64,000 nt of DNA, from the NCBI RefSeq assembly GCF_004359215.1, contig NC_090611.1, forward strand, positions 4,657,223 to 4,721,222, in the 5' to 3' direction. The position numbers were made by a program, and so were the translations under genes. The DNA comes from Bremia lactucae (Eukaryota > Oomycota > Peronosporomycetes > Peronosporales > Peronosporaceae). Positions 1 through 64,000 of the stretch are shown in pieces (within the stretch, counting starts at the first letter, position 1; every line of letters begins with the position of its first letter). The notes beneath the pieces are model-generated. The model saw nothing but the letters and a program-made list of their open reading frames with translations. It searched no databases and was not told where the DNA came from.

Positions 1-96
1 GGATCGAGAGTAGGCGCTTCTACTCTTGATCTGTATGCGCCTCCGAAGTTAACTTCGGAGATAACTCAATTACCAACCCTAGAACCTAAGCGGTTC

Positions 97-2566
97 TTGA
101 GAGATCTGCATTGTGGGAAAATCAAGCAGATCTGCGTACTCGTCACAGAGGACGATTACGTAACCGACATTCGGTCAGCGGTAATTTTTGCAGAGAAGAA
201 ACGGCTTCTCAGCAGCTCATCGATGGACGAAAGTGTCCTCGATGTGAAGACTCAAATTGAGAAATATACTACTCAATCCTGGGAGTCACTTAAGACAAAT
301 CCTTTATGCAAGGATTTGATTGAATTCAGGGATGTATTCCCTGAACCAATTCCATGCGAGTTGCCTAAGGATAAAGACACACGACATGAGAACGAGCTCA
401 AACCGGTCTCGAAGTACTGTGTCATGAAGCAGTGGCCACTGCCTCGTGAAAAATACTTCGATCGATAAAGAATTTATCGATCGATTAAAAGCGGACCATG
501 TGAGGGAGTCAACCTCCCCACATAGCTCTCTGACCTTCTGTGTGCGATGGCCAAAGGAGGGTGGCGGATAGTGCACGCATTCGACAAACTGAATGCTGCA
601 ACGGTACCGGCTCAAATGCCGATACCTAGAAAAGACGTAATCATAGATGGTATGTCTAAGAGTACCATCTTTTCGTCTATAGATATGATGGATGGATTTT
701 ATCAGAGCCTTATGCGTAAGCGGGATATCCCATACAGAGCAGTGAGCACTAACAGTCGGATGCTCTGAGAATGGCTAGTAATGCCACAGGGGCTTAGTAA
801 CGCCCCTGCAACATCCAACAGATGCGTAACGAATCTGTTGGAACCGGTGCGATTTCTCGCACCGAGTTATTTGACGATGTATTTGTCCATAGCCGGGCCA
901 TGGACGGAAAGACGGACGTAAAACTTCATAAAACTCACTTCGTCAGGTTCTTACACTTATGCTTTCGCATAAATTGTATGCAAATCTCAAGAAGTGTATA
1001 TTCGCTGCAAGCGAAATACCGCTTTTTGAGTGCATCGTCGGTAAACACGGCGTGCGCCCGGATCCCGAAAATATCAAGGCAATTACCGACTGGCCAGTCC
1101 AGCCGATGTCAAGGGACTTAGAAAGTTTCTTGGGCTAGCAGCGTAAGACGAGAAATGGTTATGGATCGCAGATTTTCAGCGTTCTTTTATAGGTATCAAG
1201 CAAAGCTTGATTCAATCGCCGATCTTGGCGATTGCAGATCACGACAGACCATTCCATGTAGTCCGTGACGCCAGCGACTTCGCAATCAGCTGTGCGTTAA
1301 TGCAATACGATAGAGACGGCGCGGAGCGAGTCGTCTGTTACCAATCGCGTCAGCTGCAACCAGCTGAACGCAATTACCCAGTTCACCACAAGGAACTCCT
1401 TGCCATGAAATATGCATTGGCTAAATTTAGGGTCTATCTCCTCGGAGATACACCGTTCATCGTATATATGGACCATGCGTCATTACGCACGGCCGTAATA
1501 GCCCACACCTCTCGCAAAGAATGGCGAGGTGGCTATCCTTATTCGCGGAGTATAATTTCTCCGTGGAATATAAAGCAGGACGACTTAATATCGCCAACCC
1601 GCTTTCGAGTCGACTGCGCATTCGAACAGTGAAAATGATCCCACTGTTGCAACACTTATTTAAAGTGTTGCGTCATCAACTTTGTTTGGTGTCATAAAGA
1701 AAGTCCACGCAAAAGATAAGGACCTTCTGCTTCAAATGGATTATCTGATAAATCCATCCGATAAATCTGTTAAAGATTTCCCGGCTGTATATCGATCGTC
1801 ATCCGATCAATACAAGACACGCAACGGCTTATTTTATTACGCAGCCGCTGTCGGCGACACCCCACGTGTCGTCGTCCCAGCTCACAATAATTTGCGCTTG
1901 CGCATCCTGTATGAATGTCACATTACACTAACAAGTGGGCATCGTGGACGTGAGAGAATTTATCTCACAGTAGGTCGCGACTTTTACTGGCCCTGCCAGT
2001 ATCAATTCATGCGCAAGTACATTCGTGCTTGCGAGATATGTCAACGGGTGAAGCCTAGCCCTTCATCCCGTGCACCTCTCCAACCTCTACCACTTCCGGC
2101 AGAATGTTGGCAGTCCGTATCTATGGACTTCGTCTTCGGATCTTCCGAAGATGATCACAAAAACAATGGAATTCTTGTTTTTGTAGGCGGATTCAGCAAG
2201 ATAATACATCTTGCTGCAGTACTAGAGTTGATCACGGCTCCGGGTTGCGCCCGTGTCTTTATTGACACGGTATTCAAACTCCACGGATTACCCCGTGAAC
2301 TGGTCTCGGATAGAGATCCACGGTTTACGGCGGAGTTTTGGTAATCCGTGTTCCGATCTCTCGGAACACGGCTGACCATGTCAACTTCTGATCATCCAGA
2401 GACAGATGGTCAGATGGAACGCGTAAATCGCGTCCTCGAAGAGACACTTCGAGATTACGTCCTATCGTATCTAAATTGGAGCGAGTTCTTGCCTATGGTC
2501 GAATTCGCCATCAATAATTCGGTGCATGTGTCTACAGCGCATACACCGTTCTTCGTGAATGGGTGA
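97..2566 (+). pseudogene. Gypsy pol polyprotein remnant (RT, RNase H, integrase)
   Basis: Broken pol. Residues of the pre-RT linker and RT start (DVFPEPIPCELPKD) lie at 97-468. RT continues at 547-768 (WRIVHAFDKLNAATVPAQMP; MDGFYQ) and, in another frame, to about 1130. RNase H is at 1207-1632 (PFHVVRDASDFA, VYMDHASLRTA). The integrase HHCC-type zinc finger and core are at 1682-2344 (SGHRGRE, CEICQRVKP, SMDFVFG, SDRDPRF), with the end of the core in a third frame at 2348-2566 (DHPETDGQMERVNRV). Pieces change frame at about 470-545, 770-820, 1130-1200 and 2344. The family normally makes one gag-pol polyprotein for reverse transcription and integration; this copy cannot. Family assignment is firm. 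Confidence 0.9.
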
Positions 2567-2875
2567 CGGCACGGGAGACGGAGCTGGCGATGAGGAATCA
2601 TCGTCATCGTCGGAACCAAACATGCTGTAGCAAATGCTACGAACACGTCTACCCGAATGAGCCCCCTCATTCGAAGGCTCATAGTCAGCCGCCTGACGAT
2701 GATCAGGCGACTGTTCTGTCCTCCCCGAGTCGGCCATTTCGTCTGACTCGCATTCATAGTCGACCTCCAGAGAGGGGTCGCATTCACATGGTCTATCACC
2801 ACGTGCACCCGCAACATATATAGTTGCGGGAGAAGATGACACTGCGGCAGACGGAACGTCTGCCGGAAGAGACAA
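2560..2875 (-). pseudogene. Antisense reading frame in Gypsy 3' region (family A)
   Basis: Minus-strand frame starting at 2875, about 190 bp inside the LTR. It encodes a hydrophilic, acidic protein with a serine/proline-rich stretch (FGSDDDDDSSSPAPSPVPSP). From about 2560 down to 2471 it is only the complement of integrase and should be ignored. The related copy at 44271-44720 has a recognisably similar antisense sequence (SGRTKQSPDRRQAADF against SGRTEQSPDHRQAADY; FGSNDKDDFSSSAPSPVRSP), although broken. No known domain is recognised. It may be an accessory antisense gene of the element or a fortuitous frame; see findings. Confidence 0.4.
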
Positions 2876-3062
2876 TTATGCGTCGCCCGCAGCTGCATGA
2901 ACCGCAGCCGAAGGCGCCGCGCTATTCGCATACCGCATGGACTTGTTAACCATGCGAAAGAATTTGGTTCTGACCAATCAACATCGTACTTAATCAAGTG
3001 GTCTTATAGTGACCACTCTATCCAATGACAGTCAGAGTGATTGTCGTTTAAAGGAGAGGTGA

Positions 3063-3506
3063 TGTAACGGGGTGTATCGTTACATGAAATTAACACTTAC
3101 AGGTTGTTAAATTATATATTATCTAGAAAGTAGATAATATTTGGAGAATGTTAGCTTACACGGTAATATTCTAAAAGCTCATCCATTGGTAGATATAGAC
3201 CCTTATATCTACTTTCTCCGCGGTCCAGTTGCGCTGGACGCACGCAAAGAAACAGACAGATAAGACTGTATAATATGTTTTGTATTAGTTTATAATTAAA
3301 CTGGTATTAATTAGATAGAAACAGAAGACCTTAATTGTATTAAATACAGTTTTTAATTATCCCTCTTTTAAGCAAGTGTTTTAAAGAGAGTCTTTCGTTT
3401 TCTGCACGTATCAGTGTACGTGAATTGACGTGAGGCACCACTCGAACTGAGGCAGTGCAAAGTGGACTTGTACTGAAGCAGTACAAGTCAGTTGTGCCCC
3501 GTTACA
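3063..3506 (+). repeat. LTR, family A (3' LTR)
   Basis: Begins TGTAACGGGGTG and ends CCCCGTTACA, so the termini are a 10-bp inverted repeat with canonical TG...CA ends. It is preceded by a purine-rich tract (AAAGGAGAGGTGA), as expected for a 3' LTR. A 25-nt palindrome (stem GACTTGTACTG, loop AAG) sits at 3465-3489. Other copies are at 25566, 44930, 50976, 51176 and 52147. It appears to have landed inside a family-B LTR, whose 3' part resumes at about 3507. Confidence 0.9.
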
Positions 3507-3880
3507 CCTTGTGGCATCCGTGATAACGGCTAGCGTCATCCGTTGCGCGAGGTATCTAGATAGATACGTTCGCGATACATGTTCGTGTTATCTATAGAGA
3601 CGACGTTTTTGATTGGTAAAAATATGTATTTTTATTTAATGCGATTAAATATAAATCAGTCTAAACTACTTCCTACTTAGTAAGTGCGCATGAGGAGCCG
3701 GATTACCGCTCCCGTGACGACACTTTACTAAAGTATTTAGCGCGTTGGGTGAGGTCGCTAAGGCTCCCACCACAACTACCTCACTGCACGCAAGAGAAGC
3801 AGGTTAAACCGCTTCCTCGCTGTGCTAGGGTGTATGTCTAAGTTATGCGTGGCCACATTACGACGTGCCCGCCTACACTT
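3507..3880 (+). repeat. LTR fragment, family B (+)
   Basis: Matches the 3' two-thirds of the LTRs at 18747, 28673 and 36000, including the paired segments around GCGAGGTATC/GATACG and the ending GCCCGCCTACA. The first ~190 bp are missing, replaced by the family-A LTR at 3063-3506. The primer-binding-like TTGGTAGC follows it directly, but the next sequence is minus-strand pol rather than a plus-strand leader, so this is a rearranged junction. Confidence 0.8.
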
Positions 3881-4864
3881 GGTAGCTCCCCCACTAAGAC
3901 TCGGGCTGCGCACAAACGAGACTGGCGTCCGAGGATGGCGCAGTCCGTTAATATAAAACGGTGTCTCATCCATACTGGTGTGGACACTGTTTTTTATAGC
4001 GAACTACAGAAAGGGCAATTGCTTGCTCCATTCTTTGGAAGTTGCTATAGTGCGTAAGACATCCACCACGACCCGAATGGCACGTTCAGTTTGGCCTTCG
4101 GTCTGGGGATGATCTGCAGTCGACATGTGGAGCTTGCTACCTAGCAGCTCGAACACATGTCGCCAAAAATCAGACGTAAGACGTGGATCCCGGTCCGATA
4201 CTATGGACTCGGCCATAGAAACATAAACTTCAGGGGATCAATTTTAACAAATCAAGAAAAAATACTTCAATAAATTCAAGGGTTTCTATGTTAAGATGTA
4301 TTTCATAGAGTGAAACGGCCCCTAAAAAAGATTTGACGAAAGCAAATTTTGATGGGACATCCTGTGTAGTCGGTAAACATGATTCAGGAACAAGAGAGCT
4401 GCCTCCTTGCCTGTGATCGATGTCTTACATGGTGCTAAATGCACCATCTTGCTCAGTCTGTCTACAAAGACGACTAGCCCTGTCCGACCCTTATGATCGG
4501 GCGGCATGCCAAACATGAAGTCCAGACTTACTGACTTCCAACAGTTGGTTGGAATCGGTAGCGGCTTCAGTGGCGCACTGCTGGACGGTGCAGGCTTAAT
4601 GCGCTGACACTGTTCGCAAGAGCGAATATAGTTGGCCACCCATCTATATAGGTGTGGCCACCAAAATTCCTCTGACACTCGTAAGAATGTCTTTTCACGG
4701 CCCAGATGCCCACTAGATGGCGCATCATGGAGCTCGTGAAGGGTCATCAGCTTGAGGTCTGTGTCATGAGGCACATAGATTCCCAAGGAATCACAAGGTG
4801 ACAGCTGATGCCATAACAGGCCATCGATGAAGCTAAAGCGATTTACCTCAGCTTTCTCCTGCAT
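3776..4864 (-). pseudogene. Gypsy integrase remnant
   Basis: The zinc-binding and first core part lies at 4864-4322 (SGHLGREKTF, CEQCQRIKPAPSSSAP, SLDFMFGMPPDHKGRTG, VDRLSKMVHLAPC). The second core part is at 4216-4004 (SDRDPRLTSDFW, STADHPQTEGQTERA) and the C-terminal part at 3973-3776 (TPFYINGLRHPRTPVSF). About 110 bp at roughly 4217-4340 split the core between the two catalytic-region halves and have no counterpart in the copy at 32921-33990. The copy cannot be functional. Confidence 0.85.
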
Positions 4865-4969
4865 TTTTTCGACCCCTCAGTGGTAGATGCGGACTCATGC
4901 GTCTCGCACGCTGGTTATTGCCATCGCTCTTCGGAAAGGGATTCCTCTTGCTGGGCGTCTTCGCCCCAG

Positions 4970-5960
4970 CAGGGGCCCAGGCATAGCAGCGCTCATATGA
5001 CTGCGCTTGCCACATTTGTGACAGACAACGTCTGCATTGCCCAACTCCATGGAAGTGACACCTGTTCTCTCGGCCGACGGCTTATACCAAGCTATCGCCG
5101 AGGCACTGTTGTAAAATTTCTCCTCAACTAAGGCAATTTGGATTCCATCGTTGACGGCACCTTTCTAATAAGAGCCTGTCACGATGAGCCATGACGTATT
5201 CCGTTCATAAACTTGGGCACTTTTATGTGCTCCCCAATCGGACCTACGGTAATTGATCCCGACAGCTAGTGCATCTCCTGCACATGCTCTTGCATAGATC
5301 GCTTCGCCTGCCACGCCCCGAAAACGCGCACCTTATGCAACACCTCGTTGTTTGGTGGCTGGCACATGGCGCGAGTCTTTGTCTTATAATCGCCCATGAA
5401 GGGAACACCTTGAATACGCTATACCCGCCGAGTAAGCCCACTCTGAGGCTTTACCGCGCGGGTGCGACATGGAGTACGGCACCATCGGGCTGTCATCTTC
5501 GATTAGCTGCGACACACCGCATTGCTTTACTGCTAACAGCCGATGGATATCGTGCGCGCTGCAGTTCCATCGAACTTGGGCGGGTCCATCCGAATAAGCC
5601 TCGGCTGAGAGCGGAGAGCATCTTAACAGTCCTGTTGAAAGCCTCGCTTCGAGCCTGCTCTCGCCTTAGCTCATCCTGAGTCTGTGTGACAGACTCCGCC
5701 GTAGCATGGCTTTGTGCCTCGGACGCGACCCTTCGCTGTCCGAGCATGAGTGCGTCAAACTGCTCCAACTGAGTAACATGTTGCTCAGGAGACTACCCAA
5801 GACCCTGGCCATGGCTTGTTCCCTAAGTCCCTGCGCCGTCTGCTCAGCCAACTCCCGATGATGTTCGGAGGTGGGGGGAAATGAGTCCAATCGATATTGA
5901 GGCTCATCCTCACGTACACGCTCAAAGATGCGGGTCGTGGGAAGGATTTCAAGTTCCACC
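4970..5960 (-). pseudogene. Gypsy gag remnant
   Basis: The N-terminal gag part lies at about 5960-5666 and continues at 5768-5493 (MEQFDALMLGQRRVASEAQ, TQTQDELRREQARSEAFNRT), an amphipathic, coiled-coil-like stretch. At about 5110-4970 the minus strand encodes a degenerate CCHC zinc knuckle (CHKCGKRSHM, last Cys lost) like the intact one at 30139-30180. Frames shift repeatedly. Gag normally packages element RNA; this copy is decayed. Confidence 0.7.
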
Positions 5961-5963
5961 AAG

Positions 5964-6496
5964 TGTAGACGGGCGCTACTTAAAGCTGCCACGTACTACG
6001 CACGCACACACCTTCGACGATTTACCGCCTTCTCTCACGTGCAGTGAGGTTTGTGGTGGGCGCCTTAGCGACCTCACCCAACTCACGAAGTACACTGATA
6101 AAAGTGTCGTCACGGGAGCGGTAATCCGGCTCCTCGTGCAAACTTATCAAGTATATTGTAAGTTTAAGACTGATTTATATTTAATCGCATTAAATATAAA
6201 TTTCTGTTATTACCTAGCATAAATGCCGTCTTTGTAGATAGACTAATATGTGCTGCGAGCGTATCGTTTTTGGGTATTTCGCATAGCGGATGACGCTAGG
6301 ATGTACCAATGTGCATCACATACATAAGGGTGGGTCACATATATATGAAGCACACTTAAGTGGTAGGTTTTTTTTTTATTACTTCAATTAAGTACCTAGG
6401 AATTTAAGTTGAATATAACAATTCCAACGTAAATACTTCTTTATTATTTTCTCTTACAGAAATAATATTCATGTTTTAACGGTACACCCCGTTCCA
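5964..6496 (-). repeat. LTR of the minus-strand Gypsy remnant (B-like variant)
   Basis: On the minus strand it begins TGGAACGGGGTG (at 6496) and ends GCCCGTCTACA (at 5964). The second half matches family-B LTRs (GAGGAGCCGGATTACCGCTC, TTGGGTGAGGTCGC). The first half is diverged, and its first bases resemble the family-A start. A putative primer-binding site follows on the inner side (CTTGGTGGAACTTGAAAT, minus strand). Confidence 0.7.
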
Positions 6497-6729
6497 TTTC
6501 GTGCTAAACTGACGGCCCCGGGTCACTCGATGTTATGTAAGAGCTAATTCCTGTCTAGGACAGCGACTCAAAGAAGTAATTCACTATTCTTTCCAATCCT
6601 GGGTGCAGGTCCTAGTGCCGTGTCATCTTTTGTGCATTTGGGCATGTAAGTTCAGTGCTTAACAATTAATTCATTGTAAATGCCCACATAACGCGATAAT
6701 CTTTTATCGATAAAGTCATCCAAGAATCT
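6497..6729. other. Intergenic, no gene seen
   Basis: Unique-looking sequence between the LTR and the 3' end of the DUF4460-like gene; it probably holds that gene's 3' UTR. No repeat or reading frame of note. Confidence 0.5.
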
Positions 6730-7833
6730 TTACTCGCTCTGTTGATTACAAGCTTCCGCAGTGAATCTCGTAACGTCCAAGGAGCTTTGAGCAATGACGT
6801 TCTCGAGACGCTTTTCAATATCGACGGTATGAAGCAAAATTCGCTGCATTAGAATCGCCGAGTCGCCATCTAATCCAGGAATCAGTGCCTGTAGATTCCG
6901 TTCGCCTTGCCACAATTGAATAACTCCCGCTTTCAGTGAATACCCTTGAGCATCGAGGTCATCGAGACCTGATCCGTGTTCAAAATGAGTTTTAATAGCT
7001 TGCTGTTGCTTGTCGTCGTCGTCAAGATATGGCACGACAGCAATAAGCTGCAACGTGTCGTCTAACTCATTCAGAACCTTTTCAATCGAATGATCTTCTG
7101 GTGCTTTACGATCCACGGGATTATAAGCCGGAGCTGAAGAATGCCGTTCTTCGCGCTTGGCCTCGTGACGGTCGTTCTCATGCGTTTCATCTTCCTTTTC
7201 AAAGCCTAAATTTGGATTCTCTACTGCGTGTTTACCTACACTTTTGCCCCAGCTTCCTTTGTCCCATTGAAAGACCTCAGGGAGCCCACAGTTGCTGAAA
7301 AATTGACCCAATGCCTCCTCTACCAACGTATTACATGCACCTCCCGTCGTGCGTAGTTGCAACTCGACTTCTTTAAATTCACCCTCGATAGGTGTTTTTA
7401 AAAAAAATGGAAGTTTTAAGGTCTTGGCTGGGGGAAATTGATTGTGTTTCTCAATGGCGTCCAGGATGCCCAAGAGCTCTTTGTACGATTCCTCATTTGC
7501 GCGCTGCTGCGTTGGATACTGTCCAAAGAGATCCGGATGCGTACGCAAATAGAGCTTGCGCAACGTTTCTTTAAGAATTGGCACCTTGACTCCTTTTTGG
7601 CTCTTGTTGACGCGTAATTTCTTCCGACGGAGCGTGCGTTCGCTGACTTTTGTTCGTACAAAACTAATGCTGCTGGTTCGGGTTGATAGGAATGGAGGGT
7701 CGATAGAGCAAGGCACGCGGTGCTTATGCATTTGTTGCCAGGGAATTGCTGTGCTTAAGCGTGTAGACGCGTGCATTTGGAAGCGAGAAACGATAAGCGT
7801 CTGACGAGCTAGTGCGACGAAGCCCATTACCAC
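6730..7833 (-). CDS. DUF4460 / TCAIM-like mitochondrial protein
   Basis: Intact single-exon frame of 367 residues. The N-terminus is basic, hydroxylated and free of acidic residues for about 45 residues, typical of a mitochondrial presequence (inference). Residues about 85-190 resemble DUF4460, the J-like domain of animal T-cell activation inhibitor, mitochondrial: LRKLYLRTHPDLFGQYP with HPDLF at 99-103, then NEESYKELLGIL. Residues about 250-350 form a helical C-terminal block shared with the next gene. The paralogue's start aligns with Met3 (MGFVALARQ), so translation may begin at 7827. A TTCATTCT motif on the minus strand at 7857-7864 fits the oomycete initiator consensus just upstream. Function is unknown; animal relatives are mitochondrial. 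The domain call is fairly confident. Confidence 0.82.
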   Translation of the reverse strand: MVMGFVALARQTLIVSRFQMHASTRLSTAIPWQQMHKHRVPCSIDPPFLSTRTSSISFVRTKVSERTLRRKKLRVNKSQKGVKVPILKETLRKLYLRTHPDLFGQYPTQQRANEESYKELLGILDAIEKHNQFPPAKTLKLPFFLKTPIEGEFKEVELQLRTTGGACNTLVEEALGQFFSNCGLPEVFQWDKGSWGKSVGKHAVENPNLGFEKEDETHENDRHEAKREERHSSAPAYNPVDRKAPEDHSIEKVLNELDDTLQLIAVVPYLDDDDKQQQAIKTHFEHGSGLDDLDAQGYSLKAGVIQLWQGERNLQALIPGLDGDSAILMQRILLHTVDIEKRLENVIAQSSLDVTRFTAEACNQQSE

Positions 7834-8189
7834 CGCTTTTCAGAGCCCTGAAGGCAAGAATGAATAAAATTATTTATCACTTTTTTTGAGAGCAAAATAT
7901 GCGTTTTTCGTAATGAGCACAAATTCGGGTCATGCCTGAAATTACATGTTGCCCATTTTCTTGTGCATTTTACGGCGAGGTATTCTTACAATCGTTCTTT
8001 ATTTCTAACATAAGATAAGGAGAATTTATCAATGGTGCAAGTATACGTACATCATTTATACGGGACTTAGACGTCTTGATTGCCTGTGTCGAATCAAAAG
8101 TTAAGAGCAAAAGCAAAGCACGCGGGCTCGACCAAGATCTCCGCAATACCTTGATGGTGTCGAGATGACTTCTTTTTTAACGGACAATC
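7834..8189. other. Spacer between tandem paralogues
   Basis: About 355 bp between the two same-strand DUF4460-family genes. It should hold the 3' end of the right gene's transcript and the promoter of the left gene, including the initiator-like motif at 7857-7864. No other gene seen. Confidence 0.5.
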
Positions 8190-8810
8190 TCAAATGACCT
8201 GATTGTCTTCTTGCAACTCATCTTTGTCATCGGGATCAACTCCACCATTCGAGAGCATCTCACGCACTTTTCTCTCAATATTAAGCGTGTGGAGCAGGAT
8301 ACGCTGCAGAATCTGGGCCGAATCGGTATCCAATCCCTCAACAATCTTTGTAAGGTCGCGCTCACCCTTCCAAATCTTATGCGTCCCAGCTTTAATATTA
8401 TACCCACGTTCATCAATCTCATCAAGACCACTGCCACTCTCAAAGTGTTGGCGCACTTCCCCATACTCCTCTTCATCCATCAGTGGCACAGCAGCAATAA
8501 TTTCAAAAACTTCATTGAGCTCTTTCAGCAAGTTTTCAATCGAAGCATCTTCAATTGTCATTTCACTGTCGTCAAATGCTAGCGTAGGTTCAATTTCGTT
8601 CTCTTCTGGCAGGACCACACGCTCGCTCACCTTTGTTCGCAAAAAGCCTACTCGAGTCGATAGGATCGGAGACTCCATCGCACAGGGCAAGCGCTGCCAC
8701 TTCGTTCGCTGCAAGAATTGCTCATTAGCTACAAGAGGACAAACGCGCATACGGGAATAGAGGAATCGAGAAGTGGCGCGTGCCTGACGAGCTACCGACA
8801 TGAAGGCCAT
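8190..8810 (-). CDS. Paralogue of the DUF4460-like gene lacking the J-like middle domain
   Basis: Intact single-exon frame of 206 residues, head-to-tail with 6730-7833. Its first ~65 residues match the neighbour's N-terminus (VARQ...SRF, ILSTR...FVRTKVSER against ILSTR...FLRTKVSER). Residues about 90-190 match the neighbour's C-terminal block (HFESGSGLDEIDERGYNIKA against HFEHGSGLDDLDAQGYSLKA; QRILLHTLNIERK against QRILLHTVDIEKR). The ~165 residues between, which carry the HPDLF motif in the longer copy, are absent. The mitochondrial-like N-terminus is kept. The shared blocks define a conserved domain with no function known to me. Either this gene lost the middle or the other gained it. Confidence 0.8.
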   Translation of the reverse strand: MAFMSVARQARATSRFLYSRMRVCPLVANEQFLQRTKWQRLPCAMESPILSTRVGFLRTKVSERVVLPEENEIEPTLAFDDSEMTIEDASIENLLKELNEVFEIIAAVPLMDEEEYGEVRQHFESGSGLDEIDERGYNIKAGTHKIWKGERDLTKIVEGLDTDSAQILQRILLHTLNIERKVREMLSNGGVDPDDKDELQEDNQVI

Positions 8811-10424
8811 GACGCAAGGCGAAGAGTGTTGTTTTTATTGGTTTTGAGTCATTTCTTGTACAGCGTGATATTAGGTACGTAGTCCATTATTGCTTCAAAA
8901 CTTTTTTTATTTTCAAGCTGACAAGCAATAGTAGCCGAAGATGCTTTTTTAGCCGCTTAATACTCCATAATAGCTCAAATTTAAAATTTAAAATAGTTTC
9001 TTACATCCTTGACAACCTCAAAATGGAAACTGCAAAAAAAAAGTAGCGTAAATAATACTGTACATACAGTACATCGTCTGATACAACCGTTTGCTCTTGA
9101 GGTCACGGGAGAGCTGTAACATGAGTTATTTAAATAGTGTCGGAAAACCTAAAGTGACCTCAGGCAATTTGCATACAAGGCCAATGCAAGTCTTTAACGC
9201 TACCAGTAGCTAGAAAGCCTGTTGCATGTGACAGAAAAACACGATCTAGAATATTTTCGTGCCTTACATAATAGCACTCCTCTGAATTATGCAATGCGGA
9301 GACCTCCAACACATTCATGAGCGCACATTGCAATGAAGTTCAGTCGCAAATAATAAACTGTTTTTGGGAATATGCGTCCAATATTGCGCAAAAGTTTGTT
9401 TCGCGAGGAACATGAAAGTTTGCAGCGATTGATCGAAGAGCATTTTTTTATTTGGTGATGAGCAAGCTAAGTGACTCCTACACGGCCCCGAAGACTTCGC
9501 AAAAAAAATTGCGTCTTAATACGGCAATGTGAAGAATGCGTCTTTTTACATGACAGGACGTCGACGCTGGCATACCTCTAAATCGTTAAGTTGCTTGCTA
9601 ATCACTTTTGAGTACCGCGAGTTTTTACGTGTTTGTATAGAAGTCGGATGAAAACCTATTTGCGCTTAAAATATTAGAGGAAGGCACCTTGAATTCTCTT
9701 GGTAGAACCACCTTTTGCCATCACGGCCGGTCGGCTGCTTTTGTTTTGATACGGAAAACAGCCTGCATTTTCGTGGCTTATTGCAGTTAGGACGTCGACA
9801 GCTTGATTTAAACCTCGCATTAGCTTGAACGATATTGTGCTTTCCCTTGAAATTAATTAGCTATTTCTTACATCGCAGTGTTCTAGCCATTAATTTTTAG
9901 CATCACATTCCAGAATCTTAAGTTGTAATCGCGATAACTTTTTTTCTGTTTGAAAGTAATCGTTAAAAGGTATAACAACTCCCGCCAAACAAAATAATTG
10001 AAAATTGCTGCTGCAGTGCGAGGGAGCACCAGCGCAGACTACTCGTATAATTGTATACTCTAATAATAATCTAAAAGATTTGCATATCCATTCCAACGAA
10101 AGAAGACCTTCACGATTACAGTCTGTCAGAAAAAAATTAAAATCCGCCCGTGTCTAGCATTTTAAATACTGAAAATTCGGGATCTAATTACGCACCTTGT
10201 GATAGTCAAACCCAATAAGAGCTCTGCAGACCTAATTGGCCTGGCGTCGAATGAATAAGAAGTATCTCTGACATTTATTTTGTCTAGCTTGGTCCCGACG
10301 AACAAAAAAAAAAATAGTGCGTTTGATACACGCTGAATGATAGCTTTTAGATTTTTTTAATTATCTGAAACTTACTCAATTCAGCAAAAACTTGGACAAG
10401 ACAAACGTAATTTAAACACTCAAT
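8811..10424. other. AT-rich intergenic region, no gene recognised
   Basis: About 1.6 kb, rich in A/T homopolymers. The longest frame (9890-10096, minus, 68 codons) looks like nothing recognisable and is probably chance. No LTR ends, pol motifs or RNA genes found. It includes the 5' flank of 8190-8810 and the 3' flank of 10425-11222. Confidence 0.5.
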
Positions 10425-11222
10425 TTAATCATGCTTGGTACCAGTGGTCGTGGCAAAACGCCTCTTTAGTCTTGGGAGCACAAGGCCACCTACGATAGCA
10501 ACCACTATAAGCTGCATCGTCGTGGCGCTATCAATAATGTCTCCACGCGATCGTAGCTCGCGCAGAATAAGCCCAGCTTTGCAGCTCAGGAAATTGTACG
10601 GAACGAGCCCAAATAGCGGGCCTAACGTAAATTGGCCTAGCGGAATGGCCAAGTGGGGCGACGCCATGTTAATAAACCAATTGGGGGTGAATGGAAATAC
10701 GCGCAGGAATATCATATTCAGCGCCATTTCGTCGCGATGTGCGTCCAATATACTTCTTAAGCGATCGAGTTTTTGCGGAAAAAAGTGCGTGACGACGCGG
10801 TAGCCAAAACGCCGCGAAAGGAGAAACATAAAGACCGATCCCAGTGTGTTGTTAGCCAAGCACAGAGGAAATCCCAGCGTCATCCCAAACAACGCGCCGC
10901 CCAATAGATTGAAAAATACGGTGCCCGGAATCGCAAATGTTTGCAGGTATAGATAGCAGCCCATGTGTGCGAGCAAAAGTGAACCTCGTTGGCGCTCGGA
11001 GAAGCTCTGAAGGGTCTTGCCTAGCTCTTGAGCTGCCTCGAGCGTTGTAGGCAGTCGAAGCGCGAGCCACTCGGTGTCTGTGAGCGTCGAGATTACCAGC
11101 GAGTGCAACATCACGCCTAATAGCGCCGTGGTGACTATGAAAACGACGCCCACGAGCTGAAGATCACGGCGCCAGTCCGACATCGTTGCTAAACTTTGTC
11201 GACTGCTGCGGATCCTGTTCAA
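10425..11222 (-). CDS. TMEM41/VTT-domain (SNARE-associated Golgi type) membrane protein
   Basis: Intact 265-residue frame. One hydrophobic segment near residues 24-48 is followed by the conserved VTT core at about 85-215, which contains YLYLQTFAIPGTVFFNLLGG, FLLSRRFGYRV and RVFPFTPNWFINMASPHLAIP; a last hydrophobic segment lies at about 237-252 before a basic tail. The Y-LQTFAIPG and R-FP-TPNW-IN signatures are those of the TMEM41 subgroup; animal members are ER lipid scramblases involved in autophagy, so a similar role is inferred. A second Met at residue 14 (MSDWRRDL) is an alternative start. The promoter and first ~21 codons are duplicated at 17517-17997 across a retroelement. Confidence 0.87.
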   Translation of the reverse strand: MNRIRSSRQSLATMSDWRRDLQLVGVVFIVTTALLGVMLHSLVISTLTDTEWLALRLPTTLEAAQELGKTLQSFSERQRGSLLLAHMGCYLYLQTFAIPGTVFFNLLGGALFGMTLGFPLCLANNTLGSVFMFLLSRRFGYRVVTHFFPQKLDRLRSILDAHRDEMALNMIFLRVFPFTPNWFINMASPHLAIPLGQFTLGPLFGLVPYNFLSCKAGLILRELRSRGDIIDSATTMQLIVVAIVGGLVLPRLKRRFATTTGTKHD

Positions 11223-11629
11223 GAAAGTGTTCGGAAGAACGGGGGGTAGGTTATTTTTTGGAAATTTTTATTTTGTTATTTGAATGGATTTTATTGCCAG
11301 ATCGTTATTAATTAAAAAAAAGAATGCCAGTTAGCAAACAGTTTAACTAAGTAAAATTTTAGGAAAACATGATCCTTTGGCTGATGTATATTTGGTAAGG
11401 CTGTAGAGATAGAGTGCGGCAACCGATTCTAGTTTACAGATGGACAAAGGTCTAAGTCCTTCATACTAGCCATAGAAGGATATGAATATTAAAAATAACG
11501 ACGACAAGAAACAGTCTCTAATTTGCTCTACACTGTTTAGTAAGTATACTTCGTTACGACGTAGTGCTAGCTAAGTAAAATAAACAGGTGTTCCTTGTAC
11601 CGCACACTATCTCCGTCCCAGCGCGAGAT
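11158..11629. repeat. Left copy of ~475-bp duplication flanking element D
   Basis: Covers about the first 21 codons of the TMEM41-like gene and its upstream region, ending exactly at the 5' LTR of element D. The right copy is 17517-17997, in the same orientation and roughly nine-tenths identical by eye, for example CTTTGGCTGATGTATATTTG and AAATAAACAGGTGTTCCTTG in both. This copy keeps the working gene start. Confidence 0.9.
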
Positions 11630-11879
11630 TGTCAGGACCATTCAACTCGCTGAGCCCATGACCACTCATTTCGATTTATCTTTTATACCATTCCTTTTCT
11701 ATTGATTCAAATTACATATGCGCCATAATAAAAACAAGTAAAAAGGTTGGCGCAATAAGGAGAGATGATACTTAGTAATAATTAGATTTAGGATAGGCGA
11801 TCCTTAGAGGATGAGCCAAAAGTATCGGCTAGTAAAGCAAAAAAAATAATTCAGTCGTAATTTACCCTCATTCCTCACA
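11630..11879 (+). repeat. 5' LTR of element D
   Basis: 250 bp, starting TGTCAGGACCATTCAACTCG and ending CATTCCTCACA. It pairs with 17270-17516. A putative primer-binding site starts at the LTR boundary (AGTGGTACCACTTG). Confidence 0.9.
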
Positions 11880-11903
11880 AGTGGTACCACTTGTTGGTCT
11901 TCC

Positions 11904-12036
11904 GCTCGCTTCTTCGCCGTCCGCTCGCTTCTTCGCCGTCCGCTCGCTTCTTCGCCGTCCGCTCGCTTCTTCGCCGTCTACTCGCTTCTTCGCCGTCTGC
12001 TCGCTTCTTCGCCGTCCGCTCGCTTCTTTGCCGTCC
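11904..12036 (+). repeat. 19-bp minisatellite, seven units, in element D leader
   Basis: Seven head-to-tail copies of GCTCGCTTCTTCGCCGTCC with only a few substitutions, 25 bp after the 5' LTR. As 19 is not a multiple of 3, the array is open in several frames; the resulting Arg/Ala/Glu-rich or Ser/Leu-rich frames, for example minus strand 11868-12215, are products of the repeat and are not taken as genes. Confidence 0.95.
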
Positions 12037-12689
12037 GTTCGCGCTTCGCTGGATTGCACTGCGTTGGATTGCCCAGCACTACTTGTAGCGTAAGGGATTC
12101 CACTCGCAGCCAGTAACGTACTGCTTGTAGCGTGGGAATTTCCGCTCGCAGTCAACTGCTCCATTCCTTTGGAAGCGCTGCGTAGCAGTTTTGATTGTGT
12201 GGCTTCAGTATCCACTGTAACTCTAAGCGTCTGCCTGACAGATATAGTCGCTTAGTCTGTGTGAGGTTGGGACCGGCTTAACACGGTGAAACAGTTAATC
12301 CATCTGGAATAAGATTGAATCTCTTACCCATTACGCTTAATGGCTAAAGAAAGTCGTTGAGATTTATGAGCAAAAAGCTAAAAGCTAATAATCAGATTCC
12401 ATACTACTGTAGTAAGGCTTTCCTCTTTGAGTACGGTGAAAAGTCTGCAAAGACTGCGAACGATTTGCCTGCGTCATTACAAAAGACCCGACGCATTACA
12501 AAAGGCCCGACGCATTGCAAAGATCTTAGCAAAGCAACTCACCAAGGAGAAAGGATGCCTGCCCAAGCAAGAGTCCACCTTATCAGCTCCGTTACACGAG
12601 GTATACGCGCTTTTAGAAGAAGCCGAGCGCACCATTTTTAAGGATCTTCGGTTCAACTTAAGAGCCTAGTCTTTTTATAGTTCCGAACA

Positions 12690-13696
12690 CATTCTTCTTC
12701 CATTATGGGCAACCCTCAAACGCCGAGCTAATGCAGCAAATGATGCACATGCTACAGCAACAACAAGAGTTAATCAAAACATTCGCTAATTCCTAAAAGA
12801 TAGGTGGGCTTAAGGTGGACGGGCTAAGGATGCCGACGTAAAGCGGAAAAAGCGAAGAGTCGGTTCGCCTTTATTACGCGCAAGTACAGCAATATTTTAT
12901 TGCGCACGGTAAGAAGTGGAAAGAGGACGCAAAGGCTCCTCAAGTACTTGCCGTACTAGGAAGCTCATTGCGAGGACCAGCAGCACAATGGCTCTTGCTG
13001 CATCAAAAAAGAAATTCACTCAGCCGATGAGTTTTCTCTAGCAGTGAAAAAAAAACAATTCGTCTTTGCGGATCTGCAACAACGTCTTCGAGACGATCTG
13101 CATCGGCTGAGACAAGCCAATTGCAAAGGCTTAACGGACTACATTGCGAAATCTCGACACATTATTTCGCAAGTTGAGGACATGACTCGAGTTGACATTT
13201 CATCTATTTTCAACGAGGGTTTAAAGCAAGAACTCAAGAAGAAGTTCAATATCGACGGGGAAACGCACTGTAGGATGCTATTACTGTGGCGCTCGATTTT
13301 GAACGCACACATTCGGGTGTTTATCATCACCACAACGCTACAAAACCTCGTCCTGGTCCACAAAATGTGGCCAGAGAATTAAACAAGAAGCCAGAGCCGA
13401 TGGAAATCGGCAATGCTCGGCCATTTAATAGGTCTTCTTGCGTCCATAATCGACGTCGAAATAAACGAAAGTGTGCATACTGCAAAATACTGGGGCACAC
13501 GATTCAGCAGTGTTACAAGCGCAGGAACCAGCAAAATAATCGCGGCAACGGATATCGTCGCGATCGTGCGAACGCCAACTATTTCGTGAATGAGTCAGTT
13601 AAAGAAGAAACCATCGCGACTGCGTCAAACGAAGCTATCACCACACTATGTGAAGCTGACTTTGCTTCCTTCACGGGAAAAGATTTGATCATCTAA
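12690..13696 (+). pseudogene. gag of element D (capsid and zinc knuckle), broken
   Basis: Capsid-like sequence is readable from about 12690 in several frames (ESVRLYYAQVQQYFIAHGKK; LGSSLRGPAAQWL). It continues at 13044-13382 (DLQQRLRDDLHRLRQANCKG, TDYIAKSRHIISQVEDM, IFNEGLKQELKKKFN), then shifts frame to 13286-13696. There a complete CCHC knuckle, CAYCKILGHTIQQC, lies about residues 64-77 after a basic stretch. Gag would form the particle and bind element RNA. Stops and shifts rule out function. Confidence 0.85.
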
Positions 13697-13699
13697 AAG

Positions 13700-16600
13700 G
13701 GTCATCTTGACGATCGTGCTGTCAATATGATACTCGATTCTGGCGCCACATGCAATGGGGTGAAGCCGAGTTTGCTGCAATGCGTCATGTCCTGAAATGG
13801 CTTTCAAGTCACTCGTTTCGAAGGCACTAATAACACCAAAAATAAGTGAAGAAAGGAGTCGCCAATAGCCCATTTGATGATAATCGAATTTCTGACGTTC
13901 CGGTCATTGAGTGGCCAATGAGCAATTGCCATGATGTAATTCCGGGTAAGCCCTGGTGTGCTGCGCACGAGCCAATCATTAATTGACGTACTCATCAAGT
14001 TTCGTTCAAAAGTGGTGACATACCATATGATGAGGTTGTGAATCGGTCATTATTCCTCTGCTGACTTCTTAAGGAAATTGAAGACATCACAATTTGAAGA
14101 AGTCTATCGTGTCAAAATTTATCAAGAGTCGGAATTTACAAAACCTCGTGAAAACGATTGAAGGCTTTACTCGATTCCTATAAAGATGTATTCCCAGAAA
14201 AGTTACCGAATTCATTGCCTCCTCATCGGTCGGTGGAGTTTGGTATCAATATACAGCCCGGTGTGCAACCGAGTAATCGTTCGCCATTTCGACTTTCACA
14301 AGCTGAACAAAAGGCTTTACAGAAGTTCGTCGATGAGAACCTTTCATGCGGATAGATCGAGCTTTCAGACTCGCTTTGGGTATCAAACATCTTCGGCATT
14401 CCTTAAAATGACCCAACGATCGGTACGAGGTGTATCTCGTTCGGAATGGATTCGATCCGGAAACGCGAACATTTTGCTCAGTTGGGTGATTGGCTTTCGT
14501 TACGTCAACTCAACGTCAGTCGTCCCTAAAATACCTTTGCCGCGAATCGATAAATTATTCGATAAGATGTATGGTATGAGCTACTTCACAGTCATTGACT
14601 TAGCTCAAGGGTACCATCAGAGGCATATTCATCCGGATAGCAAAACGTACACTGCGTTTCGTAAATCAAATGAGACATATCAGTGGTGCGTTGCGCCGAT
14701 GGGCCTTGCTGGAATGCCTCGCATTTCGTCGCGCTTGATGCGTGTTCTTTTTGAAAAGTTCTCATTCGTTGTTGTATATTTGGATGGTACATGCATCTTT
14801 TCCGTCTCAAAAAAAGGTACTTCTGAAAATTCTAAATTATCTGAACATTCATAACCCTGACACCATTGGCTATTAATTACTTTTAATGTAATACTGGGGT
14901 CAATTATTTCATGCTATCGTGTTCGACGTCTTACGCAAGTGAATACTCTTCGCTCACATTGGTAAGTGCAAGTTCGCGCGTCAAGAGGTCAGCTTTTTGG
15001 GGCACGCTGTTTCTGGTGACGGATTATTTATCGAAAACAAAGGCGGAAGCAATCGCGAAGTGGCCTTCACTTACCTCTGTAAAGGAATCGCAAAGTTTTC
15101 TTGGTCTTGCTTGTTATTATCGCCGCTTTATTCATCAGTTTGCGCAAATAGTTCTGCCGTTGAGCCATCTCGTTAGGAAAGATTTTTCATGGGTCTTGAA
15201 TGCAGAACAAGAGGATTTGCTCGTAAGGCTGAAGTCTGCCTTACAAGCTGCACCTGTGCTGACTTTGCCTAACTCTTCACGCCCGTTTGTTCTCACTACG
15301 GATGCATCGGGGTCGTGCATTGGTGGCGACTTATCGCAATTTATCAATAGACATGACCATCCAGTAGCGTTTTACTCAAAGAAACTTGGAATCCGTGAGA
15401 TTAGTTGGCCTGCTCGTGAGAAGGATCTATTTGCAATAAAAGAGGGGTTAGAAAAATGGGCAATAGCGCCTGCTCTTGGCTTCTTCATCATCCGTCAGTC
15501 TCGCCGAAGTTGGCTCGATACTTGACCACCTTCGCTCAATACGCGTTTACTATACACCACATTAATGGTGCTTTAAACGTTGTAGCTGATGCGCTTTCGC
15601 GCCGGCCTGATGATTCTGTCGTGGACAATATCCGCTTTCATAAGTGCGATTTTCTAGTTGCCAACAACGAGGTACACGTTTACTTTGTTCGCCCTCGGTG
15701 CCAACTCTGCCCCGGGAGGAAGCTGAGACTCTGCAAGTTGCTGCCTTAATGACAGTGTCGTATGGCGAGTTGTCAACAGAAGTTCGTAAGCTACTTCAAT
15801 AAGGCTTTGCCAGAATTGCCTAAAGAAGCATGGAAAAGCTCCGAAACAAGTTTATTGATTGTGAAGCAAGAGAAATTGTTGTTTTTGCGCACATTAAACG
15901 TCTTTGCGTGCTCAACAACAACCGCTTGCGAACGAATGTAATATCGAAATATGATAATTCGGCAATAGCTGCTCTGCCGGGCAATCGCAGAACATTCTTG
16001 CGAGTTGCTCAGTGGTATTACCGGAAATCGTTGCAGAGAAACGTCAAGGAATATGTCAAAACTTGGGAAACCTGCGCACGTCGGAAACATGATAATTAAC
16101 AAAAAAACAACGTATTACTTATGCCAATTCCAATACCGGATGCTTGCTGGCAAGTGGTATCAATGGACTTTATAAGAGGGCTTCCTGTTTCCAATGGATT
16201 TGCCATCCTAACTGTTGTCGATAAGTTTTCCAAACGCACGAAGTATGCAGCAGTGCACGATAAGGACGATGCATGCACCACAGCAAAAGTATTTTTTGAT
16301 GCTGTCATTCGACACCATGGTATTCCCGCAGTTAATATCAGTGACCGAGATAGCAAGTTCACGTCCATGTTTTCGAAGTCATTGATGACGATCATCGGTG
16401 TTCGTCTAAGTATTACAACCGCTTATCGGGCTTAAGCCGATGGACAGACCGAGCGCCAGAACCTTGTGGTAGAAGACGCACTCAATCGCATAGCATCTTA
16501 CCATGGCACTGACAGGACCGAACACTTGGGAAGCATAGAGTATGCGTCTATACTGGTTCGTGCATCTACTGGATACTCTTCCTTTGAAATAGATACGGGA

Positions 16601-17260
16601 AGAAGGGAACGCTCTGCATGGCAAAAGTCACTGGGCTGGACTAGTCAACCAAAGGATATTGACGTTTACGCAAAAGAGTTTATCGAAGTACGAGCAAATA
16701 TCATCGATCAGGCTCGCAGAAATCTGTTGATAGCACAAGCTTCGCAAAAGCAATATTACGATCAAAAGCGCCGAATAAATCAGGTCGAATTCAAAGTTGG
16801 AGATCTACTTATACTTGATACTCGCAAAATATCGTTTAAACACGCTGCGAAAAATATGGGACACCAAGAGCCAAGATTGCGGCAAGAAAGGTGGAACCAT
16901 TCGAAACTATCAAAATGTTTAATTCTAATGTGGCAAGCTTGAGTTACCACAAACTATGAATAGGATTATTCCAACCTTTAATGTTGATGTTCTATCAAGT
17001 ATGAACCGACACCGGAAAGGTTTCGAAGTCGCCCGATACCGAAAGCATCACAATTCGTGGATAATGGCACAGCGGATCATTTTCAAGTTATTGAACGTCT
17101 GTTGAAGAAAGCCAACTCAATCGCTAACCATACTGGCTCGTACAATGGCATGGCGAAACTAAGGAAGAAGCAAGCTAAGAAAAAGAGAAAAATATTCGCC
17201 ATGTCTCCCACTGGAAGGACCTCGTCGCCGACTTCAATCAGCGTCAACGAGAGATCAAAT
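13700..17260 (+). pseudogene. pol of element D (protease, RT, RNase H, integrase, chromodomain), broken
   Basis: The protease active-site motif DSGAT is at about 13736-13750. RT spans 14158-14355 (DVFPEKLPNSLPPHR) and 14186-14854 (FTVIDLAQGYHQ); the catalytic YLDD reads YLDG at 14776-14787, so RT is dead by sequence. RNase H is at 14911-15525 (FVLTTDASGSCIGG) with the tail HHINGALNVVADALSRRPDD to about 15640. The integrase core is at 16121-16435 (CWQVVSMDFIRGLP, SDRDSKFTSMF), with a stop before DGQTER, and the C-terminal part at 16466-16942 (FKVGDLLIL). At about 17075-17258 a frame-broken chromodomain is visible (FQVIERLLKK, WLVQWHG, SHWKDLVADFNQRQ), marking a chromovirus-type element. Confidence 0.88.
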
Positions 17261-17269
17261 CGGGGAGGA

Positions 17270-17516
17270 TGTCAGGACCAGTTAACTCGCTAAGCCCTTG
17301 GCCACTCATTTCGATTCATCTATTGAACCATTCATTTTCTTTAATTCAAATTTACATATGCGCCATAATTAAAACAAGTATAAGGTTTGCGCAATTAGGA
17401 GATATGATACTTCGTAAGAATTAGATTTAGGATAGGCGATACCTTAAGGAGTGAACCAAAAGTATCGGTTAGTAAAACTAAATTAATTCAGTCGTAATTT
17501 ACCCCCATTCCACACA
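17270..17516 (+). repeat. 3' LTR of element D
   Basis: 247 bp, TGTCAGGACCAGTTAACTCG to CATTCCACACA, preceded by the purine tract AATCGGGGAGGA. It pairs with 11630-11879. Confidence 0.9.
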
Positions 17517-17997
17517 AGAGGTCCCGGCGCCATTCCGATAACGTTGTAAACATTGTCGACTGCTGCGGGTCCATTTTAAGAAAGTGATCGGAAGAACGTA
17601 GGGTAGTTATGTTTTGAATATTTTATATAGTTATTTAAATTGAATTTTATTGCCAGGTCGTTATTAAAATTAAGAAAGAATGCCAGTTGGTATACAATTT
17701 AACTAAGTAAAATTTTAGGGAAGTATGATCCTTTGGCTGATGTATATTTGGTAAGGCTGTAAAGATCGAGTGCGGCAACCGATTCTAGTTTACATTTGGA
17801 TAAAGGTCTACGTGGCTCGGAGCCTACCGCCATAATAGCCATAGAAGGATATCAATATTAAAAATAATGACGACAAGAAACAGTTTCTTATTGCTCTACA
17901 TTGTTTAGTAAGTATACTTAGTTACGACGTAGAGCTAGCTAAGTAAAATAAACAGGTGTTCCTTGTGCTGCACACTATCTCCGTTCCAGCGCGAGAT
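17517..17997 (-). pseudogene. Right copy of ~475-bp duplication: 5' fragment of TMEM41-like gene
   Basis: Duplicate of 11158-11629, starting directly at the 3' LTR of element D. Read on the minus strand it holds the promoter region and the first ~21 codons of the TMEM41-like gene (SEWRRDL against SDWRRDL), then runs into the LTR. One base has been lost inside the short coding part, so it is a dead gene start. To the right the sequence continues into what was presumably the original upstream flank. Confidence 0.85.
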
Positions 17998-18746
17998 TCA
18001 TTTGCGACGTTTGAGGTAATTCCCCCCGATTAAAATACACTTATTATGAGTACTGCGTAAGATGCATGGTAAGTTGTTCCTGAGCGAATCCGTCACATGT
18101 TTACGCAGGGCATCCCAGTGAAAAGCGCTCAGTTAGAGGCATGTCGATGAGAATGCTCTTGATTAAAGCCTACACTAAGATCAACGTGCCGGCTCAGGCT
18201 GATTTACTGATGCCTGAATTGAATCCTATCATCGGTTTAATTAAATTCGTCGGATAGGAAGATCAATGAAAATCTTCGCATCTGGTTCGCGAGGCGAAAA
18301 TGACCAAATCGACCACCCTTACAATGAAGCTTCAATTTTAGCCCACGCAATCTTCATTTTAGAGGTCGAGCAAAATCTCGAGCATACACTCGCTGCAGCA
18401 TATTTTTATAGCGGAACATCGTAGGAAGATGCAGGTATCATGTAGGCCTTCGCTGTCTACTGATAGTCGTTCACACTATCGCTACATTTAGGTAAGCGTC
18501 AGCTGTTGGCGTATGCATAAAAATTTACGCTCGCTCATACCAAGCTTGCTCCTGATCTGGTAATCGACAATATCAAAGCCGAGTCTAAGAATGTGCCCGG
18601 CTTGGTCCCGCTATTTCGAGTACAGCTAATTATACATGCGGAGGCTGCCTATTTGGCGTTGCTAAAAGAGAACGCGCACCGAAAGGCCTTATGCCATTAG
18701 TATATTGGCCGCCTATGTCATAACAATTTAAAAAACGTGCCTAGAG
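17998..18746. other. Unassigned degenerate sequence
   Basis: About 750 bp without a long frame. Short open stretches on the plus strand (for example about 18500-18710, with LAPDLVIDNIKAESKNVPG) suggest an old coding relic, but no family is recognised. It may include the original upstream flank of the TMEM41-like gene and a decayed element. Confidence 0.3.
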
Positions 18747-19218
18747 TGTAACGGGCTAAAGTTGCCCGAATGTAACACAGTTCCCGTTAAGTACACTTGG
18801 TGTACTTAAGGGGATGGTCAATTACTAAATTATAGTAACTAGACCCAGCACTCGGGTGTGGTGCACATTTGTGACCAACCCTTGTGTATGTGATGCACAT
18901 CGGTGCATTCACATTACGAGGGATGACGCCTAGCGTCATCCGTTACGCGAGGTATCTAGAAAGATACGCTCGCAATACATATTGTTATCTATAGAGATAA
19001 CATTTTAATTGGTAAAAATAGGTATTTGTATTTAATTCTATTAAATATAAATCAGTCTGAAAACTACTTCCTACTTGGTAAGTGCGCACGAGGAGACGGA
19101 TTACCGCTCCCGTGACGACACTTAACCAGAGTACTTAGTGTGTTGGGTGAGGTCGCTTGCGCGCCCACCACAACTACCTCACTGCACGCAAGAGAAGCAG
19201 GTTTAACCGCTTCCTCGC
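18747..19218 (+). repeat. LTR, family B, cut by assembly gap
   Basis: Starts TGTAACGGGCTAAAGTTGCC and matches the LTRs at 28673 and 36000 until it enters the gap. It carries four self-complementary segments: 18784-18811, 18921-18941, 18947-18973 and 18984-19001. The last ~60 bp of the LTR should lie in the gap. Confidence 0.85.
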
Positions 19219-19318
19219 NNNNNNNNNNNNNNNNNNNNNNNNNNNNNNNNNNNNNNNNNNNNNNNNNNNNNNNNNNNNNNNNNNNNNNNNNNNNNNNNNN
19301 NNNNNNNNNNNNNNNNNN
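19219..19318. other. Assembly gap (100 N)
   Basis: Exactly 100 N, probably a placeholder of unknown true size, between a family-B LTR and a family-A-like internal region. Confidence 0.95.
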
Positions 19319-19539
19319 CAGTTAAAAGTTAGGACACTGAGCTCATGAGTGCGGTGCCTCACACCCAGTACCGAGAGGTACTAAACGTAGTTATGGACCG
19401 AATGCCAAAAAGGGCAACGGTCGCCGGTCCGACGTTGTTGCGAAATCATAACAGCTAGGCGGACCGCCAAAAAACGGTCGTAGGTAAGTAGGGGTGCAGC
19501 GCCCTACTGATCCGGTAACCTATAAAAAAATAATCTGTT

Positions 19540-22500
19540 GACTAAAGTTGCTCCAGACACACAATCATTATGTGCCTCTGTTTCTGGTGATGAGGAATAC
19601 CTCATCATCTTGAACTTAAAAGTGACAAATGATTTGTCACTTAGAGCCCAAGTGGACTGTGGAGTGTCGAATATTTATTCGTCGTCAGTCGCTAGAGTGT
19701 CGTAGGCTCCAAAATGTTGAGCGCGACATCCCTCCAACAAATATGACGGTGCGTCTAGCGACAGGCGCATCGATAGCATTAATCAAACGCGTAGTGAAAT
19801 TATACTATACATTAAGAGATTTACAGTACGATGATGATTTCATCATACTTGATTTGGATGACAGATTCGATGTCATCCTAGGTCTACCTTGGCTCAGAAA
19901 ATATGAGCCAAGAATCAGCTGGCAGCATCGATCCGTGAAGATGCCTGCCACTTGTTCATCCGATGGCCATCGGATGAACGTTTTTGAGGGTCCACAAGCG
20001 TGAGGAAGTACTACGAGTGAGTGCGATGGCCACACTTGTGATACTGTCGTTAGCACGACTGCACAAGATCACAGTGTGATTACTAATCAGCCTGTGGAGT
20101 CAGCTGCGGCAGCTTTACAATGCACAGGCAGCGCCGAAGGTCCACCAATCCACTCGAATAAGTCGAGTGGATAAAGACATGAATTAACGCCTAGCGGGCG
20201 ACATTCAAGGAATATATCGGTTGCATAAAAAAGACAACGCGATGATCCTAAGTCGTTTGGAGAGACGACCGTAGAGGATTCGAATGTGACTGCGCAATCA
20301 CATTCGGAAGACGTTGAGGAAATAAGTCTTCACGTACTTGAGGAGAAATCTCCTCAAATAGCTGAAGTTACTAGACTTCAAGATCCCGAGGGATTAATCC
20401 TTAGGCAGCCTGTGGATAAATCCCAGGAAGAAACCGATACATTTAATGTCTTGGTCAATAACGGTTCAAGAGTAGGTGCTTATACTATTGATCTGTATGC
20501 GACTCAAAAGTTAACTTCGGAGATAATAACTCAACTACCACCAACCCCTGAACCCAAGCAATTCTTGAGATCGGCATAGTGGTAAAATCATGCAGATTTG
20601 CGAATTCGTCACAAGGACGTACACGTAACCGATATTCGGTCAGCAGTAATTTTTGCAGAGAACGAACGGGTTATCAGCAGCTCATCGATGGACGAAAGCA
20701 TCCTCGATGACAAGACTCGGATTGAGATATACTACTCAATCCTGGAGTCACTTCAGACAAATCCTTAATACAAGAATTTGATTGATTTCAGAGTTGTATT
20801 CTTTGAAGCAGTTCCATGCGAGTTGCTTAAAGATAAAGGAACTCGACATGAGATCGAGATCAAACCGAGCTCGAAGCACTGTATCATGAAGCATTGGCCA
20901 CTGACTCGTGAACAAGTACTTGCGATCGATAAATTCTTCAACGATCGATTTAAGCGGAACATATAAGGTAGTCAACCTCCCCACATAGCTCTTCGACCTT
21001 ATGTGTGCGAAATGCCACAGGAGGGTGGCGGATAGTGCACGCATTAAATAAACTGAATGCTGCAACGGTACCGACTCAAAAGCCTATACCTTGAAAAGAC
21101 GTTATCATATATGGTATGTCTAAGGGTACTGTATTTTCGTATATGTATCTGATGGATGGATTCCATCAGATCCTAATTCGTGAACGGGACATCCCGTTCG
21201 CAGCAGTGAGCACTTCCAGTGGAATGCTCTGGAAATGGCTAGTAATGCCACAGGGGCATAGTAGCGCCCCTGCAACATTCAACAGTTGCGTAATGGACGT
21301 GGAAGTTCATAAAACTCACGTTCGTCAGGTTCTTACACTTGTGTGAAAGCATAAGTTGTACGCAAATCTCAAGAAGTAAATGTTTGCTGCAAGCGAAATA
21401 CCACTTCTTGGGTGCATCGTCGAAAAACACGTTGTGCGTCCTGATCCCGCAAAAAGATAAAGGCAATTACCGACTGGTCAGGCTCCAGTCGATATCAAGG
21501 GACTTAGAAAGTTCCTTGGACTAGCGGCGTACTTGCACAAGTACTTCCGCAATTATGTCGCGATGACAGTTCATCTCTCTCGTCTCTTTAAAAAAGACGA
21601 GAAATGGCTATGGAACGCTGAATGTCAGCGATCCTTTGAAGCAAAGCTTGATGCAATCGCCCATCCTGGTGATTGCAGATCAAGACAGACCATTCCATGT
21701 GGTCTGTGACGCAAACGGCTGTGCGTTAATGCGATACGATACAGACGGCGTAGAGCGCATCGTCTGTTACCAATCGCGTCAGCGGCAACCAGCTAAACGC
21801 AAATACCCAGTGATGACAAGGATCTCCTTGCCATGAAATATGCCCTGGCTAAGTGTTAGGGTCTATCTCCTCAGATAGACCGTTCATCGTATATACGGAC
21901 CATGTGTAATTCTCACGGCCGTAAATATCCCACACCTCTCACAAAATTGGCGAGGTGGCTATCCTTCTTCGCGGAGTATAATTTCTCCGTGGGATATAAA
22001 CAAGGACGACTTAATGTCGTCGCTGATGCGTTATCACGCCGTGAAAATAATCTCACTTTGCAACACTCATTCCAAGTGTTCCGTCATCAATCTTGTTTGT
22101 TGACATAAAGAAAGCCTACGCAGAAGATAAGGACCTTCTGCGTTAATTGGATCATTTGATAAATCCATCGAGTAAATCTTTTGAAGATTTACCGGATTAT
22201 TATCGATCGACATTCGATCGATACACAACACGCAACGGCTTGTTGTATACACAGCAGTTGCCGGCGACAGTCCGCGTGTCGTGGTCCGAACTCAATGATT
22301 TCTGCTTGCGCATCATGTATGAGTGTCACGATGTACCAACAATTGGGCATCGTGGACGTGAGATAACTTATCCTCAGTAAGTCGCGACTTTTACTGGCCC
22401 TGCCAGCATTAATTTGTGCGCAAGTACATTCGTGCTTGCGAGGTATGCCAACGAATGAAGCCTAGCTTTTCATCCCATGTACTTCTCCAACCTCTACCGC

Positions 22501-23357
22501 TTCCGGCAGAATGCTGGCAGTCCGTTTCTATGGATTCGTTTTCAAATTTCCCGAAGCCAATCACGTATGGAATTCTTGTTTTTGTAGACAGATTCAGCAA
22601 GATGTTCCATCTCGCTGGAGTACCAGAGTCGATTACGGCTCCAGGCTGTGCCCGTGTCTTTATCGACACGGTACTCAAACTCCACGGTGGTGCACAGCAG
22701 AGTTTTGGCAATCCGTGTTCCGAGAGATCGTAACACGGCTGACTATGTCAGCCACTGATCATCCAGAGACAGATGGTCAGAAGGATCGCGCAAATCGCGT
22801 CCTCGAAGAGACGCTTTAAGGTTACGTCCAATCGTATCCAAATTGAAGCAATTTCTTTCCGATGGTCAAATTCGCATTCAGTAATTCGGTGCTTGCGCCT
22901 ACAACGCATACACCGTTCTTCGTGAATGGCTTACGTTATTCACGCATACCCATCCAATTAAATGGATCCTCTTGTTTAAGGAGGGAGGGACTCGTACGAG
23001 CAGAAATATTTCTGGCTCATGCTCATCTCGTGTCGAAGTTACCAAAGACGCGAATGACGTCGATGTCGATTGCTTCGACATCAAAGATGAGAAGATCTTA
23101 TGGCAGTGTGTACTGAAAAAGAATAACCAATGAGTCAGCAGAGGAATTTCTGCTCATTTAAAATTAATGGCCTAGTACTACTCTCTACGGTAAACTTACC
23201 TAAGCGTGTAGTCACTAATATGGGTAGTAGTAAACCACTTCTCAAGTTCATTGGTCCTTTCCGTGTACTGCGTCGCAGAGGTAATGCGTACATAATAGAA
23301 TTGCCACGTAGGATGCGTTCGCATCCTACGTTTCACGTTGGTCGGCTCCGCCCGTAG
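19540..23357 (+). pseudogene. pol of family-A Gypsy (protease to integrase), broken
   Basis: A retropepsin-like domain lies at about 19560-20003: a degenerate active-site region (VDCGVSN where DSGAS is expected) and the flap/C-terminal part DDRFDVILGLPWLRKYEP. The linker is at 20286-20579, RT at 20778-21530 (MDGFHQILIRERDIPF; FLGLAAYL in another frame) and RNase H at 21636-22050 (PFHVVCDANGCALMRYDTDG; VGYKQGRLNVVADALSRRE). The integrase zinc finger and core are at 22147-22733 (CEVCQRMKPSFSSH, VFVDRFSKMFHLAGVPE) and 22742-22900 (DHPETDGQKDRANRV); the integrase C-terminal domain is at 23130-23357 (LLKFIGPFRVLRRRGNAYII). At least eight frame changes or stops make it non-functional. Confidence 0.87.
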
Positions 23358-23369
23358 CATCAGTACGCG

Positions 23370-23706
23370 GTTTCTTCCGAGGATGGATCTGACCACCCTT
23401 TCCAAGAATCCCTACAAGATTCTTGCGATCTCAAACCAGATTCTCATGTTGAACCTGAAGTTTCTCGTGCCGGTTTCGAATATTCTCGAAACTACGATGA
23501 GCCAACGACAGCTCATCGCGAACAGCATGATACTTCCGTTCATACTCCAACATGGAGTACGCACTCTTCGAACGGTCTTATAACCGCTCGATATGGTGAG
23601 CCTGCACCGTCTGATCCAACGAGCGACGCTTGCCGCGCTCGCGATCAAGTCCCTCCTCCAAATCATGGAGGAAGTGATCGATTTTGTCAATCCCCGACAT
23701 TAGATC
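23370..23706 (-). pseudogene. Antisense coiled-coil-like frame overlapping pol 3' end
   Basis: The minus strand here matches the minus strand at 43286-43522, which reads as a charged heptad-rich peptide (IDKIDHFLHNLEKELDYERG). In this copy it is broken by a stop and then by the gap. It overlaps the spacer between integrase and chromodomain on the plus strand, so it could be either a real antisense product or a shadow of pol. Confidence 0.3.
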
Positions 23707-23806
23707 NNNNNNNNNNNNNNNNNNNNNNNNNNNNNNNNNNNNNNNNNNNNNNNNNNNNNNNNNNNNNNNNNNNNNNNNNNNNNNNNNNNNNNNNNNNNNN
23801 NNNNNN
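23707..23806. other. Assembly gap (100 N)
   Basis: Exactly 100 N. The 3' end of the family-A element, including chromodomain and LTR, is expected here. Confidence 0.95.
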
Positions 23807-24329
23807 AGAGAACGCTTTTTTTATTGCACCAGTTAGGTAATGTAAAAGGGTGACATACTATGGGTCAGTACCATGCATTAGCGCGAGTGCATTACACCTT
23901 GGGAAATGAGAGGCGGAGTGTTAGTGCCTGTTTCAATAGTTGCAGAGCCAATTTCTTTCATGCAATAATATGCGATGCTTTTGCCGCACTGTAAGAGTGA
24001 TTGCTTCGCGCAACATTAGTATCGCCTTCTTACAGATTTTGAGATGCGGATTAAATTTTCTTGCTTTTTTGCACTTAGTAAATGTATCAAACGACTTTAA
24101 TCCGAAATGTTGGTGTTAGGTTCACAAGTGCGCCTGTTGCTGTGATGTTATTTCTGCATCTCCTTTTTTCCAAAGAGGCGCGATAAAAAGAAAACGGGCT
24201 AAAATTTAAATTGAAGACGTATCGTGTCGTTTTATTCGCTTAATAACAACTATTAGAAGTCAAAAAAATGCAAATACATGGCTAAAACAATGTTTCGCCG
24301 ACTTCATCCTCTTTGGCTTAATGTCCTTC
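23807..24329. other. Intergenic 3' flank of jacalin gene 1
   Basis: No gene seen. Positions about 23822-23866 are an inverted match to 45385-45430, next to the LTR upstream of the second jacalin gene. Confidence 0.5.
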
Positions 24330-25100
24330 TTACTCGCTTCCGTAAGAGCAATCTTCCGGTTCGTCTCTCACCCAAAGGGCTCCAAGCATGTCGATTTCTT
24401 TATTACTACGTCCGTGAAACCCCCCGAGGTGGTGGTTAGCGGGAGCATGCTCAATATGCAGCTTGCTGGAATCTTTACCGGGGGTTCCACCTTCAATACT
24501 CTTGCCAAGAGTTGTTCCAAGCTTGAGATACCCGATGCGAGTATTGCCATTTTTTTCAATTAGAGAAACTGCAAAAGAATTAATGTGCTCATCCTTTTCT
24601 AAAAGATACGTCGAATCTTTACCACCCTGTCCACCGTGCTTAAGCGTTAACGATACGCCACGAGGTGGCGCAGTGACGACTTGAAGGCCATCGAGGCGCT
24701 CGCCCGCCCATAAAGTCACGGAGGTTACATTTTGTCCAGGCATGACCATTTTTTTGTCAGAGAACTCGTTACCATGAGGCCCCCCATACGTGCTGCTCTG
24801 TTGAATGCCTTCATTGAGACCGAAAGGACGGCACTTTCGTTTATCGCCGTCTAAAGTGTCTCCGTCGTTGTTGTTATCTTCGTCATCGTTATTTTCTTGG
24901 TCATCATTAATTTCTTCTTCCTTGTTGCTTCCAGTGTCTTCATAGCTCATTTGGGGTTTCTTGCTAATTTTGATGCCACCGTTGCCATCGTCACTCAATT
25001 GAAAGACGTCTTTGATGTTCTTGTCGAACGAAATGCGCATTTCGCCAGTCACTGAGGTACATGCCATCAGCGCGATTGTTGTAAGAACATGGAACTTCAT
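24330..25100 (-). CDS. Secreted jacalin-like lectin with acidic N-terminal spacer
   Basis: Intact single-exon frame, 256 residues. A signal peptide is likely at 1-19 (MKFHVLTTIALMACTSVTG). Residues about 55-86 are a highly acidic Asp/Asn/Glu spacer. A jacalin-like lectin domain fills about 90-251, with the typical glycine-rich patches (STYGGPHGNEF, LKHGGQGGKD, IEGGTPGKD, GGFHGRSNKEIDMLGALWV). Cys90 and Cys251 bracket the domain and are matched by Cys24 and Cys186 in the gene at 46696-47262, suggesting a disulphide that closes the fold. Jacalin domains bind glycans; a role at the host or cell-wall interface is inferred. No RXLR motif follows the signal peptide. A TTTCACTT motif (minus strand, 25143-25150) may be the initiator. 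Confidence 0.9.
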   Translation of the reverse strand: MKFHVLTTIALMACTSVTGEMRISFDKNIKDVFQLSDDGNGGIKISKKPQMSYEDTGSNKEEEINDDQENNDDEDNNNDGDTLDGDKRKCRPFGLNEGIQQSSTYGGPHGNEFSDKKMVMPGQNVTSVTLWAGERLDGLQVVTAPPRGVSLTLKHGGQGGKDSTYLLEKDEHINSFAVSLIEKNGNTRIGYLKLGTTLGKSIEGGTPGKDSSKLHIEHAPANHHLGGFHGRSNKEIDMLGALWVRDEPEDCSYGSE

Positions 25101-25565
25101 CTGAAGGTCGAGTCGCTAGGTGAAAGATAATGATAAATTGGCAAGTGAAAAAATTCTCGAGACTTGAACGTGCGATGCTATACCAACAACACATGATGAA
25201 TCATCCGGAAGCACAAATCCGATAAGAATTCCATACCACGAAGCAATTTTTACATTATGAGCCCAACCTCACCACTAGCATGCTGGGATTGAGCAAAATA
25301 AAAACATGACACATCATCTGTTTGAGGTTTTAGCATTAGAATAGAAAAGTGGAATATAAAAATATCGAAAAGGGAGAGGAGCAATAACTCGAAGAAAATT
25401 GGGAGAGAAGACGGACTATTTGCTGTTTAGTAAAATTACAGGGATATAGATAGACGCGGAAATTTATTCTTATCAAATACAGCTGTAATATTGTGCATAT
25501 GATTGCAGAGTTATTCGTGAAAATATTTCACAACTTACCTGACTTTTTCAGTAGCAGTTGCTTTA
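25101..25565. other. Upstream region of jacalin gene 1
   Basis: AT-rich 465 bp between the lectin start and a solo LTR. No gene seen; the promoter of the lectin must lie here. The LTR sits about 0.47 kb upstream of the start codon. Confidence 0.5.
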
Positions 25566-25994
25566 TGTAACGGGGTGTATCGTTACATGAAATTAACACT
25601 TAAAGGTTGTTAATAAATATATTATCTAAAAGGTAGATAATATTTGGAGAATATAACTTTACATGGAAATATTCTAAAAGCTTATCCATTGGTAGATATC
25701 GACGATATCTACTTTCTCCGCGGTCCAGTCAGCGCTGGACGCGCGCAAAGAGAAAGACAGATAATGTATTACATGTTTTGTATTAGTTTATAATTAAGTT
25801 AATATTAAGTAGATAAAGCAGAAGAACTTAATTATATTAAATACAGTTTTAAATTAACCCTCTTTAAAGCAAGTTTTTTTAAGAAAGTCTTCTTCTGCAC
25901 GTACTAGTGCACGTGAAGTGACGTGAGGCACCACTCGCACTTAGGCAGTGCGAATTGGACTTGTACTGAAGCAGTACAAGTCAGTAGTGCCCCG
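25566..25994 (+). repeat. Solo LTR, family A, 3' end truncated
   Basis: Starts TGTAACGGGGTGTATCGTTA, follows the copy at 3063 throughout and keeps the GACTTGTACTG/CAGTACAAGTC palindrome. It stops at GTGCCCCG, lacking the final TTACA, and no internal region is attached on either side. No target duplication can be matched, consistent with the truncated end. Confidence 0.85.
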
Positions 25995-26199
25995 AAAATC
26001 CGTATGGTTCGAAAAATCGCAAGCTTCAAAGATGCAGCTTGTGAAGTAGGTCAAAAATTTGGCTTCTCGAATTTCAACTTTAAAGTTGCGATGCAACTCT
26101 TACACAGAATTATCAAATTGGATAACAAATTGTAAACAATCGCATTTGTGCGTTTGCTTCGCTGAAGATGTAACGCGACCAGAACGCCGCGTCACCTCC
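25995..26199. other. Short unassigned segment
   Basis: Includes a 44-codon open stretch (MVRKIASFKDAACEVGQKFG...) running from the LTR edge to a stop at 26135. No family recognised. Confidence 0.25.
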
Positions 26200-27321
26200 A
26201 GCCGATAGATGTACGGCGTCACAGCCAAGATGAACAGCAACAGCAACAGCAAGTTAAAGATCTAGTCTTTCCTTTTCATTCGCGCTGCCAATACCAGCGC
26301 ATGTCGGCATTGCCGTTGCATTCCATATTTAGGATTTAATCCCCTAGTTTTTCTCATTTTCCTTTATCCCCATCTAATAATCAAGCGAATATAGTATTCG
26401 TCTGGCCCGGTCGAGCCTCAACGCTCCAAGTGCGTGACAGTTAATTAATTATTGAAACGCTCCATCAGCAAGCGGGTCAACTGTCATTCGCGAAAAGTCA
26501 ATTTTAATTTGATCAATGAGCAACCATTAGAGCCCAAGCCCACGACCACGTTAGGCGAGACACCCGCGTGAGGAAGACAACGCAACGCCGCATGCTCATT
26601 AGTAAGCCCCCAACGCTGCAGGTGCGCAGGCTCAAGCTCAAGCCCCCGGCGCGGCTCAAGCCAAGCGTCACCGTAGCCAATGCCGTCTTCGGCGTTCAGT
26701 TTTTCCAGTTCTTTAAGCATGCGCAACAACAGCAGCAACAACAATTCAATGCGTGCATGGCGTAAACGACTGCATTCCAAGCGCAGCCGCGCCTGCCACA
26801 GAAAAAAGGGCGAGCCGCCAACCATTTAAAGCCAAGAAACGGAACACCTGGAGCTCTGTATTATCAGCACTGAGCAGTATTATGCCCAGTACCGCGACGA
26901 GATGGAGAGTAAAACGTCGGACAAGTTTATGGGCACTGTGTTTGCCAACCTCGGGCCGGTCGCCAAGACGTGGGATCGCGACTTCGCGCAGACGCTCGGC
27001 AAGGACGAAAACGGCAGCCCAGTGCCAGCCACATGAATTCTTGACAAGGACAAGATCCGTGAACGGCTCGTGACCAAGGCTTTGAGATGAAGGTTTGACC
27101 AAGTTGTTCGAGTTGCGGTTCCAAGGATCTCTGCAAGCGTACACGACAAAGTTTTTGCATGTCATGTCGCAATTATCAGATGCCATGCCTAAGTCCGTGA
27201 AGCGTTGGTTTTATCATCAGAATTTCAGATCTGGGACGGCCAGATTCATTTCTCAGAACAACCCAAAGACGCTGCAGGACACCATTGAGCTCGCTCAGCG
27301 ATTTGAGGATTCGCGTCCAGG
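26200..27321 (+). pseudogene. Gypsy-type gag fragment
   Basis: Decayed capsid region of a further Gypsy family. Gln-rich runs come from CAR repeats near 26235 and 26730. A frame around 26850-27090 reads YYAQYRDEMESKTSDKFMG and FANLGPVAKTWDRDFAQTLG. It is followed, after a frame change, by 27095-27343 (LRFQGSLQAYTTKFLHVMSQ, NPKTLQDTIELAQRFEDS), which is typical of retrotransposon gag. At about 27322 the sequence jumps into the 3' tail of a family-B element, so the rest of gag and all of pol are missing. Confidence 0.7.
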
Positions 27322-28540
27322 TCCGCAATACGTCGTTCATTAGCATTTAACGCCTGAGACTGTACGGTCGAAGGTAAGACAGCCGCGAGTAGGTGGGCGA
27401 GATCGCCACTCCTATTGGGCGCCACCTGCACTGATGGATGCGGGTGGGAATTAACGCTTCCTGGTTGGAAGGGTGCTTGCCCACCGCTCCGTGAGGCAAG
27501 GGTATAAGATCCCCGTCCAATGGAAAGGTTACCCGAAGAGTTTTGACTCTTGAGAACCGATCGATACCCTACCTATTGATGTGCCCGGCTTGGTTGCTGC
27601 CTATGAAAAGGAGCACCAGCGAGGCCACTTCGCTAGTCTCAAATGGACTAGCAGAAGCAGCGTAGTGGGAAGAAACAGGGGGTACAGTACCACCCATGAT
27701 TTCTTTCACACGCAAACGGGCGAAATTAATTCGCTGCGACCGCTGTTTCATCACATCGGAATGTGGTTGAATGCGGCGCAGAAATTCCGCCTCGTATTGG
27801 TCGGGCGTTTCATTTAAACGCAACACGACGGGGATCGGGAAAATACGCCCAAGCGATTTTCCATGAGCCCTCCATGATTGAAAGACGCCATAATAATTAT
27901 GTGCGTCTACAAGAGCGCGCTCTAGGAGCGACGCTCTTGGCCCGTCTAAACGAGGCCATTTAGATGGAGGGGGCATCTTTGGAATGCCACCCGTCACATA
28001 GCCACGTTCTAAACGACTGGCTTGTGACACCGACTGAGCACGTTCACGTGTCGTCGGCGGAGCTTTAGGCTCCGAATCCTCTATGTCAGAACCATTATGA
28101 AGTATGGTCTGAGCATAAGGCGTTGTGGTAATACCCAACGGAGAAGCAGCTGCGCTTTTACGGGCAGCGCTCTCATTACCTGTCGATGGGACAGCTATCG
28201 TAAACGATGCTGTCTCCATTTTGTGAGCCATGAGAGACGTTTAGATGGGCAATAATGCCGCATCATCACTCCTCATGAGCTCGTTGTCCGCATCACTACT
28301 ATGAGGTGACGGCAACGGTGTCGACTCATTGTAGTCGACAATGAGCGACGGATCAACATCCTCACTGTTAAAGTGGGATGGATCCTTTAGCCCTGTTAAC
28401 GCGACAGCCGCAGTGGCTGTCTGCGTTCCGACTAAGGCATTAGACGCGGCCGGCGAATAAACGCGGCGCGTGCGCTTAGTGCGAGGTTGAGTGGGCGTCT
28501 TCGCAGACGATTCACCAACGTGGCCCCTTTTAGGTGGCAT
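27322..28540 (-). pseudogene. Antisense ORF in family-B 3' tail, copy 1
   Basis: On the minus strand a 99-codon frame opens at 28540 (MPPKRGHVGESSAKTPTQPR..., ending DNELMRSDDAALLPI). It is followed by one in-frame TAA and, after three codons, by ATG at 28231 of a 220-codon frame in the same phase (MAHKMETASFTIAVPSTGNE; QRSQRINFARLRVKEIMGG). A third piece is at 27431-27246 (DLAHLLAAVLPSTVQSQAL). The leftmost parts overlap the pol chromodomain on the other strand. The N-terminus is basic then acidic and Ser/Thr/Pro-rich; no known domain is recognised. Copy 2 at 34385-35867 shares the in-frame stop. Confidence 0.5.
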
Positions 28541-28672
28541 CTTGGGCGCCGTGTATAGAAATACGTGCGCTAGAGTGATCGAGTGAACTAGCGGCGCGTA
28601 AAGCTGATCGCAGTTCCTCTCTCCTCCCTGACGAATTTAAAAATGTAAATTCGTTCTTAAAGAGGGGGGTGG

Positions 28673-29201
28673 TGTAACGAGCTAAAGTTGCCCCTATGAT
28701 ACACAGTCCCCGTTAAGTACCTTTGGTGTACTTAAGGGGATGGTCGATTACTAAATAATAGCAATTAGACACAACACTCGGGTGTGGTGCACATTTGTGA
28801 CCAACCCTTGTGGATGTGATGCACATGGGTGCATTCACATTGATGACGGCTAGCGTCATCCGTTACGCGAGGTATCTATAAAGATACGCTCGCAATACAT
28901 ATTAAATGATATCTATAGAGATAACATTTTTGATTGGTAAAAATAGGTATTTTTATTTTTAATGCGATTAAATACAAATCAATCTGAAAACTACTTTCTA
29001 CTTAGTAAGTGCGCACGAGGAGCCGGATTACCGCTCTCGTGACGACACTTAAACTAAGGCACTTAGTTCGTTGGGTGAGGTCGCTTAAGCGCCCACCAAC
29101 ATCCTCACTGCACGTGAGAGAAGACGGTCAAACCGCTTTCTCGCTGTGCTAGGGTGTGTGCCTAAGTAGAGCGTGGCCGCATTACGACGTTCCCACCTAC
29201 A
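28673..29201 (+). repeat. LTR, family B (shared middle LTR)
   Basis: 529 bp, TGTAACGAGCTAAAGTTGCC to TCCCACCTACA. TTTGGTAGCACTTG follows as a putative primer-binding site. It contains self-complementary segments CCGTTAAGTACC/GGTGTACTTAAGG, GATGACGG/CGTCATC and GCGAGGTATC/GATACGCTCGC. Confidence 0.88.
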
Positions 29202-29279
29202 TTTGGTAGCACTTGTAATCGTTCCCACGACCCGCATCCCTGCGTGTGTACGTGAGGATGAGCCTCAATATTGATTGGG

Positions 29280-30265
29280 CTCATTTCTTCCACCTTTCCA
29301 AACTTCATAGGGAGGTGGCAGGGCTTATGGCGCAGAGACTTGGTGAACAAGCCCTGACAAGTCTCATGGGCAATTCTCCTGAGCAACATGTTGCTCAGTT
29401 GGAGTAGTTTGACGCATTCGTGCTCGGACAGCGGAGAGCCGCGTCCGAGGCACAGAGCCATGCTGCGGCGGAGTGCGTCACTCAGACTCAGGATGAGCTA
29501 AGGCGTGAGCAGGCTCGGAGCGAGGCTCTCAACAGGACTGTTGAAATACTCTCCACCGGGCCTATTCGGATGGACTGCCCAAGTTCGATGGAACTGCAGC
29601 GCCCACGATTGTTCACTGGCTTTTAGCCGTGGAGCGATGCGGTTTCGCGCAGCTCATCGAGGACGACAGCCAGATGGTGTCGTACGCCATGTCGCATCTG
29701 CGCGGTAATTCCTTAGAGTGGGCTTACTCGGCGATTATGGCGGACAGAAAGGCGTTCCCTGCATGAGCGATGTTTAAGAAAAAAAATTGCGCCAGCCGCC
29801 GAACAACGAAGTGTTGCTTCAGGCGCGCTTCTTTGGAGTGCGACAGGCGAAGCGATCTCTACAAGAGTATGGGCAAGAGATGCGCTCGCTGTCGGCGTCC
29901 ATTACCGTAGGTCCGATTCCGGAGCACATTAAGGAGCCCACGCATATGAACGGACTACGGCATGGCCATTGCGACAGGTCCTTTTCAGAAAGGTACCGTC
30001 AACGATATAAGAGGCAATTCAAATTGCATTAGTTGAGGAGCAATCCTACAACATTGCCTCGGCGACAGCTTGGTATTAAGCCGTCGGCCGAGAAGTCAGA
30101 TGCCACTCCCATGAAGTTGGACAATCCAGACGTTGTCTGCTTTAAATGCGGCAAGCGCGGCCATATGATGGCTAGCTGCTATGCCAGGGTCCTTGCTGGA
30201 GCAAAGATGCCCAGAAAGAGGACTCCCTTTCCAAAGGGCGATGGCAAGAACCAGCGAGCGTGACG
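29280..30265 (+). pseudogene. gag of family-B element
   Basis: N-terminal gag (SLMGNSPEQHVAQLE, then a stop, FDAFVLGQRRAASEAQSHAA) with a charged coiled-coil-like stretch (TQTQDELRREQARSEALNRT). The middle is broken. The C-terminal part is at 30033-30263 with an intact CCHC knuckle CFKCGKRGHMMASC at about 30139-30180, followed by a basic tail. It closely resembles the minus-strand gag at 4970-5960. Confidence 0.82.
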
Positions 30266-30465
30266 CATGAGTTCTGCATCGACCACTGAGGGATCGGGAA
30301 TTGCAGGTGCGCAGTAGGGGCGGGATGCCCTACTGACGGTGACTCTGAAGCTACCCCTAAGTTCAGAGTTGTCGTTCACATGGGTAGCATAGTCCCTGAG
30401 GTCTCGAAATTTTTTTTTTTCGGACCTCAACCCTGCTGGTCTATAGCGCTCATGTAAGAGGCTAT

Positions 30466-33400
30466 GACCAGGTGATGACCCTCCTAGTGGATTCGGGTGC
30501 ATCACAAAATTTTGTGAAACTCGCGGCTCTAAGAAAGAGACCGGCGATGTTTGAGTCGCTTTGCCAGGATGGCAAGCGAGAAGAGGCGACCGTTCGTTTA
30601 GCTAACGGCGCGCTCGTTAAGTCTGAGGGAGTTCAGGTTGAAACTCGCCTTCAGCTTTAGTGACTTCTCTTGTAAAGAGAAGCTCACTGTGCTAGGAATG
30701 GAGAGTTCGTATTACCTCATCCTAGGATGCCATGGTTGGCAAACACCAACAATAGATAGACTGGCGTACACGAACAGTTGCGAGCTCTACGCAGGACACA
30801 GGAGAGGAGACGTATGCAACTGGGGTCGTGTCGAACACAGTTGTGGGTGCGCTGACGAGATGTCAAACGTCACCAATTCCTACCCAGCTCGTGGAGACTA
30901 AGGTAGTGAAAATGGCAATGACAATTAGTCATATGTCTCATAGTCCTGCACAGAGCTGAGAGCTTGTGGTAGTAGACAGCGAGCTGACAGGAAGTCATGC
31001 GTCGCATAACCGGCACAGTGCCTAGAGCCTGGTGCGGCTGTGAAGGGTGCGTTAGCCAGGAGAGCAACGGCACCCGCTTCCCAGAAAGAGGTCGTGGTGA
31101 CTCGAAGAACAAATACCCGACAGATTAAAACGATCAGAGGCACGTCTAAACGTGTGACCTTTGGATCAGCTCCTAATAAAGAGGATGGGCCTTCGAACGA
31201 GGTATTCGAGGCCGCCAAAGACGAAATTGCGGAAGCATCCTCAGTTGGGGTGCTCCGGCAAGTCTTAAAATCTACCGAGAGATAATTAATCTACCGGAGA
31301 TGTCGTGTGATCTGTTCCTTGCCGAATTAAATGAAGGAAGATCCACGAAATATTCACACCAGTTCCAGAAGAGAACTTGGTGGACTGTTGCTCGTCGTCC
31401 ACAATGGACGAGAGCGTCCTAGAATCGGACAAAAAGAAACAGCTCGCTGGTCAAGGATGGAATGCCTTGAGAGACAGTTTGTTCTTTGAGCTTGTGTGAA
31501 AACATTGCTATGTGTTCCCAGAAGAAGTGCCGAGCAGCCTACCAGCAGATAGGGGCATCGGGCACGAGATAGACCTCGAACCTGGCACCAAGTATTGTGT
31601 GACCAGGCAATGGCCGTTGCCGAAAGAACAAGTCGATTATATCGATGAGCTCTTTGACAAGCGAGCCAAGGCGGGACATGTGCGTGAGAGCAAATCACCT
31701 CACTGCAGCCCGACCTTTTGTTTGCGTAAAGCCACAGGCGGACGGCGCGTGGTTCATGCTTACAATAAGCTGAACACGGCGACCATACCGGCTCAAACGC
31801 CAATCCCACGGAAAGATGTTTTGTTGAACTCCACGGGTAAGGAAACTACAGTTTCCGTGTTGGATTTGTAGGATGGTATCAGGTACTCATGAGAAAGTCC
31901 GATGTAGCAAAAACAGCTGTAAGCATACAAAGCGGTATGCTCTGGGAGTGGCTTGTGATAACCCAAGGGTTGAAAAACGCACCGGCGACATTCAACCGGG
32001 TGGTGGCTTACGTGATGCGTCAGCACCGTGCCTACGCGCCCCATTACTTTGACAATGTATTCGTGCATAGTACGACCGAGGACGGGCTGAGCGCAATGGA
32101 GTCGCACAAGCGTCATTTAGACGCTGTGTTGCAGACTCCGAAGGACGCCCAATTATACGTCAACTTGCAAAAGTGCGTCATAGGGGTCATTAAGATACCA
32201 GTGCTGGGCTGCATCGTAGGTACACATGGTGCACGAACAGACCCAGACAGGGTGAATCGGTAAAGGAATGGCCAATAGCACGACATGTTAAGGATTTGCG
32301 CCAATATCTACGGCTCGCTTATTACTTGCATAAATATAGCAAGAATTTTGCTGACAAACTAAACCATTATCTGACCTCCTTAATAAGGACGCAGAATGGG
32401 TTTGATTAATACAATGAGATGATGCGTTCACATCAGAGAAGCAATCTCTTGTAGAGGCACCGGTCTTGGCATTGCCAGACGCGGATAAACCCTTTAGCGT
32501 CGTCTGTGATGCAAGTAATTTTGCAATCGGCAGCGCGCTCATGCAGAAGGATGACGACGGCGTTGACCGCGTCATCTGTTATCAGTCCCGGCTTTTAAAA
32601 GCCGCTGAACTGAATTAGTCCGTGCATGACAAAGAGCTACTTTAAAAAAAGTTTGCTCTTGTCAAATTTCGTGTGCAACTATTGGGCACCGAAGCATTTG
32701 TGGTTTATACGGATCACGCATCACTGCGGACCGCAATAAACTCACCGCACCTCTCGCCTAGAATGGTAAGATGGCTTAGATTCTTTTCTGTTAATCTCAA
32801 AATTGAATACAAGCCGAATAAGTCGAATGACTTGGCTGACGCTTTATCGCGCAGACCAGACTTGGAGGTAAGACCTTAGAAAAGCGTCTGTTTAGTACTG
32901 AAGCACAATTTCAGCCGTCAATGTTGGCAGCAATAAAAGCATACCAAGTGACGAGCTCATTAGCCTCTGAAATAAAAGAGAGCTACAGTCAGGACGACCA
33001 TTGTCGCATGCTGTTGGATCACTTTGGTGGACAAAAGGTAACCCTTCCGTCGCACCTGAAAGCTAAGCTAAATCGCTTAAGCTACAGCGATGGCCTGTTA
33101 TGGCATCAGCTGTCACCTTGTGATCCCTTGAGAATCTATGTGCCTCATGACACAGATGTCAAGCTGATGATCCTTCACGAGCTCCATGATGCTTCATTCA
33201 ATGAGCATCAAGGCCGTGAACAGACATTCTTACGAGTGTCACAGAATTTTGGTGGCCAACTATATTCCCAGTGTCAGCGCACCAAGCCTGCACCGTCCAG
33301 CAGTGCATCACTAAAGCCGCTACCAATTCCAACAAACTGTTGGAAGTCAGTAAGCCTGGACTTCATGTTTAGCATGCCGCCCAATCATAAGGGTCGGATG

Positions 33401-34941
33401 GGGCTCGTCGTCATTGTAGACAGACTGAGCAAAATAATGCATTTCGCACCATGTAAAACATCGATCACAGGCAAGGAGGCAGCTGCCCGAGTCCATAGTA
33501 TTGGACCGGGATCCACGTTTTACGCCAGAATTTTGGCGACATGTGTTCGAGCTGCTAGGTAACAAGCTCCACATGTCGACCGCAGATTAACCCTAGACCG
33601 AGAGCCAAACAGAACGTGCCAATCGGGTCGTGGCGGATGTCTTACGCACTTTAGCAACCCCCAAAGAGTGAAGCAAGCAATTGCCCTTTGTGGAATTCGC
33701 TATAATAACAATATCCACGCCAGTACGGGTGAGACACCGTTTTATATTAACGGACTGCGCCATCCTCGGACGCCATCCTCGGACGCCAGTCTCGTTTGTA
33801 CGCAGCCCGAGTCTTAGTGGGGGAGTGCCCCTCACTATGCTCGGTGCGAAAGAGGGATATAGTTTCGTCAATATGACGATGACCCGCGAGGGTATCATCT
33901 TCACGACAGAACTTGCCCTAGTAACCCTGTCAATTTTGCAGTGGTCATTAAAACTACGTCTTATGACCGACCTCTTGGCGGTATCATAGGCGAGTTTGAT
34001 GCTAAAAGCGTGAACGAAGCTCAACGCTTTGTGGATGAGCGATTAGCCATCACACGAAAAGTCCGTGACACGATGGCAAGCGCACAGGACAAGCAAAAAG
34101 AATATGCGGACCGAAAGGGTCGCAAAAATAATGAACGCTTTAGAGTGGGTGAAAAAACGTACTATTAAGTACTGCTACCCTACCTTAAAATGCAATTACT
34201 GTACTACCTGGAGATACTACGAAGTTGCTGCCGCGTTTCATTGGGCCCTTTACGGTGGTAGAAGAGGTTGGAGACCTAAATTATAGGCTCACTCTTCCCC
34301 CGTACATGCAGACGCACCCCGTATCTTACGTGGGTCGTCTGAAACGGTGTGTACACCCAAATGAGGTCACATATTCCTGTCCGTCTAAGCAGACCGATGG
34401 TGACGCCGACTGTAATTCGATCGTCGTTCGGGTGAGGGCGGCAGAGAAGGCGAAAAACTGTCAGCCGACCGACTCCTCCCACCACGAACAGGACTCGGAG
34501 GGCGAGAAACATCACGCGAGTAACGCGGATCCCTCAGCATTATCCGCTCAAAAAGGTCCAAGCGAGTCTTCAGGCGTTCATAAACCTGACGAGCCTTCGC
34601 TCGGACATCACAAAGATCCGAGGTCAGACGCGAGACTTGACCCACGATATCGGCAATACGTCGTTCAGCAGCGCTAAACGCCTGTGATTGAACGGACAAA
34701 GGTAAGGCAGCCGCGAGTAGGTGGGCGAGATCGCCACTCCTATCGGGCGCCGCATGCACTAATGGATGCGGGTGGTTATCAACGCTTTCTTGTTGTAAGG
34801 TTGCTTGCCCACCGCTCCGTGAGACAAAGGTATCAGATCCTCGTCGATGGAAAGGTTACCCGAAGAGTTTTGACTCTTGGGAACCGATCGATATCCTACG
34901 TATTGATGTGCCCGGCATGGTGGCTGCCTATGAAAAGTAGC
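30466..34941 (+). pseudogene. pol of family-B element (protease to chromodomain), broken
   Basis: Protease at 30472-30720 with an intact DSGAS active site (LLVDSGASQNFVKL) and YYLILGCHGW. RT at 31512-31871 (KYCVTRQWPLPKEQ, GRRVVHAYNKLNTATIP) and 31889-32263, where the catalytic FDD reads FDN (HYFDNVFVHS). RNase H at 32460-32879 (PFSVVCDASNFAIGSALMQK, YKPNKSNDLADALSRRPD). Integrase at 32921-33562 and 33600-33770. The C-terminal domain is at 34225-34360 (LPRFIGPFTVVEEVGDLNYR), and a frame-broken chromodomain at about 34750-34941 contains WKGYPKSFDSWEP. The stop follows YEK at about 34941. Stops and shifts throughout. Confidence 0.88.
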
Positions 34942-35867
34942 ACCAGCTGAGGCCTCTTCGCTAGTCTCATAAAGACTAGCAGAAGCAGCATTGTAAGAAG
35001 AAACAGGGGGTACAGTACCGCCCATGATTTTTTTCACACGCAAGCGGGCGAAATTAATTCGCTGCGACCGCTGTTTCATCGCATCGGAATGCAGATGAAT
35101 GCGGCGCAATAATTCTGCTTTGTACTGGTCGGGCGTTATATTTGATCGCAACACGACCGGGATCGGGAAAATACGCCCAAGCGATTTTCCTGAGCCGTCC
35201 GTGACTTAAAGACGTCATAATAATTATGTGCGTCTACAAGAGCGCGCTCTAGGAGCGACGCTCTTGGCCCGTCTAAACGAGGCCATTTAGATGGAGGGGG
35301 CATCTTTGGAATGCCACCCGTCACATAGCCGCGTTCTAAACGACTGGCTTGTGACACCGACTGAACACGTTCACGTGTCGTCGGCGGAGCTTTAGGCTCC
35401 GAATCCTCTATGTCAGAACCATTATGAAGTATGGTCTGAGCATAAGGCGTTGTGGTAATACCCAACGGAGAAGCAGCTGCGCCTTTACGGGCAGCGCTCT
35501 CATTACCTGTCGATGGGACAGCTATCGTAAACGATGCTGTCTCCATTTTGTGAGCCATGAGAGACGTTTAGATGGGCAATAATGCCGCATCATCACTCCT
35601 CATGAGCTCGTTATCCGCATCACTACAATGAGGTGACGGCAACGGTGTCGACTCATCGTAGTCGACAATGAGCGACGGATCAACATCCTCACTATTAAAG
35701 TAGGATGGATCCTTCAGCCCTGTTAACGCGACAGCCGCAGTGGCTGTCTGCGTTCCGACTAAGGCATTAGACGCGGCCGGCGAATTAACGCGGCGCGTGC
35801 GCTTAGTGCGAGGTTGTGTGGGCGTCTTCGCAGACGATTCACCAACGTGGCCCCTTTTAGGTGGCAT
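34385..35867 (-). pseudogene. Antisense ORF in family-B 3' tail, copy 2
   Basis: Starts at 35867, about 130 bp inside the 3' LTR, and reads leftward: 99 codons, one TAA, then 140 codons (35558-35136). A frameshift leads to 35154-34759 (DQYKAELLRRIHLHSDAMKQ, RINFARLRVKKIMGG), and then 34759-34385 (DLAHLLAAALPLSVQSQAFS, SRLTSDLCDVRAKARQVYER, then an Arg/Ser/Pro-rich end). The stretch 34942-35867 does not overlap pol, which ends at about 34941, so that part is not a pol shadow. The first ~240 codons are almost identical to copy 1. No known domain is recognised. Confidence 0.5.
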
Positions 35868-35999
35868 CTTGGGCGCCGTGTATAGAAATATGTGCGCTAG
35901 AGTGATCGAGTGAACTAGCGGCGCGTAAAGCTGATCGCAGTTCCTCTCTCCTCCCTGACGAATTTAAAAATGTAAATTCGTTCTTAAAGAGGGGGGTGG

Positions 36000-36555
36000 T
36001 GTAACGAGCTAAAGTTGCCCCTATGATACACAGTCCCCGTTAAGTACCTTTGGTGTACTTAAGGGGATGGTCGATTACTAAATAATAGTAATTAGACCCA
36101 ACACTCGGGTGTGGTGCACATTTGTGACCAACCCTTGTGGATGTGATGCACATGGGTGCATTCACATTAGGAGGGATGACGCCCAGCGTCATCCATGATG
36201 ACGGCTAGCGTCATCAGTTACGCGAGGTATCTATAAAGATACGCTCGCAATACATATTAAATGATATCTATAGAAATAACATTTTAATTGGTAAAAATAG
36301 GTATTTGTATTTAATTTTATTAAATATAAATCAGTCTGAAAACTACTTCCTACTTGGTAAGTGCGCACGAGGAGACGGATTACCGCTTCCGTGACGACAC
36401 TTTACCAGAGTTCTTAGTGTGTTGGGTGAGGTCGCTTGCGCGCCCACCACAACTACCTCACTGCACGCAAGAGAAGCAGGTTTAACCGCTTCCTCGCTGT
36501 GCGAGGGTGTGTGCAATAAGTAGAGCGTGGCCGCATTACGACGTGCCCGCCTACA
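36000..36555 (+). repeat. LTR, family B (3' LTR, mosaic)
   Basis: 556 bp, TGTAACGAGCTAAAGTTGCC to GCCCGCCTACA. The first ~280 bp are nearly identical to 28673 onward, except for an extra hairpin unit (GGATGACGCCCAGCGTCATCC) inserted near 36174. From about 36285 on it follows the LTR at 18747 instead (GAGGAGACGGATTACCGC, CTTGGTAAGTGCGC). Confidence 0.85.
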
Positions 36556-36700
36556 CCAAGCGTCTTAACACTCGGCCGTAAGCAGTTCACACCTCTCGCA
36601 AAAAATGGCGAGATGGTCGTCTTTCTTCGCGAAGTATAACTTCTCCGTAGACTGTGTGCTTGAGGCAAAACAAAGCGCAGTGGTGCAATTCGAGAATTGA
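36556..36700 (+). pseudogene. Family-A RNase H fragment
   Basis: A short stretch resembling the end of RNase H in the family-A elements (HTSRKKWRDGRLSS-like; CGCAAAAAATGGCGAGATGG against CGCAAAGAATGGCGAGGTGG at 1514). Only about 120 bp are recognisable. Confidence 0.5.
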
Positions 36701-36749
36701 ATTTATCGTCGTGCAGGGTGACCCCGCTCACCATCCAAGCACGCGATCC

Positions 36750-39060
36750 GAGAGACAAGAGCGATTATTTACAACAGTATGTTGCTGAACTGGTGCGGCT
36801 TGGTCTTACGAGACATAACAACCAGAGTCGTTAAACGTCACCACCACTTCCTGTCCGCAAAGATCCCGGCGTCTCTGATTTTTAAATTACAATCGACTAC
36901 ACTCAGGTGAAAAGCTTAGTGATATGGCACTGGTGTGGCGAATCACTGGGCGAATATGGTCTTACGAGACATAACAACCAGAGTCGTTAAACGTCACCAC
37001 CCCTTCCTGTCCGCAAAGATCCCGGCGTCTCTGATTTTCAAATTACAATCGACTACACTCGGGTGAAAAGCTTAGTGATATGGCACTGGTGTGGCAAATC
37101 ACTGGGCGAATATGGCATCCGACACGAACCTGCAACGTTTTATTTGTGCGATCGATTGGCTGCGAAAATTTGTGATCGATTACTTGCGTGTTGCCAATCC
37201 CCTATATGACAAGCGAAATGTTATACTTGGAGGGACATAATTCAAGAAGCGCACAACATCGGGTGTGTCAGATACATAGAAGAGGCGACTCGTTGCGCTT
37301 ACAATCAATTTTTGAATACAACTGCACAATCTGCTCAACTACAACACCCGTCTGCAACAACTTGAATGTGAATTATCACGGATGCATCAGACGTGGAATG
37401 GGGCGCGTAGGCGCGGTGCTGAGGCATGACGTGAGCCACCACTCGGTTGAATGTCACTGATGCGTTTTTCAAACATTGGAGTGAAGTAGTTACTGCAACA
37501 TAAGTGCTTGACTAAGATCGCTCCACACCAGTTGCTGATCAGCACCATGAGCTTCTCGCATGTCTCGGTGGCCTTTTTTGTGGCGCGCAATTGCAATGTA
37601 CAGTGACTGAAAAGGAAAATTATCCGTTATACGCGCCTGCGTGCAACTCGAGTACTTACTCCCACGTCACAGAGGGTTTGCGGTTTCCAACATTTGCAGA
37701 AATTACGAAGGTATAGCAAGCCGCGCAAAACAGACCAGCTCCTATGACAATGACGGCACTGATCTCCACGTCAATGGCAGGATCTAAATCTTGGTTTCTG
37801 CAGAACAATTGCACCTGCGTAGTTTCCTTGTCGCCCATTGTGGCGTCCGTAGTTCTCACGGCGAGCATATGATGCTCAATCTTTTGCGTCGCGAATTTGA
37901 CATTACCAACCTACAGCAACGAATACAATTAGTTTTCCGCGGGTGTCTACTTTGCCAACACGTCAAAAGCTCAAAATTATTTCACGCGGTTGGACGACCG
38001 ACGGCGTTGCAACGGAGTACAACGAGGGACTCCTGACTGACTACCTATACCTTGGAGACAGTATTTTTAGTGCTAAGTATTGCCTCGTGCTAAAGGATGC
38101 TTTCACATATGTTTGCAAACTTGTTCTGGTGGATACAGCCAGCGCTCGTGTCGCGGCAGGTGCACCTCTTGCTTGGAATGCGCGCTTTTTAGCTCCCTTT
38201 TAAACTTTGCTATCTGATAATGGCACGCACTTTCAAATTCAAGTGTTTGATCAAATGCTCGAGGCGCTTGGCACTACCTATCGACGGTAGCATGTCTACG
38301 CTCGATGATTAAAAGGAGGAGCAGAGCGAGCAAATCGCGACGTGTTGCAAATCGCTCAAGTAGTGCTGCTTGAAGCTCAACTTGACGTTCGCAATTGGGA
38401 CATTTTTCTTTGGGTCATCATCCAAGATTGTATCAACTCGATGGGTAACAGATACCCAACCAAAGTATTCACTGGACTCGTTCCACAGTCGATCGTGAAT
38501 TTGGCAACTCTGCGTACAAATGACAGTGATGACGCGGTAATAACACTCAACACTAACACAACGATACATCATCTTGATAAACTACGAGCTAAATTACGGG
38601 CTATGAATTGAGTTGCCTCGGAAAAGGCGTCAGCGCAAGGAGCAAGCGTTAGCGACGCGTCGACTGGCCAACTTCGAAGTCGGGATATATGTTCTGTGGT
38701 CAAGGATCGATCCAAGACTCTTAGCGGCGAAGTTGACTGTTCCTTAGGTTAGACCATTCGTTATTGCTGATATAAAGGAGCACAGCTTTCAGTATTCGAA
38801 ACATTCGGACTGGTTCGACACACGATGTGCACGGAAGTCACGGATGAGCTGCACCAGCATATCGCAAATCCAGGTCTTGCGCTTGGCGTTTGAAGTATAT
38901 GTGGGTTAAAATTTAACCTGTTAATTCGGGCATGAGAGCTCAAGGTCAACTGGATGAGTCTGCAAGACGCGGAATCATCTTGGGAACCGCTTGTATCAAT
39001 GGAAGCAGATGTTTTAGTACTTGTCGATAAATATTTGAATGACCATGTTACAAAGACAGC
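36750..39060 (+). mobile_element. Another chromodomain Ty3/Gypsy remnant
   Basis: Plus-strand pol pieces: an RNase H-like ITDASDVEWGA at about 37378-37410; an integrase zinc finger at about 37805-37975 (LVAHCGVRSSHGEHMMLNLL, RGCLLCQHVK); core pieces at 38030-38230 (YCLVLKDAFTYVCKLVLVDT, LSDNGTHFQI); the region after the core at 38330-38610 (LQIAQVVLLEAQLDVRNWDI, NRYPTKVFTGLVPQSIV, LDKLRAKLRAMN); and a chromodomain at about 38938-39045 (WMSLQDAESSWEPLVSMEAD). No LTRs were identified for it. A 156-bp tandem duplication lies in its left part. Confidence 0.75.
36801..37112 (+). repeat. 156-bp tandem duplication
   Basis: Two head-to-tail units, 36801-36956 and 36957-37112, starting TGGTCTTACGAGACATAAC. 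They differ at only a few positions, so the duplication is recent compared with the decay of the surrounding element. Confidence 0.93.
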
Positions 39061-39800
39061 AGTAAATTCACTATCGTCTGGGGTGCAAGTGATTGGCGAG
39101 ACAAGATGACGCTCTTTAAAAAAAGGATATGTAACGGTTCGGACCTAGCGCGACATCTTTAGCTGCTGGTAGTTGCGGGTGCGCGCCTCATAGCGTGCCC
39201 CTTGAGCGCAACCTTTGGGTAATAGTAGCTTCGTATCCTCGCTACAAACTGCGGTGGCTGACATGCCGCCATGCATGCCGCCATGCATGCCGCCATGAAT
39301 GTTAATACACACTTTGCATTTCAAATCATCGAGCTCGGATCCACCACACAAGGTAATGGCTTAAGTATGACCAATATATTGATTTTTTAGAGACTAATAA
39401 GCCGAAGCAGTCAGTAAAGCGGTGTAGCTCATAAGCCACGACATGAACACGTACAACCATGCTATGTGAGTTAAGTATGCTTTTCCAGCTTCCTTTAAAT
39501 ATTCACGTGTCTTTAAATTTTATGGTTGCGCTCATATAAACTCTGAGAGTAAAACGCGATATAAAGAGATGACAATGCAAGTTTCTTTGACATGTGGGTA
39601 GCACAAAATGTTATCGTGTTCTTCACTGGATATCTACAAGATCGTGGAATTTCGATCAGTGTATGCGCGGTGGATGGCAAATAGGATCATTATAAGTCAC
39701 TCACACTGAAATAGCATGCATTCGAAGCAGCGGTCGGAATCAGTGAATTCGCGTCAAGTGTGACAGTAGCAGATACGTTGGCATTTTTAGCATGTCGTCA
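39061..39800. other. Unassigned region with a short 12-bp repeat
   Basis: No gene recognised. About three copies of GCCGCCATGCAT lie near 39263-39297; they create a Gly-Gly-Met-His run on the minus strand (frame 39145-39351), which I do not accept as a gene. Confidence 0.4.
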
Positions 39801-40420
39801 ATATGACTATCCCCTCGTAGATAAGCTGGAAATCATGGAGTAGAAGCAGACAATATGTAATCTTTCAGAATGATATATTTTGGGCAAGGTCAAGTTTTTG
39901 GGGCTTAATACTGACGACACAGAAACTTCGGCAAGCTTTTTTTTTCGGAAGACCCAGTAAATCGACGATATTCTGCGGAATAATAATTTAGATGCTAGTG
40001 CTGCGGTATCAGACGTGAATCGGGGTGTGAATGTGTCAACGCTGCAATTGTTGAAGGCGGTCGGTGATAGAAACGATGTGCAACCGAAACCATGCAGGTC
40101 TTTTAGCGGTGTTTTGCTTGATATTTCAGTGTCATTACGTCCAAATGTGGCGTAAATGGTCGCGCAACTATCGCTCTTATTAAGAAATCAGGTAAGCATT
40201 GGAGTAATGATATCTGCACAATCCGCGCAATCCACTTTCTTGAGACAACGAAACACGAAGTGCAGATACCTGACGCTAACCTTTGCTGACGCTCAGTAGA
40301 AAAAATACTACTAATAATTCGTGGTACATCAGTTGGTTTTAAGCTTAATTCTCCGCGCATTGAAGCGAAGTACATGGCTCCCAACAATAATACCCAATTC
40401 GTGCTGTGACTTCCCTCACT
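39800..40420 (+). pseudogene. Ty1/Copia pol fragment (end of RNase H)
   Basis: Heavily decayed. Between about 40130 and 40410 the plus strand shows, in shifting frames, a Copia-like RT-RNase H junction (SLRPNVA...MVAQLSLLLRN; KHWSNDICTIRAIHFLETTK) and the RNase H motif PRIEAKYMAPNNNTQF, equivalent to the STEAEYMAL signature. Left of 40130 the assignment is weak. Confidence 0.55.
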
Positions 40421-40683
40421 AGTCTATTGAGGGTTTTGGTGCGTCAGACAGATAACTCGTTTACCGTTAAGTGGCACCAATGCATACTATAGTACTAGAG
40501 CTAAGGGTGTCCAAACTCGTCACCACTTTATCCGACAAAACGTGAACCGAGAAATCATCATATTCAATTAATTTCGACTGCTGGCCATTTTAAGAGACAC
40601 ACGCAGGCTTTGAAGACTATCAGGCTTAGGGCTAGCTGCGATGCGACCAGGCACACTGTAACGAGCTAACTGGCTACCAGTTA

Positions 40684-43600
40684 TAAGATGGTATGTCTAA
40701 GAGTACCATATTTTCGTCTATAGATCTAATGGATGGGTTTTATCAGATCCTTATGCGCGTGAACGGGATATTTCATACACAGCAGTAAGCACTCCCGGTG
40801 GAATGCTCTAGGAACGGCTAGTAATGCCAGAGAGGCTTAGGAACACCCCTGCAACATTCAACAGATGTGNNNNNNNNNNNNNNNNNNNNNNNNNNNNNNN
40901 NNNNNNNNNNNNNNNNNNNNNNNNNNNNNNNNNNNNNNNNNNNNNNNNNNNNNNNNNNNNNNNNNNNNNNNNNNNNNNNNNNNNNNNNNNNNNNNNNNNN
41001 NNNNNNNNNNNNNNNNNNNNNNNNNNNNNNNNNNNNNNNNNNNNNNCTGCAAGCGAAATACCACTTCTTGGGTGCATCGTTGGTAAACACGGCGTGCGCT
41101 CTGGTCCCGAAACGATCAAGGCAATTACCGACTGGCCAGTTCCAGTCGATGTCGAGGGACTTAGAAAGTTCTTTGGATTAGCGGCGTACTTGCGCAAGTA
41201 CTCCCGCAATTATGCCGAGATGACAGTTCATCTCTCTCGTCTCATGAAAAAGACGAGAAATGTTTATTAAACGCTGATTGCAAGCGTTCCTTTGAAGGTA
41301 TCAAGCAAAGCTTGATGAAATCGCCCATCCTAGCGATTGCAGATCAAGACAATCCATTCCATGTGGTCTGTGATGCCAACGATTTCGAATCGCTGGTGCG
41401 TTAATGCAATACGAAACAGACGGCGTGGAGCGCGTCGTCTGTTACCAATTGCGTCAGCTGCAACGAGCTGAACGCATTTGCCCAGTGCATGACGAGAAAT
41501 TTCTTGCCATGAAATATGCACTGGCTGAGTTTAGAGTCTATTTCCTAGGAGATAGACCGTTCATCGTATATACGGACCATGTGCCATTATGCTCGGCCGT
41601 AAACAGCCCACACCTCTCGCAAAGAATGGCGAGGTGGCTATCCTTCATCTAGGAGTATAATTCTTCCGTCGAATATAAACCAGGACGACTTAATGTCGTC
41701 GCTGATGCGTAATCACGCCGACCCGATTTCGAGTCATCATTGCACATTAACAGTGACATTATCCCACTGTTGCAACACTCTTTACAAGTGCTCCGTCGTT
41801 AAATTTGTTTAATGACATAAGGAAAGCAAACACAGAAGATAATGACCTTCTGCGTTTAATGGATCATCTGATAAATCCATCCGATAAATCTTCAAGAGAT
41901 TTACCGACTTCATATCGATCGTCATCGGATCGATATTCAATACGCAACGGCTTCTTGTATTACACAGCCGTTGCCAGCGACACTCCAGGTGTCGTCGTCC
42001 CGAATCACAATGATTTGCGCCTGCGCATCATGTATGAGTGTCACGATGCTCCAACAAGTGGACATCGTGGACGTGAGAAGACTTACCTCACAGTAAGTCG
42101 CGACTTTTACTGGCCCCGCCAGTATCAGATTGTGCGCAAGTACATTCGTGCTTGCGAGGTATGTCGACGGGTGAAGCCTAGCCCTTAATCCCGTGCGCCT
42201 CCTCAATCTCTACCACTTCCGGCAGAATGTTGGCAGTCCGTATCTATGGACTTCGTCTTCGATTTCCCGATGGAGATCACGAAAACAATGAAATTTTGTT
42301 TTGTAGACAGATTCAGCAAGATGGTACATCTTGTTGCCGTACCCAGAGTCGATCACGGCTCCGGACTGTGGTATTTAAATTCCACAGTCTACCTTGTGAA
42401 CTAGTCTCGGATAGAGATCCACGGTAAACGGCAAAGTTCTGGCAATCCGTGTTCTGATCCATCGGAACACGGCTGACTATGTCAACATCTGATCACCCAG
42501 AAACAGATGGTCAAATGGAACGCGTGGATCGCGTTCACGAAGAGATTCGTCAAGGTTACGTTCAATCGTATCCGAATTAGAGCGAGTTTTTACCGATGGT
42601 CGAATTCGCCATCAATAATTCATTGCATGCGTCTACAACGCATACACCGTTCTTACACCTGATTAAAGCGATGCTCTAGTTTATGGGGGGACTCGCACTA
42701 GCAAGACCATTTCTGGCTCATGCTCATCACACGTCGAAGATACCAACGACGCGAGTGGTGTCGATGAGGAAGGAATCGACATCGAAAATGAGAAAGATCT
42801 CATGGCAGTGCGCACAAAGCGCACTGAAAAAGACAAAACAAATAAGTCAGCAGAGGACCTTCTGCTGACTCGAGAATCAATAATCCGTTTCGTTCAGGAT
42901 TCCATTGCCAACGCAGTGGACCGACAGAAATGGAATGCAGACAAACATGGAAGATCGAATGTTCATTCATTTGAAGTTAATGATCTAGTGCTACTCTCTA
43001 CGATAGACTTGGCAAACTTACCTAAGCGATTAGTCACTAATGTGGGTAGCAGTAACCTACTACCCAAGTTCATTGGTTCGTTCCCTGTAGTACATCGCAG
43101 AGGCAATGCGTACACAATAGAATTGCCACGTAGGATGCGAACGCATGCTACGTCTTACGTTGGTCGGCTCCGCCCGTACCAACAGTACGCGGCTTCTTCC
43201 GAGGACGGATTTGACCACCCTTTTCAAGAATCCCCAAAACATTCTTGTGATCGCGAACCAGATTCTCATGTTGAATCTCGAGTTTTTAATGCCGGTTCCG
43301 AATATCGTCAAAACTACGATGAGCTGACGACAGCTCATCGCGAACAGCGTGATATTTCCGTTCGTACTCCAACATGGAGTACGCACTCTTCGAACGGTCT
43401 TCTAACCGCTCGATATGGTGAGCTTGCACTGTCTGCTCCAACGAGTGACGCTTGCCGCGCTCGTAGTCAAGTTCCTTCTCCAAATTATGGAGGAAGTGAT
43501 CGATTTTGTCGATCCTCGACATTAGATCCGACTTGCGGTTTGGATATAATTATTCCTCCTCCACCACAATCATTGGTGGATTCCCACGGTGATCAACGTT

Positions 43601-43830
43601 CCTTGTGGAACGTATCCAGAACCACCGTGATGTGCAGGGGTAGCGAACGAGTTATGTTGTTCGCTGGCGTGGTTATCCACCGTCACATGACAGCTGGGAG
43701 CCTCCTTCCCAGCTGGTTGCTGACGTTGATGGCCTCGTCCGTCAGTATGACGAGACCCATCCGATGGTTCAGAAGGCCAATCGGAAAACACGCGCCCTGG
43801 CGCCTGTAAATCGATTGCAAAATGTCAATC
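40684..43830 (+). pseudogene. pol of family-A element (RT to chromodomain), broken
   Basis: RT lies at 40684-40869 and 41047-41270 (LLGCIVGKHGVRSGP, KFFGLAAYLRKYSRNYAEMT). RNase H is at 41330-41660 (VYTDHVPLCSAVNSPHLSQR). The integrase zinc finger is at 41805-42188 (SGHRGREKTYL, CEVCRRVKP), followed by core pieces to about 42660. The integrase C-terminal domain is at 42802-43190 (LLPKFIGSFPVVHRRGNAYT, MRTHATSYVGRLRPY). A chromodomain is visible across a frame shift at about 43565-43800: PPPQSLVDSHGDQR leads in, and RQYDETHPM-like sequence closes it. The single 335-codon frame at 42802-43809 runs out of phase in its last ~70 codons. Confidence 0.87.
40870..41046. other. Assembly gap (177 N)
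   Basis: 177 N within reverse transcriptase. The size matches about what related copies would require, so this is probably a sized gap. Confidence 0.95.
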
Positions 43831-44720
43831 GCATCGCGCATCTCGATAGAGATGTGAGTCATTCTTTAGGGCAAAGAAAGGGAATAAACATCTCTTTTCA
43901 CTCGTTTCGTGTTGTCGACAGAACGCAGGTAGGGATCACCCCACGTTAGGCATTGAAGACCTGCCTCACGGAACAAACGATGCAATTTAAATGTTGCACC
44001 GGTTGGAGTTCGTTTTTCAAACTTAACGCGAATCGCGTTACGTTGTTGAAGCGAGGCTTTGCGTGCAATATCTTTGACATTGCGAATGAATGTGTTCCAG
44101 GCTTGTATCAACAAGCTTTTACCTCGCTTGTTGTTTTAATTATATTATCGATCCTTAGGAAAAACATCGAAATAAAAATCTTCCTCAGCGCGAAAGTTCT
44201 TCGCGCTGGGATCAAGGCCATGTAGCTTTGTCACAATAAATAAGGGATATTCATTGTGAGGAGTAGTCTCTCATGACAAACTATTGACTAGCCGTTTGAG
44301 CAAAAAACACGGCTTCTTCTCAGAGGCAAGACGATACATTTTATTGGTTACGCTCCCCTGAGAAGTACCCACTGAAGCAGGGGTACCACAAGAACCTTTA
44401 TTACGATGGCTTACGCCATCGTTATCACCACGTAAAGAGATACGTGCGGGTGACCGCACGGGAGATGGAGCCGACGATGAAAAATCATCTTTATCGTTGG
44501 AACCAAACGCTGTAGCGAACGCTGTTAGCACGTTTGTCAGATTGAGCTCCCTCTTTCGAGGGCTAAAAGTCAGCCGCCTGACGTCTATCAGGCGACTGTT
44601 TTGTTCTCCCCGAGTCGACCTACAAAGAAAGGTCGTATTCACGTAGTGAATCACCACGTGCACTCGCAACATCTAGTGTTGTGCGAGTGTAAGACACTAC
44701 GGAAGACGATCCGTCTGCCG
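43286..44720 (-). pseudogene. Antisense frames in family-A 3' region
   Basis: Minus-strand pieces, right to left: an N-terminal hydrophilic acidic part at about 44720-44271 (SGRTKQSPDRRQAADF; FGSNDKDDFSSSAPSPVRSP), a central basic part at 44114-43866 (IQAWNTFIRNVKDIARKASL, NAIRVKFEKRTPTG) and a coiled-coil-like part at 43522-43286 (IDKIDHFLHNLEKELDYERG, LEYERKYHAVRDELSSAHRS). Only the part right of about 43830 is free of plus-strand pol; 43570-43791 is a shadow of the chromodomain. The order resembles that of the family-B antisense frames. Confidence 0.35.
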
Positions 44721-44929
44721 CAAGAGATAACAGTGCGTCACCCGCGGCTGCACGAACCGCAGCCTAAGGCGCAGCACTATCGTCACCCCGCATGAGTTGA
44801 CTCTACATGCGATGAAAATTTTAAAATGATGGTTCTGACCAATCGATATCGTTTTAAAAATTAAGTGGTCGCATAGCGACCACTCCATCCAATGTCAGTC
44901 AGAGTGATTGTTGTTTTAGGGAGGTGTGA

Positions 44930-45384
44930 TGTAACGGGGTGTAATGTTACATGAAATTAACACTTAAAGGTTGTTAATTAATATATTATCCAAAAGGTAG
45001 ATAATATTTGCAGGATATTACTTTATATAGTAAGATTCAGAACTCTTATCCATAAATAGGTATAGACCATTGTACCAGTTTATTCCGCAGACTAATCAGC
45101 TGTACGAGTAATCAAAGAGAGAGTTACAGATAAGATAGAGATAAGAATTCATTTATATGTTTAGTATTAGATTATAATTAAGTTAGCATTTACAAAGATA
45201 GAACAAGAGACACTCAATTATATTTAATACAGTTTTCATTTTATCGTCTTAAGCTAGTTACCTTAAGATAAGTCTTTCTCTGCACGTACTAGTGTACGTG
45301 AAATAACGTAAGGCACCACTCGCAACTGAAGCAGTGCGAAGTGGACTTGTACTGAACCAGTACAAGTCGTAGTGCCCCGTTACA
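44930..45384 (+). repeat. LTR, family A (3' LTR)
   Basis: 455 bp, TGTAACGGGGTGTAATGTTA to GCCCCGTTACA, preceded by the purine tract TTTAGGGAGGTGTGA. It keeps the GACTTGTACTG/CAGTACAAGTC palindrome near its 3' end. Its central part is diverged from the copy at 3063 but close to those at 51176 and 51625. Confidence 0.9.
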
Positions 45385-45787
45385 CCCATAGTATGTCACC
45401 CTTTTACATTTCCAAACTGGTGCAATAAATGAAGCATACTCTAAATTCGGCCAAGATTGCAATTTATCGCTTGCCTTATTAAGCTCTCAATACTCCGCAA
45501 TTATCCATTGCGAATTCCAGTCTTAATTGCACCGGCTGCGTGATCATGTCGAAGAAGTTATTAACGACTTGTACCTTTAGTGGAGTGCAAATTAATTTAA
45601 GCATTTATTTTCCTACTTCATCATTAAAATGGCTACCGTTTGCAAGTGTATGATATTCAGCTGTGTTTTCGCCGTGCTGTCAGAGCAATACGTCCGTATT
45701 GCGCCGACATTCTAGTGTTGAAGCTGTTAGTATTTATTGCACCCACAACCTTACATTGAAGTAAGTGTTCGTTTAGATAGTTGTTAA

Positions 45788-45900
45788 GGCTTTAGACTAT
45801 TGTAACGGCTTTAGACTATTGTAAAGGCTTAAGACTATTATTGTAAAGGCTTTGGACTATTGTAAAGGCTTTAGACTATTGTAAAGGCTTTACAGTCGTC
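45788..45900 (+). repeat. 19-bp minisatellite upstream of jacalin gene 2
   Basis: About five to six units of GGCTTTAGACTATTGTAAA with one 22-bp variant. At about 45912-45945 a partly inverted version follows (GACTTTACAATTATC, AAAGCCTTTACAA), so the array could fold back on itself. Confidence 0.88.
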
Positions 45901-46651
45901 AAAGCGAAAGACTTTACAATTATCTAAAAGCCTTTACAAACATCTTAAACAAACCTACCCGCATCAAAAGCTCAAAGATTTTAGCAATCATCCAACGTCG
46001 TTGCAAGCATCTAAACGAAGTCTAAATTCTATCAAATCTGCTTGTGTTAATAAATACAAATTCACAAAATATGAGCTTTAAATTATACATTAATAAGGTT
46101 AGTGCAGTCGCATTGTCCAAAAGAAAAAGCAGATTGCCGCCTGTTTTTACTGAGTCATATGCCGCGGCTTATAGATGTGCTGTCGATCTCTACTTGGACT
46201 ACGTAATGGGTATTCACGTCAATACAACAGCTTTCCATCTAAGTTTTACACGAGTTCGCCACTGCTATCGACCTGCTTTGCGCCCCTTGCTCCACAACTT
46301 GGCTGTGAGCATGACGGGTATCATTCTCATAAGAAGCATCATTCTCATAAGTAGTACAGTTGATATGTTAAAAAGGAAATTTAGTGCAAGAGAGTAATGT
46401 TGTCTCGTCCATCCGTACGTATTTAAATTTACACGTCGCAGATTAAGTTTTTAGCACAGACTTACAGTGTTTGAAAATTTCCAACCAAAAGAATGCTTAC
46501 ATTTTCCACGTGGAAGTCTTATCCAACGTATGGTGCCAATTGCTTTCTTGTAGATGTGCACTTTGCATCTGGAATTGGGGCGCCTATAAACGAATTCAAC
46601 CTGAAATTTCAGATGATTAAAAACTCTTCCTACATCAGTTCCGTCAATAAT

Positions 46652-46670
46652 CTCATTTCCAAACCTTCCT
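46652..46670 (+). promoter_or_regulatory. Oomycete-type initiator upstream of jacalin gene 2
   Basis: CTCATTTCCAAACCTTCC lies about 40 bp before the start codon and fits the oomycete initiator (YTCANTYY) with a pyrimidine-containing flank. This is a motif match only. Confidence 0.5.
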
Positions 46671-46695
46671 TCTACCGATCACTCGACCGCTTACG

Positions 46696-47262
46696 ATGAA
46701 GCTTCCGCTCCTACTTGCGCTTGCGACACTCTACCATGCTACCAACGCGGACGAAAATGATGGATGTAAATATTGGAATTCCGAAGAAAGGACTCGAGTG
46801 ACCACGGCTTACGGTGGAAACGGCGGGACTCCTTATACCGACCTTTACGATGCTTCTCCCGGACTACGAATGAAGTCCGTGACGATCAACTCCGGCGATC
46901 GCATCAATGGCGTGACTTTCAATGTTCAGTTATCTTATGGTGCCCCCGTCGTTCTTAAACATGGTGGTAATGGCGGTTCAAAGAAAGAGATTACGTTTAG
47001 TCAAGACGAATACATTAAATCCTTTGTCCTTCAGACTGGAGAGAAAGACGGCAAAAACCGTATTCGGTACCTCAAATTTGTAACCAGTAAAAACCAAGTA
47101 ATTGAAGGCGGAACACGCGGCAACGATCCAAAAAACCAACTTGTTCAAGAGGTCGCACCGGCTAGCTATCAGTTGGCAGGAATGCATGGCAACGCCGGGA
47201 AAGAAATGGACAAGTTAGGTTTCGTTTATACGAAATTGGCCGCTAACAACTGCCCTGCCTGA
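46696..47262 (+). CDS. Secreted jacalin-like lectin
   Basis: Intact single-exon frame, 188 residues. Signal peptide at about 1-18 (MKLPLLLALATLYHATNA). The rest is essentially one jacalin-like lectin domain at about 24-186, with glycine-rich loops (TTAYGGNGGTPYTDL, LKHGGNGGSKKE, IEGGTRGNDPKN) and the C-terminal core AGMHGNAGKEMDKLGFVYT. Cys24 and Cys186 flank the domain as in the longer paralogue at 24330-25100, which has an acidic spacer that this one lacks. Glycan binding outside the cell is inferred from the family. The start is supported by the signal peptide and by the initiator motif about 40 bp upstream. Confidence 0.92.
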   Translation: MKLPLLLALATLYHATNADENDGCKYWNSEERTRVTTAYGGNGGTPYTDLYDASPGLRMKSVTINSGDRINGVTFNVQLSYGAPVVLKHGGNGGSKKEITFSQDEYIKSFVLQTGEKDGKNRIRYLKFVTSKNQVIEGGTRGNDPKNQLVQEVAPASYQLAGMHGNAGKEMDKLGFVYTKLAANNCPA

Positions 47263-48209
47263 TAATCTTCAAGCAAGATTCGAAGCGTAGAGCCAAGGTG
47301 GCAAAAGCATGCTCTTTAGCTCTCATTCCTGCGATTGAATACATATTTTTTTTCAATTTTGCTTTTTCTTTTTGTTTGCTGTCTTAAGACCAGTGTTCGG
47401 CCACTGTCTATTATTACACAGCAGATTAATTGGCACTCGTTTTAAAAGCGGCCGGCGTTGGGTTTGTATCTTTCTTGTGTCAATAGCTTAAGCATGGTTA
47501 AGAGAAATTCACACGCAATTAGATTTCCAGTAAGCTATGGAGAGAAGCAAAGCATCATAAATTGTTGTTTGAATGTCTTTTTAATACAAAGACTTCATTG
47601 AAAACGAGATGGCAAAGATAACCATTTTTCCTGGTGGCGCAAATTTGTTAACGACAGCTGCGCGTACATACTTATAGTGGCGAGCTTGCATGCGGTAGAT
47701 GCTAATATAAAGCGAAGGCTACAATTGCTACACGTTGCATGCGTCATTTGAATCACGACTTTAAGCAAAACAATTCCAAACAGTGGCTAAACTTTCCATA
47801 TGTGCGCCTCAGGTTGAATGGAGGTTGTTTATCAATGGATTAAAGTGAACGTGCAATGCAATAATTGACCAGACGTCGAGTAATGCTTCCACCTATGAGA
47901 CGATATGCACAAGAAGGAGTGAATAAAGTAAACGCCTATCAATTTTTAGATGGGCAATCTATTTCTCTGGCCTCTTTAAAGGACTTGAACGTGAAGGAAG
48001 AGCTGGCTGAAAGTTTTATTGCAGTTACCAAATAAATATGTTTTTGAGAGGTAAAATCTCCTCATTTAATGTGATTGGCTTATTTCACGCATGTATTGTG
48101 CCTGGAAGTGAAGGGGGGACGATAGCCTTTCGACGTACCTCTTTTGTGCTTAATTTGCAATTATTCGCGTTCGTGACTTCCACTTTTCACAATGTACGTT
48201 CGTGGACAC
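47263..48209. other. Intergenic region between lectin and TCF25 homologue
   Basis: About 0.95 kb with no recognisable gene or repeat. It holds the 3' UTR of the lectin and the promoter of the next gene. Confidence 0.5.
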
Positions 48210-50883
48210 ATGTCTCTCAAGTACTCTTCAACGATCTCATAAATGCTCTTAACGCCAGGTCTGCCCGCCAAGCCAATCGATTGGCCAAGGAGCGAAAGGC
48301 TGAAAGCAGCGAAAGAGATGTGGAGTCAGAAGACGATCACGAGCTGCAGGAGAAGCGCGCGACCAATGTAGGCTTTGCATTTCTGGCCGATTCGGACGCA
48401 AGTGAGGACAGCGGCGAGGAAGAAGAAGATCAGGTTTTTAAAGAGATTCAATTTTGACGGAATTCTCTTATTGGAACCCCGCACCCCTCATTACACTATG
48501 GGGAATTTCGGCTACAGGGCCTCCTCCCACCCAACTATCACACACCTTCGGTGCGGGTTGGCAGGGCGGCCATCCATTGGATGGTTGCTCGTCTGCTTTT
48601 TAGCCTATCTCCGGCGATGTGTCATCGTACCGCCCTCCGCGGGTATCGATCCACGTACCTCCCGGTCCCAGTTCCAGTGCTTAACCACTCGGCCACTGGG
48701 GTCGGTCATCAGGTTTTTAAAGAGCCGACCACCGTCGTGGTTTCTGTGCCAATGACGCGCACGAAAACGTGAGCATTGCTGTATAGTGTGGCATGATTTG
48801 TATTGGTTTGGCAGTAACGTGTCGAATGATATTGTAGCCAAACGAAGAAATCCAAGCGAAAATTAAATCGAAACGAAAAAGAGGAAACCGAATCCGTGGA
48901 CGATCTTTTAAAAGCGCTTGCAATTGAAACTAGAGAATCTATGGTCAACACGTCATCGTCGCTTTCGATCGACAAAGAGCCCTCACTCTTTGGTGTCGAC
49001 CTTAAATGTGCCAATGCCGATACAGAAATGAAGCGTCTTTTTGGCGTCAGTATTGTGACTTTGAACAATACCAATACTTTTGGTCAATTAAATTATTTTT
49101 CACAGGTAAAAGAAGGAAGTCGTGGTTCGACTCGACAATTTCATCGAACTTCTCGGTACTTTGACAATAAGTGTTTTATACAAGGACAAAAAAAACAGAA
49201 TTGTCGGCTAATACTATGTATTGGTAGCAAGAATCCCCGACTGCCACTAAAGAAGACAATGCTCGTGACACCTCTCGAGGATTGGCCTCGTCCACCAACG
49301 TTTATTCACGGAGGAATTCGCTGGACACGATCGAATGAACCGCAAGGCCTTGGCTGGAACAGTTTATGCAAGTATTACAAAGTAGTGTACTCGAGTGCGT
49401 ACGAAAAGGTACAATTAGCTGGTTTTATAAACTCTGGAAAGCATCGATTCGAGAATAATTGAGAATGTATATATTTTTTGCTGCTCTTGTTTTAGTCACA
49501 AGAGGAATTTCAATTGCTTCAGCGATCGCACGATCCCAATGTTATTGCTCACTTTTTACAGCGCTATCCATACCATATTGAGGCGCTCGTTACAATGACG
49601 GAAGTGTATCAACATCACGGCCAAATGGACCACGCTAGCGACTGTATTCAGCGATGTATATACGCCCTTGAATTGGCGTGGACTGACGACTTTGAGGTCA
49701 CGAAAGGACATTGTCGCATGGATATTCGTATTGAAACGAATGGGGGTGTTTTCAAAGCTCTTTTTCTATTGATGAAACAAGCTGGACGTCGTGGGTGTGT
49801 CCGTAGCGCGTTCGAGACGGCAAAGCTCGTGCTTGGTCTCGACCCAGAAGGCGATCCCATGAGTGTCGTCTTAGCAATTGACTACTATGCGCTCACGTCG
49901 CGCCAATGTCAGTTTGTTATTGACCTTGTTCACTCGAAAACCCTTGTCGTTGATCGATATGCCGATGAAGAAATGGTGCTTTCAAAGAATCAAGCTCGTC
50001 TGAAAGCAATCAAGAAGGATTCTATACATGACATTGCCATGTTGCCAAATCTTCAATTTTCACTAGGGCTTGCACAGTCTGTTTTTGGCTTGAAACACGT
50101 GATTGTCTCGATACATACTCACATTCTTTTTGCGTGTATTTAGTTTCTACCTCGGTAATGAAGTTGAAGGCAAGGAAAAAGTAGCGATCGCGTTGCTTCA
50201 TTTTCCAACACTTCTTGAAAAACTTTTGCATCAAATGGCTGCTATTTCGTCCTGTACGAGTTCAAGGATGGATAGAATTTTATTTTATTTCTATTTGAGT
50301 TTGAAACTCATTTAATTTCTATTGATTTTGGTGTGGCGTTTAGCTGCATGGCACTTGATTTTAGCCAATCGCGTGTTTGCAAAGGCACAAAACGTCGATA
50401 AAGTGCTGGAACATTTACTTGAGATTTACGTCACGCGGAATTGTTCTCTCTGGAAAGTAAAAGAAACGCAAGCTTTTCTGCTTCAAAGTGCGCAATATGC
50501 TCTTGATTCTCCGCAACTTGTGGCTGCAAACCCTCAAGTTTTAAAGCTGCCCACGTGTATGCACAAATACCTTCGTGCTGTCCTTGCTGGTACGAATGGA
50601 TTGAATCAAAACAAGTGCATTGAATTCGATTGTACTAACAGACTTTTAACTAGATTACTCGGACGACATTACGACGTTGCCTGCCGACCACCCGATGTTG
50701 CAGCCCCCCGAGCTTGAAAACGGTCAACTGCTGGATGCAGAAGCACGTGCGGCGCTTGTGCAGGCACAGGAGGTATTTGACGCGGGCAATTTGCCGGCTG
50801 ATGCCAATCCGTTGTTGCTTTTCCTACAGACGCTCTTGCCTTGGAATCAAGTGCAAGGCGCCGGTCAACGGCCGCCCTTATGA
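48210..50883 (+). CDS. TCF25: TCF25 (NULP1) homologue, multi-exon
   Basis: A model of joined exons gives about 615 residues: 48210-48220, 48259-48433, 48713-48768, 48838-49045, 49106-49155, 49228-49408, 49496-50076, 50144-50253, 50344-50589, 50654-50883. Phases agree at every junction and total length is a multiple of three. The N-terminus is basic then acidic with a Lys/Arg-rich patch; then LVTPLEDWPRPPTF, AHFLQRYPYHIEALVTMTEV, CIQRCIYALELAW, GCVRSAFETAKLVLGLDPEG and a C-terminal NPLLLFLQTLLPWN, all as in TCF25. Animal and yeast (Rqc1) relatives work in the ribosome quality-control complex. Branch-site-like TACTAAC and CTAAT precede acceptors at 50653 and 49227. Weak points are the 38-bp first intron, which supplies the ATG, and introns 49046-49105 and 49156-49227, which are multiples of three. 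A SINE lies in the second intron. Confidence 0.88.
48430..48724 (-). mobile_element. tRNA-derived SINE with 16-bp target duplication
   Basis: The insert 48446-48708 is flanked by exact 16-bp direct repeats TCAGGTTTTTAAAGAG (48430-48445 and 48709-48724). On the minus strand its head is tRNA-Ser/Leu-like: A box TGGCCGAGTGG (complement of 48685-48695) and B box GGATCGATACC (complement of 48642-48652), the two internal promoter elements for RNA polymerase III. An unrelated ~190-bp body follows. The TTTT/AA-containing target fits L1-type endonuclease insertion. It sits inside the coding region of the TCF25 homologue. Confidence 0.88.
48434..48712 (+). other. Predicted intron created by the SINE insertion
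   Basis: The target duplication contains AG|GT. Splicing from GT at 48434 to AG at 48712 removes exactly the SINE plus one copy of the duplication and restores the reading frame across GAT-CAG|GTT-TTT-AAA-GAG. A CTTAAC branch-like site is at 48680-48685, 27 nt before the acceptor. Without splicing the frame stops within about ten codons. Confidence 0.65.
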
Positions 50884-50975
50884 ACCTCTTCTCGAAAACA
50901 TATTGAAGGTTAGATTCTATAAAAATAATGCAACTTGTTTAGAATTGGCAATTTTAAAAGGTTATTAAGCTTTTT

Positions 50976-51661
50976 TGTAACGGGGTGTATCGTTATTGCA
51001 CGTTTAGTATGGGCTTATAATTAAGTTAGAGTTAACAGATAGAAAGAAGAGATACTTAATTATGTTTATACAGTTTTCATTTTACCCTCTTTAAGCCTCT
51101 GCATACACAAGTGTACGTGAAATAACGTAAAGGCACCATTCGCAACTAAAGCAGTGCGAAGTGGACTTGTACTGTAACGGGGCACTACGTCTTGTACTGC
51201 TTCAGTACAAGTCCACTTCACACTGCTTCAGTTGTGAGTGGTACCTTACGTTAGGTGACGTACACTGTACGTGCAGAGGAAGACTTCTCTTAAGACAAGT
51301 TAACTTAAGAGGGTAAAATGAAAACTGTATTAATATAGTTAAGTGTCTCTTAATCTATCTTTGTAAATGCTGACTTAACTATAAACTAATACTAAACATG
51401 TAAATGAATTCTTATCTCTATCTTATCTTGTAACACTATTTGATTACTTCTACAGCTGATTAGTCTGCGGAATAAATAGATGTAATGACCTATACCTATT
51501 TATAAATAAGAATTCAGGATATAACTATATAACGTAATATCCTCCAAATATTATGTACCTTTTAGATAATGTAGAAATTAACAACCTTTAAGTGTTAATT
51601 TCATGTAACGATACACCCCGTTACATGTACTGAAGCAGTACAAGTCGTAATGCCCCGTTAC
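50976..51661 (+). repeat. LTR, family A (+), interrupted by another LTR
   Basis: Outer LTR in two parts, 50976-51175 and 51625-51661, with a large internal deletion in the first part (about 240 bp shorter than 44930-45384). Five-bp target duplication TTTTT on both sides (50971-50975 and 51662-51666). It lies about 90 bp after the stop of the TCF25 homologue. Confidence 0.9.
51176..51624 (-). repeat. Solo LTR, family A (-), nested in the LTR above
   Basis: Complete 449-bp LTR in reverse orientation, TGTAACGGGGC (51176) to CCCCGTTACA (51624), with the target duplication TGTAC on both sides (51171-51175 and 51625-51629). It inserted into the palindromic GACTTGTACTG segment of the outer LTR. Confidence 0.93.
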
Positions 51662-51666
51662 ATTTT

Positions 51667-52146
51667 TGATACTTGACCAATTGCATCAACATATATGTGG
51701 GCTGATTAAAGGATCGTTCGCTGACATATTCAGTGGCGGCGACGCGAGTCGATTGAGCAATTGTCAAAATTTAAATGCTTAGCACCTTAACGTTTCAAAT
51801 TGATAACGCCTTCTTCGAAGCCCCTCGTCGTTCTGCAGACGGACTTTGATTAACAAGGAGATGCGAGATGCTTCCAAGCGCAAATGCTGTACGATCGACA
51901 TGAAGAATTTAAATTGAGACGCAAGAGCTTAAGAAACTGTGAGATCGCATACACTTGGATATATACGTTGCTTAAACTCGGAGACTTGGTCCGTTTATAT
52001 GCAGAAAGCTTCGACCACAAACATCTCAAGAACACCATTAGCGCAATCAAGTGTGGTTATGGGATTTTACGAATCCTCTAAACATCGGCAAAAGGAAAAC
52101 GCAAGTGGCAGAAGATGAATCCGCACGACTCATGTCACGCAGATAC
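51667..52146. other. Unassigned segment
   Basis: About 480 bp between two LTRs. A 66-codon plus-strand frame (51884-52081, YDRHEEFKLRRKSLRNCEIA) is not recognised. Confidence 0.3.
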
Positions 52147-52531
52147 TGTAACGAGGTGTGACGTTACATGAAATTAACACTAAAAGGTTGTTAATTAATA
52201 TTATTTAAGAGATAGAGAATATTACTTTATGTAGTAATATTCAGAAAGCTTATCTATTAGTAGATAGAGGCCATTATATCTACTTGCTCCGCGGTCCAGT
52301 CAGCGCTGGACGCGCGCAAAGAGAGACAGACAGATAAGATTTTATTTGCATGTTTTATATTAGTTTATTATTAAGTTAGTATTAAAAAGATAGAAACAGA
52401 AGAACGTAATTATATTAAATTCAGTTTTGAATAAGCCTTGTTTAAAGTAAGTCTTGTAAGGAGAGTCTTCCTCTGCACGTAGTGTACGTGAAGTGACGTG
52501 AGGCACCACTCGCACTGAGGCAGTGCGAAGT
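52147..52531 (+). repeat. LTR, family A, cut by assembly gap
   Basis: Starts TGTAACGAGGTGTGACGTTA and follows the 3063 and 25566 copies (TCTACTTGCTCCGCGGTCCAG) until the gap. Only the last ~70 bp are missing. Confidence 0.85.
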
Positions 52532-52631
52532 NNNNNNNNNNNNNNNNNNNNNNNNNNNNNNNNNNNNNNNNNNNNNNNNNNNNNNNNNNNNNNNNNNNNN
52601 NNNNNNNNNNNNNNNNNNNNNNNNNNNNNNN
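52532..52631. other. Assembly gap (100 N)
   Basis: Exactly 100 N inside or just after a family-A LTR. Confidence 0.95.
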
Positions 52632-52790
52632 AATATTGGCAATTGCATCCAACTTTGCTCGATACATTCAACGAACGCTGACAATCAGCACGCTGTGATC
52701 ATTTTACATTTATCTTTAATAAACAATACAAAATTACTGTTATTTCGGGTTCGCGTGTCCTTATGTAAGTACGCCGCTAAGCCGATAAAC

Positions 52791-54142
52791 TTACACAGGC
52801 CTTTTACATCGACTGACAGAGGCACACCCTAGAAGTGGCATTCCGCTTGCAGCGAATATACACTTTATGGAATTTGCACACATCTCGTACTTACGCATAA
52901 GTGTACCAACCTTCCGGAGTACCTCAACGTCCGACTTTTCGTTTATGGCTTTGCTGTGAACGAAGACGCCATCAAGATAATTCGGTGACAAATCTCGCAC
53001 GATCGCAACAGATTGGCTACACATAAGTTGATTGTTACAGGGGCATCCCGGTGGTATCGGTAGGCCAAATCGGGATTCTGGGAGGCATTGGTCACGGCTG
53101 TGGCGGCGACGACCGAAACCGCGAAGAGTACGCTCTCGTCGTGCACCAAAGTTACGAAAAAGGAGCTACTAAGCCTTCGTGGCATAACTAGCCACTCTCA
53201 CAGCATTCCGCTTGGTACCTACTGCTGTGAACGGAATATCCTGTTCACGCATGAGGATCTGATAGAATCCACCCATTAGATCCATTGACGAAAATATGGT
53301 ACTCTTTGATTTACCGTCAATAAATACGTGTTTCCGTGTTATCGGCGATTGAGCCGGGTACCGTTGCAGCGTTCAATTTATTGGATGCATGCACAAGCCA
53401 CCAATCTCTTGTTGCATTACCACACAGAAGACCGGAGAGCTATGTGGGGAGTTTGACTCTCTCGTACGACCCGCTGCTTAGCGATCGGCAAAGAACTTGT
53501 CGATCACTAATCCTCGTTCACGAGGCAGCCCCTGCTTCATGACGCAGTATTTTGAACTAGGTATCAGGCCAATCTTGTGTGGAGTGCCTTTTCCTTCTGC
53601 AACTTGTATGACTCCGAATTAGGCAATAGATCCTTGAATTCGATCAAATCCCTATAATAAATATTAGTTCTCAACGACTCCCAGAATTGAGACGAAATAC
53701 GTTCAATCCGAGTCTTCTCATCAGGGACACTTTGGTCCATCGATGAGCTTCTGAAAGCCCGTTCGCGCTCAGAAAATGCTATTATTAGCCACGTGTTATC
53801 GATGACAAATATGCAGATCCGCTTGACTTTGCCATTCCAATGATCCCGTTTCGGTTCTAGTGATGGCAATTGAGTTGCTTCCGACGCGGATTCAGAAGGT
53901 GCTATCGAATCAAGTGTTAAGAAAGTGCCAACACTTGATCCGTTGCTTACTAAGACATTTAATGTATCACTTTCTTCTTTGAAACTAGTTTCCATAGGTT
54001 CCTGGGCATTTGTTACCTCTTGTTCTTGGGGACTTGTTCTCTCAAGCATTTCAAGACTAATTCCCTTTTTTATTTGGTACCCCCTTCCCCAACTTACACG
54101 AAAAGGGCAGATATACTTGGGTAGTAACTCATCACTGCCCAC
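52791..54142 (-). pseudogene. Chimeric pol fragment: integrase end, linker, RT
   Basis: The frame 54142-53564 (192 codons) starts with an integrase C-terminal motif and continues as the pre-RT linker (SFKEESDTLNVLVSNGSSVG, YYRDLIEFKDLLPNSESYKL). RT pieces follow in other frames: LMGGFYQILMREQDIPFTAV around 53230-53290 and 53024-52791 (NYLDGVFVHSKAINEKSDVE), where the catalytic YLDD reads YLDG. About 150 bp at roughly 53030-53185 have no counterpart in other copies. Non-functional. Confidence 0.75.
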
Positions 54143-55853
54143 ATTTTTGTCACTACATGTTTCGGTAAATTTCCCGAAGACAGTACAGTAGGACTAGATC
54201 ATTGACTCAAGTGAAAGAACGTGTGTTCTTCCATTTTTGTCAGAGTTCCGTTTATGTTGGTCCACCGCATCAGCGATAGAATCCTTAACGAAACGGACCA
54301 CTGCTTCTCGATCCCGCTGTAAACCTCCTGCTGGCTTGATTTGTTTTTGTTTTGAGTGCGGCTCGTGCGCGCCGCGGATATATCATTTTTCTCTTTAGTG
54401 AGAGCATCATTGTTCTCACTAATATTCTTGTTGTCGATGCTGAGTATATCAGTACAAAATTTTATCGCTATTTTGAGTTTGCCTTCTTCGGTGTTGATTA
54501 AATTAACATCGGTATCCTTCGCATTGACTGTGAGTCAGTGCTTTATGAGAAGAGCTAGATTTTCATTTGCTCGATCGAATTTCTCGCCCAGTCACTCTCA
54601 AACCGGGCGGGTATATGTGGATGGCGAGGGACATCTATGTATGCTTTGTTAAAGCATGCACCGAATGATTGATGGCATTGTCTGCCGTCGGCAAGAACTC
54701 GCCGTAAGCGTAAACGAGGGGACGTATTTCTTCGAGGATAAAATTTGCACAATCTGTCTGACCATCGGTTTTCGGATGGTCAGAAGTGACATTTTAAACT
54801 GTGTAGCAACAGGCTTGAGCACAGATTACCATAATCTCGCCGTGAACCGGGGGTCTTGATCCAAAACCAGTTCACAGGGTGACCCATGGAGTCAAAATAT
54901 CATGTCGACGAGGACACGAGCACAGCTTTTAGCTGTGGTCGACTCCGTGAGTGCAACAAGATGAACAAACTTGCTTACATGGTCAATAAACACAAAATAC
55001 CATTATTTCTTGTGAGCGGCTTCGGGTAATCCGAAGACGAAGTCCATATATACGGACTGCCAACACTAAAGGTTTTGAGATTTAAGGTTTCGTTTTCTTG
55101 TTCAGCCCAGGCTTTCTCGTTCTGTCTGGGATTGAAGCAAATAATTAAGCCATGTCATACAATTCACTATAACAATCTCCGTTTGATGCGGAGTTGGAGG
55201 TACGGAAACTTTTGCAATCCTAATGTTCCGGGAGGTCATCGCACAGTGTGATCCTGGTATTGGAATTCTGTGGAGTCGATTTCAGCGAAGCCTCTCTGTA
55301 TTTTAACCCATAGTCAATTTTGATTTCTTTGCAGCATCTGAAATAACCACGATAATTTTCGAGCGTCGTTGTTGGTACAGATTGTAACAGTGGACGGAAA
55401 AAGCATTAGCCTTCACCCGTTGACACTTCGCAAGCACATATGTACTTGCAAACAAATTTATACTGGTGAGGCCAGTAGAAGTCGCGGACTATCGTGTCGA
55501 ATTTTTGTGTGATACGTTTCCTCACATCCACGATGCTCACTTAGGCATCGTAACACTCAAATATGATGTGTGAACGCTAATCATTATGGCTGGAAATGAC
55601 GACACGAGGTGTGTCGCCAGCAACGGCTGACTAAAACAGAAAACCATTGCGTGTTGTGCATCGATCCTCAACGGATCGATGCAATTCCACCAATCATTTT
55701 ACGGATTGTTGTGATGAATTTCTGAGGTGATCCATTAAACTTTTAAGAGCCTTATCTTCTCGATAGACTCTTCTTACGCCGTCAAGTAATGTTGACGACG
55801 GAACACTTATTGTTGCAACAACGGCTTATCCTTAATGTTGATTGTTGCAACAG
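54143..55853 (-). pseudogene. Family-A integrase remnant
   Basis: Strongly decayed minus-strand integrase. Recognisable pieces include LHGSPCELVLDQDPRFTA around 54835-54890 (equivalent of LPRELVSDRDPRFTA), a zinc-finger region around 55380-55600, and DNA at 55680-55800 that aligns with 1690-1760, the start of integrase in the copy at 1. The right end stops at the 5' LTR of element G. Confidence 0.7.
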
Positions 55854-56158
55854 TGTAATGGGCCACATTTCAGGATTAAAACGAAACAAAATAAATAATA
55901 ACATTTGTAGGCAGGTGCTGTGCCCAGATAGCGGGCACAGCGTTTCATTATTGGGGGCCAGAAGATCCAATATGGACCAATGATAAATTACCTGAAAATA
56001 AGTGATTTCCGAAAAGCGGGAATACGGTCGTACTTAGTACAATTAGAAATCTTGGCTAAAATAAATAAATCGAATTCTACTTGGTACCGAATACTTATGC
56101 TTAATGCTTCCTTAAGCGGTCGAATTAGCTAGTGACGGGACGTTCTAGCCCCGTTTCA
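55854..56158 (+). repeat. 5' LTR of element G
   Basis: 305 bp, TGTAATGGGCCACATTTCAG to TTCTAGCCCCGTTTCA. It pairs with 62383-62716. CCTATTAGCACTTAG follows as a possible primer-binding site. Confidence 0.92.
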
Positions 56159-56184
56159 CCTATTAGCACTTAGTAGTCCTTCCC

Positions 56185-57110
56185 ATGCCCGAGTTTGAGA
56201 TGAGCAAATCATCGTGTTTTGACGCTCCAGATTTGCTACTAGAGATCGCGAACTTCCTCCATCTCACTGGTGTTGAGTGAAATCTCCTCAGTCTCCTCAC
56301 TGATGAGATCAGCGACCCACGAAGCACAACAGCTCACCATACATGAGTTCATGGCTCGCGAGCTCTTCGAATCCAATGGGAGAGCTTTAACTCCATGGCG
56401 GTCTTCACGGAACTATTCCGTGAAGATATAAACCTCCTTCGACTAAGGAGAAGGTAAAGATCAGTTGTCGCTGAATCGATGGTTCCGAGAAGTCGACATC
56501 GCCATCGAATCAAGGCTCCTCGAGACGCCCCAGTCGAAGGTCTACTTCCTCCTTTCTTGTATCACCGGGACAGCCAAGAATTGGGCCCTTGGTAAGCTCG
56601 TCGTGGACGAGCACGCCTTCCCCACTATGGATGCCATCCAAGATGACGTTATACTTGCCTTCGAGCCACCGCAAGAGGAGAAAATGGTGCGCTCAAGATT
56701 CCTGTCCATGCGACAGGGTAAATGGCGATGCGCGTTTACGTGCAGATGACTCGCCATCTCGCATCGCGTATCACCACGTGAGGGTAGACCGGCTTATCGC
56801 TTGAGCATTCGGAGCCTGCCACATTGGAGGAGGCCTTTACTATTGTCCTGCGAGAGGACTTAAGGGCCACCAGGGCTTACACCAAACCTTCGGTTGCCAC
56901 CGGCGGCGGCCCTCTGGTCCGGAACCAAATGAGATCGACGCGATTGAATCATCGGGAGACCGACGACGTACAACTCCCTATAAGGATGACACTCGCATCG
57001 GGCGTCAAATGGTTTGCTTTCGCTGTCGAAATCGAGGGTATCGCGGGGCTGAGTGCCGCGCACCAGCGCCAATGTCGGCGTATGTAGTGGACGCGTTATG
57101 ATGGCGCTAC
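56185..57110 (+). pseudogene. gag of element G
   Basis: A start-like ATG lies at 56185 (MPEFEMSKSSCFDAPD), soon broken. The capsid-like middle is at 56465-56749 ([60 protein letters not shown]). A degenerate zinc knuckle is at about 57008-57050 (CFRCRNRGYRGAEC, with Tyr where His is expected). Broken by shifts and stops. Confidence 0.75.
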
Positions 57111-57779
57111 TCCGGCCGAAAGTCCGAAACGGTCGGGACCAGTAGGTGCAGGGCGCCCTACTGGTTGGAATGGAGGTCCGGGTCCCCCAGTGGCAGCCCG
57201 ACCTTCCAGCTCCCACATGCTGTGTGCACGATTAAATGCCACTACAATTGGCAAGTCTGATGATAGTCACTTTGCATGTCGCCGGTGTCCGGTGGCCTCA
57301 ACGAGCGCTCCTGGAATAAGGAGCGACGAACACTATATTTCGTGAAACCTTTTTATTAATGCTGCCTCCCAGCATTCCGGGCAGCGAGGGGCCTGAACAA
57401 GTCATAGCTAAGTTGGTAGACGGGAAATCCCATCGCGTATCGCGACAGCGAAGTGTCATTGCCGTATACGTTTGACGGTTTTCGAAAAACTGATGATTTC
57501 TTAGTTATCGCGATTGTTTAAGCATTCGGTTGCGCCCTGGGCATGCCAGGGTTGGCACGTGATAAGCTTTAGATCGACTGGTTAGCAAGATCAGTGAGAC
57601 GTCGACGCAAGTTCGACACTGTGAAGTGTTTACCCATCTCTTGGTATCCCCAAGTGACTGGCCCAAAGTTACAGTCGTGGATTGTGAAGCCACGATGCCT
57701 GCGGTACACAGACGAGTGATGGCCTTTCTGTACTGCTTATTCTGTCCTTCTGGAGACTAGTGACAGAGAATTCTCGTTC

Positions 57780-58335
57780 ACAACGAGGATGAAAATGCGG
57801 ATGAGCAGCGGCTCCCGCGAGAGGACGATCGGCCGAGCAGGGTCCCGCGCGTTAACAACGCGGCTCGAAAGAGGTTTCCCGCGCGTTAACAACGCGGTCA
57901 AAAGAGGTTTCTCGCACCTGCATGCAGTGGTCGAACCCTGGTTTCCATCTGTTCCCATCGCGGTTGAGCTTCCGAACCACAAAACATTGCGGCTTCTCTC
58001 CCGTTGGTTCATATTAACGTTAACGCTAGCATTACTCTTGGAGTGCTCCGTAGAATCACTCCGACCCTGATGATGCATACTAGTACCACCGGTAAAATGC
58101 TTACCGGAGTGACCTTTACGATCGCTTCGTTCCTGGTGATGCATACTGACATCAGCGGGGGCTCCCACAAGGGCAATTGGTGGTCGAGCAGGGAGCTCCC
58201 ACACGAGTATGACTTGGACGGACAGGAGTCCCCACGCAAGATCATGATGTTTGAACCCGGGTTCCCATCATTATTCACTGTGGTCGAACCAAGGTTCCCA
58301 CATCGGCAATTTGTGGTCGAGCAAGGACTTTAGCA
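57780..58335 (+). repeat. Degenerate repeats between protease and RT regions of element G
   Basis: Two near-identical ~36-bp units with CCCGCGCGTTAACAACGCGG lie at about 57840-57910. They are followed by five to six degenerate units of roughly GTGGTCGAACCNGGGTTCCC at about 57928, 58183, 58252, 58283 and 58313. A second unit with CTGGTGATGCATACT recurs at about 58070 and 58135. The minus-strand frame 57737-58204 reads through them as repeated MHHQERSD/MHHQGRSD and is taken as a product of the repeat. Confidence 0.65.
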
Positions 58336-58717
58336 TCAAGTGTCGACGGTCGAGCATGGATTGCTCCCGTCACGTATTTGCGGCATTATGGTTAAGGACA
58401 TCCAGTGCCTAGAGGGCGGGATGAGAGTTCATCACCCGGCTGCGATTAACCAGCTTCTAGTATCGACTCAAACACGACGGGGACACAAACATCGAGATTA
58501 GAGTTCGAATATGTTAACGCTATCATTACGTGGAAGGAAGTCCACAAATGCGCCAATACGTTAAAGTCGCGAGTGCATATCATGACGCGTCCTCGATTAC
58601 ACGCCTTCCATGGACTCTCCTGGAAGCATTCCCTACGTAAACCTTAAGGGAGGCACTGCGAAACAGGTATGTTTCATCACCAACGAGGTGTTTACCAGTC
58701 TACGACATTGCTCGTGA

Positions 58718-61020
58718 TTATGCAGGGGCACGATTCCGGCTGAACTTCCTGCTGATCGTGGTATTCGACATGAGACTGACCTTGTGCCAGGTTCGAAGTA
58801 TTGCGTGACACGGCAGTGGCCGTTGCCTCAAGATCATGTCAAGGCTATTGACGAGTTCGAAGGCCGCCGCAAGGCGGGTCATATGCGCGAGAGTACCTCG
58901 CCACATTCGAGTCCAACCTTCTGCGCGAAGAAAGCCACGGGAGCCTGGCGTATCGTGCATGCGGTAAATAAGCTAAATGATGCCACTATTCCGGCGCTAA
59001 CACACATCCCCGTTAGGGGGACATGGGCTAAACTCCATGTCAAGAAGCGTCATCTTCAGTACCATCGATCTAACCGATGGCTTCAACCAGATCCTGATAC
59101 GACCGAGCGACATACCACTCACAGCTGGGAGTGGCATGTTATGGGAATGGCTAGTGATGCCACAAGGGTTGCAAAATGCACTGGCCACTTTGAATTGCAT
59201 GGTGTCTCAAGTTTTGAGACTAATCCGGGAACTCGCTCCTAGTTGCTTCGATGACATCTTGGTCCATAGTCGCGCTGAGAACAATCTCAGCGATATCCAA
59301 AATCACCTTCAACACTTAAAATAGGTATTTCAAGTCATGCGAGACAACAAGTTGAACGCGAATTTCAAGAAGTGTGTCTTTCGTGCACCGGAAATTCCAG
59401 TGCTCGATTGCTACGTGAGTATGCCGGGAGTTCGAGCTGATCCAGAAAGGTGTCGTCAATCGGCTCTTGGCCCACGCTCATTAACCCTACGGAGTTGTGT
59501 CAGTGGCTCGGCTTGGCCAATTACTTGCATAAGTATACGAAGTATGATGCCGGTTCTATATAGCCTTTGTCGTCACCTTTGATGAAAGACGCCATGTGGT
59601 CGTGGCGTCACGAGCAGCAAACAGCCTTCGATGCATTAAAGAAGAGCCTGGCTTCTGCGTCAGTCTTGGTCCTTCCGGACGACTCCAAGCTATTCCACGT
59701 GGAATGCGATGCAACTGACTTCGTAATTGGTAGTGCTCGAATGCAATTTTATGATGAGGGCCGTGAACGAGTCGTGAATTATCAGTCACGACAGATGAAG
59801 CCAGGTAGAAGAATTATCCACATGATAAGGAGTTGTAGCAATGCGGTCTCATCAAGTTCCGTGTTCACCTGCTTGGGGAACGCACCTTTGCTTTGTATAC
59901 CGATCATGCATCGCTGCTAACAGCGATGAAGACTCCGCACTTTTTTCAACGGATGGTACGGTGGCTGTGCTTCGTTTCCGAGTACAGCTTCGTCGTGCAT
60001 TACAAACCGAGCATGATCAATATCCTTGCTGATACTCTATTACGATGTCCCGACTATATTTTCAGACCGAGCTGAGTCCCAGGTGACTGATGACGATGAA
60101 GAAAAGATGTGCGATGTGTGTATCGCTGAATTTAACTCGGGTCGCCCCCGAGCTGTACTTATTTGACGAAATAGTCGCTGCTTGAGAGAATGATTCTGCT
60201 TACGCGGATGTTATCGCTTATCAGCGCACTCCCAGGGTTCTTGCACTGGGGCTCCGTCACGAACCAAGCGTGATCAAATTCAGCGGTACAGTTTAGACGT
60301 GACTTGTTTCAGTACAGTATCGACCACATCTATGCTCCTGGTACAGTCATTGCCAACGACTCGGACTTTCGTGCTCGGATTCTTCACGATATCACGATGC
60401 TCAAATTGGTCGTCACATAGGCTGCGAAAAGACGTTTTGCGGCTGCGTCTCGCACCTTCTTCTGGCGCCACATGTACAAGTGGGTATGCAACTGGATTCG
60501 TACATGCGAAATCTGGTAACGGATAAGCCATCTCAATGACCACAGGCTCCCCTGCGATCATTGCCGATCGCACCCGGATCTTGGCGTTTAATTTTGATGG
60601 ACTTTATCTTCGGGCTTGCGCCCGATAGTCAAGATCGAACGGGTGTCCTGGTATTTGTCGACAGATTCCGCAAGATAAGACACTTGGTGCCTGTTCACGC
60701 TACGATTACCGCATCAGAAACCGCGGTGCACTTCATTGAAGCTGTTTCAACATCACGGCTTGCCGGATAATATTGCGTCGGACCGTGATTCCAGATTCAC
60801 ATCCGCATTTTGGACGTCAGTGTTCGAGCTTCTCGGGACGAAGCTGCAGATGTCAACCGCGGCCCATCCGGAAACAGATGGACAGACCAAGCGCGTAGAT
60901 CGAGTCCTTAAACATGTTATTCGGAGTTATGCTACTTACATCGTTGGAGTGCATTTTTACCACTTGCTGAGTTCGCACTCAACAATGCTCTACACAAGTC
61001 AAAAGGGTTGACGCCACCCT
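58718..61020 (+). pseudogene. pol of element G (RT, RNase H, integrase), broken
   Basis: RT is at 58784-59010 (KYCVTRQWPLPQDHVKAIDE, GAWRIVHAVNKLNDATIPAL) and, after a shift, 59037-59324 (STIDLTDGFNQILIRPSDIP, SGMLWEWLVMPQGLQNALAT), where the catalytic FDD is intact in CFDDILVHS; the end of RT is at 59337-59582. RNase H is at 59567-59920 (FHVECDATDFVIGSARMQF) and 59893-60075 (SFVVHYKPSMINILADTLLR). The integrase zinc finger is at about 60290-60560 (broken), with the core at 60561-60770 (LILMDFIFGLAPDSQDRTG) and 60736-61011 (SDRDSRFTSAFW, AHPETDGQTKRVDRV). No chromodomain was recognised after it. Confidence 0.87.
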
Positions 61021-61029
61021 ATCCGCCTT

Positions 61030-62275
61030 GCTTGACGCGCCGAGGACATTGGACGCGGCTGCGTTCCCGTCTGCACATGACCGAGAACCTGGTGTTCTAG
61101 GCTCCTCATCAGTTCGAGCATTTAGCGGTTTGACTGCCGGATCTCACTTGCGGTCTTCTCCACCTGAGCAACACGCTCGAGAGCATTATCTGATCGTCGG
61201 CAGCCTTGTTCACTGCCTCATCAATATTGTCCTGGGAAACCAGGACGCCAGCGTTATGATCGCGAGGGCCCACAACGCATGTGGACAGGAAGGTCAGGTT
61301 CGCTGGATCGTGAATCGTAGCGTGGGTCACGAGGACCCTCGCACGGGAGGCACGCAATTCGAATCGTGCGCAAGTATCGTTTAAGCTAGCTTGGGTTCCC
61401 ACCCGAGCAGGACACGTGGGAGCCGCGTTTCTCGCTTCTTCGCGACGTTTCAGACGTTGTTTGGGCACATGAGTCCATGGAGTCGAAGTACCCCAATGCG
61501 ACCAAAGATGCAAATATTCTCGTGGTGAGCGAGAACCATAAGACGGCCAGACACTGTGTTATGATTCATGGTGGTGAGAATGAGAACGCTGGCGAGAACG
61601 AGAACGTCGTTGGGAACGTTTATCACCACGACCAAAAGAACGGAGCCTCGTTTTAGTTAGCGGAACAAGATGGGCAGACAAATGTGTCGCCGCCCCGCGG
61701 TCGGCATCCAGCGGAGATTGACTCCGCTGCCGAGCGTGATGACGCCATCGAGTCGCACCACGAATAACTACAGTCCACCGTTCGTAGAGACTGCGCTCAA
61801 CCTTGCCGAGCTAGGCTTGCTCGCGTTTATTAAGTAGATACTCAGCGAGGTGTCTTTGCCATTCATCGCGAGATGGACGTGGCACCAAGCCGCAAGAGCA
61901 AAACCTCGTTAACATGGACATAGCACATTCGGTCTTCATTCCAAGCGTTCTCGTATACTTTATCGCGAAATGCGCCGATTGAGTGATCGGCGCGAATGTC
62001 CTCTCGATTGGCAAGCCGTTTGGGAAAAAAATTGTTATCCTCGATCATTCAATTCCAAAGCCGGATGAAGGTGCACCAGGAAGTTTGCCAAGCGTCGTAC
62101 GCAACGTTATCAAGACTCTTTTCGCGCAAACCGCGGAAACGCCGAAAGTAGTCCTACATCATCGCAAGCGAGTCCAGAGTGTGAGCTCCGGACAAGTCAT
62201 ACAGCGCCCAAGGGATGAGTTGTTGGTCTATCACGTGGATGGTCGCACTCCCGCTGATGGCTCTCGGAAGTAATG
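61030..62275 (-). pseudogene. Possible antisense frames in element G 3' region
   Basis: Minus-strand open stretches, right to left: about 62160-62050 (DYFRRFRGLREKSLDNV), 62048-61863 (LANREDIRADHSIGAFRDKV), and near 61200-61100 a charged heptad-like stretch (NALERVAQVEKTASEIRQSN). Plus-strand frames of similar length also exist (62041-62273; 61028-61384), so neither strand is clearly coding. Listed because of the parallel with families A and B. Confidence 0.25.
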
Positions 62276-62382
62276 TAAAATTCTGGGTTGTGTGCTCCGT
62301 CATCGTGGCTTCAGTCGTATATGTCAAATTTTCGACAATCGAGCACTCACGGTTGGTGAGTGCTATTTTGAGAAGGGGGTGA

Positions 62383-62716
62383 TGTAATGGGCCACATCAC
62401 TGGAATAAAACAAAACAAAATAAATGATTACATTTGTAGGCAGGTGCTGTGCCCGGATAAGAAGGGATAGCCGGTTAAGCGTAAAAAATACTATTGGCTC
62501 AATATTGGCGGCCAAATGACTCAATATGGACCAATGATAAATTACCTGAAAATGAGAGGTTCCCCCCCAAAAAGCGGGAAAACAGTCGAACTTAGTACGA
62601 TTAAAAATCTTGGTAAAAAATAAAAAAGCAAGTTTTACTTGGCACCTAATACATAAGCTGAAAGCTTCCACAAGCGTTCGTGAAAGCTAGTGACGGGACG
62701 TTCTAGCCCCGATACA
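62383..62716 (+). repeat. 3' LTR of element G
   Basis: 334 bp, TGTAATGGGCCACATCACTG to TTCTAGCCCCGATACA, preceded by the purine tract GAGAAGGGGGTGA. It pairs with 55854-56158 and is longer by indels in the first half. Confidence 0.92.
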
Positions 62717-62795
62717 AACAGTATTCTATCTTATTATTGATTTGCGCAGTCGGCGCGAAAGGGCATCAGCGGCAACATTGAGTCGCACTAGAAAG
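62717..62795 (-). pseudogene. Continuation of minus-strand element J (end of RNase H)
   Basis: After the AACAG duplication the minus strand reads RLNVAADALSRR, the end of family-A RNase H, which joins the integrase region left of element G. It shows that G split J. Confidence 0.7.
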
Positions 62796-64000
62796 GAGTT
62801 TGCATCAGTCGGTCGGAAGACCGAGCAAAAATAATGTTAAGCAATTACAAAACGAATGAGTGCACTTAATCATTTGCAACGAGCTGGCCGCAGCTTATCG
62901 AAGAAACGCATCCTGAAAGTATGAGTTAAATCGTTTGGTTCGAGACAGTCAGTCTCTGACCGGGACCGTCAGTCTTTGGCGGATGCCTTTGACCATACCG
63001 TTGTAATTCGCCACCTAAAGAAGCCTCGAATGGATGGTACGGGCGGGACGTCCGACCTCAAATGCAGGATGCGTGCACATCCTTTGAGGCAGCTTGATAG
63101 TGTACGCATCCTGACAAAAAACTCCTTGCCAAGAAATATACAATGACTAACGTTAGGGTATATATCTCAGAGATAGACGGTTAAATTTTTATACGGACCA
63201 AACGTCTCTACGACGGCCACAAACAGTCCACACTTCTCGCAAAGAATGGCGAGATGGTTGTAATTCTTCGCAGAGTACAACTTCTCCATGAAATAGTACT
63301 ATTGTCGTAATTGTCGTCCTTAGACCATGACGATAGTCATGTTCATGGTCCAAGTCTCTTCGTACTCACTCGAACTCTCCGAAGGCCAAGACAGTGGTCA
63401 TGCCGGCGAACGGTCGAACCCGACGAGTAAGTCGAACTCGGTTTATCCTCCTCCTCGTTATCCATTAATGGATTTGAATGGGCATTGGCTGTCGAAGCGG
63501 ATACTCGCAGCGCCATCGATGTAGCAAGCTTGCCACCGAGATACTTTAAGAAATTCGACTGCGTGTGCTTTCTTCTTTCGTCTTGCTTCTATTTTTGTTG
63601 TCTTTTATCCAAAGCCGATGTTTCGATATTGGAAAAATAAAGTAGTGAGACTCTTTGCTACACAGAAGATGATGTAACATCGGATTATACGCTTTTTGCA
63701 AGACAGGGAATGCAGAGAATCAAGAGTTTTGCTAATGTGCGCTTTTCTGGTCAACTGCTTGTTGTGTTGAGTCGAAAACAGTTGCTCAAGCTTCGACATA
63801 GGCTAAATTGAGACTACATATCTAGTTTTCATCCGCATGCCAAATCGCCACCAGGATCCGAATGCAATAGTCATTATTCACTTCGTGACCACAAAGACAG
63901 ATTCCAAGAGGAGGTCTGTTGGTTTAAAATGAAATGGAAAATGGGAGGTCAAAAAAATTATGGGTGCTCCTATGTGATTACATTTCTGACTAGGATTACC
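62796..64000. other. Mixed remnants, no intact gene
   Basis: At about 63120-63300 the plus strand resembles the family-A RNase H end (CTCGCAAAGAATGGCGAGATGG, then CGCAGAGTACAACTTCTCC). The rest is not recognised. A 65-codon plus-strand frame (63327-63524) and a 64-codon minus-strand frame (63605-63799) have no identifiable relatives. Confidence 0.4.

Follow-up and report, generated by a model that had tools for sequence, protein, structure and literature searches.

Can a SINE that lands in a coding exon serve as a spliceosomal intron and leave the protein as it was? The Bremia lactucae locus described here raises this question. We analyzed a window of 64,000 nt (C2:4657223-4721222 of a 115.9-Mb, 220-contig assembly), in which a TCF25 gene carries a tRNA-type SINE within exon 2. 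The initial annotation, made from the letters of the window, proposed that this SINE has become an exact intron by inserting into an AG/GT target. How introns are gained is disputed, since so few new introns are recent enough for their origin to be read. The TCF25 case is attractive because it is recent and every part of it can be made out: both candidate splice sites are still visible, as are the duplication, the element, and the empty site.

The gene at 48192-50883 on the plus strand is TCF25. The domain PF04910 was found on the translation P0001, and the best protein match is CCR75_001937 of B. lactucae. Translation and comparison with relatives give eight native introns of 60-90 nt, and the parts of the gene are as follows.

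48192..48193, plus strand: coding end of exon 1, the AT of a split start codon (AT joined to G TCT GCC from 48259 reads MSARQ..., compare MSARQAKRL in P0002)
48194..48258, plus strand: native intron 1, 65 nt, GTACGT...CCAG
48259..48433, plus strand: part of exon 2 lying 5′ of the SINE, SARQANRLAKER...GFAFLADSD...EEEDQ, from alignment with relatives
48713..48768, plus strand: remainder of exon 2 lying 3′ of the SINE, VFKEPTTVVVSVPMTRTKT, from alignment with relatives
48769..48837, plus strand: native intron, 69 nt, GTGAGC...TAG
48838..50883, plus strand: later TCF25 exons and introns, the exons open throughout, with PF04910 on P0001
49046-49105, 49156-49227, 49409-49495, 50077-50143, 50254-50343, and 50590-50653, plus strand: later TCF25 introns
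50881-50883, plus strand: TCF25 stop codon, TGA

Exon 2 translates as MSARQANRLAKER...GFAFLADSD...EEEDQ and continues after the SINE with VFKEPTTVVVSVPMTRTKT. TCF25 was found in Phytophthora, Peronospora, Plasmopara, Hyaloperonospora, Pythium, Lagenidium, Aphanomyces, Saprolegnia, and Albugo, and the protein alignment took in nine of 37 relatives besides the Bremia entry. All nine have a GF[AS]FL block 5′ of the insertion site and a lysine-rich stretch 3′ of it; the linker between the two varies in length among them and aligns poorly. The two halves of exon 2 match the N-termini of the relatives, and coding is uninterrupted at the empty site, as first annotated. Intron 1 splits the TCF25 start codon as AT/G (window 48192-48259). 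Odd N-termini occur just before SARQAKRL in the deposited oomycete models P0006 and P0009, perhaps because predictors miss an intron in this place.

A second intact TCF25 copy, which the initial annotation raised as a counter-possibility, was not found: the genome search returned one full match and one 97-bp fragment with 99% identity on C4. This exon fragment (L032, C4:5447686-5447820, minus strand) may have arisen recently by a short templated insertion or by duplication. The piece of exon 2 before the SINE (48250-48433) has a single genome match, and the same search found no second allele of exon 2 in the assembly. In an unrooted tree of 12 TCF25 sequences, with a support of 0.29 at one inner node, the Bremia terminal branch measures 0.35 versus 0.19 for Plasmopara, its neighbor; none of the remaining downy mildews or Phytophthora exceeds 0.15 (the outgroup value of 0.31 is not comparable). 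In this comparison of TCF25 alone, the long branch is compatible with relaxed constraint, though the excess must be older than the SINE.

The element, its flanks, and the sites that bear on splicing are these.

48430..48445, plus strand: left target-site duplication, TCAGGTTTTTAAAGAG, with the donor CAG/GT at 48434
48446..48708, minus strand: tRNA-type SINE, 263 bp including an ambiguous tRNA-side end, antisense to TCF25
48709..48724, plus strand: right target-site duplication, with the acceptor CAG ending at 48712
48434..48712, plus strand: candidate intron, the SINE plus one duplication, 279 nt, drawn from sequence geometry only
48455..48457, plus strand: in-frame TGA if the SINE is retained, from translation
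48680..48685, plus strand: CTTAAC, a branch-like site that is the antisense A-box region, with no AG before the acceptor CAG
48434..48517, plus strand: alternative 84-nt candidate intron, from the donor of the 279-nt candidate to CTACAG, leaving 65 in-frame SINE codons

The perfect 16-bp target duplication reported at the outset is present at 48430 and 48709. On the plus strand of the window TCAGGTTTTTAAAGAG occurs only at these two positions, with a spacing of 279, and the match reaches one base further upstream (17 nt from 48429 and 48708). The claim of a tRNA-type SINE inside TCF25 coding sequence also holds, as the element is a dispersed repeat with A and B boxes and lies in exon 2. By the usual box patterns, the A box is TGGCCGAGTGG (48695-48685, minus strand) and the B box is GATCGATAC (48651-48643, minus strand). 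The sense strand of the SINE is the minus strand, so it is antisense to TCF25. Neither ARAGORN nor Rfam called a tRNA at the SINE; SINE heads are often too diverged for tRNA programs, so an absent call is not strictly defining. An Rfam match to CRISPR-DR6 (E 0.26, 18.7 bits versus a gathering score of 39) was dismissed as chance. tRNA-derived SINEs are described for Phytophthora infestans; like this one, they are short and dispersed, carry A and B boxes, and have target duplications.

At least 51 genomic matches to the SINE are listed, counting itself and a few partial ones. Its 17-base end has 116 genome matches at no more than one mismatch (85 exact and 31 with one mismatch), and the reversed control has 0. 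In an alignment of 37 near-full copies, the TCF25 copy shows three differences from the family majority in about 263 columns, one of them private, and 23 of the 37 are as close or closer to the majority. These few differences, together with the perfect duplication, bear out the annotated youth of the insertion. Where flanks were available, the target ends AGAG before the element end, in antisense reading, in 36 of 43 copies. A script recognized the target duplication in 33 of the 43 copies read, array members being counted singly. It accepted lengths of 8 to 23 nt and tolerated a single mismatch in those of at least 12 nt; among the remaining ten copies, a few are spoiled by N or have imperfect duplications.

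The SINE also forms head-to-tail pairs or arrays of 277-279-bp units, with one target duplication shared where flanks were read. Array sites include G000 C1:1878489, C8:680833, C13:1880126, C15:568357, C15:2097709, and C111:1030769, and the loci L012, L013, L020, L027, L029, L039, and L043. In L027 the targets of an old copy (83%) and a young copy (98%) are almost identical, which suggests that the SINE entered one site repeatedly rather than that a copy was duplicated. Insertion-site sequence is identical between L002/L047 (C159:890-1148) and L010/L034 (C107:563772-564028), and the tRNA-side end and its duplication differ; these copies are perhaps alleles or a recent segmental duplication. 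By eye, the copies L047 and L048 lie inside frames that resemble gypsy-type and copia-type reverse transcriptases.

Both splice sites are where the initial annotation put them, with the donor CAG/GT at 48434 and the acceptor CAG ending at 48712, and cutting out 48434-48712 restores the frame as it had stated (279 nt, or 93 codons). Only the AG/GT is informative here, because any insertion with a target duplication restores the frame automatically. If the SINE is retained, translation stops after 66 residues, and the frame is open beyond the TGA through the rest of the SINE. Insertion into a pre-existing intron was ruled out because the duplicated target is itself coding sequence whose two sides join with nothing missing. 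No transcript-derived protein fragments turned up among proteins of 0.55-1.75 times the query length.

The donor at 48434 is predicted to form a duplex with the U1 5′ end of -5.6 kcal/mol, a value that matches the strongest of the eight native donors of the gene (with the register not fixed). Of the 3,719 plus-strand GTs in the window, 7.2% pair with U1 as well as this donor, and the GTs inside the SINE at 48643, 48557, and 48701 bind more strongly (-6.2 to -6.5 kcal/mol). The donor reads GTTTTT, with TTT at +3 to +5 and without a purine at +3 or a G at +5. The branch-like CTTAAC was located correctly, at 48680-48685, 27 nt before the acceptor end. It did not evolve for splicing, because it is the A-box region read in antisense and 36 of the 37 near-full copies have it. 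An AG lies between CTTAAC and the element end in 27 of these 36; the TCF25 copy and eight others have none. The CAG of the target is therefore the first AG. Nine AG-free copies out of 36 are no rarity, and the sites favor splicing modestly.

Folded in isolation, CTTAAC is predicted to be unpaired at 0.99, the CTCAT of the 84-nt candidate at 0.11, and the donor at 0.33; the acceptors of the 279-nt and 84-nt candidates are similar (0.38 and 0.40), and the region as a whole is predicted to be just a little more stable than its shuffled versions (z -1.57). No CTRAY branch motif occurs within 48434-48712, where TTAAC (yTNAy) is present; CTRAY is found in only two of the eight native TCF25 introns, so its absence is not decisive. 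CTRAY is given as the commonest branch form in two Phytophthora species, with CTRAYK in about 27-31% of introns (PMC2483917). At 279 nt the candidate is three times as long as the longest of the native introns. Introns in the B. lactucae genome are reported to average 104 in length and to reach 9.3 kb at most (PMC6570648), so 279 nt alone does not exclude an intron.

We tentatively favor the reading that the SINE acts as an exact intron at 48434-48712, and we give it slightly less than an even chance. The SINE inserted recently, in antisense, into exon 2 of TCF25, of which one full copy was found, at a target that ended AGAG and whose duplicated 16 bp happened to hold CAG/GT. The spliceosome most likely rescues the pre-mRNA, at least in part. 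The left copy of the duplication would provide the donor, the CTTAAC of the antisense A-box region would act as the branch point, and the right copy would give the first AG after it. Splicing would then use the pair 48434/48712, the old TCF25 protein would be made unchanged, and the allele would presumably be fixed. It seems unlikely that an exactly spliced SINE allele is still polymorphic in B. lactucae with the antisense A-box region as a ready-made branch point; if that were so, any AG-free copy that inserted in antisense at AG/GT would be ready to act as an intron from the start. The branch-like motif in the antisense A-box region would explain on simple structural grounds how antisense tRNA-type SINEs could form introns.

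Another possible reading, though a less likely one, is that the SINE is retained and that the stop at 48455-48457 after 66 residues makes this TCF25 copy null. This would be an ordinary insertion mutation, and the isolate would either tolerate the loss or depend on an intact allele that dropped out when the consensus assembly was collapsed. The youth of the SINE and the long Bremia TCF25 branch agree with a broken allele, and the single assembly match of the exon before the SINE is expected if an empty allele collapsed. Rqc1, a yeast relative of TCF25, is dispensable, which we also count in its favor. The genome paper describes SF5, from which the window presumably derives, as 1.17% heterozygous and its assembly as a near-haploid consensus (PMC6570648). 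A null allele is harder to square with the conservation of TCF25 across oomycete genera and with a Bremia frame that is otherwise intact, or with the AG/GT, since a usable one is only about 3-4% likely in a random target. This lifts exact splicing far above its low starting probability, because the AGGT is a coincidence if the SINE is unspliced and a requirement if it is spliced. The case was, however, picked for the AG/GT itself, and a heterozygous null allele agrees with these data too. Rather improbable is the use of a different frame-keeping pair, such as 48434-48517 or 48402-48671, that takes out the stop but retains some of the SINE as new in-frame coding sequence in the variable acidic linker. 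Among 48 GT-AG pairs that remove the stop, 16 keep the frame without a stop (15 besides the exact pair, some with poor GAG or AAG acceptors), the SINE is open in frame past the TGA, and linker length differs among relatives. The pair 48434-48517 has a CAG, native length, and a CTCAT with its A 27 nt upstream, but the CTCAT is predicted to be buried in a hairpin. GTGAGG at 48402 is the best consensus donor (7/9), whereas 48402-48671 is without a branch-like motif in the stretch searched. Such pairs also change the protein, unlike the exact one.

A wider reading makes the SINE an introner-like family that forms introns genome-wide in Bremia. This is very improbable and already disfavored by the family-wide tests. 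The TCF25 geometry is like that of introners that draw both splice sites from the target, as presented in the introner study's examples (PMC9860276), and the antisense CTTAAC occurs in nearly all near-full copies; but the AG that follows it within most copies is unfavorable, and so are the insertion sites. From composition, AGGT should occur at one of the 11 positions scanned in about 3-4% of copies in each direction. In 85 copies it was seen 6-16 nt before the GAG of the target four times in antisense (TCF25 included) and five times in sense, versus 2.7-3.7 expected per direction. Two of the five sense matches are probably one duplicated site, because their matched sequence is identical; in the readable one (L014) the AGGT extends beyond the duplication. 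Empty-site frames are not above random either. In the 33 copies with a recognized duplication the longest such frame has a median of 109 codons versus 96 at random (2,752 positions from the window and 10-kb loci), and it reaches at least 120 codons in 13 copies versus 36% and at least 150 codons in 6 versus 24%. These six are TCF25, three that run through neighboring array SINEs (L043, and L012 twice), and the retrotransposon-like L047 and L048. No enrichment of SINE insertions in coding sequence was found among the 33 testable copies. The initial annotation thought of other copies with AG/GT in their duplications: further matches do exist, but at chance level and without coding-sequence enrichment. 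These tests cover about half of the copies, the flanks of 45 exact-end sites being outside the sample. On these figures, the AG/GT in TCF25 looks like a chance feature that survival has selected rather than the outcome of targeting.

Exact splicing of the TCF25 SINE would have precedents. A Ds element in maize reportedly became a new spliceosomal intron (work by Giroux in 1994), and a p-SINE1-like intron in rice CatA is said to be a SINE turned intron in a coding gene (Iwamoto, in 1998 and 1999). The likeness is a transposable element as an intron in a coding gene; the hosts and element families differ, and those cases reportedly have RNA or species comparisons, versus a single genome here. 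Transposon insertion into AGGT is an established intron-gain model, with 35 events listed in a table of the review that treats it (PMC3443670). As in that model, the duplication carries AGGT, its two copies give a donor and an acceptor, and the coding sequence would be unchanged on splicing. The TCF25 SINE family differs from it in targets that end AGAG (36 of 43) without a preference for AGGT, and splicing here is predicted. The introner study, in its Florenciella example, shows a transposable element in an exon that draws its donor and acceptor from the place of insertion (PMC9860276), a geometry that the TCF25 SINE shares. Its repeats of the DNA-transposon-like kind are 3-9 bp and its criterion is at least four similar introns, whereas TCF25 is a single candidate made by a retroposon with a 16-bp duplication, and no family-wide intron formation was found. 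Among the best literature matches, subscription journals being outside the coverage, none dealt with this SINE or with oomycete introns made by SINEs.

The analysis corrects the N-terminus of the deposited protein CCR75_001937. Its start, MLLTPGLPAKP..., is in the wrong frame and, read by hand, fits a predicted intron at 48368-48837. The model leaves out the SINE and the rest of exon 2 (window 48245-48837), a skip that was probably driven by repeat masking of the SINE. The gene models were made by MAKER with SNAP, bootstrapped from an RNA-seq assembly, according to the methods given with the genome (PMC6570648). We ruled out CCR75_001937 as proof of splicing at 48368-48837 because of this origin and because the frame of its N-terminus differs from that of the nine aligned relatives. 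Just 3′ of TCF25, at window 51047-51351, there are two nested inverted repeats with arms of 45 nt that are about 90% complementary, which are possibly another mobile element.
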